Part shown: one piece after another, positions 1 to 64,000 of the stretch
Position numbering within the stretch: the stretch's first letter is position 1
How the letters are laid out: each line of letters begins with the position of its first letter
Assembly: GCA_020851435.1 (NCBI GenBank)
Contig: JADZCS010000043.1
Span: 1 to 64,000, forward strand
Length of the DNA stretch: 64,000 nt
From: Gammaproteobacteria bacterium
GTDB taxonomy: Bacteria; Pseudomonadota; Gammaproteobacteria; Steroidobacterales; Steroidobacteraceae
Reading direction: 5' to 3'
The notes under the pieces: model-generated
Database searches by the model: none
What the model saw: the letters and a program-made list of their open reading frames with translations, nothing else
Told to the model about the DNA's origin: nothing
Program-made: the position numbers and the translations under genes

Positions 1-978
1 CAGCTCAGGGAGTCGGAGGCGGCCGTGCTGACGGCCCGGCAGCGCCTGCGGGACGCCCGGGAGAAGGTCGCTGAGAGCGATCGCCGGCTGCGCAAGCTTG
101 AGGCCGAGCGCAAGGGGCACCTGGACACCCTGGCCAGCGAGCGCGACGCGCTCGCCGCGCAGCTGCGCGCGGCCTACGTCAACGGTCGCGAGGAACAGCT
201 CAAGCTGCTGCTGAGCCAGCAGGACCCGGCTGCGCTGGGCCGCATGCTCGTCTACTACTCCTACCTCGGCAAGGCGCGGGCGGCGAAGATCGGCGAGATC
301 GAGGCCGCGGTGCGGCGGCTCGAGGAACTGACGCGCGAGCTTGCCGACGAGCGGGCCTTGCTCAAGCGCCTCGAGGCGGACGCCGCGGGCGAAGTGCGGG
401 CGCTCGATGCCGCGCGCGGCGATCGCGAGCGCGCGCTCGTGACGATGAATGCACAGATCAAGGGCCGCAGCGACGCGCTGGCCCGCCTGAAGCGCGAGGC
501 CGCAGCGCTCGAGAAGCTGGTCGCGGACCTGCGGCGCGCGCTGGAGCAGGCGCCGCCGCCGCTGGAGGGCGGGCAGCCGTTCGAGCGCGTGCGCGGGCGC
601 CTGCCCTGGCCGGTAAGCGGTACCCTCACGTCCCGTTTCGGCCAGCCGCGCGGCGGCGGCCTCAAGTGGAACGGCGTCGTGATCGCGACGGCCCGCGGCA
701 CCCAGGTGCGCGCCCCGTACGGCGGGCGGGTCGTCTACGCGGACTGGCTGCCGGGGCTCGGCCTGCTGTTGATCCTCGATCACGGCGGGGGCTACCTGAC
801 GCTCTACGGTCACAACGAGGAACTGTTCAAGTCGGTGGGCGTCGCGGTCGCCCCGGGCGACGTCATCGCCACCGTCGGCGACAGCGGCGGGCGCGAGCGC
901 CCCGAACTCTATGTCGAGGTGCGAAAGGGCACGCGTGCGCTCGATCCGCGCCTGTGGTTCCGGCGTGGCGGGCCCTGA
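1..978 (+). CDS. envC: EnvC-like murein hydrolase activator / degenerate M23 (LytM) protein, 5' truncated by window edge
   Basis: N-terminal coiled coil followed by C-terminal LytM-like domain (LPWPVSGTLTSRFG...GGRVVYADWLPGLGLLLILDHGGGYLTLYGHNEEL); frame open to base 1; immediately upstream of c-di-GMP gene and ctpA. Confidence 0.85.
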   Translation, partial: QLRESEAAVLTARQRLRDAREKVAESDRRLRKLEAERKGHLDTLASERDALAAQLRAAYVNGREEQLKLLLSQQDPAALGRMLVYYSYLGKARAAKIGEIEAAVRRLEELTRELADERALLKRLEADAAGEVRALDAARGDRERALVTMNAQIKGRSDALARLKREAAALEKLVADLRRALEQAPPPLEGGQPFERVRGRLPWPVSGTLTSRFGQPRGGGLKWNGVVIATARGTQVRAPYGGRVVYADWLPGLGLLLILDHGGGYLTLYGHNEELFKSVGVAVAPGDVIATVGDSGGRERPELYVEVRKGTRALDPRLWFRRGGP

Positions 979-1101
979 GGCCACCGTCCCGCACCCCCCC
1001 CAGAAGTGAGGACCGCGACATGGATTTGGGGCACCCCAGCCGTCAATATGTGATATCGCCCGGAATCCACCGCACATGGAAGGTGCTAGGCTCATGATGT
1101 T

Positions 1102-3312
1102 ATGTCTGCAATAGCGGTTCCCCTTCACCTGTCGAGCGCAAAGCCGGCGCTCGATCCCTATGGGCATCTCCTGCGGATGCTGATGCCGCGCGCCTCGGGC
1201 ATCGCCTTCTTCGACGCCGAGGGCAAGTTGATGTGGATCGCCGAGGGCTACGACGGCCCCGATCCCCATCCCCTGGCCGAAGCGGCGCTGCAGAACCCGC
1301 CGCCGGCGACCACCGCCGAGCTCGACGGCTTCGCCCGGGAGTTCGCCGGTTCGCCCGCCTACGCATTCAGGCTGCGCGACGACGGCGGCAACGTCATCGC
1401 CGTCGCGGTGATGCTCACGCGCGACGGCGAGGACCGCCCCTACAGCTTCGTGCTGCACATCGCGCGGCCGGCGCTCGAGTGCCTGCAGCGCGAACTCCAG
1501 GCCCGCACCAGCATCGGCAGCATGAGCCGCGACCTGTATGCGCGCGACCAGGACCTCGAGGTGCTGCTGCAGGTCTCGGCCGAGGAGCCGGGCTCGCCGG
1601 AGGAGGCCGACGAACTCGGCCACCTGATGCAGGTCACGGTGGAGCACCTCGGATGCATCCTCGGCGCGCTGGTCGTGCCCGAGCGCAACGTCGCCATCTG
1701 CAAGTCGAAGGCCGGCACGAAGCCGCGCGTCGACATCCTATCCAAGACGCACCGCCACCTGCTCAACTGGGCGCAGCTGCAGCGTAAGCAGCTGCTCATC
1801 AACAAGATCAACACCGCGGCCGACGGCATGCCGCCCATCAAGATCCTGTCCGTGCCGGTGCGCCACACCTCCGGCCGCGTGATCGGCTTCATGGCGCTGT
1901 TCCGGACGGCCGAGGCCGAGGACTTCGACCTGCGCAACGAGCGGCTCGCCGAGCTGCTGACGCGAAAGATAACGACGATCCTGCAGAACAACTACGACGC
2001 GTTCACCTCGTTGCTGACGCGCCCCGCGTTCGAGAACCAGGTGCGGGCGGCGCTGACCGCGCGCGCGGGCATGGGGCCGAACTGCGTGCTGTACATCGAT
2101 GTCGACCGCATGCACGTCATCAACGACAACTTCGGCATGCACATCGGCGACGAGGTCATCGGCAAGATCGCCGACGTGCTGCGTCGGCGCCCGCGCATGG
2201 GCGCGCTGTCCGCGCGCATCTCCGGCGACCGCTTCGCGGTGTTCCTCCCGGACTGTGCGCTGGACCTTGCCGCGCAGGCAGCCGAGCTCGTGTGTCGCCA
2301 GTGCGCCGAGCTTTCCTATTCGCGCGGCGACGGCACCGTGCAGGTCTCGGTCAGCATCGGCGTGGCCGAGCTGCCGGAGTCCCAGAGTCCGCTCGCGCAC
2401 GGCAGCGCCAGCGCCGAAATCGCCTGCAAGGCCGCCAAGGACCGCGGCCGCGGCCGCGTCGAGATCTACCAGGACGCAGACCAGAGCATCATCCGCCGGC
2501 ACTCCGACGTGCTGGTCGTGCAGCGGCTGCACGAGGCGCTGGAGCACGACCGCTTCGTGCTGTACGCCCAGCCGATCCTGCCGTTGTCCTCGACCGTGCC
2601 GCAGGAGCCGCGCTTCGAGCTGCTGCTGCGGATGATCGCCGAGAACGGCGAGACGCTGCCGCCGTCGAAGTTCTTCTCGGCGGCCGAACGCTACCAGCTG
2701 CTGCCCGTGATCGACCGCTGGGTCGTGCGCAACGCGCTGTCCAACCTCAAGGCCCACGCCGCCGCGCTGCACGGGCGCGCGGCGCGCTTCTCGATCAACG
2801 TGTCCGGTCCCTCGATCGCCTCGGAGGACTTCCTCGATTTCCTCGAGACGCAGGTCCGCGAGTCCGGCCTGCCGCCCGACATCCTCTGCTTCGAGCTCAC
2901 CGAGACGGCCGCGATCTCGAACCTGCAGCGCGCCGACCGCCTGATGCAGCGCCTGCGCAGCCTCGGCTGCACCTTCGCGCTGGACGACTTCGGCACCGGG
3001 CTTTCGTCGCTCGCCTACCTGCGCTCGCTGCCGGTGTCGGTGCTCAAGATCGACGGCAGCTTCGTGCGCGACACGGCGGTCAACCAGCGCACCGAGTCGA
3101 TGGTACGCGCGATCGCGCAGATGGCCAGGACCATGGGCATGGAGACGGTCGCCGAGTTCGTCGAGACCGACGACCTGCGGCTGCGCATGGCCACGCTCGG
3201 GGTCGACTACGGCCAGGGCTTCGCCATCGGCAAGCCGATTCCGCTCGAGGAAATCCTCGGCGATCTCGCGCTGTACGAGATGCTCGCCCAGCAGTCCAGC
3301 CTCAAGGCCTGA
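1102..3312 (+). CDS. GGDEF/EAL domain protein; GGDEF degenerate (SGDRF), EAL catalytic residues largely retained (FELTETA, DDFGTG, KIDG)
   Basis: 736-aa ORF with GGDEF-like and EAL motifs read in the translation. Confidence 0.9.
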   Translation: MSAIAVPLHLSSAKPALDPYGHLLRMLMPRASGIAFFDAEGKLMWIAEGYDGPDPHPLAEAALQNPPPATTAELDGFAREFAGSPAYAFRLRDDGGNVIAVAVMLTRDGEDRPYSFVLHIARPALECLQRELQARTSIGSMSRDLYARDQDLEVLLQVSAEEPGSPEEADELGHLMQVTVEHLGCILGALVVPERNVAICKSKAGTKPRVDILSKTHRHLLNWAQLQRKQLLINKINTAADGMPPIKILSVPVRHTSGRVIGFMALFRTAEAEDFDLRNERLAELLTRKITTILQNNYDAFTSLLTRPAFENQVRAALTARAGMGPNCVLYIDVDRMHVINDNFGMHIGDEVIGKIADVLRRRPRMGALSARISGDRFAVFLPDCALDLAAQAAELVCRQCAELSYSRGDGTVQVSVSIGVAELPESQSPLAHGSASAEIACKAAKDRGRGRVEIYQDADQSIIRRHSDVLVVQRLHEALEHDRFVLYAQPILPLSSTVPQEPRFELLLRMIAENGETLPPSKFFSAAERYQLLPVIDRWVVRNALSNLKAHAAALHGRAARFSINVSGPSIASEDFLDFLETQVRESGLPPDILCFELTETAAISNLQRADRLMQRLRSLGCTFALDDFGTGLSSLAYLRSLPVSVLKIDGSFVRDTAVNQRTESMVRAIAQMARTMGMETVAEFVETDDLRLRMATLGVDYGQGFAIGKPIPLEEILGDLALYEMLAQQSSLKA

Positions 3313-3324
3313 GCCGCGGCCGGC

Positions 3325-4527
3325 ATGCAGCACCGCCGGACCGCCGTAGCGCTCGCCGTCGGCATCGTGCTCGGGTTCGGCCTGGCGCTCACCCAGGGCG
3401 TGATCGCCTCGCGGCCTGCCAGTCCAGCCGACCTTCCGCCGCGCGACCTGCGCCTGATCGCCGAGGTGCTCGGTCGCGTCAAGGCCGACTACGTCGACGT
3501 GGTCGACGACCACCAGCTCATGGGCAAGGCCCTGCGCGGCATGGTCTCCGGCCTCGATCCGCACTCGGCATTCCTCGACAGCGAGGAGTACGAGGAACTG
3601 CGCGTCGCGACCCAGGGCAACTACTCCGGCATCGGCATCGAGGTCTCGCTCGAGGACGGCTTCGTCGTGGTCGTCGCGCCCTTCGAAGGCTCGCCGGCCG
3701 AGCGCGCGGGCATCCAGGCGGGCGATGCGATCATCGCCATCGACGGCAAGGTGCTGGACACCACCAGCCTGGCCGACGCGCTCGCCCGCATGCGCGGCGA
3801 GCCCGGCACGCCCGTGCGCGTCACCATCGAGCGCGAGGACGTCGAGGAGCCCATCACCTACGCGATGCAGCGTGCCGCGGTGCTGGTGCATAGCGTGCGC
3901 GCCGAGCTGCTGGCGCCGGGCGAGGGCTACCTTCGAATCAGCCAGTTCAGCGAGACCACCGGCAGCGAGGTCGAGGCGGCGATCGCGAAGCTCAAGGCGC
4001 GTGGACCGCTCAAGGGCCTCGTGCTCGACCTGCGCAACAACCCCGGCGGCGTGCTGGAGGCCGGCATCGAAGTCGCCGACGCGTTCCTGGAGCGCGGCGT
4101 CATCGTCTCCGCCGACGGGCGCACCGACGAATCGCGATTCAGCGTGGATGCCGAGCCGGGGGACCTGCTGGGCGGCGCGCCCATCGTGGTCCTCGTCAAC
4201 GGCGGGTCGGCGTCCGCCTCCGAGATCGTCGCCGGAGCACTGCGCGACCATCACCGTGCAACCCTGGTCGGTCGCACGACCTTCGGCAAGGGCACCGTGC
4301 AGACCGTCCTGCCGCTGTCCGACGGCCAGGCGCTCAAGCTCACGACCTCGCGCTACTACACCCCCTCGGGCGCATCGATCCAGGGCAAGGGCCTGCGCCC
4401 GGACCTGGAGCTGCCGCGTCGCGTCGTGCCGCCGGCAACCGACGACAAGCGGCCGCTGCTCGAACGCGACGCCGAGGTGCTCGCCGCGCTGGATGCCCTG
4501 CGCGCGCCGGCGGCAGGCCGCCGATGA
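3325..4527 (+). CDS. ctpA: S41 family C-terminal processing peptidase with PDZ domain
   Basis: PDZ region and GGSASASEIVAGAL...GRTTFGKGTVQ Ser/Lys motif. Confidence 0.9.
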   Translation: MQHRRTAVALAVGIVLGFGLALTQGVIASRPASPADLPPRDLRLIAEVLGRVKADYVDVVDDHQLMGKALRGMVSGLDPHSAFLDSEEYEELRVATQGNYSGIGIEVSLEDGFVVVVAPFEGSPAERAGIQAGDAIIAIDGKVLDTTSLADALARMRGEPGTPVRVTIEREDVEEPITYAMQRAAVLVHSVRAELLAPGEGYLRISQFSETTGSEVEAAIAKLKARGPLKGLVLDLRNNPGGVLEAGIEVADAFLERGVIVSADGRTDESRFSVDAEPGDLLGGAPIVVLVNGGSASASEIVAGALRDHHRATLVGRTTFGKGTVQTVLPLSDGQALKLTTSRYYTPSGASIQGKGLRPDLELPRRVVPPATDDKRPLLERDAEVLAALDALRAPAAGRR

Positions 4528-5603
4528 ACAACGCGACGCAGCAGGACAGGCGGCTCGGTGGCGACCCTGTCCAGCCGGCCGCCAGGCGGCAACTGGCGGA
4601 CGAGCTCGCGACGGTGATGACTCGCATGCTGTGGGCCGACTGGCTGGTGCTGGCCGTGGCCACGTTCGAGCTCGTCGCCCACGCGCGGGCCAAGGGCCAG
4701 TGGTCCTGGTGGCTGCTGCTCGCGCCGGTCCTGTTCGCGATGTTCACCACCTGGCTGCGCCTGCCCTGGTTTCCGCTCGCGGAACTTCGCCAGCGCATCG
4801 CCACCGGCGTCTTCGTGACCATCGTGTTCGTCGGCAGCACGGCCGGCCCGACCGGCGGCGCCCACAGCCCGCTCGTCACGCTTTTCCTCGTGCCGCTGGT
4901 GCTGGCGGCCATGACCCTGCGGACACGCCTGGTCGTGCTCACGCTGGGCCTGGTGGCCGCGGCCTGCGTGATGCTGAACCGCGCGCAATGGCCTGCCGAG
5001 CCGGACTGGGCGGACTTCGCCGCCGACGTGCTGGGCCAGGTCGCGCCCTTCGCGCTCGCCACCTGGCTCGTTCACAGCCTGGCCGGCACGGCCCTGTTCG
5101 CCAGCCAGCGGCTGGTGGAGGTGACGGAATACGACGAGCTGACCGGCCTGCGCAGCGCGCGCGCCTTCGACGAGGCCCTGCGCCAGCACCACGCCAAGGC
5201 CGAATTCACGAGCGGCAGCTATGCGCTGCTGCACATCGACTTCGAGCAGCTGCGCAGCGTCAACGACGCCCACGGCCGTACGGCTGGCGATGCGGCGCTG
5301 TGCGCGCTGGCCTCAGCCATCCAGCGCTCGGTGCGCAACGTCGACGTGGCGGCGCGCTATGGCGGCGATGAATTCGCCGTGCTGCTGCCCGATGCCGGGC
5401 CGGACGTCGGCGATGCCATCGCGCAGCGCATCCGCAACAGCTTCTATGCGAGCCTGGTCGAGGCGAATGGCCGCGCGCTGCGCAATACGGCCGGCGTCGG
5501 CATTGCCTGCTTTCCGCGCGACGCGCGCAAGCCCGACGTGCTGATGTCGCTCGCCGAAAAGCGCATGCGCGACGACAAGGGCCTGCGTCGCCGTTCGACC
5601 TGA
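4524..5603 (+). CDS. Membrane-anchored diguanylate cyclase (intact GGDEF)
   Basis: N-terminal hydrophobic helices, YGGDEFAVLLPDAG motif; ATG overlaps ctpA stop. Confidence 0.9.
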   Translation: MNNATQQDRRLGGDPVQPAARRQLADELATVMTRMLWADWLVLAVATFELVAHARAKGQWSWWLLLAPVLFAMFTTWLRLPWFPLAELRQRIATGVFVTIVFVGSTAGPTGGAHSPLVTLFLVPLVLAAMTLRTRLVVLTLGLVAAACVMLNRAQWPAEPDWADFAADVLGQVAPFALATWLVHSLAGTALFASQRLVEVTEYDELTGLRSARAFDEALRQHHAKAEFTSGSYALLHIDFEQLRSVNDAHGRTAGDAALCALASAIQRSVRNVDVAARYGGDEFAVLLPDAGPDVGDAIAQRIRNSFYASLVEANGRALRNTAGVGIACFPRDARKPDVLMSLAEKRMRDDKGLRRRST

Positions 5604-5610
5604 TCGATCG

Positions 5611-5991
5611 TCACATCGCGCGCAGGGCGCCCGCGAGCCCGCCCAGCAGCAGCGCGACCAGCGGCATGAACGACAGTCCGAAGCCGATGTGGCGCTTGCT
5701 GGCATCCTTCACGTAGCCCAGCAGGTACAGGGCGCGGCCGAACACGAACACCAGCCCCAGGCCGGCGGCCCAGGCCTCGCTCACGTACTGTCCGAACATC
5801 CACATCGCCGGCACGAAAGCCACGAGCAGTTCCAGGGTGTTCATCTGGACCCGGTAGTAGCGCTCGAAAACGGGGTGTCCGGTGGTCGCCGGCGCGGGCA
5901 CGCCGAACTGGCCGCGTGCCCTCCCCACCAGGAGGCCGAACGCCAGGTACTCGAGCAGCGCGATCGCCACCACCACATTCACCATCGCCAT
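5611..5991 (-). CDS. MAPEG family membrane protein
   Basis: 127-aa four-TM ORF with FERYYRVQMNTLELLVAFVPAMW signature; start at internal Met of ORF 5611..6117. Confidence 0.85.
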   Translation of the reverse strand: MAMVNVVVAIALLEYLAFGLLVGRARGQFGVPAPATTGHPVFERYYRVQMNTLELLVAFVPAMWMFGQYVSEAWAAGLGLVFVFGRALYLLGYVKDASKRHIGFGLSFMPLVALLLGGLAGALRAM

Positions 5992-6130
5992 GTGCAAGCT
6001 CCCGGATTCCGCGCGCATGCCGCGTCGCCGGGAGAGTCTAGCAGGTGCCCGCGGGGGTGCTGCCGGCGACGATCCGTGACGATGATCGCTTCCTGCGAGG
6101 GCCTGCGCCCTGCACAATGGCGCCGACGAA

Positions 6131-6598
6131 ATGGGGCGTTCGCCCCGGGGACGGAGCTTGCGCGGTTACCTGCAGTCGATCGACGTCGAGGCCTCGCCAG
6201 CGGTGGTCTGGCGCGCGCTCACGCACGGGCCTTCGCTGGCGCTGTGGTATGCCCCGGAGTCCATGATCGAACCCCGCAAGGACGGCCGCTACGACGTGCG
6301 CACGCGCTTCTTCGGCCACCGCACCGCCACCATCGACGTCTACGAACCGGCCAAGCGCCTGCGGCTGATCCACATGCCGGGGGAGGGCTGGCCCCCCATG
6401 AAGTCCGGAGCGCTCGTCGAGGATTTCCTGATCGACCGTCGCGGCGAGCACACGGTGTTGCGACTGCTGGGTTCCGGCGTGCCCGAGGATCCCGAGTGGG
6501 ATGCGGCGCTCAAGCGCCTGCGTGCCGGCTGGGCGGTGGCCTTCGACTACCTCAGGCGCAGGATTGCGGCGGGCGAGATCCGCGAGGCCCGCGCGTGA
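6131..6598 (+). CDS. SRPBCC / AHSA1-like domain protein
   Basis: 155 aa, VEASPAVVWRALTH... and DGRYDVRTRFFGHR typical of START/AHSA1. Confidence 0.75.
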   Translation: MGRSPRGRSLRGYLQSIDVEASPAVVWRALTHGPSLALWYAPESMIEPRKDGRYDVRTRFFGHRTATIDVYEPAKRLRLIHMPGEGWPPMKSGALVEDFLIDRRGEHTVLRLLGSGVPEDPEWDAALKRLRAGWAVAFDYLRRRIAAGEIREARA

Positions 6599-7944
6599 AG
6601 CGCAGGCCGCCAGCGTTCCTGGCCAGGCTGGCCGCGCTGCTGCTCGGCGGCGCGCTGTGCGCGGCGGCCCAGGCGGGCGCGCTCAAGGCCATCGTCGGCG
6701 GCACGGTCATCGACGGCCTCGGCAGCACCCCGATCCACAACGGCGTCGTGCTCATCGACGGTGAGCGCATACGCGCGGTCGGTCCTCGTTCCCAGGTCGA
6801 GGTGCCGCCGGATGCCGAGGTCATTTCGGCGGAGGGCATGACGGTCCTGCCCGGGCTGTGGGACCTGCAGGTGCACCTCACGCGGCTCGGTCACGGCGAC
6901 GTCGCGCGCTGGAACGAGACCTACCTGCCGCTCGCGGACCGCGTGATCACGCCGCTCGCGGCGCGCCAGCTGCTGCTCGCGGGCGTCACCAGCGCGCGCG
7001 ACGTCGAGTCGCCGCTGTCGGTGGCGCTCAACGTTCGCGAGCGCGTGCGGGCGAAGCGCATTCCCGGGCCCACGCTCTACGTCGGCGGTCCTTCGCTGAC
7101 GCGTGCGCCGGCCGCCGGGTCGTGGCAGTGGAACGTGAGCGACGTCGAGGATGCCCGCGCCAAGGCCCGCAAGCTGGCCGATGCGGGCGTCGACTACCTG
7201 CTGCTCGCCGACCTGGACCTGTGGTCCTCCGAGGAACTGCTCGCGGCCATCGCGGAGGCGCGTTCACGCGGCCTTCCGGTGCATGCCCAGGCCGGCAGCG
7301 CCGCGGCGATCGAGCGCGGGCTGGCCGCGCAGGTGGACGGCTTCCTGGGCACCGGGCCGGGCGCGCAGCCGGCGTTTCCGGACACGGTGGTGCTCGCGCT
7401 GCGCCAGCGCCTGCTGTCGCAGCCGAACAAGCCGGTGTTCTGGAGCCCCGGCGCCTCGGCGGTGTTCAGTTACGAGCGGCTGCGCGACGATGCCGAGCCA
7501 CTCGACGATCCGGAGGTCTTCGCGGCCCTGCCGGCCGTGATCGCCGGCGACGTCCGCGCCTCGCTCGCCAACCTCGATCGCGTCAGCGGCCTGGACATGC
7601 CGACCTCGAGGCGGCCGACGCTGTGCAACAAGGTTCGCCAGCTGCGCGATGCCGGCGCCGCGCTGGTCGCGGGATCGGACGCCGGCGTGCCGGCCCACCT
7701 GCACTCGCGCGCGACCTGGCAGGAAATCGACGTGTGGGTGCGCGAGTGCGGCATCGACGCGGCCTACGCGATCCAGGCGGCCACGCACGACGCCGCGGTG
7801 GCGATGGGCGCGCAGAACGAGAGCGGCTCGCTGGGGCCCGGGAAGTATGCCGACGTGATCGCCGTGCGCGGCAACGTGCTGCTGCATCCGGCCCTGCTGG
7901 CGAATCCGACGATCGTGATCCGCCACGGCCAGCGTTATCGTTGA
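6595..7944 (+). CDS. Amidohydrolase family protein with signal peptide
   Basis: GTG start overlapping preceding TGA; VKRRPPAFLARLAALLLGGALCAAAQAG signal peptide; VLPGLWDLQVHL and GSDAGVP motifs. Confidence 0.85.
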   Translation: MKRRPPAFLARLAALLLGGALCAAAQAGALKAIVGGTVIDGLGSTPIHNGVVLIDGERIRAVGPRSQVEVPPDAEVISAEGMTVLPGLWDLQVHLTRLGHGDVARWNETYLPLADRVITPLAARQLLLAGVTSARDVESPLSVALNVRERVRAKRIPGPTLYVGGPSLTRAPAAGSWQWNVSDVEDARAKARKLADAGVDYLLLADLDLWSSEELLAAIAEARSRGLPVHAQAGSAAAIERGLAAQVDGFLGTGPGAQPAFPDTVVLALRQRLLSQPNKPVFWSPGASAVFSYERLRDDAEPLDDPEVFAALPAVIAGDVRASLANLDRVSGLDMPTSRRPTLCNKVRQLRDAGAALVAGSDAGVPAHLHSRATWQEIDVWVRECGIDAAYAIQAATHDAAVAMGAQNESGSLGPGKYADVIAVRGNVLLHPALLANPTIVIRHGQRYR

Positions 7945-7998
7945 TTGGCGGCCGCCAGGCCCCATACTGTCCGTAATGCAACGGCGCGGAGGCCTGAC

Positions 7999-8373
7999 AT
8001 GCAAAACTTCATCCTGCGCGCGGCCTTCGCCGCGGTCGGCCTGTGGCTCGCGACGCTGTGGGTCGACGGCATCACGGTCGATGCGCCCACCACGCTGCTG
8101 CTCGCCGCCCTGCTGCTCGGCATCGTCAACGCCATCGTCAAGCCGGTCATGCTGCTGCTGACGCTGCCGTTCCTGCTGTTGTCGCTGGGGCTGTTCCTGC
8201 TCGTGGTCAACGCCGCGATGCTGGGCCTGGTCAGCGCGTTCCTGCCGGGCATGCACGTGGCGGGATTCTGGGCCGCGTTGTGGGGCGCGCTGCTGATCAG
8301 CTTCGTGAGCTGGCTAGGCTCGGCGTTCCTCGGCCCCAAGGGCCGCGGCGACGTGCGCATCCACCGCGGCTAG
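7999..8373 (+). CDS. Phage-holin-family (PF04020-like) 4-TM membrane protein
   Basis: 124-aa hydrophobic ORF; GIVNAIVKPVMLLLTLPFLLLSLGLFLLVVNAAML. Confidence 0.8.
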   Translation: MQNFILRAAFAAVGLWLATLWVDGITVDAPTTLLLAALLLGIVNAIVKPVMLLLTLPFLLLSLGLFLLVVNAAMLGLVSAFLPGMHVAGFWAALWGALLISFVSWLGSAFLGPKGRGDVRIHRG

Positions 8374-8897
8374 TCGCGGGCGGCGTGCGCCGCCAGGCCT
8401 GCCAGCTGCTCGCCCAGCACGCGGTCGACGACGGGGGCCAGCTTGTCGAGGCCAGCCGGGTCGTAGCCGCTGACGCGGTATTCCCAGGTGATGCGCGAAC
8501 CCTGGCCCTCGGGCGAGATCCTGATCGCCAGCGCGCCCGAGGCGCCCTTCCACAGCAGCGGCCCGAGCCCGCCGCTCATGACGAGCTGCCGCTTCTCCGG
8601 CCAGGCCAGGGCGACGCGCATGTGCTCGATTTCGCCGCCCGGCCAGCGCTCGCAGAAGCAGCCGCCGGCGCGCAGCTCCAGCGTCATGTTCGCGGCGCGG
8701 CCGGAATAGGTGTGCGCGCCGCTCCACCACTCGCCGATCCGCAGGAGCGAGTCCCAGGTGCGCCCGGGTGCCGCTGCGGTCACGGCCTCCAGGCGCAGCG
8801 TGAATCCGCCGGGCGCGCTGTCGACGACCGCGGCGATTGCCGGCGGCGGCAGCGAGAGCAACAGCGATGCGAAGCCGGCTGCGACGCTCCGTGTCAT
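8370..8897 (-). CDS. Exported SRPBCC family protein
   Basis: 175 aa, signal peptide MTRSVAAGFASLLLSLPPPAIA; polyketide-cyclase-like pattern. Confidence 0.65.
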   Translation of the reverse strand: MTRSVAAGFASLLLSLPPPAIAAVVDSAPGGFTLRLEAVTAAAPGRTWDSLLRIGEWWSGAHTYSGRAANMTLELRAGGCFCERWPGGEIEHMRVALAWPEKRQLVMSGGLGPLLWKGASGALAIRISPEGQGSRITWEYRVSGYDPAGLDKLAPVVDRVLGEQLAGLAAHAARD

Positions 8898-9802
8898 GTG
8901 AGCCTCCCTCCCTGCCATCTTCCCAGGTAGCCGGTCACCAGCGCGACGGCGACGAAGATGACCATCATGCCGAGGACCTGCGTCAGCGACAGTACCTCGC
9001 CGAGCACGAGCCAGCCAATCAGCGCGGCGATCGCCGGGTTGACGTAGCCGTAGGTGCCGACGACCGCCGGGGACGTGTTGTGCACGAGGTAGGCATAGGC
9101 CGTGTAGGCCAGGCAGGAGCTGGCCAGCGTCAGCCACAGGAATGCGGCGAGGCCGCGCGGCTCGAGCGTCAGCGTCAGTGGCGCGCCGGAGACGGCCGCG
9201 AGCGCCAGCAGCCCGAGGCCGCCGCACAGCATCTGCATGGCGGTGAACATGGTGGTCGGCGTGGTGGGCTCGTCGTTGCGATAGACCATCGTGCCGAGCG
9301 ACCAGCCCAGGCAACCGAGCAGGATCACGAACTGCCAGCGGAAGTCGGGCGGCAGCAGGCCGCCCTTCGGCCACAGGATCAGCGCGACGCCCAGCAGGCC
9401 GACCAGCAGTCCGGCCCTGGCCATGCCCGACAGCGGCACTGCGCGCCTGCCCATGGTGCCGAGCCAGGCGATCCACAGCGCCGGCGTCGCGTTGAGCATG
9501 GCCGCGACGTTCGAGGGCACGTGCTGCATCGCCAGCACGTTGGTGCCGTTGCTCGCGACCACCGTGAACAGGCCCGTCAGGGCCGCCGTGCGCCACTCGC
9601 GCCGGACGCGGGGCGGCCTTTCGCCGCGCCACAGCGCGACGCTGCCGAGGATCACGGCGGCAAGCAGGAAACGGTAGGCGGCCGCGGTCAGTGGCGGCTC
9701 CTCCGCCACCATGACTTTGGTGGCGAGATAGCTCGAGCCCCACACCAGGTAAACCGTGGCGAGCGCCAGTGCGACCTTGAGCCTTCGGCCGCCGTCCGGC
9801 AT
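8894..9802 (-). CDS. EamA/DMT family transporter
   Basis: Multi-TM ORF; VYLVWGSSYLATKVMV signature; start at 9802. Confidence 0.9.
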   Translation of the reverse strand: MPDGGRRLKVALALATVYLVWGSSYLATKVMVAEEPPLTAAAYRFLLAAVILGSVALWRGERPPRVRREWRTAALTGLFTVVASNGTNVLAMQHVPSNVAAMLNATPALWIAWLGTMGRRAVPLSGMARAGLLVGLLGVALILWPKGGLLPPDFRWQFVILLGCLGWSLGTMVYRNDEPTTPTTMFTAMQMLCGGLGLLALAAVSGAPLTLTLEPRGLAAFLWLTLASSCLAYTAYAYLVHNTSPAVVGTYGYVNPAIAALIGWLVLGEVLSLTQVLGMMVIFVAVALVTGYLGRWQGGRLT

Positions 9803-11757
9803 CAGGTCGATCGACGCGGCGTCGCGTGCCGGAACATCCACCAGCCCACGACCGCGAGCCCCGCCACGCCCGCCCACTGTCCGAGGCGCATCGACTGGGC
9901 GACGGCCAGCACGTCGGCGTCCTGGCTGATCACGATCGGCACCGCGATCAGCACGCCGATGATGGCTTCGCCGGCGATCAGGCCTGCGGCGAACAGCAGG
10001 CCGTTCTGCTTGAGCTTCTCCGGGTCCTGGCCCGGATTGCGTCGCGCATGCCAGCGGTCGGCCAGCTCGGCGAGCACGCCGCCCACGAACACCGGGGTGG
10101 ACAGCTCCAGCGGCAGGTACAGGCCGACCGCGACGGCGAGGATCGGCGCGCGCCACTTGCTGCCGCGCGCACGCAAGGCCTGGTCGACCACGATGACGAC
10201 GACGCCCACGGCCGCGCCGAGGGCGATCATGTCCCAGGGCAGGCCGCCGCCGAAGATGCCCTTGGCGACCGAGGCCATGAGGTTGGCCTGCGGCGCCGGC
10301 AGCGCCGTGACGCCCTCGCGTGCCGGGGTGCCGATGCCGTAGGCCTCGAGCAGCAGGTTAAGCACGGGCGCCATCACGGCCGCGCCGGAGATCGCGCCGA
10401 TCGCCAGCATGACCTGCTGGCGCCAGGGCGTGGCGCCCACCAGCTGGCCGGCCTTGAGGTCCTGAAGGTTGTCGCCGGCCACCGAGGCCGCGCTGCAGAT
10501 CACCGCGCCGACCATGATCGCGGCCACGGGGCCGACCGTCGAGCCGCTGCCCAGGAAGCCCAGCAGCACCAGCGACACGAACAGGATGGTCGAGATGGTC
10601 ATGCCGGAGACGGGGTTGTTCGACGAGCCCACCAGGCCCGCCATGTAGCCCGACACCGACGAGAACACGAAGCCGGCGATGACCATGATGATCGCCATCG
10701 CGAAGGCGATGCCGATCGCCGCGCCGCTGGCGACGTTACCGGCGTGCAGCACGGCGTAATACAGCGCGAACAGCGGCAGCACGAACAGCACGATGCCCGT
10801 GAGGACCATCGGCATCGGCAGGTCGCGCTCGGTATGCGGCAGGTCGGCGCGCTTCTCCGAGCCGGCGCCGAGGCCGCTCTTCACGCCCGAGAGCAGCGAC
10901 TTGCGCAGCGTCCACAGCGACCACAGGCCGCCGACGAGCATGGCGCCGACGCCGATGTAGCGGACCTTGGCGTTCCAGATCGCGAAAGCCGCGTCCTCGG
11001 CGGAGGCGCCGGCCAGGCTTGTGACCAGGGCCGGGTCATGGCTGCCGAAGAACGTGCTGTAGACCGGGATGAACACCCACCACGACAGCGCGCCGCCGAC
11101 CAGCATCAGCAGGCCGACGTTCATGCCGACGATGTAGCCCACCGCCAGCAGGGCGGGCGACAGGTTGAAGCCGAAGAACGCGATGGTGCGCTCGCCGAGG
11201 AAGCGCGAGGCCGTGAACGCCTCGGGCGAGAGCTTGAGTCCCGACAGCGCGAACTTGAAGGCGGCGCCGGTCAGGGCCGCGAAGCCGAGCGCCTTCGCGC
11301 CGGGGCCCGGGTTCTCGCCGGCCTTGAGCACTTCGGCGGTGGCCACGCCCTCGGGGAACTGCAGCTTCTGCTCGAGGATCAGCGTGCGCCGCAGCGGCAC
11401 CGACAGCAGCACGCCGAGTACGCCGCCGAGGCCGACGATCGCGAACACCCACCAGTAGTCGAAGCGCTGCCAGTGGCCCAGCAGGATCAGCGCCGGCAGC
11501 GTGAAGATCGCGCCAGAGGCGATCGACGAGCCGGCCGACGCGCCGGTGGCGACGATGTTGTTCTCGAGGATGCTCGAGTTGCCGAGCACCCTGAGCACCG
11601 CCATCGAGATCACCGCCGCCGGGATCGCGGTGGCCACGGTGAGGCCCGCGAACAGGCCGAGGTAGGCGTTGGCCGCCGCCAGGATCATGGTCAGCAGTAT
11701 CGACAGGATGATGGCGCGCAGCGTGAGCTGCGCGGCCTGCGTGTCGGTCGTGACCAT
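9802..11757 (-). CDS. OPT family oligopeptide transporter
   Basis: 651-aa polytopic protein; ANAYLGLFAGLTVATAIPAAVISMAVLR, SLAGDNLQDLKAGQLVGATPWRQQ. Confidence 0.9.
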   Translation of the reverse strand: MVTTDTQAAQLTLRAIILSILLTMILAAANAYLGLFAGLTVATAIPAAVISMAVLRVLGNSSILENNIVATGASAGSSIASGAIFTLPALILLGHWQRFDYWWVFAIVGLGGVLGVLLSVPLRRTLILEQKLQFPEGVATAEVLKAGENPGPGAKALGFAALTGAAFKFALSGLKLSPEAFTASRFLGERTIAFFGFNLSPALLAVGYIVGMNVGLLMLVGGALSWWVFIPVYSTFFGSHDPALVTSLAGASAEDAAFAIWNAKVRYIGVGAMLVGGLWSLWTLRKSLLSGVKSGLGAGSEKRADLPHTERDLPMPMVLTGIVLFVLPLFALYYAVLHAGNVASGAAIGIAFAMAIIMVIAGFVFSSVSGYMAGLVGSSNNPVSGMTISTILFVSLVLLGFLGSGSTVGPVAAIMVGAVICSAASVAGDNLQDLKAGQLVGATPWRQQVMLAIGAISGAAVMAPVLNLLLEAYGIGTPAREGVTALPAPQANLMASVAKGIFGGGLPWDMIALGAAVGVVVIVVDQALRARGSKWRAPILAVAVGLYLPLELSTPVFVGGVLAELADRWHARRNPGQDPEKLKQNGLLFAAGLIAGEAIIGVLIAVPIVISQDADVLAVAQSMRLGQWAGVAGLAVVGWWMFRHATPRRST

Positions 11758-11772
11758 CTCTTGAAGCTCCCT

Positions 11773-13608
11773 TTACCAGCCGCACTGCCGGCCGGCGTTT
11801 TCCTTCTCGAGCCAGGACATCAGCGGCCGGTAGTAGTCGATGATCGCCGAGCCGTCCATCTGGCGCGTGCCGGTGAGCTTTTCCATGGCGTCCTGCCAGG
11901 GCTCGCTCGCGCCCATCGCCAGCATCTGCTGGAAGCGCTTGCCGGCCTCCGCGTTGCCGTAGACCGAGCAGTCGTGCAGTTGCCCCTGGTAGCCGGCGGC
12001 TTCGCACAGCGCCTTGTGGAACTGGAACTGCAGCACATAGGCGAGGAAGTAGCGCGTGTAGGGCGTGTTGCCCGGCACGTGATATTTGGCGCCCGGGTCG
12101 AAGTCTTCCTCGCTGCGCGCGACCGGCGAATCGACGCCCTGGTACTTGCGCCGCAGCTCCCACCAGGCCTTGTTGTAGTCGGCCGGCTTGATCTGCCCGG
12201 AAAAAACGCCCCAGCGCCATTGGTCGATGAGCTTGCCGAAGGGTAGGAACGCGACCTTGTCCAGCGCGCTCTTCATCTGGCCGTTGATCAGCGCCTTGTC
12301 GGCCAGCGCCGGGTCGATCTTGACCGCCGGCACCAGGCCCGCCTGGACCAGGTAGCCGCGCGTCATCGACAGGTTCATGGTGTCGCCGATGGCCTCGTGG
12401 AAGCCATCGTTGGCGCCGGCCTGGAACAGCAGGGGCTGGTCGCGGTAGGAGAGGTAGTAATAGACGTGGCCGAGCTCGTGGTAGATCGTGTAGAGATCTT
12501 CCTCGGCCGGCTGGATGCACATCTTGATGCGCACGTCGTCCCGGGTATCCATGCTCCAGGCGCTGGCGTGGCAGACCACGTCGCGGTCCTGCGGGCGCTT
12601 GAGCATCGAACGCGTCCAGAAGCTGTCGGGCAGCTTCGGGAAGCCCATCGAGGTGTAGAACGCCTCGGCCGAGCGCGTCATCTTCACGGCGTCGTAGCCC
12701 TGCTTCTTCAGCGAGCTGCCCACGTCGAGGTCGGAGACGCCCGGATAAGGTTCCAGCAGGTCGTAGACGTTGTTCCACTGCTGGGCCCACATGTTCCCGA
12801 GCAGGTGCGCGGGAATGGGCTTGCCGTCGGGCACGCGGGCCTTGCCGTACGTCGCCTGCAGCCTGCCGCGCGCGTAGCAGTGCAGCTGGTCGTAGAGCGG
12901 CTTGACCTGGCCCCACAGGCGCTCGGTCTCGTCGGAGAATTGCGCGGGCGTCATGTCGTAGCCGGAGCGCCACATTTCGCCCAAGTCCTTGAAGCCCAGC
13001 GACTGCGAGCCCTCGTTGGCCAGTTCGACGAAGCGCTCGTAGTCCTTGCGCATGGGTCGCGAGATCGTGTGCCAGCCCTGCCAGGCTTCCAGCTGCGCGT
13101 CGTAGTCGCGGCTCCTGACCAGCACGTCGGAGAGCTCGTCGAGGTTGCGGCAGCTCTCCGGTCCCTTCGGGCAGTACTTGCCGGCACCGTAGCTGGCGTC
13201 CATGCGCGCCGCGATCTCGGTGAGTTCGGCGCGCTTCTTCGCGTCGTCCGGGGCGGGCGCGGCCACGCCGAGCTTGAGCAGCAGCATCGATCGCGCGGCC
13301 GACGGCGACACCTGCTGGCCTTCGTAGCGGGCCGCGTCCTTGACCGCCTTCGTGTAGTACTCGAGGTAGCGGTCCTGGGCCCGCGCCGCCAGCAACTGGG
13401 TGTCGTCGTTGATGTAGGTCTGCTGCGTCCAGACCGCCGCGTTGACCTCCTTCCAGTGCGCGAGCAGCTCGGTGTTGCTGCGCGCCACGAACTGGTCGGC
13501 GCTTTCAGCCGGTGCAGCGCCCGGCTTCTTTCCGCAGCCTGCCAGCATCGAGGCGCCGAGCACGGCCACGACGGCAACCGTCAGCGGCCTGCGTGTGCGA
13601 ATGCCCAT
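11773..13608 (-). CDS. M2 family (ACE-like) peptidyl-dipeptidase lipoprotein
   Basis: HELGH zinc motif in [20 protein letters not shown]; lipobox SMLAGC. Confidence 0.92.
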
Positions 13609-13624
13609 GTCGCGTACCTCCCGC

Positions 13625-14989
13625 TCAGGCCTTCCGGGCCGACTCCGCGCCATGCGTCCAGCGCATCAGCGTGCCTGACACGGTCCACAGCACGAAGGAG
13701 AACACGAACAGCACGATGGCGATGCCGCCGAAGATCGACAACTCGCCCAGCGACTCGGCGTAGGAGCCGATGATGCCCGCGAGCCAGTTGGCGACGAAGT
13801 TGATCATGAACCAGACGCCCATCATCAGCGACGCGAGCCGCAGCGGCGCGAGCTTGGTGACCATCGACAGGCCGACCGGCGAGATGCACAGCTCGCCCGT
13901 GGTGTGGAAGAAGTAGGCGATCACCAGCCAGATCATGCTGGCCTTGCCGGCTGCCTGCTGGTCGAACACCGCGGCGATCATGGCCAGGAAGCCGATGCCC
14001 GTCAGGAACAGGCCGAGCACCATCTTGTGCGGCGTCGGCGGGTTGCGGCCGGACTCGCCGAGCTTGCTCCACGCCAGCGAGAACAGCGGCGCCAGCAGCA
14101 CGATGAACAGCGGGTTCAGCGACTGGAACCAGCCCGCCGGCACCTCGAAGCCGCCGAGCATGCGGTCGGTCTTCTCGGCGGCGTAGATGTTCATGAGGCC
14201 GCCGGCCTGCTCGAACGCCGCCCAGAACAGCACCACGAACACGAACAGCATGAAGATGACCTTGAGGCGGTCCACTTCGTCGTGCGTCAGCGGTGCGTGC
14301 TTGCCGCCGCTCTGCGCGAGCGAGCGGGTTGCGGCCGGCACCGTGCCGATGTCGCCGAGGTAGCGGCGGGCCAGCAGCAGCTGGATGATGACCGACAGGA
14401 TCATGCCGATGCCGGCGGCCATGTAGCCGTAACGCCAGCCCCAGGCCGGGTCCTCGCCGAGCGTCGAGCAGATGAACGGCGCGATGAAGGCGCCGGCGTT
14501 GATGCCCATGTAGAAGATCGTGAAGGCGCCGTCGCGGCGGGAGTCGCCTTCGGGATACAGGTCGCCGACCATGGTCGAGATGTTGGGCTTGAAGAAGCCG
14601 TTGCCGATCACCAGCAGCACGAGGCCCACGTAGAACAGCGTGAGGTTGCCGGGGATCGCCGAGGCCAGCGTGAACTGCCCCGCGGCCATCACCAGGCCGC
14701 CGATGATCACGCACTTGCGCTGCCCGAGGTAGTTGTCGGCCAGCCAGCCGCCGATCAGGGGCGTGAAGTAGACGAAGCCCGTGAACAGGCCGTACAGCTG
14801 CAGCGCCTCGGCCTGTGTCCAGCCGAAGCCCGGGTTGGCCGCCTCGGTGCCCGCAATGACCGACAGCACCAGCAGCGCGCGCATGCCGTAGTAGCTGAAT
14901 CGCTCCCACATTTCGGTGGCGAACAGCAGGAACAGGCCCTTCGGGTGGCCTAGGAAGGTGCCCTGGGGCACTTGGACGTCGCTGGTCAT
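13625..14989 (-). CDS. POT/PTR family peptide MFS transporter
   Basis: FATEMWERFSYYGMRALLVL signature; GGWLADNYLGQRK. Confidence 0.92.
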   Translation of the reverse strand: MTSDVQVPQGTFLGHPKGLFLLFATEMWERFSYYGMRALLVLSVIAGTEAANPGFGWTQAEALQLYGLFTGFVYFTPLIGGWLADNYLGQRKCVIIGGLVMAAGQFTLASAIPGNLTLFYVGLVLLVIGNGFFKPNISTMVGDLYPEGDSRRDGAFTIFYMGINAGAFIAPFICSTLGEDPAWGWRYGYMAAGIGMILSVIIQLLLARRYLGDIGTVPAATRSLAQSGGKHAPLTHDEVDRLKVIFMLFVFVVLFWAAFEQAGGLMNIYAAEKTDRMLGGFEVPAGWFQSLNPLFIVLLAPLFSLAWSKLGESGRNPPTPHKMVLGLFLTGIGFLAMIAAVFDQQAAGKASMIWLVIAYFFHTTGELCISPVGLSMVTKLAPLRLASLMMGVWFMINFVANWLAGIIGSYAESLGELSIFGGIAIVLFVFSFVLWTVSGTLMRWTHGAESARKA

Positions 14990-15121
14990 TGGGGATCCCT
15001 GTTTCAGGCGGCGACGGGGGTGCTTCCCCGCGCCAAGATGGCAGGAGTCTCCACGATTTTGCATCGCGGCGGCAAGGAGTTATGCGATGGGCGCCCGCCG
15101 CGGGGCGGTGCCCCGATGGGC

Positions 15122-16204
15122 TTACCAGCCCCTGCCGATGCCCAGTTTCATGTTCACGATCGAAAAGTACAGCAGCACCAGGTTTTCCACCGGCACATCG
15201 TCCATCAAGCCGCTCTGCACGGTGTTCGGTGCGCCCGGCTCCGGATCACCCGACATATTGTCCTTGATCATCTTCTTGGTGCCCTTCTCGAAGCCCTTCT
15301 TGGCCACCTTCGCGACGACGTCGTTAGCCTCGTCGACGAAGCGCTTCTCGACGTCGGTGTCGATCACCTTGGTCCACACGTTGAAGGGGACGGGCAGCTT
15401 CTTGAAGATCTTCTTGATCCATTCCCCGCCGAACAGGGCCTGCGCGGCGCCGGAACTCGCGATCTTGAGTCCGCCCGTGCTCAGCGCCTTGCCGAAGCTG
15501 TCTCCGGCGGCCAGCGAGGTGCCCGCTTCAAGGGTACCCTGGGCGACGATGAGCACGTACTCCCCTGCCGTGGTGAGTTTCGCACCGCTGATCTTGAAGG
15601 CGCCAAGGAACATGCTGCCGGCGCCGTAGAGCGCCGCGGCGCCGACGTTGCCGGTGTCCTGGTACTTGCCGAAGCCCTTCATGGCCGAGCTGCCGGCCAG
15701 CAGGCCGGAGGCGGCGCCGCCGGTCGCGATCGTCGAACCGATCGCCACCACGTCGGCCGAGGTGTCGCGGATGAACCGGCTCGCATCGATCAGGCCGTCG
15801 TAGTCCTTGACCGACTTCTCCATCGCCTGCAGGTTCTGCTGCTGGACGTCCTTGAGTATGTTGGTGAACTGGGCACGCTGGGCCGCAGTGCGCTTGACCT
15901 TGTACTCGATGTCGAACGCGATGTCGTACATCGACTGGGCCGCGCGCTGCGTGTAGCTGACCATGTCGGCACTGGTCGCGCGCCTGGCGAAGTCCCGGAC
16001 TGTGTCCCACTCGACCTCGAGCGTCACGACGTCAGGCATGCTCCAGCTGAACGGGTTGCTCCACGAGGACTGTGACAGGGTCACCTTGTCGTAGAGATCT
16101 ATCTGGTAGTAGGTCTGCCAGTACGACATGACCAGGCGCTCGATCACGTCCCAGTCGACGGCGTACTCCTGGCCGCTGCGTGTCGTCACAAACTGATAGG
16201 CCAT
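15122..16204 (-). CDS. Hypothetical protein, 360 aa, no family recognised
   Basis: Complete ORF with ATG, same strand as flanking POT genes; long Gly/Ala-rich amphipathic/hydrophobic central part (IGSTIATGGAASGLLAGSSAMKGFGKYQDTGNVGAAALYGAGSMFLGAF). Confidence 0.8.
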   Translation of the reverse strand: MAYQFVTTRSGQEYAVDWDVIERLVMSYWQTYYQIDLYDKVTLSQSSWSNPFSWSMPDVVTLEVEWDTVRDFARRATSADMVSYTQRAAQSMYDIAFDIEYKVKRTAAQRAQFTNILKDVQQQNLQAMEKSVKDYDGLIDASRFIRDTSADVVAIGSTIATGGAASGLLAGSSAMKGFGKYQDTGNVGAAALYGAGSMFLGAFKISGAKLTTAGEYVLIVAQGTLEAGTSLAAGDSFGKALSTGGLKIASSGAAQALFGGEWIKKIFKKLPVPFNVWTKVIDTDVEKRFVDEANDVVAKVAKKGFEKGTKKMIKDNMSGDPEPGAPNTVQSGLMDDVPVENLVLLYFSIVNMKLGIGRGW

Positions 16205-16332
16205 GGCAGGGTGCTCCGGGTAGTTGCGCGTCCTGTGCGTTGAAGCACTCTCACGGGACCTTTCCTAGTCTCGCGTCTGTCGCGGTGCGGCGGCAAGGGG
16301 GCATCGTACCCCTTATCGGCTACGCGGCCCTG

Positions 16333-17796
16333 TCAGCGCACGCCGCCCATCAGGCGCGTCAGCGGCTTCGCTAGCAGCAGCAGGATCACGCCGACGATCA
16401 CGCCGTACCAGGTGATGCCCATGAAGCGGGCTGGCATGGCGGCGACGTCGCCCGCGTCGAAGGTGCCGGCGATCAGGCCGGCCAGCAGCTTGCCCAGCGA
16501 GCTCGCCAGGAACCACACGCCCATCATCTGGCCGACGAAGCGCGCCGGCGCCAGCTTGGTCACCGTCGACAGGCCCACCGGGCTCAGGCACAGCTCGCCG
16601 AACACGTGGATCATGTAGGTCAGCACCAGCCAGTGCACCGGCGATTCGAAGCCGGCGGCGACGATGCTGGCGGCATGCACCATGAACAGGAAGCCGCAGC
16701 CCATCAGGATCAGCGCCAGGCCGAACTTCACGGGCACGGTCGGGTCCAGCATGCGGCGGGCCAGGGCGACCCAGAGCATGGAGAACAGCGGCGCGAACAC
16801 GATCACGAACAGCGGCGGCACGCTCTGCAGCCAGCCGGCCGGGATCTCGAAGCCGCCGATGGTCCGGTCCACGAAGCGCTTCGCGAACAGGTTCAGCGAC
16901 GAGCCGCCCTGCTCGTAGCCGGCCCAGAACAGCGCGCAGGCGACGAACATGCTGAGCAGCACGACGACGCGGCGCCGCTCCACCGGCTCGAGGCCCGCGA
17001 AGAAGAACAGGTAGATGAAGTAACCAGCGGCCATGCTCACCAGCACCCAGGCCGCCCGCTTGGCGAGCGAGGCCGGATCGACGGGGATGACGCCGGTCAG
17101 GCACAGCCCGAGGCCCAGCAGGACGACGGCAAGGCCGATGCCGAGCTTGCGCCAGTCGCCGGCCAGGCCGCTGCCACCGTCGCTTCGGATGGGCGCCGCG
17201 CCGGCGCCCGCCAGGCGCTCGCGGCTGAGCCAGAACTGCAGCGTGCCCACCGGGATGGCCACCGCCGCGGCCAGGAAGCCCCAGCGCCAGCCGTACTGTT
17301 CAGCCAGGAAACCGGCGATCAGCGGCCCGATGAAGGCGCCGAGGTTGATGCCCATGTAGAAGATCGTGAAGCCCGCGTCGCGCCGCGCGCCGCCCTCGGG
17401 GTAAAGCTGTGCGACCAGCGTCGACACGTTGGGCTTCAGCAGCCCGACGCCGAGGATGATGGTGATGAGGCCGGCGAAGAACAGCGCCGGCGGGCCGGGG
17501 ATCACGAGCAGGGCGTTGCCGAGGGTCATGAGCATGCCGCCCGCCACCACGGCGCGCTGCGCGCCCACCAGCCGGTCGGCGATCCAGCCGCCCGGCAGGG
17601 CCGCCATGAAGGTCGCGGCCGTGTAGAGGCCGTAGATCGCGGTGGCGGTCTTGTCGTCGAGGCCGAAGCCGCCGGACTGCACCGAGTCGACGAGGAACAG
17701 CACCAGCAGGGCGCGCATTCCGTAGAACGTGAAGCGCTCCCACATCTCGGTGAAGAACAGCGTCGACAGCGCGCGCGGGTGTCCGAAGAAGCTCAC
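16333..17796 (-). CDS. POT/PTR family peptide MFS transporter (second paralogue)
   Basis: FTEMWERFTFYGMRALLVLFLVDS; GGWIADRLVGAQRAV. Confidence 0.92.
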   Translation of the reverse strand: MSFFGHPRALSTLFFTEMWERFTFYGMRALLVLFLVDSVQSGGFGLDDKTATAIYGLYTAATFMAALPGGWIADRLVGAQRAVVAGGMLMTLGNALLVIPGPPALFFAGLITIILGVGLLKPNVSTLVAQLYPEGGARRDAGFTIFYMGINLGAFIGPLIAGFLAEQYGWRWGFLAAAVAIPVGTLQFWLSRERLAGAGAAPIRSDGGSGLAGDWRKLGIGLAVVLLGLGLCLTGVIPVDPASLAKRAAWVLVSMAAGYFIYLFFFAGLEPVERRRVVVLLSMFVACALFWAGYEQGGSSLNLFAKRFVDRTIGGFEIPAGWLQSVPPLFVIVFAPLFSMLWVALARRMLDPTVPVKFGLALILMGCGFLFMVHAASIVAAGFESPVHWLVLTYMIHVFGELCLSPVGLSTVTKLAPARFVGQMMGVWFLASSLGKLLAGLIAGTFDAGDVAAMPARFMGITWYGVIVGVILLLLAKPLTRLMGGVR

Positions 17797-17798
17797 GT

Positions 17799-18569
17799 CT
17801 ACTCCTGCTCGTCATCGTCCTTGGGGACGGCGCGGCCGCGCATGAGCAGGCGCGACGCCAGGACTCCGCCCTCGTAGAGCACGTACATGGGCAGCGCCAT
17901 GAGCGTCTGCGACACCGCATCGGGCGGCGTCAGGAACGCGGCCACCACGAAGATGCCCAGCAGCACGTAGCCGCGGTGCTTCGACAGCGACTCGACCTTG
18001 ACGATGCCGGTGAGCACCAGCAGCACCGTTGCGATCGGCACCTCGAAGGCCACGCCGAAGGCGAAGAACAGCAGCATCACGAAGTCGAGGTACTGCGTCA
18101 TGTCAGTCATCATCGTCACGCCCGCGGGCGTGGTCGCGACGAAGAACTTGAACATGACCGGGAACACGACGTAGTAGCCGAAGGCGACGCCGGTGTAGAA
18201 CAGCACGATGCTGGAGAGCAGCAGCGGCATGGCGAAGCGCTTCTCGTGGCGATAGAGCCCTGGCGCGACGAAACCCCAGATCTGGTGCAGCACGAGCGGC
18301 ATCGCCAGGAACACGGCCACGAACAGCGCGAGCTTGAACGGCGTCATGAACGGCGCCGTGACGCTGGTCGCCACCAGCGTGGCGCCGGCCGGCAACTGCT
18401 CGATGAGCGGCCTGGCCACGAACGTGAAGATCTCGTTCATGTACCAGAGGCAGGGCAGGGCGAGCACGGCGACCGCGATCACCGCCCTGAGCAGGCGGTC
18501 GCGAAGTTCGAGCAGGTGGGTGATCAGCGAGCCTTCGCCGAGCTTCTCGTCGTGGGCGGGCTCGCTCAT
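17799..18569 (-). CDS. tatC: Sec-independent protein translocase TatC
   Basis: LITHLLELRDRLLRA...; start at 18569. Confidence 0.95.
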   Translation of the reverse strand: MSEPAHDEKLGEGSLITHLLELRDRLLRAVIAVAVLALPCLWYMNEIFTFVARPLIEQLPAGATLVATSVTAPFMTPFKLALFVAVFLAMPLVLHQIWGFVAPGLYRHEKRFAMPLLLSSIVLFYTGVAFGYYVVFPVMFKFFVATTPAGVTMMTDMTQYLDFVMLLFFAFGVAFEVPIATVLLVLTGIVKVESLSKHRGYVLLGIFVVAAFLTPPDAVSQTLMALPMYVLYEGGVLASRLLMRGRAVPKDDDEQE

Positions 18570-18579
18570 GCCGGGGCCT

Positions 18580-18966
18580 TCATGCGCCGGGGCTTCTGTC
18601 GTCCGATGCGGCAGGCGCCTCGCCCGCAGGCGCCGCGGTGCCGTCGCTGGCGGGCGCTTCGTCGGCGGCCGGGGCAGGCGTGACGACGGAGGCGGCAGCG
18701 CCGCTCGCGGCAATGGAGGCGGCCGCGGTGGCCACGTCGCTGGCCGGCGTCACGGGGGGCGTGTAGAGGGAATCCGCCTTGGGCAAGCCCTGTTCGGCGC
18801 GCAGCACCTCGTCGTCCAGCTGGTCCTTGAGGTTGCGCGCCATCGCCCGCGCCCGCCCGGCCCAGCGGCCGACCTGCGCGGCGACGCGCGGGAGCTTTTC
18901 CGGTCCCAGCACCAGCAAGGCGATGCCGAGGATCAGGATGATCTCGGTGAAGCCGACCTCGAACAT
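18580..18966 (-). CDS. tatB: Sec-independent protein translocase TatB, long Ala/Pro tail
   Basis: MFEVGFTEIILILGIALLVLGPEKLPRVA. Confidence 0.95.
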   Translation of the reverse strand: MFEVGFTEIILILGIALLVLGPEKLPRVAAQVGRWAGRARAMARNLKDQLDDEVLRAEQGLPKADSLYTPPVTPASDVATAAASIAASGAAASVVTPAPAADEAPASDGTAAPAGEAPAASDDRSPGA

Positions 18967-18986
18967 GGTCTATCCGCTGCGGCGGG

Positions 18987-19226
18987 TCAGACGCTCTTGG
19001 TGTCCTTGGTGGTGTCCGGCTGCTTGGTCGTATTGAAGTCGGCGTCGGGGCGCTGCTCCTGGTTCAGCTGCTTCGTGCCTTCTTCGGTGTCGCCTTCGTT
19101 CATCGCCTTCTTGAATCCCTTGACCGCCGAGCCGAGGTCCGAGCCGATGTTGCGCAGTTTCTTGGCGCCAAAAATCAGCAGCGCAATGGCCAGGATGACG
19201 AGCAGTTCGCGGAAACCGATACCCAT
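18987..19226 (-). CDS. tatA: Sec-independent protein translocase TatA
   Basis: [42 protein letters not shown]. Confidence 0.95.
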
Positions 19227-19271
19227 TGTCTTGATCTCCAGCCCCTCGGGGCACGTCAGCGGATAATACGT

Positions 19272-19302
19272 GGTAACAATCGTGCCAGGCACCATTGTTA
19301 CC
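19272..19302. repeat. 31-bp near-perfect palindrome GGTAACAATcGTGCCaGGCACcATTGTTACC between dtd and tatA, overlapping dtd stop
   Basis: Read directly: 14 of 15 arm positions complementary. Confidence 0.9.
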
Positions 19303-19747
19303 GGGCGGGCGGCACCTCGAGCCAGAAAGTAACGGGTCCGTCGTTGACCAGTTCGACCTGCATGTGCGCGCCGAATTCCCCTGTCGCGATCCCTGGCAGT
19401 CGTTCCCGGGCCCGCGCGACAAAGTAGTCAAACAGGCGCCGGCCCTCGTCAGGAGTGGCCGCAGTGCTGAATCCGGGCCGCGTGCCCTTGCCGGTCTCGG
19501 CCGCCAGCGTGAACTGGGGCACCAGCAGCAGTTCGCCCTGGCAGTCTGCGACGCTGAGGTTCATGCGGCCGGCCTCGTCGGGAAAGACCCGGTAGCTGAC
19601 CAGGCGCTCCAGCAAGCGGTCCGCCTCGAGCTCCGAGTCGCCGCGCTGCACCCCCACAAGCACCAGCAGGCCGCGCCCTATCGCGCCGGTGAGGCGGCTG
19701 TCGACGCTGACCTGGGCCCTCGTGACGCGCTGCAATAAGCCGATCAT
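19298..19747 (-). CDS. dtd: D-aminoacyl-tRNA deacylase
   Basis: [16 protein letters not shown]...; [24 protein letters not shown] signature. Confidence 0.95.
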
Positions 19748-19890
19748 GATTATAAATTACCACTCAATATCAAAAAATTGACGAATTCGGATTCTCAATT
19801 TCCACAACGTGAGAATTACCAGTAGAGATCGCGAAATATCAAAGAAATCAGATTGAATTCAGAAAAAGTGGGAAATACTGCTCAATCTCG
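19748..19890. promoter_or_regulatory. AT-rich intergenic island upstream of dtd with imperfect direct repeats and an inverted repeat
   Basis: AT-rich tract in a high-GC window; ATTACCACTCAATATC / ATTACCAGTAGAGATC / AATACTGCTCAATCTC-like copies; ATTCTCA...TGAGAAT. Confidence 0.6.
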
Positions 19891-19913
19891 CGCGCGGAAC
19901 GGGCTATTGGTGG

Positions 19914-20093
19914 TCAACAACAGCGCGTAACACCCTGCCACTTGCGCTGCTGCTCCTCCCGGAAGAACTCAGGCCGCGTCAGCACAGCCTGGGTCGGGTG
20001 GTGTTGCCGCTGGTGGGCGAGGTAGCGCCGGTAGCGCCCCTCGCCCGAGTAATCGTGCACGAGCGCGCGCCAGGCCCGCAGGAGCCGGTTCAT
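19914..20093 (-). CDS. YbdD/YjiX family small protein
   Basis: 59 aa, MNRLLRAWRALVHDYSGEGRYRRYLAHQRQHHPTQAVLTRPEFFREEQQRKW; overlaps cstA stop. Confidence 0.9.
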   Translation of the reverse strand: MNRLLRAWRALVHDYSGEGRYRRYLAHQRQHHPTQAVLTRPEFFREEQQRKWQGVTRCC

Positions 20094-22162
20094 GTCGAGG
20101 CCTGCCCGAGCTGGGTCGCCACATAGGGCGCCTCGGAGGTCCCCGACTCGATTCCGCGCAGCGCCCGGCTGCAGACCCGCAGCATGTCCGCCACCACGAT
20201 CCACAGCACGGCCAGCAGGAACACCGCGATCCAGGCGTCCAGGCGCTGGTTGAAGATCAGCTGCGGCGCGATGGCCGCCTTCTCGGGCGGCAGCAGGCCG
20301 GCGGCGAGCTTCGCGGCGAGGTCGTTGGCCGCGGCGTGGAAGCCCACCCGGACGTCGGTGCTGAACAGCTTCTCCCACACGGCGGTCGTCGTGACGACCG
20401 CGAGCCAGGCCAGCGGCACGCCGGTGATCCAGGCGTACCTGGCCCTGCCGGATTTCACGAGGATGCTGGTGCCCACGCACAGCGCGATGGCCGCCAGCAT
20501 CTGGTTGGCGATGCCGAACAGGGGCCAGAGCAGGTTCACGCCGCCGTTCGGGTCGATGACGCCCACGTACAGGAAGTAGCCCCAGCCGCCGACGACGATG
20601 GCGCTGGTCAGCAGCACCGAGGGATACCAGGACGTGCGGCCCAGCGCGGGATGCAGGTGACCCAGCATGTCCTGCAGCATGAAGCGGCCGACGCGCGTGC
20701 CGGCGTCGAGCGTGGTGAGGATGAACACGGCCTCGAACATGATCGCGAAGTGGTACCAGACCGACAGCAGGCCCTGGCCGAAGGCCGAGGCGAAGATGCT
20801 GGCCATGCCCACGGCGAGCGACGGCGCGCCGCCCGTGCGGCCGAACAGCGTGCTCTCGCCCATGCTCGCGGCTAGCGCGTGCATCTGCGCCTCGTCCACC
20901 GTGAAGCCCCAGGAGCTGATGGTCGCGACCGCCTCCGCCGCCGTCGCGCCGACGATGCCGGCCGGGCTGTTGATGGCGAAGTAGACGCCCGGGTCCAGCA
21001 GCGTGGCGGCGATCAGGGCCATGATCGCCACGAACGACTCCAGCGCCATGCTGCCGTAGCCGATCAGCCGGATGTCGCCCTCGCTGGAGACCATCTTGGG
21101 CGTGGTGCCGCTCGCGACCAGCGAGTGGAATCCCGAGATGGCGCCGCAGGCGATGGTGATGAACACGAAGGGGAACACCTTGCCGCCGAACACCGGGCCC
21201 GTGCCGTCGATGAACTGCGTGACGGCCGGCATCTTGAGGTCGGGCTGCATGACCACGATGGCGACCGCGAGCAGCACGACCGTACCCAGCTTGAGCACCG
21301 TCGAGAGGTAGTCGCGCGGCGCGAGCAGCAGCCACACCGGCAGCACGGCCGCCATGAAGCCGTAGATCATGATCGACCAGGCCAGCGGCAGGCCTGGATG
21401 GTCGAACCACACGGCCCACGCCGGCTGGTGGGAAATCCAGCCGCCGAGGAACACCGCGCCCAGCAGCAGCGCGACGCCGATGATCGAGCCCTCCAGCACC
21501 TGGCCAGGGCGGAAACGGTGCAGGTACAGGCCGACGAACACCGCGATCGGGATCGTCGCCGCGACGGTCGAGGTCGCCCAGGGGCTGTGCTTCATCGCAT
21601 TGACGACCACCAGGCCGAGCACCGCGATCAGGATGATCATGATCACGAAGGTGCCCAGCAGCGCGGCCCAGCCGCCGACCGGGCCCAGCTCGTCGCGGGC
21701 CATCTGGCCCAGGCTCCGGCCGTTGCGGCGCACCGAGAAGAACAGCGTCACCATGTCCTGCACGCAGCCGCCCAGCACGCCGCCGACCAGGATCCACAGG
21801 GTGCCTGGCAGGTAGCCGAACTGCGCGGCGAGCGTGGGGCCGATCAGCGGGCCCGGGCCTGCGATCGCAGCGAAATGGTGGCCGAAGGCGAGCCAGCGAT
21901 GCGTGGGCCAGTAGTCGCGGCCGTTGTTGAGTCGCTCGGCCGGCGTGGCGCGCGTCGGGTCGATGACCAGCACCTTGGCCGCGATCCAGGCCGCATAGAA
22001 GCGGTAGCCGAGCGAGTAGACGCACACGGCCGCGGTGACCAGCCACAGCGAGTTGATGGTCTCGCCGCGGTGCAGCGCGATGACGCCGATGGCGGCGGCA
22101 CCGAGGCCGGCCACGGCCAGCCACCCGAGCCGTCGGACCCAATTCGTAGATTGCAGCATCAC
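20090..22162 (-). CDS. cstA: Carbon starvation protein CstA (pyruvate/peptide transporter family)
   Basis: 690-aa polytopic; YWPTHRWLAFGHHFAAIAGPGPLIGPTLAAQFGYLPG. Confidence 0.95.
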   Translation of the reverse strand: MMLQSTNWVRRLGWLAVAGLGAAAIGVIALHRGETINSLWLVTAAVCVYSLGYRFYAAWIAAKVLVIDPTRATPAERLNNGRDYWPTHRWLAFGHHFAAIAGPGPLIGPTLAAQFGYLPGTLWILVGGVLGGCVQDMVTLFFSVRRNGRSLGQMARDELGPVGGWAALLGTFVIMIILIAVLGLVVVNAMKHSPWATSTVAATIPIAVFVGLYLHRFRPGQVLEGSIIGVALLLGAVFLGGWISHQPAWAVWFDHPGLPLAWSIMIYGFMAAVLPVWLLLAPRDYLSTVLKLGTVVLLAVAIVVMQPDLKMPAVTQFIDGTGPVFGGKVFPFVFITIACGAISGFHSLVASGTTPKMVSSEGDIRLIGYGSMALESFVAIMALIAATLLDPGVYFAINSPAGIVGATAAEAVATISSWGFTVDEAQMHALAASMGESTLFGRTGGAPSLAVGMASIFASAFGQGLLSVWYHFAIMFEAVFILTTLDAGTRVGRFMLQDMLGHLHPALGRTSWYPSVLLTSAIVVGGWGYFLYVGVIDPNGGVNLLWPLFGIANQMLAAIALCVGTSILVKSGRARYAWITGVPLAWLAVVTTTAVWEKLFSTDVRVGFHAAANDLAAKLAAGLLPPEKAAIAPQLIFNQRLDAWIAVFLLAVLWIVVADMLRVCSRALRGIESGTSEAPYVATQLGQAST

Positions 22163-22192
22163 CAGACCCCCCCGGGCAGACTGCGCCGGAGT

Positions 22193-23031
22193 CTAGCGTG
22201 CAAGCGCCTGCGCGTGGTGGCGCAGGTGATCCTCGATGAAGGTGGAGACGAAGTAGTAGCCGTGGTCGTAGCCGGCACGCGGACGATAGTCGACGGCCTG
22301 GCCGGCTCGCCTGCAGGCCTCGAGGAACAGCTCCGTCTTCAGCTGCTGTTCGAGGAAGCCGTCGGCGAGCCCCTGCTCGACCAGGATCGTTGCCGGGTGG
22401 CGCTGCCGCGCCACGAGTTCGGTCGCGTCCCAGTCGGCCCAGGCCGCGCGGTCCAGGCCCAGGTAGCCGCCGAAGGCCTTCTGTCCCCAGGGGCACTGCG
22501 TGGGCGCGGAGATGGGCGCGAAGGCCGACACCGAGCGGTACAGGCCGGGGTTGCGCAGCGCGCAGACCAGCGCGCCGTGGCCGCCCATCGAGTGCCCGGT
22601 GATGCCCTGTCGCGTGGTGTCGCCGGGAAAATGGCCGGCGATCAGCGCAGGCAGCTCGCGGGTCACGTAGGAATGCATGCGGTAGTGCGCGGACCAGGGC
22701 TCGACGGTCGCGTCCAGGTAAAAGCCCGCGGCCAGGCCGAAATCCCAGTCCAGGTCGTCGCCCGGCAGCCGCACGCGCGGACTGGTATCGGGGGTGACCA
22801 GCATCAGGCCCAGTTCGGCCGCGACGCGCTGCGCGCCGGCCTTGATCGCGGCCGTCTCCTGCGTGCAGGTGAGCCCGGCGAGGTAATAGAGGACCGGGAC
22901 GGGCCCGCGATCGGCCTGCGGCGGGCGATAGACGCCGAAGCGCATCTCCGCCGCGCATTCACGCGAAGCGTGCGCGTAGAAGCCCTGGACGCCGCCGAAG
23001 CAGGCCTGCTCGGAGAGGACCCGTGGCGCGC

Positions 23032-23035
<4 letters not shown>
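22193..23035 (-). CDS. fghA: S-formylglutathione hydrolase
   Basis: [32 protein letters not shown]; likely TTG start overlapping adhC stop. Confidence 0.92.
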
Positions 23036-24144
<1,109 letters not shown>

Positions 24145-24359
24145 TGATCGCTCCCTGGGGTCGGTGTGATGCGGGAAGGGCGAGGCCCGATCATAGCCAC
24201 GCCGACGAGGACATTCACGAGTGGGGGGGTAACGGGCCGGCGGTGAACGGGGCGTCCAGGTCTCCATCTGCAGGCGCCCTTCGGGCATCGTGAATGACTC
24301 CGGCGGCCGGCATCGCGCCGCACCAGACCGCACGGGATCGCACTGGATCGCACCACACC

Positions 24360-24494
24360 GGGTCGCACCGCGCCGGGTTGTGTCGCACCGGGTCGTACCG
24401 CGCCGGGTCGTACCGCGCCGGGTCGCACCGCACCGGGTTGTATCGCACCGGGTCACGTCGTGCCGGGTTGCGTCGTACCGGGTTGCGTCGTCAC
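24360..24494. repeat. 15-bp tandem repeat (minisatellite), 9 units of GGGTYGYRYCGYRCC
   Basis: Units at 24360, 24375, 24390, 24405, 24420, 24435, 24450, 24465, 24480; pentamer-like sub-periodicity and looser units just upstream. Confidence 0.95.
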
Positions 24495-24530
24495 ATGGAA
24501 TCCGCCAAGGTGTCGGGCACAGTTTCACGA

Positions 24531-24545
24531 GTTCCCCGGGGGAAC
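24531..24545. promoter_or_regulatory. GTTCCCCGGGGGAAC palindrome abutting VOC start codon and containing its G-rich SD region
   Basis: 7-bp arms around a single G, ATG at 24547. Confidence 0.6.
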
Positions 24546-24546
24546 G

Positions 24547-24912
24547 ATGATCGGATACGCAACGGTCGGCACCAACGATCTCGCCCGCGCCGCAGCCTTC
24601 TACGACGAGCTGTTCGCGCTGCTGGGCGCGAAGCGCATGTTCGAAACACCGCGCGGGGTTTTCTGGACGAAGGGCCAGGGCCCGTTCTTCGGGATTCTCA
24701 AGCCGTTCAACGAGCAGCCCGCAACTTTCGGCAACGGTACAGTGATCGGGCTCGAGGCGGACGCCGACGAGATCTCCGCCAGTGTGCATGCTCTGGCGCT
24801 GCGCCTGGGCGGCCAGGACGAAGGCGCTCCCGGTGTGCGCTCTCCGGGCTGGTTCTGTGCCTATTTCCGCGATCTCGACGGCAACAAGCTCAACGTCTAC
24901 CACCGGAGCTGA
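24547..24912 (+). CDS. VOC/glyoxalase family protein
   Basis: [30 protein letters not shown]...[19 protein letters not shown]. Confidence 0.88.
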
Positions 24913-25020
24913 CGCGCGGCGCTGCCGCCGCTCACGCACGCCCCGCGCTACACCACCCGTCGTTTCCGCAACGCGGGCAACCGTGCTCCGTCGCAGCGAT
25001 CCCCGCAGGGTGCACAGGCG

Positions 25021-25776
25021 CTACCGCAGCAGCAGCCGCACCTTCTGGAGGTCCTCCGCCGTGTCGACGCCGGGCCCCGGCACCTCGCGCGCTTCGGCGA
25101 CGGCGACAGTCATGCCGAGCGCAAGCGCACGCAGCTGTTCGAGCCGTTCCGTCTGTTCCAGCACGACGGGCGATGCCGCCGCGAAGCGCCTGAGCGCGTC
25201 GACACGATAGGCATAGAGCCCCAGATGCCGCCAGGCGCCAGCGAACTCGCGCTGGCTCGCGAGCCCGGCCGGCGCACCGTCGCGTGCCCATGGAATCGGC
25301 GCACGGCTGAAGTACAGCGCATGTCCGTCGTCACGCCACACGACCTTCACCACATTCGGGTCGAGGAATTCAGCGAGGCTGCGCACCGGGGTCGCGAGCG
25401 TTGCAAGGTCCGCGGCCGCATCGCACGCCAGCAGCTCGGCAACCTGGCGGATATTCGCTGGAGGAATCAGCGGCTCGTCGCCCTGCACATTGACGACGAT
25501 CGCCGCACCGGACCAGTCGCGTCTTATCGCGACCTCCGCGAGACGATCCGTACCCGAGACATGCGCGGCTGAGGTCAACTCGACGGTGGCACCGAAGGCG
25601 CGTGCAGCGTTGGCGATGCGTGCATCGTCGGTCGCAACGACGACCTCCGTCGCGCCACTCGCCACCGCACGCTCGAAGACGTGCGCCAGCATCGGCCGCC
25701 CGGCGAGGTCCGCGAGCGGCTTGCCGGGCAGGCGTGCCGCGGCGTAGCGGGCGGGAATGACGACGCGGAAAGACAC
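25021..25776 (-). CDS. kdsB: 3-deoxy-manno-octulosonate cytidylyltransferase
   Basis: FRVVIPARYAAARLPGKPLADLAGRPMLAHVFERA. Confidence 0.95.
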   Translation of the reverse strand: MSFRVVIPARYAAARLPGKPLADLAGRPMLAHVFERAVASGATEVVVATDDARIANAARAFGATVELTSAAHVSGTDRLAEVAIRRDWSGAAIVVNVQGDEPLIPPANIRQVAELLACDAAADLATLATPVRSLAEFLDPNVVKVVWRDDGHALYFSRAPIPWARDGAPAGLASQREFAGAWRHLGLYAYRVDALRRFAAASPVVLEQTERLEQLRALALGMTVAVAEAREVPGPGVDTAEDLQKVRLLLR

Positions 25777-25790
25777 TGGAGCCCGGACGT

Positions 25791-25982
25791 TCAGCGGTGC
25801 CCGAGCACCGGATCGTCGGCAGGAATCTGGCGCGCTTCATCCTCCAGCAGCCACGGAATGCCGTCGTGGATCGGGTAGATGAGCCGGTCGGCACGGCACA
25901 GCAGCTCGCCGGAATCGCGCAGGAACTGAAGCGGTCCCTTGCAGACCGGGCAGGCCAGAATGTCGAGCAGGCGTTGATCCAT
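25791..25982 (-). CDS. Trm112 family protein
   Basis: MDQRLLDILACPVCKGPLQFLRDSGELLCRADRLIYPIHDGIPWLL. Confidence 0.93.
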   Translation of the reverse strand: MDQRLLDILACPVCKGPLQFLRDSGELLCRADRLIYPIHDGIPWLLEDEARQIPADDPVLGHR

Positions 25983-26053
25983 GTCGTCCTCTTCATCTGC
26001 CGCGAGCGATCGCGACACCGGTCAGGCAGCCACTCGCCACACGGGTCCGGGGG

Positions 26054-27067
26054 TCATGCCCGATGCCGTCGCAGGCCCCGTTCGATGTGGTTCAGCAGCA
26101 TCTCTCCGTCGGCAGCTTCGAACACCGCCTCAACGGGCACGTACCAGGCATCGACCGGGCGGCGACCGTGGGATTTTACGGCATCCTTCTCGGTCATCAG
26201 CACAGGAACGCCATCCGCCTCGAGCCCCGCCTGCTGCCAGTCGGCGTGGTCGGGCAGCGCCCTCTCCCGTGGCTCGAGACCGGCAGCACGCAGCAGCGCG
26301 AAGAAGCGCTGGGGATGCCCGATCCCGGCGACGGCCCTTAGCGGCACGCCCCGGAATGACGCCAGCGGCCGGCGCGCGTCACCCGCGAGCGACACGGCAT
26401 CGCCGGCCTCGAGCCTCATACGCAGCGCACCAGGGCGTTCGAACCCCGGCCCGTTCACAACGACAGCGTCGACGGCATCGAGCCGCCACGGTCCTTCGCG
26501 CAGCGGGCCCGCCGGCAGCAGGCGCCCGTTGCCGATGCCGCGGGCGCCGTCGACCACGGCGATCTCGACGTCACGCGCAAGCGCGAGATGCTGCAGGCCA
26601 TCGTCGCAGATCACGACATCGACGGTGTTCCCGAGCAGCGCGATGGCCGCACGACGCGAACGGCCTGCGACCACGGGGGCCACATCGCGACGCGCCATCA
26701 GTACAGCCTCGTCGCCGGACCGTGCGGCGTCCGCATCCGTACCTACGCGGTGCACATCGCGCCGGCTGCCACCGAAGCCGCGGCTCACGATACCGACGCG
26801 GTGGCCGCGGTCACCCAGGGCCGCGGCGAGCCACAGCGTCAGCGGGGTCTTGCCTGTTCCGCCCACCGAGATATTGCCGACCACGATAACTGGAACCGGC
26901 GCCCGCCACGTGCGCAGCAGGCCCGCGCGGTACAGGCCGCGGCGCAACGCGCTAGCGGCCCGGAACCCGAGCGCGAGCGGCAGCAGCCAGTGGCCGCGAC
27001 CGTCGCCATACCAGACCCGCAGCAAGGCGGCGTGCAGCCCTTCGGCAAGCGTCGCGCGGCGACTCAT
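26054..27067 (-). CDS. lpxK: Tetraacyldisaccharide 4'-kinase
   Basis: PVIVVGNISVGGTGKTPLTLWLA; VICDDGLQHLALARDVEI. Confidence 0.95.
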   Translation of the reverse strand: MSRRATLAEGLHAALLRVWYGDGRGHWLLPLALGFRAASALRRGLYRAGLLRTWRAPVPVIVVGNISVGGTGKTPLTLWLAAALGDRGHRVGIVSRGFGGSRRDVHRVGTDADAARSGDEAVLMARRDVAPVVAGRSRRAAIALLGNTVDVVICDDGLQHLALARDVEIAVVDGARGIGNGRLLPAGPLREGPWRLDAVDAVVVNGPGFERPGALRMRLEAGDAVSLAGDARRPLASFRGVPLRAVAGIGHPQRFFALLRAAGLEPRERALPDHADWQQAGLEADGVPVLMTEKDAVKSHGRRPVDAWYVPVEAVFEAADGEMLLNHIERGLRRHRA

Positions 27068-27091
27068 CGGCAAGGTCCGCGCGACGGCCGC

Positions 27092-28831
27092 TCAGGCGTT
27101 GAACTGCAGCCGGTGCAGTCCGGCATAAATACCGCCGCGTGCCAGCAGCTCTGCATGCGTGCCGCGCTCGACGATCGCACCGTCCTGCATCACCAGGATC
27201 AGATCGGCCGTCTCGATCGTGGAAAGGCGGTGGGCGATCACCAGGGTCGTGCGCCCATGCCTCAGCTCCGCGAGAGCCCCCTGGATCACACGCTCCGACT
27301 CGGAATCGAGCGCCGCGGTCGCCTCATCGAGGACCAGCACCGGCGCGTCCTTGAGCAGCGCGCGCGCAATCGCCACGCGCTGCCGCTGACCGCCCGACAG
27401 CAGCGCGCCACGATCACCCACCGGCGTGTCGAGGCCCTGCGGCAGCTCGTCCGCGAACTCCAGCACATGCGCGGCGCGAGCCGCGCGCTCGATGGCGTCG
27501 AGCGAAGCATCCGGTGCTCCGAAGGCGATGTTGTTGCGCAAGGTATCGTCGACGAGCAGCACGTCCTGGCTCACCATCGCGATCTGCCGGCGCAGATCGA
27601 CACGCCGGTACTCGCGCAGGTCGAAGCCGTCGAGCAGGATGCGCCCCGCAGTCGGGTCGTAGAAGCGCGGAATCATCGAAACGAGCGTCGACTTGCCGCT
27701 GCCGGAGCGGCCGACGATGGCGATGGTGCGTCCCGACCCGGTGGTGAAGCTCACGTCGGACAGCACCGGCCCGGGCCCACCGACGTACCCGAAGTCCACG
27801 TGCTCGAACGCGAGCTCGCCGCGGGCGCGCGCGAGCCGGCGCGGGCCGCCCTCGTCCTCGGCGGCCTCGTCGAGCACCTCGAACACGCTGTGCCCGGCGG
27901 TGATGCCCTGCTGCAGGGGAGCGGCAATACCCACCAGTCGGCGCAGCGGCGACATCAACATCACCAGTGCGGCCAGGAAGGATGTGAAGCCCCCCACGCT
28001 CATGTGGTCGCGGAACACCGAGCGCAGCGCAAAGAACAGGATCAGACCGAGCCCGATCGCCGCAATGAACTGCACCACCGGATTCGAGATCGCGCGCACC
28101 GCGATCAGCCGCATGTGGTTGTGGCGGTTGCGTTCGTTGGCGATCTCGAAGAGCCGCTCCTCGTGCGCCTCGGCGGTGAACACCTTGATCAGCCGCTGGC
28201 CATCGATGGCCTCCCTGGCCACGCGCGTGACATCCGCGACAGAACTCTGGATGCGCATGCTGTAGCGGCGGAACAGGCGGTTCGCCGTGCGCACCAGGAA
28301 CGCGATCACCGGTGCGATCGCGAGTGCCGCTGCCGTGAGCTGCCAGTTGCTCCAGAACAGGTAGCCGAGCAGGCCCGCGATCGTCAGCGTGTCCTTGATG
28401 AGTGCCGTGGTGGCGGTCGTGGTCGCCTCCGAGACCAGCTCGACGTTGTACGTGAGCCTCGCGAGCAGCTCCGCCGGCGGATGGCGGTCGTAATAGCTCA
28501 CCGGCAGCACCAGCAGGTGCCGGAACACGTCGGCGCGCAGCGCCTTGATCACCGCGCGACCCACGTGACCCGGGCCGAAGTTCGCGAGGTAATCCCCCGT
28601 GCCGCGCACGACGAACAGGCCCACGATCGCGAGCGGTATCCACGCGACCATGCGCGGGTCGCGCTCGACGAAGGTGCCGTCCAGGAACGTCCGGACCAGG
28701 AACGCAATGCCGGTGTCGACGGATGCGAACAGCGCCATCCCGAGCACTCCGAGCGCCATCATCGGCCAGTGGGGCTTCGCGTAACTGAACAGGCGTACCA
28801 GTACCCGCTGCGGATCGACGGGTTCAGCCAC
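27092..28831 (-). CDS. msbA: Lipid A export ATP-binding/permease MsbA
   Basis: ABC exporter with Walker A GRSGSGKSTL and LSGGQRQRVAIARALL; adjacent to lpxK. Confidence 0.93.
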   Translation of the reverse strand: MAEPVDPQRVLVRLFSYAKPHWPMMALGVLGMALFASVDTGIAFLVRTFLDGTFVERDPRMVAWIPLAIVGLFVVRGTGDYLANFGPGHVGRAVIKALRADVFRHLLVLPVSYYDRHPPAELLARLTYNVELVSEATTTATTALIKDTLTIAGLLGYLFWSNWQLTAAALAIAPVIAFLVRTANRLFRRYSMRIQSSVADVTRVAREAIDGQRLIKVFTAEAHEERLFEIANERNRHNHMRLIAVRAISNPVVQFIAAIGLGLILFFALRSVFRDHMSVGGFTSFLAALVMLMSPLRRLVGIAAPLQQGITAGHSVFEVLDEAAEDEGGPRRLARARGELAFEHVDFGYVGGPGPVLSDVSFTTGSGRTIAIVGRSGSGKSTLVSMIPRFYDPTAGRILLDGFDLREYRRVDLRRQIAMVSQDVLLVDDTLRNNIAFGAPDASLDAIERAARAAHVLEFADELPQGLDTPVGDRGALLSGGQRQRVAIARALLKDAPVLVLDEATAALDSESERVIQGALAELRHGRTTLVIAHRLSTIETADLILVMQDGAIVERGTHAELLARGGIYAGLHRLQFNA

Positions 28832-29246
28832 CGGTGGCCTCGTCCACGGTCGCGATGTTCACGCGCGTGAACCCGAGCGTGGCCGCTGCTTCCATGGCCG
28901 TCACCACGCTCTGGTGGCTGGCCCGGCCGTCCGCGCGGATGGTCACCGGCTGGTCGCGGCGCTCGCCGGCCGCCTTGGTGAGTGCCGCCGACAGCGTGGC
29001 GCGGGCGTTGTTGACGAGCATGCGCTCATTGACGCGGTAACCACCCTCGGCCGTCACGGTGATGACGAGCGGCTCGCCGCGTGGAGCGGCCGGCTGCCGG
29101 GTGGTACGCGGCAACTCGACGCGCAGCCGGCCTTCCTGCACGAAGGTCGTCGACACCATGAAGAAAATCACCAGCAGCAGCACGACGTCGATCAGCGACG
29201 TCAGGTTCAGCTCGAGTTCCTCGCGGCGCCGCGTCTGGAGCTTCAT
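28824..29246 (-). CDS. exbD: ExbD/TolR family biopolymer transport protein
   Basis: ELNLTSLIDVVLLLVIFFMVSTTF. Confidence 0.93.
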   Translation of the reverse strand: MKLQTRRREELELNLTSLIDVVLLLVIFFMVSTTFVQEGRLRVELPRTTRQPAAPRGEPLVITVTAEGGYRVNERMLVNNARATLSAALTKAAGERRDQPVTIRADGRASHQSVVTAMEAAATLGFTRVNIATVDEATGG

Positions 29247-29926
29247 GTGCCGGTGAGGTCGACGACGGTCGCGGCAACGGCGGACGGCGGTACGCCCGTC
29301 GTGGCCGCAGCAACCCCTGCGGGTGGACTCCGATCGAGCGCCTGCACCAGCTTCATGGCTTCCTTTTCCATGTCGATGACCAGCGCGTCGACCTTGCCGC
29401 GCAGGTAGCGATAGGCGACGAGCGCCGGAATGGCCACGATCAGCCCGGCAGCCGTGGTGATCAGCGCCTCGCCGATACCGCCCGACAGCACACGTGGATC
29501 GCCGACACCCTGCGTCGTGATGGCATTGAACGCGTTGATGATGCCGGTCACGGTGCCGAGCAATCCGAGCAGCGGAGAGACCACGGCCACGGTACCGAGC
29601 GTGTTCAGGAAACGCTCCAGCTCGTGCACGACGTGCCGGCCCGTGTCCTCGACGGCTTCCTTCAGCACGTCGCGGCTGCGGTGGCGGTTGGCGAGCCCCG
29701 CGGCCAGCACGCGGCCGAGCGGCGAGTTCTGCTCCAGCGCCGCGATATGCCGGTCCGTGAGCGTGCGGGTCTCCACGAGCTTCCAGACCTTGCCGGTCAG
29801 ATCGCGCGGAATGACCCTGTTCGCCTGCAACGTCCATAGCCGCTCGAGCACGATTGCCAGCGCGGTGATGGAACACAGCAGGATGGGCCACATGACCGGC
29901 CCACCAGCCTTGAAGATTTCCCACAT
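29243..29926 (-). CDS. exbB: ExbB/TolQ/MotA family proton channel protein
   Basis: MWEIFKAGGPVMWPILLCSITALAIVLERL; LLGLLGTVTGIINAFNA. Confidence 0.93.
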   Translation of the reverse strand: MWEIFKAGGPVMWPILLCSITALAIVLERLWTLQANRVIPRDLTGKVWKLVETRTLTDRHIAALEQNSPLGRVLAAGLANRHRSRDVLKEAVEDTGRHVVHELERFLNTLGTVAVVSPLLGLLGTVTGIINAFNAITTQGVGDPRVLSGGIGEALITTAAGLIVAIPALVAYRYLRGKVDALVIDMEKEAMKLVQALDRSPPAGVAAATTGVPPSAVAATVVDLTGT

Positions 29927-29980
29927 GCGGCGCGAATCATACCGTGCATGCCCCGGATGCTGTACCCGGCCCTGTGTCGG

Positions 29981-30250
29981 GTACCCGCCACAGGGGGAGA
30001 CCTGCCCGGCGGCACCGGTTTGCGGCCACGCAGCGGCCCATGCCGCAGCGGCATGCGTGCCGCGTCGCGGGTACACAGCGGCGAGCGCAGCCGCCGTGCG
30101 TGCAGCGTCGCAGAGGTACCGCCGTCAATGACACACCGCCATCCGCGCAGCTTCGCGGGCGTACCGCGGCCCATGCCACGACGGCGTCATACGTGCACCT
30201 GCGTCGGTACACCGCCGTCAATGCCGCACCGCCATGAGCGCAGAGCGCAG
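29981..30250. repeat. Degenerate 45-bp tandem repeat, about 5-6 units, between exbB and comEC
   Basis: GTAC-anchored units at 29981, 30071, 30116, 30161, 30207 (30026 unit lacks GTAC); shared GTACCGCCGTCAATGNCNCACCGCCAT core. Confidence 0.8.
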
Positions 30251-30356
30251 GGATCATCACCATGGCAACGCCTGCCACCAGCCGGCATCCGCGTGAACGG
30301 GGCGGGCGAATACCCTGCGCGCAGGGATCATCACCATGGCGACGCCTGCCACCAGC
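30245..30356. repeat. 38-bp direct repeat (30245-30282 and 30319-30356, one mismatch); second copy covers comEC 3' end
   Basis: GCGCAGGGATCATCACCATGGC[A/G]ACGCCTGCCACCAGC read twice. Confidence 0.95.
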
Positions 30357-32631
30357 GCCGCGCCACCTCGCGCTCGGTCGTGGCCTCGACGGCCGGCGGT
30401 GTGGCACCGAGGCGAACGCGGATGGCGCCGTCGCGATCCGTGCGCAGCAGCGTGGCGCCGGCACCGCGCCACGCCGCCACCACGCGGTCGGCAGGCATGC
30501 CCCAGCGGTTGCCGAAGCCAGCGGAAACCAGTGCAAGGCGCGGGCGCGTGGCATCGACGAAGGTCGCGGCGGAGGAATGGCGGCTGCCGTGGTGCGGCAC
30601 CAGCACCACATCCGCCGGACCCGCCCAGCGGTCCGCAGCCATCGTCTCGATGCGCGCACCGATATCGGCCGTCAGCAGCGCGCGGGCCGCGCCCGTCTGT
30701 ACCGCAAGCACGCAGGAACCGTCGTTGTCGTCGAGATCGGCGCCCGGCGGCGGATGCAGTACCTCGAAACGCACGCCGTCGTGCCACCAGCGCTGTCCCT
30801 GCCGGCAGGCGCTGGCTCCGGCTGCGCGCGGCGTGCCTCCCGCCAGCACGCGATGCGGCGCAAAGGCCTCACGCACCGCCGCGGCCCCGCCGGCATGATC
30901 CGCGTCCGGATGGCTCACGACCAGCACGTCGAGGCGCCGCACCTGGCGGGTCGCGAGATAGGGCACGACGGTCTGCGCCGCGGCGCTGGAATCGCCCATG
31001 AACGCCGGACCGGCATCGAACAGCATTGCATGGTTGCGCGTCAGCACCGCCGCGGCGAGCCCCTGTCCCACGTCGAACAGCACGAGTTCCGCGGCCCCCG
31101 CTGGCGGCCGTACATCACGTGCGCCAATGAGTGCCAGACCGGCGATGAGCGCGAGGCCGCGCAGGGTCGCGAGGGGCAGCCACAGCGCGAGCGCGAACAG
31201 TGCGCCGGCGCCAGCGAGCGCGGCGAGTGGCAATGGGGCAAGGTGACGCAGCGCGGCACCGAACCCTGCGAGCCATTCGAGCAGGGGCAGGATGGCCTCG
31301 AGCAGATGCCCGGCCAGTCGATAGGCCACCGCATCGAGCCCGAGTCCCAGCGTCGTGCACGCGACACCCGCCAGCACGGGCGGCAGCACGACACCACCGA
31401 AGAATGGTACGGCAGCGAGATTGGCAATCGGCGCAACCCACGACAGGCTGCCGAAGAACAGCGCGAGCGGTACGGCGAGGCCCAGCGTGACGGCGGCCTG
31501 CGCGCGCAACAGCCCGAACACCCGCAACAGCATGCCGCGCTCCGGCGCTGCGGGCAGGGCGAGCAGCGCGGCGACGGCCAGGAACGACAGCCAGAAGCCC
31601 GGCGTCGCGAGCGCCAGGGGATCCGTGGCCGCGATGACGACCGCGGTCGCCAGCAGCCACGATCCCGGCCGCGCATGGCGGCGCAGGGCGCGCAGCGCGA
31701 GCAGCAGCGCGACACCCGCGAAGGTCCGCAGCGTCGGCACCGAGGCACCGGCGAGCAGTGCGTATGCCCCGGTACCCGCACCCATCACCACGATCGTGAG
31801 CGACAGACGGCTCCGGCCCAACCGTGGCGGCAGCGGCAGCCGATACAGCGCCGCAACGCCCGCGACCAGCCATGCGGCGAAGGAGGTCACGTGCATTCCC
31901 GAGATCGCGAGCAGATGTACCGTGCCGGTCGCGACGAAGGCGCGCCAGACATCCGCCGGAATCTCGGCCCGCAGGCCCACCGCCAGGCCCTGCACGAGGC
32001 CCTGCACGCGTGGCTCGGCGACGCTCGTCGCGATGCGTGCCGCGATGCGCTGACGCAGGCTGTCGACGGTCTGTCGCGCGTCGGGCGGCGCCAGGCGCGT
32101 GCCGCCCTCGCGCATCACCGTCGCGGTGGCGCCGATACCCCGGCGCAGCAGATCCAGCTCACGGTCGAAGCCTCCCGGATTGCGCCAGCCGTGCCGGCAA
32201 CGCAGGCGCAGTCGCAGCCGCCAGGTCTCGCCGGCGACGAGCGCCGGCGCTTCACCGTACCAGTGCACGAGCACGCGGCGGGGCAGCCGGCCCCGGGTGG
32301 AATCGACCCCCGTATCGAGCAGGAAACGTGTGCTGCGAGCACGCCGCGCGGGCGGCTCCGCAATGCGGCCCGTGACCTCGTGCGGCTCGCGGTCGCGCGC
32401 GCAGGACCAGTCATCTCGGAGCCGCAGCTGCCCGGCGATCACGACGAGCAGCAGGCCCGCCGCGATCGCAGCAGCCGAGCGGTAGCGCGGCACTGCCCAC
32501 AGCGGCTGCAGCAGCAGCGCAGGCCACAGCCGCCCGGGATCGGGCAGCTCCGGCAGGGCGAGCACCACGAGGATCGTGGCGAGGAACACGACGGCGGGCA
32601 TGCGCGGGCGACTCCGGCGACTGGCGCCCAC
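30331..32631 (-). CDS. comEC: DNA internalization-related competence protein ComEC/Rec2
   Basis: ALAVGLRAEIPADVWRAFVATGTVHLLAISGMHV; C-terminal beta-lactamase-like HPDADHAGG, HHGSRHSSA. Confidence 0.93.
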   Translation of the reverse strand: MGASRRSRPRMPAVVFLATILVVLALPELPDPGRLWPALLLQPLWAVPRYRSAAAIAAGLLLVVIAGQLRLRDDWSCARDREPHEVTGRIAEPPARRARSTRFLLDTGVDSTRGRLPRRVLVHWYGEAPALVAGETWRLRLRLRCRHGWRNPGGFDRELDLLRRGIGATATVMREGGTRLAPPDARQTVDSLRQRIAARIATSVAEPRVQGLVQGLAVGLRAEIPADVWRAFVATGTVHLLAISGMHVTSFAAWLVAGVAALYRLPLPPRLGRSRLSLTIVVMGAGTGAYALLAGASVPTLRTFAGVALLLALRALRRHARPGSWLLATAVVIAATDPLALATPGFWLSFLAVAALLALPAAPERGMLLRVFGLLRAQAAVTLGLAVPLALFFGSLSWVAPIANLAAVPFFGGVVLPPVLAGVACTTLGLGLDAVAYRLAGHLLEAILPLLEWLAGFGAALRHLAPLPLAALAGAGALFALALWLPLATLRGLALIAGLALIGARDVRPPAGAAELVLFDVGQGLAAAVLTRNHAMLFDAGPAFMGDSSAAAQTVVPYLATRQVRRLDVLVVSHPDADHAGGAAAVREAFAPHRVLAGGTPRAAGASACRQGQRWWHDGVRFEVLHPPPGADLDDNDGSCVLAVQTGAARALLTADIGARIETMAADRWAGPADVVLVPHHGSRHSSAATFVDATRPRLALVSAGFGNRWGMPADRVVAAWRGAGATLLRTDRDGAIRVRLGATPPAVEATTEREVARRWWQASPW

Positions 32632-32663
32632 TGTCGCCGCGCACCGCGTGCGGCGGGCGGTGC

Positions 32664-33353
32664 TTATGCGCTGCGTTCGCGCAGTATTCCTTCCTCCAGC
32701 ACCAGTACGCGCTGCATGCGCGCGGCAAGCCGCTCGTCGTGCGTGACCACCACGAGGCTGGTGCCCGAGTCACGGTTGAGCTCCAGCATGAGCTCGAACA
32801 CCTGGCGCGCATTGGCGCCATCGAGGTTGCCCGTGGGCTCGTCGGCGAGCACGACGCGCGGTGCCGTCACCAGCGCACGCGCAACCGCCGCGCGCTGCCG
32901 CTCGCCGCCCGAGAGCTCTGCGGGCCGATGCGCGAGCCGCGCGGCCAGCCCGACGCGCCCGAGCATGCGCTCGGCCGCGGCGAAAGCCTCGCGGCGCGGC
33001 AGCCGCCGCACGAGCAGCGGCATGGCGACGTTCTCGAGTGCCGAGAACTCGGGCAGCAGATGGTGGAACTGGTAGACAAAACCGAGCGCGCGGTTGCGAA
33101 GCCGCCCGCGTGCGACATCATCCAGCGCCGAGAGCGGCTCACCGTCGATGAGGACCGCACCGGCCGTCGGCACGTCGAGCCCGCCCAGGATCTGCAGCAG
33201 GGTGGTCTTGCCCGAGCCCGAGGCGCCGATGATCGCGACGCGTTCGCCCGCGCCGATCGCGAGGTCCACGCCGCGCAGCACCGGTACCGTGACCGGGCCC
33301 TGACGGAACTCGCGTGCGAGCGCACGACACTCCAGCACCGGATGCTCGTTCAT
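32664..33353 (-). CDS. lolD: Lipoprotein-releasing ABC transporter ATP-binding protein LolD
   Basis: [41 protein letters not shown]; adjacent Lol permeases. Confidence 0.93.
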
Positions 33354-33358
33354 CCCTC

Positions 33359-34615
33359 TCAGACCTCGTGTCGCAGCGCGTCCGCCGGCGCCGTCCGTGC
33401 GGCACGCCAGGCGGGATAGAAGGTCGACAGCACGCCGAGGGCGAGCGCGGTGGCCGCAACGCGCAGCACGTCACCGGTCCGGACGTCAGCCGGCAGCTCG
33501 CCGATGAAATAGACACGCTCGTCGACCAGCGTGATGCCGGACAGCGCCTCGATGCCAGCGACGATCGCCGTGATGTTGAACGCGATCAGCAGGCCGGCCG
33601 CGATGCCGCCGAGCGTACCGATGAGGCCGATGGCGGCGCCCTGCACCAGGAACACCTGCAGGATCTCGCCCTGGCTCGAGCCCAGCGTACGCAGGATCGC
33701 GATATCGCCCTGCTTGTCCTTCACGACCATGACCAGCGTCGAGACGATATTGAAGGCCGCGACCCCGACGACCAGCAGCAGGATCGTGAACAGGATCGAG
33801 CGCGTGATCTGGATGGAGCGGAAGAAATTCAGGTGACTGCGCGTCCAGTCGCTGATCGTGAAGCCACCGCCCTGCGCGATGGCGAGATCGCGGATCCAGC
33901 GGGGTGCGGCGAGCGGGTCCTCGATCGCGTAGCGCAGCCCCGACACGGCTCCACCCAGGCGCATGAGGCGCTGCGCATCCTGAAGGTTCACGAGCGCGAG
34001 CCCGCGGTCGAACTCGTACATGCCGGCATCGAACAGGCCGACGACGGTGAAGCGCCGCATGCGTGGCGTCATGCCAGCCGGTGTCACGTTACCCTCCGCG
34101 ACCATCAGCGTGAGCCGGTCGCCGGGTTCGACCTGCAGCGCCCGGGCCAGCGCCCGGCCCAGCACGATACCGAACGAGCCCGGCTGCAGCGCCTCGATAC
34201 GGCCATGCGTCATGCGCGCGGCGAGCGCAACCACGCGCCGCTCCGCAACGGGATCCACGCCGCGGAACTCGACTCCGGCGGTGCGCTCGCCGGCCACCAG
34301 CATGGCGCGACCTGCCACGAACGGTGCCACCGCGCGCACACCGCGGGCCCGCGCCGTAGCGGCCTCGAGCCGCCGCCAGTCGTACAGCGGCCCGTCGATG
34401 CCCTCGAGCGTGGCGTGCGAAGTCACGTCGAGGATGCGCCCGCGCACCGTCTGCTCGAAGCCGTTCATGACCGACAGCACGACGATCAGCACCATCACGC
34501 CGATCGCGATGCCGAGCATCGCGATGCCCGAGACGAACGACACGAAGCGGCTGTCGCGCCGCGTGCGCAGGTAGCGGCCGCCAATCCACCAGGCGTACCG
34601 GACCCGCTCACTCAT
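33359..34615 (-). CDS. Lipoprotein-releasing ABC transporter permease (LolC/LolE family)
   Basis: [45 protein letters not shown]. Confidence 0.93.
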
Positions 34616-35840
34616 AGCGCAGCGCCTCGGCAGGCGAGACGTGTGCGGCGCGCAGTGCCGGATACACGCAGGCCGCGAGGGTCAGCAGCAGTGACGCACC
34701 GGCGACGATCAGCACATCGGCCGCATGCACTTCGGCCGGTATGCGGCTGATGTAGTAGACCTCCGCGTCGACGATCTGGAAGCCGAGCACGTGCTCGATG
34801 AACGGCACCACCGTGCCGATGTTCGTCGCGAGCATCAGACCCAGCATCACACCCGCCAGTGCGCCCAGCCAGCCGATCACGGCACCCTGCGTCAGGAACA
34901 CGCGCGCCACGGCGCCGGGCTCGAGGCCCAGCGTGCGCAGGATTGCGATGTCGCGACGTTTGTCGCTCACGACCATGTACAGGCTCGCCACGATGTTGAA
35001 GGCCGCGACTGCCACAATCAGCAGCAGGATCAGCAGCATCATGGTCTTCTCGATGCGGATCGCATGGAAATAGCTGCGGTGCTCGACCGTCCAGTCGCGG
35101 CCCTCGAAACCGGGCCCCAGCCGCTCGAGCACCGCGCGCGTGCGCTCCGGTGCCGCGAACACATCGTCGTAGTCGATCCGCAGCAGCGCCGGCGGCCGGC
35201 CACCCGCGAGCCTCGACACTTCAGCGAGCGAGCCGAGCGCCAGTACCGTGTCGTGATCGCTGACGCCGGCTTCGATCACACCACCGACGCTCAGCACCTC
35301 GATGCGCGGCACCACCACCCCGCCGGCGTCGGTGCGTGGCAGCAGCACGGTGACCTCGTCACCCGGCCGTACTGCGAGCAGTTGCGCGAGGCCGGCGCCC
35401 AGCAGCAGGCCCGTCCCGGACAGCGTAGCCGCCTCGCCGGCGACCACGAGCCCCCCGAGCGACCGTTCTGCCATCTCGCCGGCCGGCACACCGCGCAACC
35501 GCACCGGCGCGAGCTGCGTACCGGCGGACATCAGCCCCTCGAGTTCGAGCTCGGGCTCGACGCGGCGCACGCCCGGAATCGCGCGCACGGTCGCGACGAG
35601 CCGCGGCCAGTCGCGCATGGCGGCCTCCGGGCCGGTGACAGCCGCGTGGCCGGCAAGCGCCAGCAACCGCCCGCGCAGCTCGGCCTCGAACCCGTTCATG
35701 ACCGATAGGATCACCACCAGCGCCGCCGTCCCCACGCAGACGCCGGCGAGCGACACCCAGGTGATGAATGAGACAAAGAAGCTGTGACGCCGCGAGCGCA
35801 CGTAGCGCAGTCCGATCCAGGCGGCGAGCGAATGGAGCAT
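34608..35840 (-). CDS. Lipoprotein-releasing ABC transporter permease (LolC/LolE family), second copy
   Basis: [45 protein letters not shown]. Confidence 0.93.
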   Translation of the reverse strand: MLHSLAAWIGLRYVRSRRHSFFVSFITWVSLAGVCVGTAALVVILSVMNGFEAELRGRLLALAGHAAVTGPEAAMRDWPRLVATVRAIPGVRRVEPELELEGLMSAGTQLAPVRLRGVPAGEMAERSLGGLVVAGEAATLSGTGLLLGAGLAQLLAVRPGDEVTVLLPRTDAGGVVVPRIEVLSVGGVIEAGVSDHDTVLALGSLAEVSRLAGGRPPALLRIDYDDVFAAPERTRAVLERLGPGFEGRDWTVEHRSYFHAIRIEKTMMLLILLLIVAVAAFNIVASLYMVVSDKRRDIAILRTLGLEPGAVARVFLTQGAVIGWLGALAGVMLGLMLATNIGTVVPFIEHVLGFQIVDAEVYYISRIPAEVHAADVLIVAGASLLLTLAACVYPALRAAHVSPAEALRYE

Positions 35841-35968
35841 CGTGTCATTGAACCACAGCAGCACGCAGGTCAGGAGAGATTCGCGAATGGGATCAATAAA
35901 TTGACGGCTACAACTCGACGCCGCGGGAGGCGGTGTTACACTCGCGCCACCGTTCGAGGAGCTGCTCC

Positions 35969-36256
35969 ATGAAGCCCATCCGCATGATCCTCGCCCTCTG
36001 TGCACTGGTCCCCGCCCTGGCTGGTGCCGAAACGCTGAGCACCGACCTCGCCGCCCCGGCTGTCGATACGGCGCGTCCCACGCGCGGCGCCAGCATGTCC
36101 GCGGTCGAGGCGCGCTTCGGTGCGCCCGCGCGCCGGCACGACGCTGTCGGCAAGCCGCCGATCACGCGCTGGGACTATCCGGGCTTCTCGGTGTTCTTCG
36201 AATACAGTCACGTGATTCACGCCGTCGCAGCACATCCGCTGCCGCCGTCGGGCTGA
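35969..36256 (+). CDS. Small exported protein of unknown function
   Basis: 95 aa; signal peptide MKPIRMILALCALVPALAGA; MSAVEARFGAPARRHDAVGKPPITRWDYPGFSVFFEYSHVIHAV. Confidence 0.75.
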   Translation: MKPIRMILALCALVPALAGAETLSTDLAAPAVDTARPTRGASMSAVEARFGAPARRHDAVGKPPITRWDYPGFSVFFEYSHVIHAVAAHPLPPSG

Positions 36257-36419
36257 ACCACGGGCCGACGGCCAGGCGGACCGGCGCAGCCCAGCGCCGC
36301 CCTCCACGCCACTCGACGGCCCGCCAGCGAACCGCGCCCGGCGTGCATCGACCTTAACGCCGGCAGTCCGACCCGCTATCCTGCGCGCCCTCCGCCAGCA
36401 CCCGCTGGAGGAGGCTCGA

Positions 36420-39400
36420 TTGCTCCTGACTCCGGCGACATGTATGGCGGCTGCACCAGACCCCGCGACCGAGGGCGCTTCGGTCCTCTCACTCGAACGC
36501 GTCACGCAGGCGCTGCCCGCGGGCACGGGCGTGATCGACTGGCGGGGTCTCGCCGGCTCCGCACGCGCGCTGGCGCTGGCACTCGCGGCACGCACGCGGC
36601 CACTCGCGATCATCACGGGCACGCCCATCGAGGCGGACCGCCTCGCGGCTGAGCTGCGGTTCTTCGCCGGCGCCGGGTTGCCGATCCTGTTCTTTCCCGG
36701 CAACGAAACCCTGGCTTACGACCCGTTCTCGCCACACCCGGACATCACATCCCAGCGTCTCGCGACGCTGGCCTCACTGCCCGCACTGACACGCGGTATC
36801 GTCGTGGCATCGCTCGATGCGGTGATCGGCCGGCTGCCGCCAGCGGCGTACGTGGCGAGCCACACGCTGCTGCTCGAGACCGGCATGCGTCTCGATGCCG
36901 TCGCTTTTCGCGAGCGGCTGGTCGCGGCCGGCTACGTGCATGTGCCGCAGGTCGCGACCCACGGTGAATTCGCGCTGCGCGGTTCGATCATCGATCTCTA
37001 CCCGATGGGTGCCGCGCATCCGTACCGGCTCGACCTGTTCGACGACTGTCTCGACAGCATCCGCGCATTCGACGCCGAGACACAGCGCTCCGGGGAGCGC
37101 ATGCCCGGCGTGCGACTGCTGCCCGCGCGCGAGTTTCCGCTCGACGCGGAGGGCATCCGCCTGTTCCGCCGTCGCTGGCGTGCGCGCTTCGAAGGCGATC
37201 CCTCCCGCTCGCCGGTGTACCGGGCGGTCGGCGAGGGCCGGGCACCGGCCGGCGTCGAGGCCTGGCTGCCATTGTTCTTCGAGCGCACGGACTCCTTCTT
37301 CGACTACCTGCCGCCCGGCGTCTGCCTCGCGGATGCCAGCACCGATCCCGCGGCCGCGGCCGCGCTGTGGACCGGCATCGGTGAGCGCCACGAAGACCTG
37401 CGTCACGACCTCGAGCGGCCGTTGCTGCGGCCGGGTGAGCTGTTCATCGAGCCGGAGGAACTGGCCGCGCTGCTCGTGCGGCGGCCCCGCATCGTGCTGC
37501 CGCCTTCTCCGGCGTCGACGCCAGCGGTCACCGCCGGCACGACCGGTGTCGACTTCAACGCCCGGCCCGCGCCGGACGTCCGCATCGACCGGCGCGCAGC
37601 GGATCCGGCCGCGGCGCTGCGCAGGTTCCTCGGCACCTTTCAGGGCCGCGTGCTGATCACGGCCGATTCGGCGGGACGCCGTGAGCTGCTGGTGGAGGAA
37701 CTGCGCCGCGACAGTCTCGAGCCACAGGTCGTGGGCGGCTGGCAGGCCTTCCGCGACTCGCCGGCCCGGCTCGCGATCACGGTCGGTGCCGATCTCGCGG
37801 GCATGCTGCTGCCCGCCGATGGCCTCGCATTGCTGGCGGACAGCCAGCTCGCCGGGGAGCGTGCCCGGCAGGAACGCCGGCGACGGCGTGCAGAGCACGA
37901 CCCGGAGGTGCTGCTGCGCGATCTCACAGCGCTGGCGCCCGGCGCTCCAGTGGTGCACGAGGACCACGGCATCGGGCGCTACCTCGGCCTCAAGGCCATG
38001 GATGTCGAGGGCCATGCGGCCGAGTTCCTGGTCATCGCCTACGAGGGCGGCGACAAGCTCTACGTGCCGGTACTGACACTCGAACGCGTGGTGCGCTACA
38101 CGGGCGGGCCACCGGAATCCGCACCGCTGCACCGTCTGGGCGGCGACCAGTGGGCCAAGGCGCGCCACCGCGCGGCACAGCGCGTGCGCGACGTCGCGGC
38201 CGAACTGCTGGACCTGTACGCGCGCCGCGCCGCGCGCGAGGGCGTGGCGCTCGACCTGCGTGAGGCCGAGTACGAGACCTTCGCGGCGCAGTTCCCGTTC
38301 GAGGAAACCCCCGACCAGGCGGACGCGATCCACGCCGTACTCGCCGACCTGCGTTCGGGGAAGCCCATGGACCGCGTCGTCTGCGGCGATGTGGGCTTCG
38401 GCAAGACCGAGGTCGCGCTGCGTGCCGCGTTCGCGGCCGTGCAGGGCGGCAGGCAGGTTGCGCTGCTGGTGCCGACCACGCTGCTCGCGCAGCAGCACTA
38501 CCAGACCTTCGCCGACCGTCTCGCCGACTGGCCGGTACGGGTCGAGAGCCTGTCGCGCTTCCGCAGCGCGAAGGAACAGGCCGCGATCCTCGATGCGCTC
38601 GCCAGGGGCGGCATCGACATCGTCATCGGTACGCACCGGCTGCTGCAGAAAGACGTGCGCTTCCGGGAACTCGGGCTCGTGATCATCGACGAGGAACACC
38701 GCTTCGGCGTACGTGACAAGGAACGGCTGAAATCGCTGCGCGCCAACGTCGATGTACTGACACTGACCGCAACGCCGATCCCGCGCACGCTGAACATGGC
38801 CATGGGCGGGCTGCGCGACCTGTCGCTGATCACGACGCCGCCCGCCGAGCGCGTCGCGGTCGCGACCTTCGTGACCGAGTGGAGCGACGGCCTGCTGCGC
38901 GAGGCCTGCCTGCGCGAGCTGCGCCGCGGCGGCCAGGTGTACTTCGTGCACAATGTGGTCGAGACCATCGAGAAGGCTGCGGCACGCCTCACCGCGCTGG
39001 TACCGGATGCACGCATCCGCGTCGGCCACGGCCAGATGCGTGAGCGCGAGCTCGAGCAGCTGATGCTCGATTTCTATCACCGCCGCTTCGACATTCTGGT
39101 CTGCACCACCATCATCGAGAGTGGCATCGACGTGCCGACTGCCAACACCATCATCGTCGACCGTGCGGACCGCTTCGGACTCGCGCAGCTGCACCAGCTG
39201 CGCGGCCGGGTCGGCCGTTCGCATCACCGCGCATTCGCCTATCTGGTCACACCGCCGCGCGCCGCCCTCAATGCGGACGCGGTCAAGCGGCTCGAGGCCA
39301 TCGAGTCACTCGAGGACCTCGGTGCCGGATTCATGCTGGCCACGCACGATCTCGAGATCCGCGGTGCCGGCGAACTGCTCGGCGACGAGCAGACCGGGCA

Positions 39401-39932
39401 GATCCACGAGGTGGGCATGAGTCTTTACCTCGAGCTCCTGGACCGTGCCGTGAAGTCGCTGCGTGCAGGCCGTGAACCCGATCCCGACGCACCCTTCGAC
39501 CGGGGCACGGAGGTGGATCTGCACCTGCCCGCACTGCTGCCGGAGGACTACATCGCGGACGTGCACCAGCGCCTCAAGCTGTACCGGCGCATTGCGGGCG
39601 CCGCCGATCGTGCCGTCCTCGACGAGCTGCAGGTCGAGCTCGTCGACCGCTTCGGACCGCTGCCACCCGCGGGTCACACGCTGTTCGCCGCAAGCGCGCT
39701 CAAGCTGCGTGCCGCGGCGCTCGGAATCGCGCGCCTCGACGTGGGCCCTGGAGCGGGGCTGGTGCAATTCGCGGCCGACAGCCGTGTCGATCCGGCGCGG
39801 CTCATCAAGCTCGTGCAGCGCGACCGGCGCTACCGGCTGGACGGCGGCCAGAAGCTGCGGTTCGCGATCGCGGCCGCAGACGAAGCGGCGCGACTCAAGC
39901 TCGCGGGTGCAGTACTGGATGCCTTGACGTAG
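36420..39932 (+). CDS. mfd: Transcription-repair coupling factor (TTG start, or ATG at 36444)
   Basis: DEAD/DEAH helicase; DRVVCGDVGFGKTEVALRAAFAAVQGGRQVALLVPTTLLAQQH; VIIDEEHRFGVRDKERLK. Confidence 0.97.
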   Translation: MLLTPATCMAAAPDPATEGASVLSLERVTQALPAGTGVIDWRGLAGSARALALALAARTRPLAIITGTPIEADRLAAELRFFAGAGLPILFFPGNETLAYDPFSPHPDITSQRLATLASLPALTRGIVVASLDAVIGRLPPAAYVASHTLLLETGMRLDAVAFRERLVAAGYVHVPQVATHGEFALRGSIIDLYPMGAAHPYRLDLFDDCLDSIRAFDAETQRSGERMPGVRLLPAREFPLDAEGIRLFRRRWRARFEGDPSRSPVYRAVGEGRAPAGVEAWLPLFFERTDSFFDYLPPGVCLADASTDPAAAAALWTGIGERHEDLRHDLERPLLRPGELFIEPEELAALLVRRPRIVLPPSPASTPAVTAGTTGVDFNARPAPDVRIDRRAADPAAALRRFLGTFQGRVLITADSAGRRELLVEELRRDSLEPQVVGGWQAFRDSPARLAITVGADLAGMLLPADGLALLADSQLAGERARQERRRRRAEHDPEVLLRDLTALAPGAPVVHEDHGIGRYLGLKAMDVEGHAAEFLVIAYEGGDKLYVPVLTLERVVRYTGGPPESAPLHRLGGDQWAKARHRAAQRVRDVAAELLDLYARRAAREGVALDLREAEYETFAAQFPFEETPDQADAIHAVLADLRSGKPMDRVVCGDVGFGKTEVALRAAFAAVQGGRQVALLVPTTLLAQQHYQTFADRLADWPVRVESLSRFRSAKEQAAILDALARGGIDIVIGTHRLLQKDVRFRELGLVIIDEEHRFGVRDKERLKSLRANVDVLTLTATPIPRTLNMAMGGLRDLSLITTPPAERVAVATFVTEWSDGLLREACLRELRRGGQVYFVHNVVETIEKAAARLTALVPDARIRVGHGQMRERELEQLMLDFYHRRFDILVCTTIIESGIDVPTANTIIVDRADRFGLAQLHQLRGRVGRSHHRAFAYLVTPPRAALNADAVKRLEAIESLEDLGAGFMLATHDLEIRGAGELLGDEQTGQIHEVGMSLYLELLDRAVKSLRAGREPDPDAPFDRGTEVDLHLPALLPEDYIADVHQRLKLYRRIAGAADRAVLDELQVELVDRFGPLPPAGHTLFAASALKLRAAALGIARLDVGPGAGLVQFAADSRVDPARLIKLVQRDRRYRLDGGQKLRFAIAAADEAARLKLAGAVLDALT

Positions 39933-39944
39933 CCACGAAACAAT

Positions 39945-39990
39945 GACGGGGTTCCGGGTTCCGTGCGGAGGAAACCCGTCTGGAACCGGG
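39945..39990. terminator. Possible bidirectional terminator between convergent mfd and DUF1640-like gene
   Basis: GGTTCC/GGAACC outer and GGGTTCC/GGAAACCC inner complementary blocks; no clear T tract. Confidence 0.4.
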
Positions 39991-40091
39991 AAGCCCTGTG
40001 GCGCAGGGCGGCAGAGCCGCGCTCGTCGGCTGGGCCGGCCACGTCAGGAAGGGTCGCGGCATATTATCGGCCAGCGTACTGACCGCAGTGT

Positions 40092-40613
40092 TCAGAAGGC
40101 CCGCAGGCCCGCGAACACCACCCCGGCGGCCACGACGATGGCCGAGCCGAGCCAGATCACGATCGACGAGCGCATGGCCTCGATGTCCTTCGACAGCAGC
40201 TGCCGCGTCGTGTCGATTTCGTGCCGCAGCAGGGCGGTCTTCGCGTCCAGGTCCTGGCGTACCGCGCCGAACTCCTGCCGCATCTCGGTACGTACGGCCG
40301 CGATTTCCTGCTTCAGGCCAGCCACGTCCTGCTTCAGGCCAGCCACGTCCTGCTTAAGGCCAGTGACATCCTGTTTCAGGCCGGCAACGTCCTGTGTAAG
40401 CGCTGCCACATCCTGCTTTACGCCCGAGATTTCCTGTCGCAGTTCGCCACGCAGAGCCATCACGCCCTCCTGCGTCGCGCACCTCCTGAGATCGAGCTTG
40501 GTTGCCAGCGTCGTGCCCATGTCGCGCTCCACAGCATCGACGACCGCCCTTGCCTTGTCGCTCGGAACGTTGATGCCGATCAATGCATCATACAGCGCGT
40601 ACTGCAGTTCCAT
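40092..40613 (-). CDS. DUF1640/CCDC90-like coiled-coil protein with C-terminal TM helix
   Basis: Heptad repeats LKQDVAGLKQDVTGLKQDVAGLKQDVAGLKQE and terminal IVIWLGSAIVVAAGVVFAGL. Confidence 0.8.
   Translation of the reverse strand: MELQYALYDALIGINVPSDKARAVVDAVERDMGTTLATKLDLRRCATQEGVMALRGELRQEISGVKQDVAALTQDVAGLKQDVTGLKQDVAGLKQDVAGLKQEIAAVRTEMRQEFGAVRQDLDAKTALLRHEIDTTRQLLSKDIEAMRSSIVIWLGSAIVVAAGVVFAGLRAF
40305..40415. repeat. 21-bp in-frame tandem repeat encoding heptads (L-K/T-Q-D-V-A/T-G/A)
   Basis: CAGGCCAGCCACGTCCTGCTT-like units repeated about 5 times. Confidence 0.9.
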
Positions 40614-40882
40614 GAATGCCCTTTCCCTCCCGTTCCGGCGATGAACCCCCACAGGCCCTTCCGCACACGTTATGGCAACAGGCCATCGCAGCAGTGCCGG
40701 ATTTCAGGTGGCTTCTGCACGAAAAGCATTCGGTGCCCCCGGCGTACCGGTTCGCGGCCTCCCGATCCCTGAGGCAAAGGACACGTACGCAGCCGCTCAC
40801 GAGCACCACCAGCCGGCGGCCTGCGCCGTCGCCACGACGTGGGAACACGCCGCATCGGCGCCGGCCACCGCCTCCCGCGCGT

Positions 40883-41821
40883 CTATGCGCTCGCCCCGCC
40901 CTCGGGTCCATCGGAGGGAAGCGGCACGGACCGCACCCGGTCGCCGCCCTCACCCTGCGCGATCTCGAGCGCGGACAGCGCCGCCGCGATCAGCGCCTGT
41001 TCCCCACCCTGGCGACCCGGCACGCCCCAGCCAACGCCGACGCTGGCCGTGAGATAGCGGCCCGTGGTGGAGCGCGGGTGGTGGATGCGAAGTTCCCGCA
41101 TGCGCGCGAGCAGCGTCGCCCCGTGGGCCGAGGCCTGCTCGAGCGTCATCGCCGACGCAAAGGCCAGGAAGCGGCCGGACTCCCAGTGCGTGAGGCAGTC
41201 GCTCGCGCGCCGGAATGCAGCGGCGAGGGCGCGGCCGATGCGGCGCTCGCAGGCGTCCGCGCCCTGGCGGCCGAAGGTCTCCGCGTAGCGGTCCAGCGCA
41301 TCGATGTGCACCACGAACAGTGTGAGCGCCCGGCCCTCACGTCCCGCCGCGGAACAGTCGCGCGCCAGCATCTGCTCGCACCACAGCCGTGTGGCGAGAC
41401 CGGTGAGCACGTCGACGCGCTGGACCACCTCGACGGCAGCCGCATCCGCACGGCCTGCGACGCGTGCACCGGCCTCGCGATGCACGGCCAGAATGTGGCC
41501 CGCGAGCGGCCCCGGCTCCGCGGGGCGCAGCTGTACGTCGTGCCAGAACTCCGTGCCATCGGCGCGGCGGTCCCGGAACAGCACGCGACACTCACGTGAC
41601 GCGACGATCGCCGCCTCCAGCTGGGCGCGCACCGTGGACTCAATCGCCTCCCCGAAAAGCCGCGAGGCCGATCCCGTGAGTGTCGTCCGGTCGAGACCCG
41701 TGATCCGCGCATACGCGCGGTTGGCATAGACGACCCGGTGCACGGGGCCGACCTCGATCAGGCTCACACCGTCTGGCAGCCCGTCCAGCAGTCCTTCGAG
41801 CATTTCCTGCGACAGGGTCAT
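40883..41821 (-). CDS. PAS domain plus degenerate GGDEF domain protein
   Basis: PAS-like VVYANRAYARITG...; GGDEF position reads WESGRFLAFA. Confidence 0.8.
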   Translation of the reverse strand: MTLSQEMLEGLLDGLPDGVSLIEVGPVHRVVYANRAYARITGLDRTTLTGSASRLFGEAIESTVRAQLEAAIVASRECRVLFRDRRADGTEFWHDVQLRPAEPGPLAGHILAVHREAGARVAGRADAAAVEVVQRVDVLTGLATRLWCEQMLARDCSAAGREGRALTLFVVHIDALDRYAETFGRQGADACERRIGRALAAAFRRASDCLTHWESGRFLAFASAMTLEQASAHGATLLARMRELRIHHPRSTTGRYLTASVGVGWGVPGRQGGEQALIAAALSALEIAQGEGGDRVRSVPLPSDGPEGGASA

Positions 41822-41822
41822 G

Positions 41823-42866
41823 TCAGGCGTCCAGTTTCAGCGGGGGTCGGTCCAGCAGCGCCGCCGCCGCAGCGCCGGCGCTCTGCCAGCGCCGGTCGGC
41901 CCGCAGCTCGTCAAGCGAAGGCATCGGGCGCCCGTGCAGGCGCACGAGGCGCATCGCGCAGACGGGCTCCACGGGTGCAGTGAGCCGGTCGACGAGCCGT
42001 ACCACCTGCGCGCGGTCGTTGCACACGGGCAGCACATCGCAGCCCGCGGCCAGCGCCAGCACCGCACGTTCCTCGATGGCACCGAAAGCGGCGGCTCCCG
42101 CCATGCTGAGATCGTCGGCGAACACTGCCCCGTCGAAGCCGAGCTCGCCACGCAGGATGCCGCGGATCCAGCGTGGCGACAGGCTCGCGGGCAGAGCGTC
42201 GATTTCCGGGAACACGACGTGCGCGACCATCACGGACGGCAGCGCGTTTGCGATCAGTACGCGGTACGGTGCGAGATCGCCATCGAGGTCGGCGAGCGGC
42301 CGGCGATCCACAGGCAGTGCCACGTGCGAGTCTGCGACCACGGCGCCGTGCCCCGGGAAATGTTTGGCCACCGCGGCCATGCCTGCGTCCCGCATGCCGT
42401 ACATGTAGGCAACTGCCAGCTCGCCTACCCGTGCCGGATGAGCGTGCAGCGCGCGGTCGCCGATGATCTCACTCGCGCCGTGGTCGAGATCGACGCAGGG
42501 GGCAAACGACAGGTCGATGCCGACGGCACGAAGCTCGGCGGCCATGAGCCAGCCCAGCTGGCGCGCGAGATCGAGCGCGCCGCGTGGATCGTGATCGAAC
42601 CGCCGACCGATGAGCCGCAGTGCCGGCAGGCGTGTGAACCCCTGGCGGAAGCGCTGCACACGGCCGCCCTCGTGATCGACCGCGACGATCAGCGACGGCT
42701 GGCGCAGGCTGTGGATATCCGCCACCAGCGCCGTGAGCTGAGCGGGCTCCGCGTAGTTGCGCGTGAACAGGATGACGCTGCCGACGAGCGGGTGCCGCAG
42801 CAGCTCGCGGTCCTCCGCGGTCAGCTGCTGACCGGCGACATCGACCATCAAGGGTCCCAGCGTCAC
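41823..42866 (-). CDS. nagZ: Beta-N-acetylhexosaminidase
   Basis: VAVDHEGGRVQRFRQGFTRLPA; AVAKHFPGHGAVVADSHVALP; likely GTG start. Confidence 0.95.
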   Translation of the reverse strand: MTLGPLMVDVAGQQLTAEDRELLRHPLVGSVILFTRNYAEPAQLTALVADIHSLRQPSLIVAVDHEGGRVQRFRQGFTRLPALRLIGRRFDHDPRGALDLARQLGWLMAAELRAVGIDLSFAPCVDLDHGASEIIGDRALHAHPARVGELAVAYMYGMRDAGMAAVAKHFPGHGAVVADSHVALPVDRRPLADLDGDLAPYRVLIANALPSVMVAHVVFPEIDALPASLSPRWIRGILRGELGFDGAVFADDLSMAGAAAFGAIEERAVLALAAGCDVLPVCNDRAQVVRLVDRLTAPVEPVCAMRLVRLHGRPMPSLDELRADRRWQSAGAAAAALLDRPPLKLDA

Positions 42867-42885
42867 GACCTCCGCCCCCCTGGTG

Positions 42886-44241
42886 TCATACGACAGCGCG
42901 GCCCGCAACGCCGGCAACGCCACGCTCGAACACGGCGATGGACTCGACGTGTGCCGTGTGTGGAAACAGATCCATCACCCCGGCCGCGGCCAGCCTGAAA
43001 CCATGCTCCTGCACGAGGATCCCGGCGTCCCGCGCCAGACTGCCAGGATGGCAGGACACATATACGACACGTACGGCGCCAGAAGCTGCGACGAGCGGCA
43101 GGATTTCGCGTGCGCCCGCCCGCGGCGGGTCGAGCAGCACCTTGTCATAAGCGCCCCGGGCCCAGCGAGCGGTCGTGTCCGGCTCAAACAGGTTGGACGT
43201 GAAGAACACAGCGTTACCGATACCGTTCTGCACGGCATTGGCGCGTGCACGCTCGACGAGCCCCCGCTCACCCTCGACTCCGGTCACCGTACCGGCCCGG
43301 CGTGCCAGCGCCAGCGCAAAATTGCCGAGGCCACAGAACAGGTCGAGCACGCGCTCACCGGGTCCGGGTGCCAGCAGTCCGACGGCCTGCGTTACCATGC
43401 GCTCGTTGAGCGGCGCATTGACCTGCACGAAGTCCGTCGGCAGGAAATCGAGCGTGAGATCGAACTCCGGCAGGGCGTAGCGCAAACTCGCTCCGGGCGG
43501 ATCAAGTGGCATCGCCGTATCCGGACCGCCGCGCTGCAGCCAGAACTCTACGCCGTGCCGCTTCGCAAAGTCGCGCAGCAGGTCGAGGTCCGGCGTGGCG
43601 GGTGCATCCAGCACGCGCAGCACCAGCACCGTACTCGCAGCGCCACAGGCAACCTCGATCTGCGGCACGCGCGCGCGGATCGACAGCTGGCCGAGCAGAT
43701 CGCCGAGCGGCCCGAGCAGGCCGTCGACGGGCACGGCCAGCACCTCGCAGCGGGCCGTCTCGGTCACGTGCGAGGACGCGCGCTCGCGGAAACCCACCAG
43801 CGAGCGTTCCTTGCGCGGTACATACCGGGCGCCGAGTCGTGCACGCCGACGGTAGTTCCACGCGGGCCCCGTGAGCGGTTCGAGCCAGCGCACCGGTTCC
43901 ACACGGCCGATGCGCGCGAGTTCCTGCGCCAGCTGTTCCTGCTTGAAGACGATCTGTCGCGCCGGCGGCAACTGCTGCAGCATGCAGCCGCCGCAGGTGC
44001 CGAAGGCCGCACAGCGTGGCGTCACGCGATCCGCTGACGCCTGCAGCACGTCCACGAGACGCGCCTCGTCGTACTGGCGGTGCAGCCGGTAGCGCTGGCA
44101 GCGCACCCGTTCGCCGGGCAGCGCACCCGCGACGAACACGGTCTTGCCATCGTGGCGCGCGACGCCACGCCCATCGTGCGCGAGCGCCGTCACCTCGACC
44201 TCGATCGGCTCGAGGGCCTCGCGCTTCAGGCGGTAGCCCAT
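42886..44241 (-). CDS. rlmD: 23S rRNA (uracil(1939)-C(5))-methyltransferase
   Basis: TRAM region, CGGCMLQQL, VLDLFCGLGNFALALAR, VYVSCHPGSLARD. Confidence 0.94.
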   Translation of the reverse strand: MGYRLKREALEPIEVEVTALAHDGRGVARHDGKTVFVAGALPGERVRCQRYRLHRQYDEARLVDVLQASADRVTPRCAAFGTCGGCMLQQLPPARQIVFKQEQLAQELARIGRVEPVRWLEPLTGPAWNYRRRARLGARYVPRKERSLVGFRERASSHVTETARCEVLAVPVDGLLGPLGDLLGQLSIRARVPQIEVACGAASTVLVLRVLDAPATPDLDLLRDFAKRHGVEFWLQRGGPDTAMPLDPPGASLRYALPEFDLTLDFLPTDFVQVNAPLNERMVTQAVGLLAPGPGERVLDLFCGLGNFALALARRAGTVTGVEGERGLVERARANAVQNGIGNAVFFTSNLFEPDTTARWARGAYDKVLLDPPRAGAREILPLVAASGAVRVVYVSCHPGSLARDAGILVQEHGFRLAAAGVMDLFPHTAHVESIAVFERGVAGVAGRAVV

Positions 44242-44999
44242 GCCGCCAGGAACTCACGCCAGTGGGACTCGGTCCGGGCTGCGAGCCAGTCACGCACCTG
44301 CCGGCACTCGCCGGCATAGGCATCCGCATCCAGCCTGCCGCGGATCAGCTCGAATCTCAGGAACACCAGATACGTGTTCAGCACGTCGGTCTCACAGTAC
44401 GCGCGGATCTCCGCCACGTGGCCAGCCTGGAACTGCGGCCAGACCTTCTCGCCGCTCATCCCGAGCTTGCCCGGCAGGCCGAGCAGGACCGCGACGTGCT
44501 CGAGCTTCGCGCGGCCACGGCCCTGATACAGCGACAGCACGTCCATGACGTCGATGTGCCGCCAGTGGTAGCGGCCGAGGTAATGGTTGTAGCGCGCACC
44601 CGCATCCAGATCGCCCGTGTCCCAGTAACGTGCTGCCACGACGCCGTGCTTCAGCGCACGGTAGTGCAGCACCGGCAGATCGAAGCCCGAGCCGTTCCAG
44701 GAAACCAGCGTGGGCCGGTATTTCTCGATGCCCGTGAAGAAGCGCTGCACCAGTTCGGCTTCCGGGGCATCCGCATCGCCGAGGCTCCAGACATTGAACT
44801 GGTCACGGCTGCGCAGTACAGCCGCGATCGCGACGATGCGATGCATCTCAAAGGGCAGGAAATCGGAGCCGGTGGCCTCGCGCCGCGCAGCGAACATGGC
44901 TGCGGCGACCTCCGCGTCGCTGGCGTCGTACAGGTCGTGCAGGCAGCGGCCCAGTTCAATGTCGGGCACGGTCTCGATGTCGAAGGCGAAGCAGTTCAT
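44226..44999 (-). CDS. 3'-5' exonuclease related to DNA polymerase B exonuclease domain
   Basis: FAFDIETVPDIELGRCL; LVSWNGSGFDLPVLHYRALKHG; YCETDVLNTYLVFLRFEL. Confidence 0.9.
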   Translation of the reverse strand: MNCFAFDIETVPDIELGRCLHDLYDASDAEVAAAMFAARREATGSDFLPFEMHRIVAIAAVLRSRDQFNVWSLGDADAPEAELVQRFFTGIEKYRPTLVSWNGSGFDLPVLHYRALKHGVVAARYWDTGDLDAGARYNHYLGRYHWRHIDVMDVLSLYQGRGRAKLEHVAVLLGLPGKLGMSGEKVWPQFQAGHVAEIRAYCETDVLNTYLVFLRFELIRGRLDADAYAGECRQVRDWLAARTESHWREFLAAWATA

Positions 45000-45382
45000 G
45001 GCGTGCGCCGCATCAGTACGGCGAACGCCACGACCATGCCCGCCTCGTCCGACAGGCTGACGTGACCCTCGCCCACGCCGAGGTCGTCAGCGACCCGGCG
45101 GCCCCGTGCCGAGAACACGACCTCGGGCCGACCCCAGGCATTCGCGATGAAGCCCACATCGCGCACCCAGACGCCGTGGGCGAAGCCGGTGCCCATGGCT
45201 TTGACGATGGCCTCCTTGGCGGCGAAGCGCATGGCCAGGAAACGCACAGGGCGGCGGTAGTGATCGAATGCCGCCAGCTCCTGTGGCATCAGCAGGCGCT
45301 CGGCGAAACGCCGGCCGAAGCGTGCATAGACGCTCTCGACGCGTTCCACCTGCACGAGGTCGGTGCCGACGCCGAAGATCAC
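44996..45382 (-). CDS. acpS: Holo-[acyl-carrier-protein] synthase
   Basis: VIFGVGTDLVQVERVESVYARFG; RFAAKEAIVKAMGTG; GTG start. Confidence 0.95.
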   Translation of the reverse strand: MIFGVGTDLVQVERVESVYARFGRRFAERLLMPQELAAFDHYRRPVRFLAMRFAAKEAIVKAMGTGFAHGVWVRDVGFIANAWGRPEVVFSARGRRVADDLGVGEGHVSLSDEAGMVVAFAVLMRRTP

Positions 45383-45431
45383 GGACGGCGCCCCGCATCG
45401 TGCCAGGATCGGCGCGGACCAGGGCCCGGCA

Positions 45432-46178
45432 TCATGGGCCGCGCCGGTCCGGGTCCCGGCGTGCATCCAGCATCAGCTGCTTCATCTCGCGCACAGACTC
45501 GGCGAGCCCGGTGAATACGCCCCGCGCAATGATCGCGTGGCCGATGTTGAGCTCGACGATCTCGTGGATCGCGGCCACCGGCTGCACGTTGTGATGCGTG
45601 AGGCCGTGGCCCGCGTTCACGACCAGTCCGCGCCCCGCGGCCTCGCGCGCCGCGACCCGCAGCCGATGCAGTTCCGCGGCCCGCACCTCACCCGTCGCGT
45701 CGGCATAGGCGCCGGTGTGCAGCTCGATGACGGGCGCGCCGACACGCATCGTGGCATCGATCTGCTCCGGGTCCGGATCGATGAACATCGATACACGGAT
45801 ACCCGCGGCAGTCAGTGCCGCCACGTACTCATGCAGGCGCGGCACCTGCGAGGCCACGTCGAGACCACCCTCCGTCGTGATCTCTTCACGCCGCTCGGGC
45901 ACGAGGCAGACATCAGTCGGCCGTACGCGCAGGGCGATGGTCTGCATCCCGGGCGTCGCGGCCATCTCAAGGTTCATGCGCGTCTGCAGCGCCACGCGTA
46001 TCGCCGTCACGTCGGCATCCTGGATGTGCCGGCGGTCCTCCCGCAGGTGCAGCGTGATGCTGTCGGCACCGGCCTGCTCGGCGAGCAGCGCCGCGTGCAG
46101 CGGATCCGGATACCGCACGCGGCGCGCCTGGCGCAGCGTGGCCACGTGATCGATGTTCACGCCGAGGGCGATGCTCAC
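45432..46178 (-). CDS. pdxJ: Pyridoxine 5'-phosphate synthase
   Basis: [52 protein letters not shown] start. Confidence 0.96.
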
Positions 46179-46906
46179 CGTCCCTGCTCCCTGTGTCTGA
46201 TGTCGACGAATACCGCTCGGCTGCCGAGTTCTCGCCCGTCGAGGCACACGGCCAGCGCATCACGAAACACGCGCCGCGCTGCACTGCGCACACCGGCATT
46301 CTCGTAGCGCTCCGCCGCGACCGCCAGCAGCTCGGCGCCAGGCAATGCGCCGTCCACCGCCCCGGGACGGGCTGCAACGAAGCCGACACCGGTACGGAAC
46401 CGGTAGTACGCGGCGGGATCCAGCGCAGCCCCGCCCGCATCGCGCTCGAAGTCGATGCCGTAGCCCAGCTCCTCGAGCAGGCGCCGCTCGAAGCGGCGCA
46501 GCACGGCCTCCGCCTCGGCCTCGAGTTCGAGGCCGTGCAGCGCATCCCCGTAGCAGTCGAACAGCACGACGTGTGGATCCTCGCGCGCGAGCAGCCGCAG
46601 CAGCAGCTCATTCAGGTAGAAGCCCATGAGCAACCGCTGCGGGGCGAGCCGGGCCGGCGCCCCGGCCAGCTCCACCCCCGTCAGCCGGCCGCCGTCGCCG
46701 GAGCCGGACCAGCCCACGAGCAGGCGGTTGAAAGGCTGCAGCGCGGCGCGCCAGCCCGAACGGTCGCCTCCGCCGCGCACGCCGCGAGCGAACAGCGTCA
46801 CGCGCCCGCAATCCCGCGTCAGCAGCTCGAGGATGCGGCTCGAGTCGCTGTATGGACGCTGGTGCAACAGCCAGGCGCTCTGCAGCTGGACACGGCGCGT
46901 GCGCAT
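46175..46906 (-). CDS. recO: DNA repair protein RecO
   Basis: [35 protein letters not shown]. Confidence 0.94.
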
Positions 46907-46913
46907 GACGCCC

Positions 46914-47825
46914 TCAATAGTCCTGGTCGTAACCAAACTGCCGCAGCGCCTGCTCGCTGTCAGCCCAGTTCTCGCGCACCTTCACCCACAGTTCGAGGTG
47001 CACGCGCCGCCCCAGCAGCTCGTTGAGCGCGAGCCGCGCGGCACGGCCAATGCCCTTGATGCGCGCGCCGCCCTCACCGATCACGATGCGCCGCTGAGCC
47101 TCGCGCTCGACCCAGATCACGGCGTTGATGCCGATACGACCGTCGTCCTCCTGCCAGCGTTCGATCTCGACGCTCACACCGTATGGCACCTCGTCATGCA
47201 GCGCGTGCACGAGGCGTTCGCGCACCATCTCGGCGGCGAGGAAGCGCTCGCTGCGATCGGTGACCTGGTCCTCGGGCCAGACGGCCGGGCCCTCCGGCAG
47301 CAGCTTCTCGATCTCGGCGAGCAGCCGGTCCAGGTTCGCACCGCGCGTCGCCGACACGGGCACCAGCGCGGCAAACGCGTGACGCTGCGCCAGTGCCTCG
47401 AGTGCGGGCAGCAGGCGGCTGCGCGGCCGGAGCGCGTCGACCTTGTTGAGCGCGAGCACCACGGGACGCCGCACCGCGATGGCGTGGTCGAGGGCGACCT
47501 GGTCCTCGTCGCCGAAGCCGCGCGCATCCGTGACCAGCACGATGACGTCGACCTCGGCGAGCGCGGCCAGCGCCACGCGATTCATGGCACGGTTGAGCTG
47601 CCGCTGCCGGCCGGGATGCAACCCAGGCGTATCGAGGAACACGAATTGCGCCTGCGGCTGCGTCAGGATGCCCAGGATGCGGTGCCGCGTGGTCTGGGGC
47701 TTCGGCGAAACGATACTGATCTTCTGGCCGATCAGCGCATTCAGCAGTGTCGACTTGCCGACATTTGGCCGCCCGAGCAACGCCACGCTGCCGAACCGGT
47801 GCGACGCCGGATTCATGGACGGCAC
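46914..47825 (-). CDS. era: GTPase Era
   Basis: VALLGRPNVGKSTLLNALIGQKISIVSPKPQTTRHRILGI. Confidence 0.96.
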   Translation of the reverse strand: MPSMNPASHRFGSVALLGRPNVGKSTLLNALIGQKISIVSPKPQTTRHRILGILTQPQAQFVFLDTPGLHPGRQRQLNRAMNRVALAALAEVDVIVLVTDARGFGDEDQVALDHAIAVRRPVVLALNKVDALRPRSRLLPALEALAQRHAFAALVPVSATRGANLDRLLAEIEKLLPEGPAVWPEDQVTDRSERFLAAEMVRERLVHALHDEVPYGVSVEIERWQEDDGRIGINAVIWVEREAQRRIVIGEGGARIKGIGRAARLALNELLGRRVHLELWVKVRENWADSEQALRQFGYDQDY

Positions 47826-48502
47826 TCGCGCCGCAGCAGTTCGTCGTGCACGAGCCTCGCCGCTTCCTGCTCGGCCCCGCGCCGGGTGCTGCCTTCGGCC
47901 TCGGCCGCGAGGTCGCGGCCCGGCAGTTCGCAGCGCACGCGGAAGGTCTGCTGGTGCGGCGGACCGAAAGCCGCAAGGACGGCGTAGACGGGTAGTTCCT
48001 GCCCGCGGCCCTGCAACGTCTCCTGCAGGCGCGTCTTCGCATCCTTCAGCTCGTCCGCAGGCGGCAGGTTCTCGAACCGTGGCCGAAGCAGCCGTTCGAC
48101 CACGGCACGGGCCGGCTCCATGCCGCCGTCGAGGTAGATCGCCCCGATCAGCGCCTCAAGCGCATCGGCGAGGATGGACTTGCGACGATGTCCGCCGGAC
48201 TTGAGTTCGCCCTCGCCGAGCACGAGCCAGTCGCCGATGCCCTGCTCGGCGGCGACGGCCGCGAGCGTCTCGCCACTCACGAGGCTGGCCCGCAGCCGCG
48301 ACAGGTCCCCCTCGGGCGCACGCGGCAGCCTGCGGTACAGCGCCTCGGCGACGACGAAGGACAGCACGGCGTCACCCAGGTATTCCAGCCGCTCGTTGTT
48401 GAGGGCAGCAGCACTTCGATGGGTCAGCGCGGCTTCGAGCAGTGCAGCGTCGTGGCAGTCGTAGCCCAGGCGTTCACGCAACCAGTCGGCCGCCGCCGGC
48501 AT
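47813..48502 (-). CDS. rnc: Ribonuclease III
   Basis: NNERLEYLGDAVLSFVVAEALY; dsRBD C-terminus. Confidence 0.96.
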   Translation of the reverse strand: MPAAADWLRERLGYDCHDAALLEAALTHRSAAALNNERLEYLGDAVLSFVVAEALYRRLPRAPEGDLSRLRASLVSGETLAAVAAEQGIGDWLVLGEGELKSGGHRRKSILADALEALIGAIYLDGGMEPARAVVERLLRPRFENLPPADELKDAKTRLQETLQGRGQELPVYAVLAAFGPPHQQTFRVRCELPGRDLAAEAEGSTRRGAEQEAARLVHDELLRRECRP

Positions 48503-48524
48503 CGCGCTGCCCGCCGCAGGGCCG

Positions 48525-48896
48525 TCAATTGGCAGGCACTTCGACGGTGCGGTTGAACTGGACCTGCACCGAGATATTGCCCGCGATCGCCGCAGCATCG
48601 TCATAGGCCGCCGTCACCTGGAAACTGCTGCCCTCACGCTTGATGACGATGTCCCTGAAGCTGGGGAAGTCCACACTCTCGATGTCGAAATGCCGCTCGA
48701 TGGCCTTGCGAATGGCGAACTCGTTGTTCGACGGGTTGGCACTGAACTCATCCTTGACCTTGTCCAGGGTGCCCGCAACCTTCATGTAGTTCAGGTAGAT
48801 GGGCACGAGCTTGATGCCGACGTAGACCCAGCCACCGACCACGAGCACCAGCACGAGCCCGCCCAGAAACGTCATACCAGACTGCAAGCGACGCAT
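48525..48896 (-). CDS. DUF4845 domain-containing membrane protein
   Basis: MRRLQSGMTFLGGLVLVLVVGGWVYVGIKLVPIYLNYMKV; between lepB and rnc. Confidence 0.88.
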   Translation of the reverse strand: MRRLQSGMTFLGGLVLVLVVGGWVYVGIKLVPIYLNYMKVAGTLDKVKDEFSANPSNNEFAIRKAIERHFDIESVDFPSFRDIVIKREGSSFQVTAAYDDAAAIAGNISVQVQFNRTVEVPAN

Positions 48897-48930
48897 GTCG
48901 ACTCCTCCCCCCACGACTTCAGTGTGCGGC

Positions 48931-49707
48931 TCAATCGATCCCGGATCCCATCCGCTCCCACAACAGCAGCCGCCCCTTGTCCGGGCTGAAGGACAGCCAG
49001 ATCACCACGGCCTTCCCGACGATGTTGCCCTCCGGCACGAACCCCACCTCGGGAAAACGGCTGTCGCGGCTATTGTTGCGATTATCGCCCATGAAAAAGA
49101 AATGGCCCTCGGGCACCCGCCATTCGCCGAGGACCGCGGGACGCGCCGGATCCAGCATGATGCGGTGCCGTGCGGTTCCAAGCTGTTCCTCGGCCACGAC
49201 CGTGAAGGGATACAGCGATTCCTTCGGCCCCTCGTAGAGGCCGTCGAGCCGCAGCGGCTGAACGACATCGTTGACGAACACGCCGCGTTCGGTCACGCGG
49301 ATGACGTCGCCGGGCAGCCCCACGAGCCGCTTGATGAACGTCACCGACGGCTCGGTCGGTTTGCGAAAGACGATCACGTCGCCGCGCTGCGGGCTGCCGA
49401 TCGCGACGATGCGCGTATTGAGTACGGGCAGGCGCAGTCCATAGCGCCACTTGTTGACGAAGATGAAATCGCCCTGCACCAGCGTCGGCATCATCGAGTC
49501 GGAAGGGATGCGGAACGGCTCGAACAGGAACGAGCGCAGCACGAGCACCAGCAGGATCACCGGAAAAAAGGAACGGGCATAGTCGACGGGCACCGGCTCA
49601 CGTGCGCCGGGAGGCCGCCGTGTGCGCAGCCACAGCCGGTCGGCGAGCAGGATCGCCCCCGACACGAACAGCAGTGCCACCAGTACGAATGCGAAATCGA
49701 TGATCAT
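48931..49707 (-). CDS. lepB: Signal peptidase I
   Basis: FRIPSDSMMPTLVQGDFIFVNKWRYG; FFMGDNRNNSRDSR. Confidence 0.96.
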   Translation of the reverse strand: MIIDFAFVLVALLFVSGAILLADRLWLRTRRPPGAREPVPVDYARSFFPVILLVLVLRSFLFEPFRIPSDSMMPTLVQGDFIFVNKWRYGLRLPVLNTRIVAIGSPQRGDVIVFRKPTEPSVTFIKRLVGLPGDVIRVTERGVFVNDVVQPLRLDGLYEGPKESLYPFTVVAEEQLGTARHRIMLDPARPAVLGEWRVPEGHFFFMGDNRNNSRDSRFPEVGFVPEGNIVGKAVVIWLSFSPDKGRLLLWERMGSGID

Positions 49708-49786
49708 CGTGTCTCCGTACTGCCACGCGGCGTCACGGCACCGGGCCACCACACGTGGTGCGGGAGCCGGCCGCCGGGGTAGAGCC

Positions 49787-51580
49787 TCACTTCTTACCGA
49801 CCTGCAGCACCGCCAGGAAAGCCTCTTGCGGGATTTCCACGGTGCCCAGCTGCTTCATGCGCTTCTTGCCTTCCTTCTGCTTCTCGAGCAGCTTGCGCTT
49901 GCGGCTCACGTCACCACCGTAACACTTGGCAAGCACGTTCTTGCGCAGCGCCTTGACGGTGGCGCGTGCGATCACGGCGCTGCCGATCGCCGCCTGGATC
50001 GCAACCTCGAACATCTGTCGCGGAATCAGCTCCTGCATCTTGTCCACGAGTTCGCGGCCGCGCTGATAGGCCGTATCGCGGTGCACGATCATCGACAGCG
50101 CATCCACACGGTCACCGTTGATCAGCACGTCGAGCTTGACGAGCGGCGCTGCCTGGAAGCGGCTGAACTCGTAATCGAACGAGGCGTAGCCGCGACTCAC
50201 GGACTTGAGCCGGTCGAAGAAGTCCAGCACGACCTCGGCGAGCGGCAGCTCATACTGCAGCGACATCTGCGTGCCGTGCTGCAGCATCTTCTTCTGTACG
50301 CCGCGCTTCTCCTGGCACAGCTTCAGCACGCCGCCCACGTGCTCGGGCGGCACCAGGATGTTCGCGACGATGATCGGCTCGCGCAGTTCCTCGACCAGGT
50401 TGGTGGCCGGCAGCTTGGCGGGGTTATCGACATGGACGATCGTCCCGTCGGTCAGCTGCACCTCGTAGACGACCGTTGGGGCACTCGTCACGAGGTCCAG
50501 GCTGTACTCGCGCTCCAGCCGCTCCTGCACGATCTCCATGTGCAGCAGGCCGAGGAATCCACAGCGGAAACCAAAGCCCAGTGCTGCGGAGACCTCGGGC
50601 TCGAAGTGCAGCGCGGAGTCGTTGAGCCGGAGCTTGTGCAGGGCGTCGCGGAACGAGTCGTACTCGTCGGAATTGACCGGGAAGAGCCCGGCGAACACGC
50701 GTGGCTTGATGGTCTTGAAGCCCGGCAGCGCCCGGCCGCAGGGTCGTGACTCGTGCGTGATCGTATCGCCGACCGGTGCGCCCTCGATGTCCTTGATGCC
50801 GGCGATGATCCAGCCGACTTCCCCGGTCGAGAGCATCTCACCGTCGACGCGCTTCGGTGTCGAACGCCCGAGGCGATCGGCCTGCCAGGCACGCCCGGTC
50901 GACATGACGCGGATCCGGTCACCGACCCGCAGCACGCCGTTGACCACGCGCACCAGCGACACGACACCCACGTAGTTGTCGAACCATGAGTCGATGATCA
51001 GCGCCTGCAGCGGTGCCTCGGGATCACCCTTCGGCGGCGGAATCGCGTGCACCAGCGCCTCGAGTACGGCCTCGACGTTCTCACCGGTCTTGGCCGATAC
51101 GCGTACGGCCCCGGAGGCATCGATGCCGATGATGTCCTCGATCTCGCCGATCACGCGGTCGGGGTCAGCGCTCGGCAGGTCGATCTTGTTGATGACCGGC
51201 AGCACTTCCAGGCCCTGCTCCAGTGCCGTATAGCAGTTGGCCACACTCTGTGCTTCGACGCCCTGGGCGGCGTCCACGACCAGCAGCGCGCCTTCGCAGG
51301 CCGCCAGCGACCGCGAGACCTCGTACGAGAAATCGACGTGGCCCGGGGTGTCGATGAAGTTGAGCTGGTAATCCGCACCATCCCGGGCGCGGTATCTGAG
51401 CGTGACACTCTGGGCCTTGATCGTGATGCCGCGCTCGCGTTCGAGGTCCATCGAGTCGAGCACCTGTTCCTGCATCTCACGGGCATCGAGGCCGCCACAG
51501 ACCTGGATGAACCGGTCGGCGAGCGTGGACTTGCCGTGGTCGACGTGCGCGATGATGGAGAAGTTGCGGATGTGCTGCAT
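49787..51580 (-). CDS. lepA: Elongation factor 4
   Basis: [30 protein letters not shown]. Confidence 0.97.
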
Positions 51581-51668
51581 CAATGGGGCGTGGTCCAGGG
51601 CGGGCCGCGCCCGGCGAGCGCGCATTATAGGGGCTGCCCCGACCGGCCGCATCGCCGGAACGGATGCC

Positions 51669-51775
51669 CTCGCGACGTCCGCTCAGACCCCGGCGGTGCC
51701 GCGGCGGTGCTGCAGACCGAGGCGCACGAGTTGCGCGCTCTCGCGACGTCCGCTCAGGCCCCGGCGGTGCCGCGG
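51669..51775. repeat. 36-bp direct repeat (51669-51704 and 51740-51775, one mismatch); second copy covers glutaredoxin 3' end
   Basis: CTCGCGACGTCCGCTCAG[A/G]CCCCGGCGGTGCCGCGG read twice. Confidence 0.95.
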
Positions 51776-52029
51776 CCCCGCAGCAGCCGCACGACCTCGG
51801 CCGCATCGAGGTGCCCGTGGCACACGGGCTCACCGTCGAGCAGCAGCACCGGCACCTTCAGGCCATAGCGGCGCTGCAGCGTCGCATCCGCGTCCACGTC
51901 GATCACCGCCACGGAATCCGCCAGGGCCGGGGCGACGGCGGCCAGCGTCTCGGCCAGTACCGCGAGCATCTCCTCGCACAGGGGGCAGTTCTCACGGCTC
52001 ACGACTGCGAGCCCGGGCACACTCGCCAC
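51754..52029 (-). CDS. Glutaredoxin-like (DUF836) protein
   Basis: LAVVSRENCPLCEEMLAVL...VIDVDADATLQRRYGLKVPVLLLDGEPVCHG. Confidence 0.9.
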   Translation of the reverse strand: MASVPGLAVVSRENCPLCEEMLAVLAETLAAVAPALADSVAVIDVDADATLQRRYGLKVPVLLLDGEPVCHGHLDAAEVVRLLRGRGTAGA

Positions 52030-52031
52030 GC

Positions 52032-53003
52032 TCAGCGACCCGGCGGTCGCACCACCGGCTTCAGGCCGACGGCAATGGCCTGGACGGTCGCGGCTGGAAC
52101 CTCACCGACCGCCGTGACCTGATGACCCTCAATCGTCGTCGTGAACGAATTCGAGGACCCGAGTCGTCCCTGATGTCGCTCCGGTGGCTGTGCACGCGGA
52201 TCCGGTTCCACGAACACCGACACCGAAGCCAGCCCATCCGACACGACGAGGTGCGGTACCGGCTCGGCGGACCCCTGGAAGCTGTGGTACTGAGCTGCCG
52301 CGACCCGAAACCCCGGCGGTGCCACCGCGATGCGCCAGGGCAGCTGATCCGATGCGGGTGCGGGGGCCTGGCGCACCCAGCGGAAGCCGCTCGCATCGAC
52401 CACCGGCTCGAACTCGGCATCAGGAATGTCGGCGCGGATCTCGAGCGCGCTGAACTCCACGCGCTCGATCGCGCGACCGGACTCGTCGCACAGCTCCGTC
52501 CGCACCGGCAGGTGCGTCCGCTCGTCGATCCACAGCCGGTATCCGAAGCGATACTGGTCGCGCGGGCGGACCGCAACGATCCGGGCATTGCCCCCGAGCA
52601 CCTGTTTGTCGTGTCCGACGATCTCGACGTCGTACCAGCGCTCCACGTCGGGGCCGAACTGCGGCAGCGTACCGAGCAGCGGCTTGCCGGCCACCCGTCG
52701 CTCGATCAGCGCGAGCTTGCGATCCGGCAGGTAGCAGACCACCTCGTCGCCGTCGCGCACCATCTCGCGCCCGTTGCGTTCCAGCGCCTGCAGGCGTTCA
52801 CTGACGCGCCCGCCGCGGACGCGGTGCACGATACGCAGCCGTTCCTGGTGCCCGGAGGTCGAATGCAGGAACTCGCCGCTGTAGTTGCGTGCTGCGAGCG
52901 CCTGGCTCATCCGGGTCAGCAGCAGCCGCGCGGACTCATCAGCGAGAGCGGGAGACACGGCAACCAGGGCGATCAGGACCGCAGCGAACCGTGCTCCGGA
53001 CAC
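52032..53003 (-). CDS. rseB: MucB/RseB family sigma-E regulatory protein
   Basis: Signal peptide; ARNYSGEFLHSTSGHQERLRIVHRV...; position after rseA. Confidence 0.92.
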   Translation of the reverse strand: MSGARFAAVLIALVAVSPALADESARLLLTRMSQALAARNYSGEFLHSTSGHQERLRIVHRVRGGRVSERLQALERNGREMVRDGDEVVCYLPDRKLALIERRVAGKPLLGTLPQFGPDVERWYDVEIVGHDKQVLGGNARIVAVRPRDQYRFGYRLWIDERTHLPVRTELCDESGRAIERVEFSALEIRADIPDAEFEPVVDASGFRWVRQAPAPASDQLPWRIAVAPPGFRVAAAQYHSFQGSAEPVPHLVVSDGLASVSVFVEPDPRAQPPERHQGRLGSSNSFTTTIEGHQVTAVGEVPAATVQAIAVGLKPVVRPPGR

Positions 53004-53007
53004 GAAC

Positions 53008-53640
53008 CTACTCCGGGATCCGGACGGCCACCGGAACCGCTGTCTCCTCCGTCGAGACCAGCGAGGACACGAGGCTGCGCCGCACGAGCGGCGTCGCGTA
53101 ATCGGCGTGGGCCATCACGTAGCGGGCCAGCTGTGTATCCGTGGCCTGCCCGGCGCTGCCGACCGCGGGCGGAGTCGTGTAGCCGCCGGGCAGGCTCGTG
53201 AGCGCCACCGGCGCGGCTGCGGGCGGTGCGAGCACGAGGGGCTGCAGCGGTGCCACTCCGGGAATACTCACCGCGGCCACCGCCGGTGCCGCCGGCAGCG
53301 GTGCCGGGCTCGCGGCCAACATGACGGCCACAACCGCCACCGACGCCGCGACCGCGAGCCCCGCGACGAGTTGCGTCCATCGCGACCAGCCCTGCGACGA
53401 AGCGGCCGCGAGCGGCGGCTCCTGCGCGAGTGCGGCGCTCACACGTGCTGCCACTGCGCGGGCGGCAGGGATCTGCCCGTCCGTACGCAGGGCCGCACCG
53501 ATCAGCGAATAGCGCGACAGCGTCAGACGCAGGTCCGGATCACGATCGAGTCGCTTTACCAGCAGTTCCATTTCACCATCCGGCAGCTCGCCATCGAGCA
53601 ACGCCGAAAGCTGTTCCTTTACAGGCTCGGTCATGGTCAT
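53008..53640 (-). CDS. rseA: Anti-sigma-E factor RseA family
   Basis: VKEQLSALLDGELPDGEMELLVKRLDRDPDLRLTLSRYSLIGAALR. Confidence 0.92.
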   Translation of the reverse strand: MTMTEPVKEQLSALLDGELPDGEMELLVKRLDRDPDLRLTLSRYSLIGAALRTDGQIPAARAVAARVSAALAQEPPLAAASSQGWSRWTQLVAGLAVAASVAVVAVMLAASPAPLPAAPAVAAVSIPGVAPLQPLVLAPPAAAPVALTSLPGGYTTPPAVGSAGQATDTQLARYVMAHADYATPLVRRSLVSSLVSTEETAVPVAVRIPE

Positions 53641-54236
53641 TCCTCGATTCGCCCCAGGCCGCCGTCGAACACCTGCCGCAGGCGGCTGTCGATCGCCTCG
53701 CGGGCACGGAAGATGCGTGAGCGCACCGTGCCCACGGGGCAGTCCATGGTCCTGGCAATTTCCTCGTACGACAGTCCGTCGAGCTCGCGCAGCACGATCG
53801 CCGTGCGCAGGTCCTCGGGCAGATCGGCGATTGCGCCGTTGACGGTCTCCCGGATCTCGTCCGTGAGCAGCATCGCCTCGGGCGTTGCCGTGTCTTTCAT
53901 GCGTCCCTGCACGTCGTACTGCTCCGGATCCTGCAGGTCCAGGTCGTACTCCACCGGCCGGCGCGCCGAGGACACGAGGGCGTTCTTGGCCGTATTGGTC
54001 GCGATGCGGTAGAGCCAGGTATAGAACGCGCTGTCGCCGCGGAATCCGGGCAACGCCCGATAGGCCTTGATGAAAGCCTCCTGCGTGACGTCCTCGGCTT
54101 CCTGGGCATCGCGCACGTACCGCTGCACGAGCTTCAGAACCCGGTGCTGGTACTTGAGCACGAGGGCGTCGAACGCAGACTTGTCGCCCTTCTGGACCCG
54201 TCGGACGAGCGCGAGATCGCTGGCATCAGCGACCAT
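53637..54236 (-). CDS. rpoE: RNA polymerase sigma factor RpoE
   Basis: ALVRRVQKGDKSAFDALVLKYQHRVLKLVQRYV...ELDGLSYEEIARTMDCPVGTVRSRIFRAREAI. Confidence 0.97.
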   Translation of the reverse strand: MVADASDLALVRRVQKGDKSAFDALVLKYQHRVLKLVQRYVRDAQEAEDVTQEAFIKAYRALPGFRGDSAFYTWLYRIATNTAKNALVSSARRPVEYDLDLQDPEQYDVQGRMKDTATPEAMLLTDEIRETVNGAIADLPEDLRTAIVLRELDGLSYEEIARTMDCPVGTVRSRIFRAREAIDSRLRQVFDGGLGRIEE

Positions 54237-54279
54237 GGGATCCGGAACCAGCAATGTGCGCGCGACAGCCACGAGCCGG

Positions 54280-54305
54280 TAGACCGGCCGTCCTCGCGAA
54301 AGTTC
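54280..54305 (-). promoter_or_regulatory. Candidate sigma-E autoregulatory promoter: GAACTT-N16-TCTA upstream of rpoE
   Basis: Minus strand reads GAACTTTCGCGAGGACGGCCGGTCTACC; -35 at 54305-54300, -10 at 54283-54280. Confidence 0.75.
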
Positions 54306-54366
54306 TCGTGATCGGCGGCGGACTGCGCAATGCCGCACACCTCTTGCGGGAAATACTGGACAGATT

Positions 54367-54795
54367 CTAGCAAAAGACCCCTTGCCGGCCGGTTCTCATG
54401 CGCACCAGGACCTTGAGCCGCCGGAAATCCAGTGACCCCATGCTCCTGCGCGTGACCAGAACCCCGACGCGGCCGGTGGCCGTGGCAAGGTGCAGCAGCA
54501 CGAGTCCCTCCCACACGCGGCTCTGCGGTTCGACCCGCGCAGGCCACCAGCCCGCGGCATCACGGCACGCGCAGGATCCGGGATCCAGCACCAGGCCGCT
54601 GAGTCCGCCCCAGGCGGGCAACCGGCGCCAGGAACCCGCGAGCAGCAGGAATGCCGTGAGGCTCAGGGCCGCTGCCGTGTACGGCCCGACGCGGCAGATC
54701 CAGGGCAGCATCGCCGCGAGCAGGTGCGCCAGGACCATGGTTATGGCGAGCGCGCGGTCCGGTCGCAGCTCAGCGGCGACTTGCCAGGATCTCAT
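54367..54795 (-). CDS. YgfX/CptA-like membrane protein
   Basis: ELRPDRALAITMVLAHLLAAMLPW and two-TM architecture; overlaps sdhE 3' end. Confidence 0.7.
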   Translation of the reverse strand: MRSWQVAAELRPDRALAITMVLAHLLAAMLPWICRVGPYTAAALSLTAFLLLAGSWRRLPAWGGLSGLVLDPGSCACRDAAGWWPARVEPQSRVWEGLVLLHLATATGRVGVLVTRRSMGSLDFRRLKVLVRMRTGRQGVFC

Positions 54796-55024
54796 CGACG
54801 AGTTCCGCGAGTCCGGCATCTTCCGGCCGCACGCGACCAAGGAACCACGCAGCGAGATCCGGGTCGGGCCGCTCGAGCAGGCGTTCGAATGCCGCGCGGC
54901 GCGCCGCCGTGGCGCCGGCGTGATGGTCATCGAGCCAGCGTGTCAGCAGCACGTCGAGTTCCTTCATGCCACGGCGGCAGCGCCAGCGCAGTCTGCCGAG
55001 GTCGTGGCGAATCGTGTCGGTCAC
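54770..55024 (-). CDS. sdhE: FAD assembly factor SdhE
   Basis: GRLRWRCRRGMKELDVLLTRWLD signature; GTG start. Confidence 0.95.
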   Translation of the reverse strand: MTDTIRHDLGRLRWRCRRGMKELDVLLTRWLDDHHAGATAARRAAFERLLERPDPDLAAWFLGRVRPEDAGLAELVDEILASRR

Positions 55025-55042
55025 CTGTCGCGCCCGGTAATG

Positions 55043-55075
55043 GGGGTATTCACGTCAGCTAACGGGGCATTCACG
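55043..55075. promoter_or_regulatory. Pair of 12-bp direct repeats GGGG[T/C]ATTCACG, 21 bp apart, just upstream of sdhE
   Basis: 55043-55054 and 55064-55075. Confidence 0.5.
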
Positions 55076-55200
55076 ATTTCCGCATCAATGGCGCCTGCCA
55101 CGATCAGCCTGCCGCGCTGCCAGCCACGGTAAGGGCCTGCCGGCGGTCGTGCCATCCATCCTGGCGAGACGCCCACGAGAGCGCGGCGACCTGGCGACGC

Positions 55201-55989
55201 TCAGTGTCGACGCTCGGCGATCCGCTTCTTGATCTCGGCGATCGCCCTGGCCGGGTTCAGTTCCTTTGGACAGGTTTCCGTGCAGTTGAAGATCGTGTGG
55301 CAGCGATACAGCCGGAACGGATCTTCCAGCGCATCGAGCCGCTCACCGGTCGCCTCGTCGCGCGTATCCACAATCCAACGATACGCGGCCAGCAGCACCG
55401 CGGGGCCCAGATAACGGTCGCTGTTCCACCAGTAACTCGGACACGCGGTCGAGCAGCAGGCACACAGGATGCAGGCCGACGGCCGGTCGATCTTCTCCTG
55501 GTCCTCGGGCGACTGCAGCCGCTCGCCGTCCGGCGGCGCGGGTGTGCGGGCCTGCAGCCAGGGCTTGATCGCGGCGTACTGCGCATAGAAAGTCGTCAGA
55601 TCCGGCACCAGGTCCTTCACGACCGGCATGTGTGGCAGCGGGAAGATCTTGACGTCACCCTTGATCTCGTCGATGCCCTTCGTGCAGGCCAGCGTGTTCA
55701 GGCCGTCGATGTTCATCGCGCAGGAGCCGCAGATGCCCTCGCGGCAGGAGCGACGGAACGTCAGCGTGGCATCGACCTCGTTCTTGATCTTGATCAGCGC
55801 GTCCAGGACCATCGGACCGCAGCTATCGAGATCGATCTCGAAGTTGTCGACGCGCGGCTTCTCACCTGAATCGGGGTCGAAGCGGTAGATCCTGAAGGTG
55901 CGCACCTTCTTCGCGGTCGAAGCTGCGCGATGCGTGTGGCCCGGCACGTCCTTGAAGCGTGAATTCGCGGGCAGGCGGAACTCGGCCAT
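55201..55989 (-). CDS. sdhB: Succinate dehydrogenase iron-sulfur subunit
   Basis: [42 protein letters not shown]. Confidence 0.97.
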
Positions 55990-56095
55990 CGTCTGCTCTC
56001 TCTTGTCAGTAGTTTTCCATCGTGTGCCACCCGACCCCGTCGCCAGAAAATACTCCCGTGAGCTGCGGATTTCCTGGCACGCTCGGGCCGGTTTC

Positions 56096-57880
56096 TCAGT
56101 AGGTCCGCGCTTTCGGCGCAACGGGCTCGACTTCGTTGGTCAGCGTGTTCAGGTGTACAGGGCGATAGTCGAACCGCACGCGACCGCTGGAATCGACCCA
56201 CACCAGCGTGTGCTTGAGCCAGCTGGCGTCGTCGCGATCCGAGAAGTCCTCGCGCGCATGCGCGCCGCGGCTCTCCTTGCGGTTCTCGGCCGAATGGATG
56301 GTCGCTGTCGCCTGCAGCAGCAGATTGTCGAGTTCCAGGGTTTCCAGCAGGTCGGTATTGAACACCAGCGAGCGGTCGGATATGCGCACGTCACTGAACG
56401 ACGCAAACGTCTGCGCAAGCCTGCCCATGCCCTCGCGCAGCACCTCACCGGTGCGGAACACCGCAGCGTGGTTCTGCATGACGCGCTGCATCTCGAGCCG
56501 CACCTCGGCGGTAGGACGCGAGCCCTTCGCGTTCCGGTAGCGGTCGAGGCGGGAGACCGCGAGGTCGCCCGCATCCTTCGGCAGCGGCCGGTGGCCGGTG
56601 CCCGTCTTGAGCGTGTCGGCACAGTGCTTCGCCGCCGCGCGCCCGAACACCACGAGATCCAGCAGCGAATTCGAGCCGAGCCGGTTGGCGCCGTGCACCG
56701 ACACGCAGCCGGCCTCGCCCACGGCCATCAGGCCCGGCACCACCGCCTCCGGATCCCCGTTGCGCGGTGCGATCACCTGGCCGTGCACGTTGCAGGGAAT
56801 GCCGCCCATGTTGTAGTGCACGGTCGGCAGCACCGGGATCGGCGCCTTCGTGACATCGACACCCGCGAAGATCCGTGCCGTCTCGGCGATGCCCGGCAGG
56901 CGTTTGTGGATGACCTCGGGTCCCAGGTGTTCGAGATGCAGGTGGATGTGGTCCTTCAGCGCACCGACGCCGCGCCCCTCGCGGATCTCGACCGTCATCG
57001 AGCGGCTCACGACATCGCGGGAGGCCAGATCTTTCGCGTTCGGCGCGTAGCGCTCCATGAAGCGCTCGCCCTTGGAGTTCGTGAGGTAGCCGCCCTCGCC
57101 GCGCGAGCCCTCCGTGATGAGACAGCCCGAGCCATAGATGCCCGTGGGATGGAACTGCACGAACTCCATGTCAGAAAGCGGGAGACCGGCACGCAGCACC
57201 ATGCCACCCCCGTCGCCGGTGCAGGTGTGCGCCGAGGTGCAGGAGAAATACGCCCGGCCGTAGCCGCCCGTCGCAAGGATCACCTGGTGCGCGCGGAAGC
57301 GGTGCAGCGTACCCTCGGCCATGTCGAGAGCCACCACGCCGCGGCACTCGCCATTCTCCATGATCAGGTCGATCGCGAAGTACTCGATGAAGAAGGTGGC
57401 GCTGTGTTTGAGCGACTGCTGATACAGCGTGTGCAGCATCGCGTGGCCGGTTCGATCCGCAGCGGCACAGGTACGTTGCGCAATGCCCTTGCCGTAGTGC
57501 GTCGTCATGCCGCCGAACGGACGCTGGTAGATCCTGCCCTGTGCGGTGCGCGAAAACGGCAGGCCGTAGTGTTCGAGTTCGAGGATTGCCGCCGGAGCCT
57601 CCTTGCACATGAACTCGATGGCGTCCTGGTCGCCGAGCCAGTCGGAACCCTTGATGGTGTCGTAGAAGTGGAAGCGCCAGTCATCTTCACCCATGTTGCC
57701 GAGCGCGGCGCTGATGCCGCCCTGTGCCGCGACGGTGTGGCTGCGGGTCGGGAACACCTTTGTCAGGCAGGCGGTCGACAGCCCCGCTTCCGCGAGCCCC
57801 ATGGTCGCGCGCAGGCCGGCTCCACCGGCGCCGACGACGACGACATCGTAGGTGTGGTCGACGAACGGATACTCACTCAT
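56096..57880 (-). CDS. sdhA: Succinate dehydrogenase flavoprotein subunit
   Basis: [43 protein letters not shown]. Confidence 0.97.
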
Positions 57881-58263
57881 GCCTGAACTCCGAAACCCAG
57901 CTTCAACGCAGCGACCACGCCTGCCGCCCCGGCGACGACATGCACCAGCTTCACGCCGACCAGCAACACCACCTTCGCGACGGGTGCATGCACGTAGTCC
58001 TCGATGACGACCTGCACGCCGAGCGCCGAGTGCCAGGCCGAGAAAGCGACGAACAGCGCAATCAGCACCGCACGCCACGGGGTACCCGCGAAGGTCACGA
58101 CTGTTGCATGAGACAGGTCCGGCAGCGTCACGATCGAGAACAGGAACCACACACCCAGCACGACGAGCGCAACAGCGCTGATGCGCTGGTCCCACCAGTG
58201 GCCGGCGCCCTCCTTGGCCGAGCCGAGGCCCAGCGCGCGCGACATCGGTGAGCGGAGACTCAT
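57877..58263 (-). CDS. sdhD: Succinate dehydrogenase membrane anchor subunit
   Basis: [22 protein letters not shown]...; [15 protein letters not shown]. Confidence 0.95.
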
Positions 58264-58658
58264 GCTCCACCTCCGAACAGGTGCGCGGCGAGCCCCAGTG
58301 TCACGGCCACCGCAACGACCGTCGCGACCACGACCCCTGCGCCACTACGGCGCGCGGTCGGCTTCTCGAAGCCCACGCCGAAGTCCCAGACCAGATGGCG
58401 CAGACCCGCGAACACGTGATACCAGAAGGCGGCGACCCAGCCGATCAGGGCGATCCGGAGCAGCGGATGCCCGAGAAAAGCCGCAACCCGGGCATAGTGT
58501 TCCTCGCCGTCCGCGGCAGCGAGCAGCCAGCAGCTCAGCAGCAGCAGGCCGACGAACAGTGCGACGCCCGTCGCACGGTGCAGGATGGACAACGACATCG
58601 TGTACGCGAAGCGGTACACCTGCAGATGGGGCGAGAGTGGACGTTCTCGTGTGGCCAT
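58260..58658 (-). CDS. sdhC: Succinate dehydrogenase cytochrome b556 subunit
   Basis: [32 protein letters not shown]. Confidence 0.96.
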
Positions 58659-58741
58659 GGGGCCCTTTCTCCTCGCGTCGAACACACGACAGGCGCCGCC
58701 GCCCTGCTCACCGGGCCGGGTGTGCGGCACTGATGCCAGAA

Positions 58742-58912
58742 TCAGAAGTCGATGCAGCGGCCCGCCTTCTCCCAGTCGCCATAGCGTGTCGGCTCGGGCC
58801 CCTGTGGCCCGCCCACCTCGCGCACCGCCGGTCGCACCGGCACAGTGTCCATCGGCTCACGCTCGCGCTCCGGTGCGGCTTGCTCTGGCGACTGACCGGC
58901 ATCTTCTTGCAT
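58742..58912 (-). CDS. DUF1674 / SdhAF4-like succinate dehydrogenase assembly protein
   Basis: 56-aa ORF ending GPEPTRYGDWEKAGRCIDF, diagnostic DUF1674 tail; upstream of sdhC. Confidence 0.9.
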   Translation of the reverse strand: MQEDAGQSPEQAAPEREREPMDTVPVRPAVREVGGPQGPEPTRYGDWEKAGRCIDF

Positions 58913-58943
58913 CGCCGCAAGTGTGCCAGAAATCGACGGCCGG

Positions 58944-59033
58944 CCCCAAATCCGCGCACCCGCGAGGTGCCGGGACGGCAGAACGCGCGCAGCTCCGGCG
59001 CGACCCCGGGTCCGCGCACTCGTGAGGCACCGC
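58944..59033. repeat. Imperfect 60-bp-spaced direct repeat (CCCCnnnTCCGCGCACYCGYGAGGYRCCG)
   Basis: Copies beginning near 58945 and 59005. Confidence 0.65.
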
Positions 59034-59194
59034 CACGCGCGTTCCGTGCCGACGCTGCGCGTATCCGGCCATCGCGTGCAACGCCATCGGGGGCGGGAAC
59101 CGGAAGGCAAGGCACGACTCAAACGCAGAGGAGGGTCTTTGACAGCCCAGGCCATGCATCGGTAAATAGCCGCCCCGTCTGACTGTTGCACCTC

Positions 59195-60190
59195 ATGTCA
59201 ACCCGCTCGCCATCCCGGCCGCTCGCCAGTCCCCCGCCCGCCGCGTCCGCCATCGCATCGACGTGGGCCGCCATCCGCGTCCAGGGTCGCGATGCCCGAT
59301 CCTTTCTGCAGGGCCAGCTGACCCAGGATCTGCGTGCACTGACCCCGGGCTCGGCGTTGCGTGCTGCGCTGTGCTCCGTACAGGGCCGCGTGACGGCCTG
59401 TGCCTGGCTGATCGAGACCGCGCCCGCAGCCGCCGAGCCCGGCGTGTGGGTCATGCTGCCCGGCGAGCTCGCCGAGCCGGCTGCGGCCATACTGCGGCGC
59501 TACGTGCTGCGCGCGAAGCTCAGCATTTCGACAGCCGACGCGCACGCGCCCGTGCATGCCTGGCTCGCCGACCACCCCGTGACACTCGACGCGCTGCTGG
59601 CGCCCGATGCGTCCGCACCCGCAGAACTCGCCGTGTGCCACCGGTCGGACGCGACGTGGCTGCGTGCGGGGTCGCGGCGTGCGTTGTCGATCGCCACCGG
59701 CGACCCGGATCACGGCACCGCGGCAGCTTCCCCTCCGGCCGGCATGCACATTGCGGACGGACCGTCGTTCGAACTCGCCGCGGTCCGCGACGGCGAGCCC
59801 GTGGTCGTCGCCGCGACACGCGAGCACTGGGTGCCGCAGATGCTCAATCTCGACCTGATCGGTGGCATCAGTTTTGCGAAAGGCTGTTACACAGGCCAGG
59901 AAATCGTGACACGTACCCAGCACCGCGGCCAGATCAAGCGCCGCATGCTGCGCTATGCGGCGCTCGACACGGTACCGCCCGCCCCGGGTGACTCGATTCT
60001 GTCCGCGGCGGGCAAGGCCGGTGAAGTCGTACGTGCCGCGGCCGATGGCTCGAGGGCGGAGCTGCTCGCGGTGGTCAGTCTCGACCACGCGACCTCGCCT
60101 CTGCATCTCGAGAACGGCACCGTGCTCCTGCCGCAGCCGCTGCCGTACTCTCTCGATCAGGAGCGCGGCGCGCACCCGTTCCGCGGTTGA
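59195..60190 (+). CDS. ygfZ: YgfZ/GcvT-domain folate-binding protein
   Basis: IRVQGRDARSFLQGQLTQDLRAL; SFAKGCYTGQEIVTRTQHRGQIKRRM. Confidence 0.95.
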   Translation: MSTRSPSRPLASPPPAASAIASTWAAIRVQGRDARSFLQGQLTQDLRALTPGSALRAALCSVQGRVTACAWLIETAPAAAEPGVWVMLPGELAEPAAAILRRYVLRAKLSISTADAHAPVHAWLADHPVTLDALLAPDASAPAELAVCHRSDATWLRAGSRRALSIATGDPDHGTAAASPPAGMHIADGPSFELAAVRDGEPVVVAATREHWVPQMLNLDLIGGISFAKGCYTGQEIVTRTQHRGQIKRRMLRYAALDTVPPAPGDSILSAAGKAGEVVRAAADGSRAELLAVVSLDHATSPLHLENGTVLLPQPLPYSLDQERGAHPFRG

Positions 60191-60313
60191 GGTAACCCTG
60201 GACGGCCTGCCGGCCTGCAAAGCCCCCCCACACTGCCCGGGCGGGCCCTCGTGCTGGCGGGAACGTGAGGCACGGACCGGCTCCGGTCATGCAGCGACCC
60301 ACTGCGCAGGTGT

Positions 60314-60670
60314 TCAGCTGCCCAGCCAGTGAAGGAACCACGCGAGACCGACCGCGGCAGCAGTGGCACCGGCGACGAGCACCGCACCGGCCGCGATGTC
60401 CTTGGCTGCACCGATCTCCGGATGCTGTTCCGGGTGGACGCGATCCGCGAGCGTCTCCAGCGCAGTATTGACTAGCTCGGTGACCAGCACCATTCCGATC
60501 GCCAGGATCACGATCGCCCACCACACGGCCGCCGGCCGGATCATGATCATCACCATGAGCATGGCCGCAGCCACGAACAGATGGGCACGGAAATTCTTCT
60601 CGCGCATGGCCGTCAGCTTCAGCCCGCGCAGCGCGAAGCGGAGCCGCCGGTTGAAAGGCTGCGCTTTCAC
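60314..60670 (-). CDS. dgkA: Diacylglycerol kinase
   Basis: ALRGLKLTAMREKNFRAHL...ELVNTALETLADRVHPEQHPEIGAAKDIAAGAVL; GTG start. Confidence 0.95.
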   Translation of the reverse strand: MKAQPFNRRLRFALRGLKLTAMREKNFRAHLFVAAAMLMVMIMIRPAAVWWAIVILAIGMVLVTELVNTALETLADRVHPEQHPEIGAAKDIAAGAVLVAGATAAAVGLAWFLHWLGS

Positions 60671-61341
60671 CTCGTTCGTCCCTTCACCAGTTCGGCGCAT
60701 CCCCAGCACCCCAGTGCCCAGGCAGCTCCGGCCATCCAGCCGGCCAGTACGTCGGTTGGCCAGTGCACACCGAGATAGATCCGGCTCAATCCCACCGCGG
60801 TGGTCAGGAATCCGGCCACCAGCATCACATAGACCTTCTGGGCGCGCGTGTGCACCACGCGCGCCAGCAGCGTGCCGAGCGTCAGGTACACGACCGCCGA
60901 CAGCATGGCGTGCCCGCTCGGAAAGCTGGCCGAGACGACGTAATCGCCATGCGGCACGAGATCCGGGCGGGGACGAGCAAATGCCATCTTCAGCGTGGCC
61001 GAGGCCAGTGCGCCACCAGCCGCGGCGAGCGGCACGAACAGGGCATTCCAGCGCCGGCCCGCCAACAGCAGGAAGATCGCCACGAAGGTTACGAGCAGGC
61101 CGAGCACCGTGGTGCTGCCGAGCGCCGTGACATCCCGCGCCAGTGACTCCAGCCACACGGGCCCGATCCGCAGCGCCGGATCATCCTGACCCCGCAGCGT
61201 GAGCAGCACCGCCTGATCGAATGCCGCACTGTCGCCCTCGACCACGTCCTCGGCCACCTCGACGAAGGCCCATGTTGCGAAGGCGAGCGCAACGCCGACC
61301 GACAGGACCCGTGGTGCCAGCCACCGCCGCAGGGTGTTCAC
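60667..61341 (-). CDS. PAP2 superfamily phosphatase
   Basis: KMAFARPRPD...SASFPSGHAMLSAVVYLTLG...SRIYLGVHWPTDVLAGW. Confidence 0.93.
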   Translation of the reverse strand: MNTLRRWLAPRVLSVGVALAFATWAFVEVAEDVVEGDSAAFDQAVLLTLRGQDDPALRIGPVWLESLARDVTALGSTTVLGLLVTFVAIFLLLAGRRWNALFVPLAAAGGALASATLKMAFARPRPDLVPHGDYVVSASFPSGHAMLSAVVYLTLGTLLARVVHTRAQKVYVMLVAGFLTTAVGLSRIYLGVHWPTDVLAGWMAGAAWALGCWGCAELVKGRTR

Positions 61342-61407
61342 GTCCCCGACGCCCCCGCCACCCGTGGAGCCGCAGTCGCCGCCGGTGGCCGGCAGCGCGC
61401 CGCACCC

Positions 61408-62253
61408 CTACAGGTCCACGACTTCGACATCGTCGGCAGTGAGCGGCGCACCCGAGAACACCCCGCCCACGCGCGCGAACCGCGAGGCGCCGTCAGTTGC
61501 GAGCAGCGACAGACGCGGCGTCGCGAAAACCGGGTTCGTGAGGCCATTTGCCTGCAGCAGATCGTGCACGACATCGGCCGTGGTCGACGCGGAGTCGACG
61601 ATCGTGACAGTCCCGCCGAGGACACTCGCGATCGCGTCCCGCAGCACGGGGAAATGCGTGCAGCCCAGCACCAGGGTATCGGGGCGTCCCGGTCCCGGGG
61701 CGAACAGTTCATCGAGGTAGCGCCGCGCGATCGACTCGACGATCGGACCCTCCGTCCAGCCCTCCTCGGCGAGCGCGACGAACAGCGGACAGGCGCGTGC
61801 GACGATACGCACCTCGAAACGCAGCTGTGCGATCGCACGCTGGTAGGCGCCACCCTGCACAGTGCCCTCGGTGGCGATCACGGCGATCGAGCCGTTGCGC
61901 GTGGCCGCGACTGCGGCGCGCGCCCCCGGCTCGAGCACGCCGATCACGGGCAGCGGTGCGAAGCGCTCGCGCAGTGCCTCGAGCGCCACGCCCGAGGCCG
62001 TATTGCAGGCCACGACCAGCGCCTTGATGTCGCGTGCGACGAGCTGCGCCGCGCATTGCAGCGAATAGCGCACCACCGTCTCACGGCTCTTCGTGCCATA
62101 GGGCAGACGCGCCGTGTCGCCGAGATACACGAAACTCTCGCCCGGCAGGCGCGCGCGCAGTGCGCGCAGCACCGTGAGCCCGCCGACGCCCGAATCGAAC
62201 ACGCCGATCGCGTGACCGCAGAGATCGCCGGAGCGGGGGCTTGCGTCGGTCAT
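61408..62253 (-). CDS. murI: Glutamate racemase
   Basis: IGVFDSGVGGLTVLRALRARLPGESFVYLGDTARLPYGTKS; LVVACNTAS; VLGCTHFP. Confidence 0.97.
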   Translation of the reverse strand: MTDASPRSGDLCGHAIGVFDSGVGGLTVLRALRARLPGESFVYLGDTARLPYGTKSRETVVRYSLQCAAQLVARDIKALVVACNTASGVALEALRERFAPLPVIGVLEPGARAAVAATRNGSIAVIATEGTVQGGAYQRAIAQLRFEVRIVARACPLFVALAEEGWTEGPIVESIARRYLDELFAPGPGRPDTLVLGCTHFPVLRDAIASVLGGTVTIVDSASTTADVVHDLLQANGLTNPVFATPRLSLLATDGASRFARVGGVFSGAPLTADDVEVVDL

Positions 62254-62285
62254 GCTGCGATGGGGCCGAGGCGGCGCGCGGGCGC

Positions 62286-63782
62286 TCAGGCCTCGGGCCG
62301 CAGGTGCGGGAACAGCAGTACGTCGCGGATGCTGGGCGAGTCCGTCAGCAGCATCACCAGGCGATCGACGCCGATGCCGAGTCCCGCAGTCGGCGGCAGA
62401 CCATACTCCAGCGCGCGCACGTAATCTGCATCGTAGAACATCGCCTCCTCGTCGCCCGCGGTCTTGCGCGCGGCCTGCTCGTGGAAACGCTGCGCCTGGT
62501 CCTCCGGATCGTTGAGCTCGGAGAAGCCGTTGGCGAGCTCGCGGCCACCCACGAAGAACTCGAAGCGATCGGTGATGAACGGATCGTGGTCGTTGCGGCG
62601 CGCGAGTGGTGAGACCTCGGCGGGGTAGGAATGCACGAAGGTCGGCTGTCGCAGTGCATGCTCACCGGTCTTCTCGAAGATCTCGAGCTGCAGCTTGCCC
62701 GGACCATCGTGCGGTTTCGTCTCGATGCCGAGCCGCGCGCAGGTACCGGCGAGATAGTCCCGGTCGCGCAGGCGACCGGCATCGAAGCCCGGGTTGTGCT
62801 CCAGGATGCAGGCCTCGACCGACACGCGGCGGCACGGCCGCGCGAAGTCGAACACCTCGCCCTGGTAGGGCACCTGGCGGCCGCCCGGCAGCGTGTCCGC
62901 AAGACCCTGAAACAGCCGCTCCGTGAGCTCCATGAGATCGTGGAAATCGGCATAGGCCTGGTACAGCTCGAGCATCGTGAACTCGGGATTGTGCTGTGTC
63001 GACAGGCCCTCATTGCGGAAATTGCGGTTGATCTCGTAGACGCGCTCGAAGCCGCCGACGACCAGCCGCTTGAGGTACAGCTCCGGCGCGATGCGCAGGT
63101 ACATGTCGAGGCCGAGCGCATTGTGGTGCGTCCGGAACGGTCGCGCAGCGGCACCGCCCGGGATGACCTGCATCATCGGCGTCTCGACTTCCATGTAGCC
63201 CTGCGCGTCGAGGAAGCTGCGCAGGAAACGCATGATCTGCGTGCGGCTCTCGAAGGTGCGGCGCGTCTGCTCGTTGACGATCAGGTCAACGTAGCGCTGC
63301 CGGTAACGTGTCTCGGTATCGGCGAGGCCGTGCCACTTGTCGGGCAGGGGCCGCAGCGCCTTGACCAGCAGGACGAGCCTCTCGACTTTCACGGTGAGTT
63401 CGCCGGCGCGGGTGCGCATCAGCGTGCCCTCCGCGCCCAGGATGTCACCGACGTCGTAGGTCCTGAAGGCCTCGTACACCTCGCCCAGCACCTGCTGCTG
63501 CAGGTACACCTGCATCTGTCCCGACGAGTCCTGCAGCTTCGCGAAGGAGGCCTTCCCCATCACGCGCTTGAACATCATGCGGCCGGCGATCCGCACCCGC
63601 ACCGGATGCCCCGCAAGCCACGCATCGTCACGCTCTCCCCAGGCCTCGTGCAGGTCCTGCGCCAGCGCGTCGCGGCGGAAGTCGTTGGGGAACGCGCTGC
63701 CCGCGGCGCGCAGCGCCGCGAGCTTGGCGCGGCGCTCGGCCATCAGCAGGTTATCGTCGGTCCGGGGCGTGTCCGCTGTCAT
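62286..63782 (-). CDS. lysS: Lysine--tRNA ligase
   Basis: Class II motifs; [57 protein letters not shown]. Confidence 0.97.
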
Positions 63783-63822
63783 CGTTGGCGCTCGGTTCGC
63801 GAAGGGCCGGCCACGGGCCGGA

Positions 63823-64000
63823 TCAGAGTCCCTGCTTGAGGCTCGCCTCCATGAAGGGATCGAGGTCGCCATCGAGCACGGCCTGTGTATTGCCGATCTC
63901 GACGTTCGTGCGCAGGTCCTTGATGCGCGACTGGTCCAGCACATAACTGCGGATCTGGTTGCCCCAGCTCACATCGGCCTTGGACTCCTCCAGCACCCGC
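63823..64000 (-). CDS. prfB: Peptide chain release factor 2, C-terminal part only (runs off window)
   Basis: Translation ...[48 protein letters not shown]. Confidence 0.93.

What the first reader, a model, noticed from the sequence alone, without database searches (positions are those of the whole stretch)
15122..16204. Unassigned 360-aa protein between two POT peptide transporters
Sequence shows a complete, non-repetitive ORF on the same strand as its neighbours, without a signal peptide or a motif I recognise. The N-terminus is Tyr/Trp-rich (MSYWQTYYQIDLYDK). A helical, Lys/Gln-rich stretch follows, then about 150 residues of Gly/Ala-rich weakly hydrophobic sequence with glycine-zipper-like spacing, and a charged C-terminus. 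Inference: the layout could suit a membrane-inserting or secreted effector-like protein, or a peptide-handling partner of the transporters. This is the best single candidate for an undescribed gene here.
Basis: partly seen in the sequence, partly recalled or inferred. Interest (0 to 1): 0.7.

Follow-up and report, generated by a model that had tools for sequence, protein, structure and literature searches.

The report
Undescribed protein linked to type VI secretion
The unassigned gene is real, but it has nothing to do with the peptide transporters beside it: its distant relatives track with, and in some bacteria lie inside, the gene cluster for a bacterial harpoon (type VI secretion system), so it probably encodes an undescribed cargo protein of that weapon.

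Summary
The 360-aa ORF is real. It lies on the minus strand, with its ATG at 16204. Full-length relatives at 52% and ~20-25% identity share its frame and its start. No Pfam, NCBIfam, PHROGs, PADLOC or PDB family matches it. It belongs to an undescribed, rare family of about 330-375 aa. The family hallmarks are an N-terminal DxxGxxW/Y motif, a long helix, RDxS, a Gly/Ala hairpin with GG, then [K/T]YxDTG, and a variable C-terminus.

The peptide-transport link is refuted: no relative examined lies near POT or OPT genes. [quoted passage not shown] All 10 carrier genomes tested have the T6SS sheath TssC, against 5 of 76 non-carriers in the same groups (Fisher p = 8e-10; 6 of 6 carrier lineages). 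Four Rhodobacterales plasmids carry diverged relatives inside T6SS operons, with the start codon overlapping the tssH/clpV stop by 4 bases. The family mostly diverges faster than core T6SS genes.

Best reading: a stand-alone T6SS cargo (effector) with a membrane-inserting hairpin. The T6SS link is well supported; the effector role is likely; the mechanism is inferred. No immunity gene is recognisable, so the target may not be bacterial, or the protein is a non-secreted T6SS accessory.

The parts
15122..16204 (-). whole ORF, 360 aa, ATG at 16204, stop at 15122-15124; member of an undescribed T6SS-linked family
   Evidence: relatives; GC 0.628 and GC3 0.903, lowest of the seven local genes compared
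16214..16217 (-). GGAG, Shine-Dalgarno-like, 9 nt before the ATG
   Evidence: sequence
16085..16204 (-). residues 1-40: predicted beta-hairpin plus helix carrying the family N-terminal motif (SGQEYAVD here, DxxGxxW elsewhere); candidate loading part
   Evidence: alignment; AlphaFold2 pLDDT about 73-90 in the 1-160 model
15740..16009 (-). residues 66-155: two predicted helices, the second very long (92-155)
   Evidence: confidence falls after about residue 125
15758..15769 (-). residues 146-149, RDTS: R and D invariant in the 8 representatives, S in 7
15590..15751 (-). residues 152-205: Gly/Ala-rich weakly hydrophobic hairpin-like region, the family core
   Evidence: best conserved region (141-205, mean pairwise identity 32%); hydropathy peaks 1.55 and 1.33
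15713..15721 (-). residues 162-164, GGA: the second G is invariant in the 8 representatives
15650..15667 (-). residues 180-185, KYQDTG: family signature after the first hydrophobic arm
15125..15409 (-). residues 266-360: variable C-terminal part
   Evidence: mean pairwise identity 13%, 32% gaps

Best explanation
The ORF encodes a stand-alone cargo protein (effector) of the type VI secretion system that this genome carries on another contig. Inferred mechanism: it is made in the cytoplasm without a signal peptide; the N-terminal part docks it to the Hcp/VgrG spike; after delivery the small-residue hairpin around RDxS-GG-YxDTG inserts into the target membrane and either permeabilises it or carries the variable C-terminal part across. 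Shown: the gene and family are real, genomic linkage to T6SS, relatives inside T6SS operons, fast divergence. Inferred: secretion, membrane insertion, toxicity, and the target.
For: 10 of 10 carriers have TssC against 5 of 76 non-carriers; 6 of 6 carrier lineages. Broad T6SS gene sets in the carriers, including the window's genome. Diverged relatives overlap the tssH stop by 4 bases inside T6SS operons on four plasmids of Tritonibacter and Rhodovulum; profile score 66.8 bits against at most 6.0 for shuffled sequence. Identity between carriers is usually far below that of core T6SS proteins, e.g. G891-G1345 25% against 64-89%. The C-terminus is the most variable part and the small-residue hairpin the most conserved. 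No signal peptide is evident. Precedents: a glycine zipper of the T6SS effector Tde1 permeabilises target membranes (PMC10240207); orphan effectors with no T6SS neighbour or marker domain are an acknowledged class (PMC7046647).
Against: No gene that looks like an immunity partner lies beside any member, which is unusual for an antibacterial effector. No known T6SS marker or toxin domain. VgrG, Hcp or PAAR are not adjacent to the window gene. Hydropathy peaks are modest. No structure or fold match. The window-G393 pair (51% against 41-76% for core genes) and the in-operon Tritonibacter-Rhodovulum pair (69% against 59-91%) do not diverge faster than the core. Nothing here shows secretion.
Confidence: 0.58

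Rival explanations
1. A non-secreted accessory of certain T6SS machines, for example a membrane-anchored assembly, regulatory or chaperone-like factor, encoded at the end of the tssH operon in some lineages and moved elsewhere in others.
For: Translational overlap with tssH; presence in every carrier with T6SS; no immunity gene; the in-operon copies diverge no faster than core genes.
Against: T6SS-positive genomes of the same type without a detected member (G1086); very fast divergence relative to the core in other pairs; rare among Proteobacteria at large, where T6SS is common.
Confidence: 0.27
2. A passenger gene that shares habitat or mobile elements with T6SS but has no functional tie to it.
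For: Most copies are far from the T6SS genes and alone; T6SS and this gene are both patchy.
Against: 6 of 6 lineages against a base rate of 6.6%; conserved 4-base overlap with tssH in two genera; retained in one place in four Cypionkella/Pseudorhodobacter genomes, all T6SS-positive.
Confidence: 0.1
3. A peptide-handling partner of the flanking POT transporters.
For: It lies between two POT genes on one strand, 57 b from one and 128 b from the other.
Against: No relative examined lies near such transporters. The gene has the lowest GC and GC3 of the seven local genes compared (0.628 and 0.903 against 0.66-0.71 and 0.925-0.963) and was not found in the other 216 genomes of the family searched.
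Confidence: 0.02

Closest known systems
Tme family of membrane-disrupting T6SS effectors (Fridman et al. 2020, PMC7046647)
   Same: Found by association with T6SS genomes rather than by neighbours; about 310 aa or more; no known toxin or marker domain; hydrophobic segment slightly below or at TM threshold
   Different: Tme has a C-terminal DxxK-TMH-D motif and a downstream Tmi immunity gene; here the conserved part is central (RDxS-GG-YxDTG) and no immunity gene is seen. No relation by sequence was tested directly
Tde1 (Agrobacterium T6SS DNase effector with glycine zippers, PMC10240207)
   Same: Small-residue GxxxG repeats proposed here to insert into the target membrane; variable C-terminal part
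   Different: Tde1 has an N-terminal zipper, a C-terminal Ntox15 DNase, the adaptor Tap1 and immunity Tdi1; none of these was recognised here
Tse4 (Pseudomonas aeruginosa pore-forming T6SS effector)
   Same: Glycine-zipper-like region, membrane action proposed (cited in PMC10240207)
   Different: Only known to me from the literature; has an immunity partner; no sequence comparison was run here
Core and accessory T6SS genes of tssH operons
   Same: Four plasmid relatives are the last gene of the tssB-tssH operon
   Different: No Pfam, NCBIfam or PDB match to any T6SS component

Membership tests
T6SS effectors (general) | Found in T6SS-positive genomes | tested here: met
   10/10 carriers against 5/76 non-carriers
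T6SS effectors (general) | Encoded within or next to T6SS genes | tested here: inconclusive
   Met for four plasmid relatives; not met for the window gene and the other chromosomal copies
T6SS effectors (general) | T6SS-dependent secretion | not testable with these tools
   needs a secretion assay
T6SS effectors (general) | Known marker (MIX, FIX), adaptor neighbour or toxin domain | tested here: not met
   No significant Pfam, NCBIfam or PADLOC match; no adaptor gene recognised beside it. Not required of orphan effectors
Antibacterial T6SS effector | Adjacent immunity gene | tested here: not met
   No small same-strand partner in the window or at the other loci read
Tme effectors | C-terminal DxxK motif followed by a TM helix and an aspartate, with a Tmi partner | tested here: not met
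   The C-terminus is the least conserved part and no partner gene is present
T6SS core component | Match to a known Tss/Tag family and presence in all T6SS of the type | tested here: not met
   No family match; no member found in T6SS-positive G1086
Peptide-transport partner | Conserved neighbourhood with POT/OPT | tested here: not met

The most novel reading that the evidence does not exclude
A new class of T6SS cargo that needs no immunity protein, spread across Alpha- and Gammaproteobacteria, with a conserved delivery and membrane-insertion module (DxxGxxW, RDxS-GG-YxDTG) and a changing C-terminal part, perhaps aimed at eukaryotic grazers rather than bacteria.
Probability: 0.2. Interest if true: 0.75.

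Novelty: new member of a known kind. Interest (0 to 1): 0.5.

Why it matters
It shows that an orphan gene's immediate neighbours can mislead, while genome-wide co-occurrence points to its machine. If confirmed, it adds an undescribed T6SS cargo or accessory family, absent from the curated libraries searched, with a usable sequence signature and members in named cultured bacteria (Rhodovulum sulfidophilum DSM 1374, Tritonibacter scottomollicae, Cypionkella aquatica) in which it can be tested directly.

Tried and rejected
Curated libraries and PDB sequences: nothing. Viral contigs, phages and plasmids with the window protein: nothing. A first degenerate DNA pattern was mis-spaced; testing it on the window itself showed this and it was replaced. 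Of the 16 genome-contig hits to the corrected pattern, 5 encode members (one is the G393 contig already known) and the other 11 are chance. Most weak hits are chance, some of them GroES-like proteins; only those in G393, G256 and G891 proved real. AlphaFold2: full length poor (pLDDT 42); residues 1-160 fair (71), but no Foldseek match at E <= 0.001 in PDB or BFVD; the weak top hits (ribonucleotide reductase, NrdR) were not taken as meaningful. Contamination of the MAG (6.4%) as the cause of the T6SS link: the T6SS contig has GC 0.67-0.69 against 0.69 for the window, and the link also holds in other, cleaner genomes. No paralogue of the family was found in the T6SS regions read.

Full report
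The observation. The ORF at 15122-16204 is on the minus strand, 360 aa, between two POT (PTR2) genes on the same strand. A GGAG lies 9 nt before its ATG. Its GC (0.628) and GC3 (0.903) are the lowest of the seven local genes compared. The long plus-strand ORF over the same bases is an antisense frame of a 69% GC genome. The quoted 'N-terminus' MSYWQTYY begins at residue 26; the conserved start is MAYQ.

A family, but an undescribed one. No family in Pfam, NCBIfam, PHROGs or PADLOC and no PDB sequence matches significantly. The gene was not found in the other 216 genomes of its family that were searched. A search of 396 genomes of the order found a 52%-identical full-length relative (L002; its contig has the same length, 14366, as a record titled 'Gammaproteobacteria bacterium isolate 13_May_SF_Bin53' that carries the same protein) and a distant one in G256. 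The G256 gene is split over two contig ends that overlap by about 127 bases and reads as 374 aa. A profile search then gave a member in G891, later seen to group with Rhodobacterales-type genomes. A degenerate DNA pattern for RD[ST]-x13-GGA-x16-[YFW]x[DE][ST]G, checked on the window first, found four more, in three Cypionkella genomes and one Pseudorhodobacter. A last profile search added G1329 and G1345. The alignment shows the hallmarks: an N-terminal DxxGxxW/Y, RDxS, GG and [K/T]YxDTG. The region of residues 141-205 is the best conserved (mean pairwise identity 32%) and the C-terminus the least (13%).

The neighbours mislead. Relatives sit beside quite different genes: a polyphosphate:AMP phosphotransferase-like gene, a DUF945-like gene, guaA, pmbA (Pfam), a murein transglycosylase and an SMC-like gene. 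None lies near POT or OPT genes. Gene names without a Pfam check here are my own reading of the sequence.

The T6SS link. All six carriers found by genome search have the T6SS sheath protein TssC (PF05943, E <= 1e-121). The four Cypionkella/Pseudorhodobacter carriers also have it, while only 5 of 76 non-carriers from the same two groups do (1 of 38 in the gamma order, a weak match; 4 of 38 in the group of G891). Fisher p = 8e-10. Counted by lineage, 6 of 6 at a base rate of 6.6% gives about 8e-8, or 1e-5 at the upper confidence limit. tblastn shows broad T6SS gene sets in the carriers. In the window's own genome the cluster is on contig C246: VgrG, PAAR, TagH, TssJ-M, TagF, TssA-C, Hcp, TagJ, TssE-G and ClpV. 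Its GC (0.67-0.69) matches the window.

Relatives inside the T6SS operon. tblastn of the G1345 protein against plasmids gave one weak hit (E = 0.5) that proved decisive. It is a 'hypothetical protein' in a Tritonibacter plasmid whose start overlaps the tssH stop by 4 bases in a tagH-tssA-B-C-hcp-tssE-F-G-H operon. The family profile, built without it, scores it 66.8 bits against at most 6.0 for shuffled versions of it. Three Rhodovulum plasmids carry it in the same place. In Cypionkella, Pseudorhodobacter and G1345 the corresponding T6SS clusters lack it after tssH while the gene is elsewhere in the genome. Four T6SS-positive control genomes have no member in the T6SS regions fetched. Elsewhere in three of them only a single-sequence search was made, so a very diverged copy could be missed.

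Rate of change. Between G891 and G1345 the core T6SS proteins are 64-89% identical but the family members only 25%; between the window genome and G256 41-75% against 22%. The window-G393 pair is closer (51% against 41-76%), and so is the in-operon Tritonibacter-Rhodovulum pair (69% against 59-91%). On balance this fits cargo better than a fixed part of the machine, but not in every pair.

How it probably works (inference). No signal peptide is evident. AlphaFold2 gives a fair model only for the first 125 residues or so: beta-hairpin, helix, then further helices, with no fold match. The segments after RDxS are weakly hydrophobic and rich in small residues (peaks about 1.3-2.1 across the family), as expected of a protein that inserts into a membrane only on delivery. 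A glycine zipper in a T6SS effector has been shown to permeabilise target membranes (PMC10240207), and orphan effectors without marker domains or T6SS neighbours are an acknowledged class (PMC7046647). I therefore favour a stand-alone T6SS effector with a membrane-inserting middle and a variable C-terminus. The lack of an immunity gene is the main objection. It would fit a non-bacterial target or a non-secreted accessory.

Verdict. T6SS linkage: about 0.9. Effector: about 0.6. The specific membrane mechanism: about 0.4. Peptide-transport partner: about 0.02.

Noticed in passing
L090:1119-14050 (G000:C246:21119-34050): A 3676-aa ORF whose start resembles a filamentous-haemagglutinin (two-partner secretion) protein lies directly upstream of tssA in the window genome's T6SS cluster, preceded by a 622-aa ORF. 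A possible two-partner secretion pair built into a T6SS locus.
   Followed up: no
L037:1-678 (G393:C104): Downstream of the closest relative, beyond a run of N, an ORF of 226 aa or more that runs off the contig also has Gly/Ala-rich weakly hydrophobic stretches; no confident Pfam match.
   Followed up: partly
L091:10187-11605 (G000:C206), L104:3863-5290, L103:2122-3552: The three gamma carriers each have a second, solitary TssC-like protein of about 475 aa that begins with a TssB-like stretch; in G393 and G256 it lies next to VgrG genes.
   Followed up: partly
L062, L064, L066, L073: In Cypionkella and Pseudorhodobacter the family member is divergently placed from pmbA (TldE-like) with conserved synteny.
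   Followed up: partly
L116-L119 and L105, L110, L112: DUF1036 genes and opposite-strand genes with weak peptidoglycan-binding or SLT matches, one reading as caspase-like (by eye), recur beside tssH in these Rhodobacterales T6SS clusters.
   Followed up: partly
L093:5577-6623 (G256:C281): A lipase-like ORF on the opposite strand (named by eye) just before tssA in the T6SS cluster; a candidate for a separate effector.
   Followed up: no
window 9802-17796: OPT transporter, M2 (ACE-like) peptidase and two POT transporters form a peptide-use cluster that the T6SS-linked gene interrupts (Pfam).
   Followed up: partly
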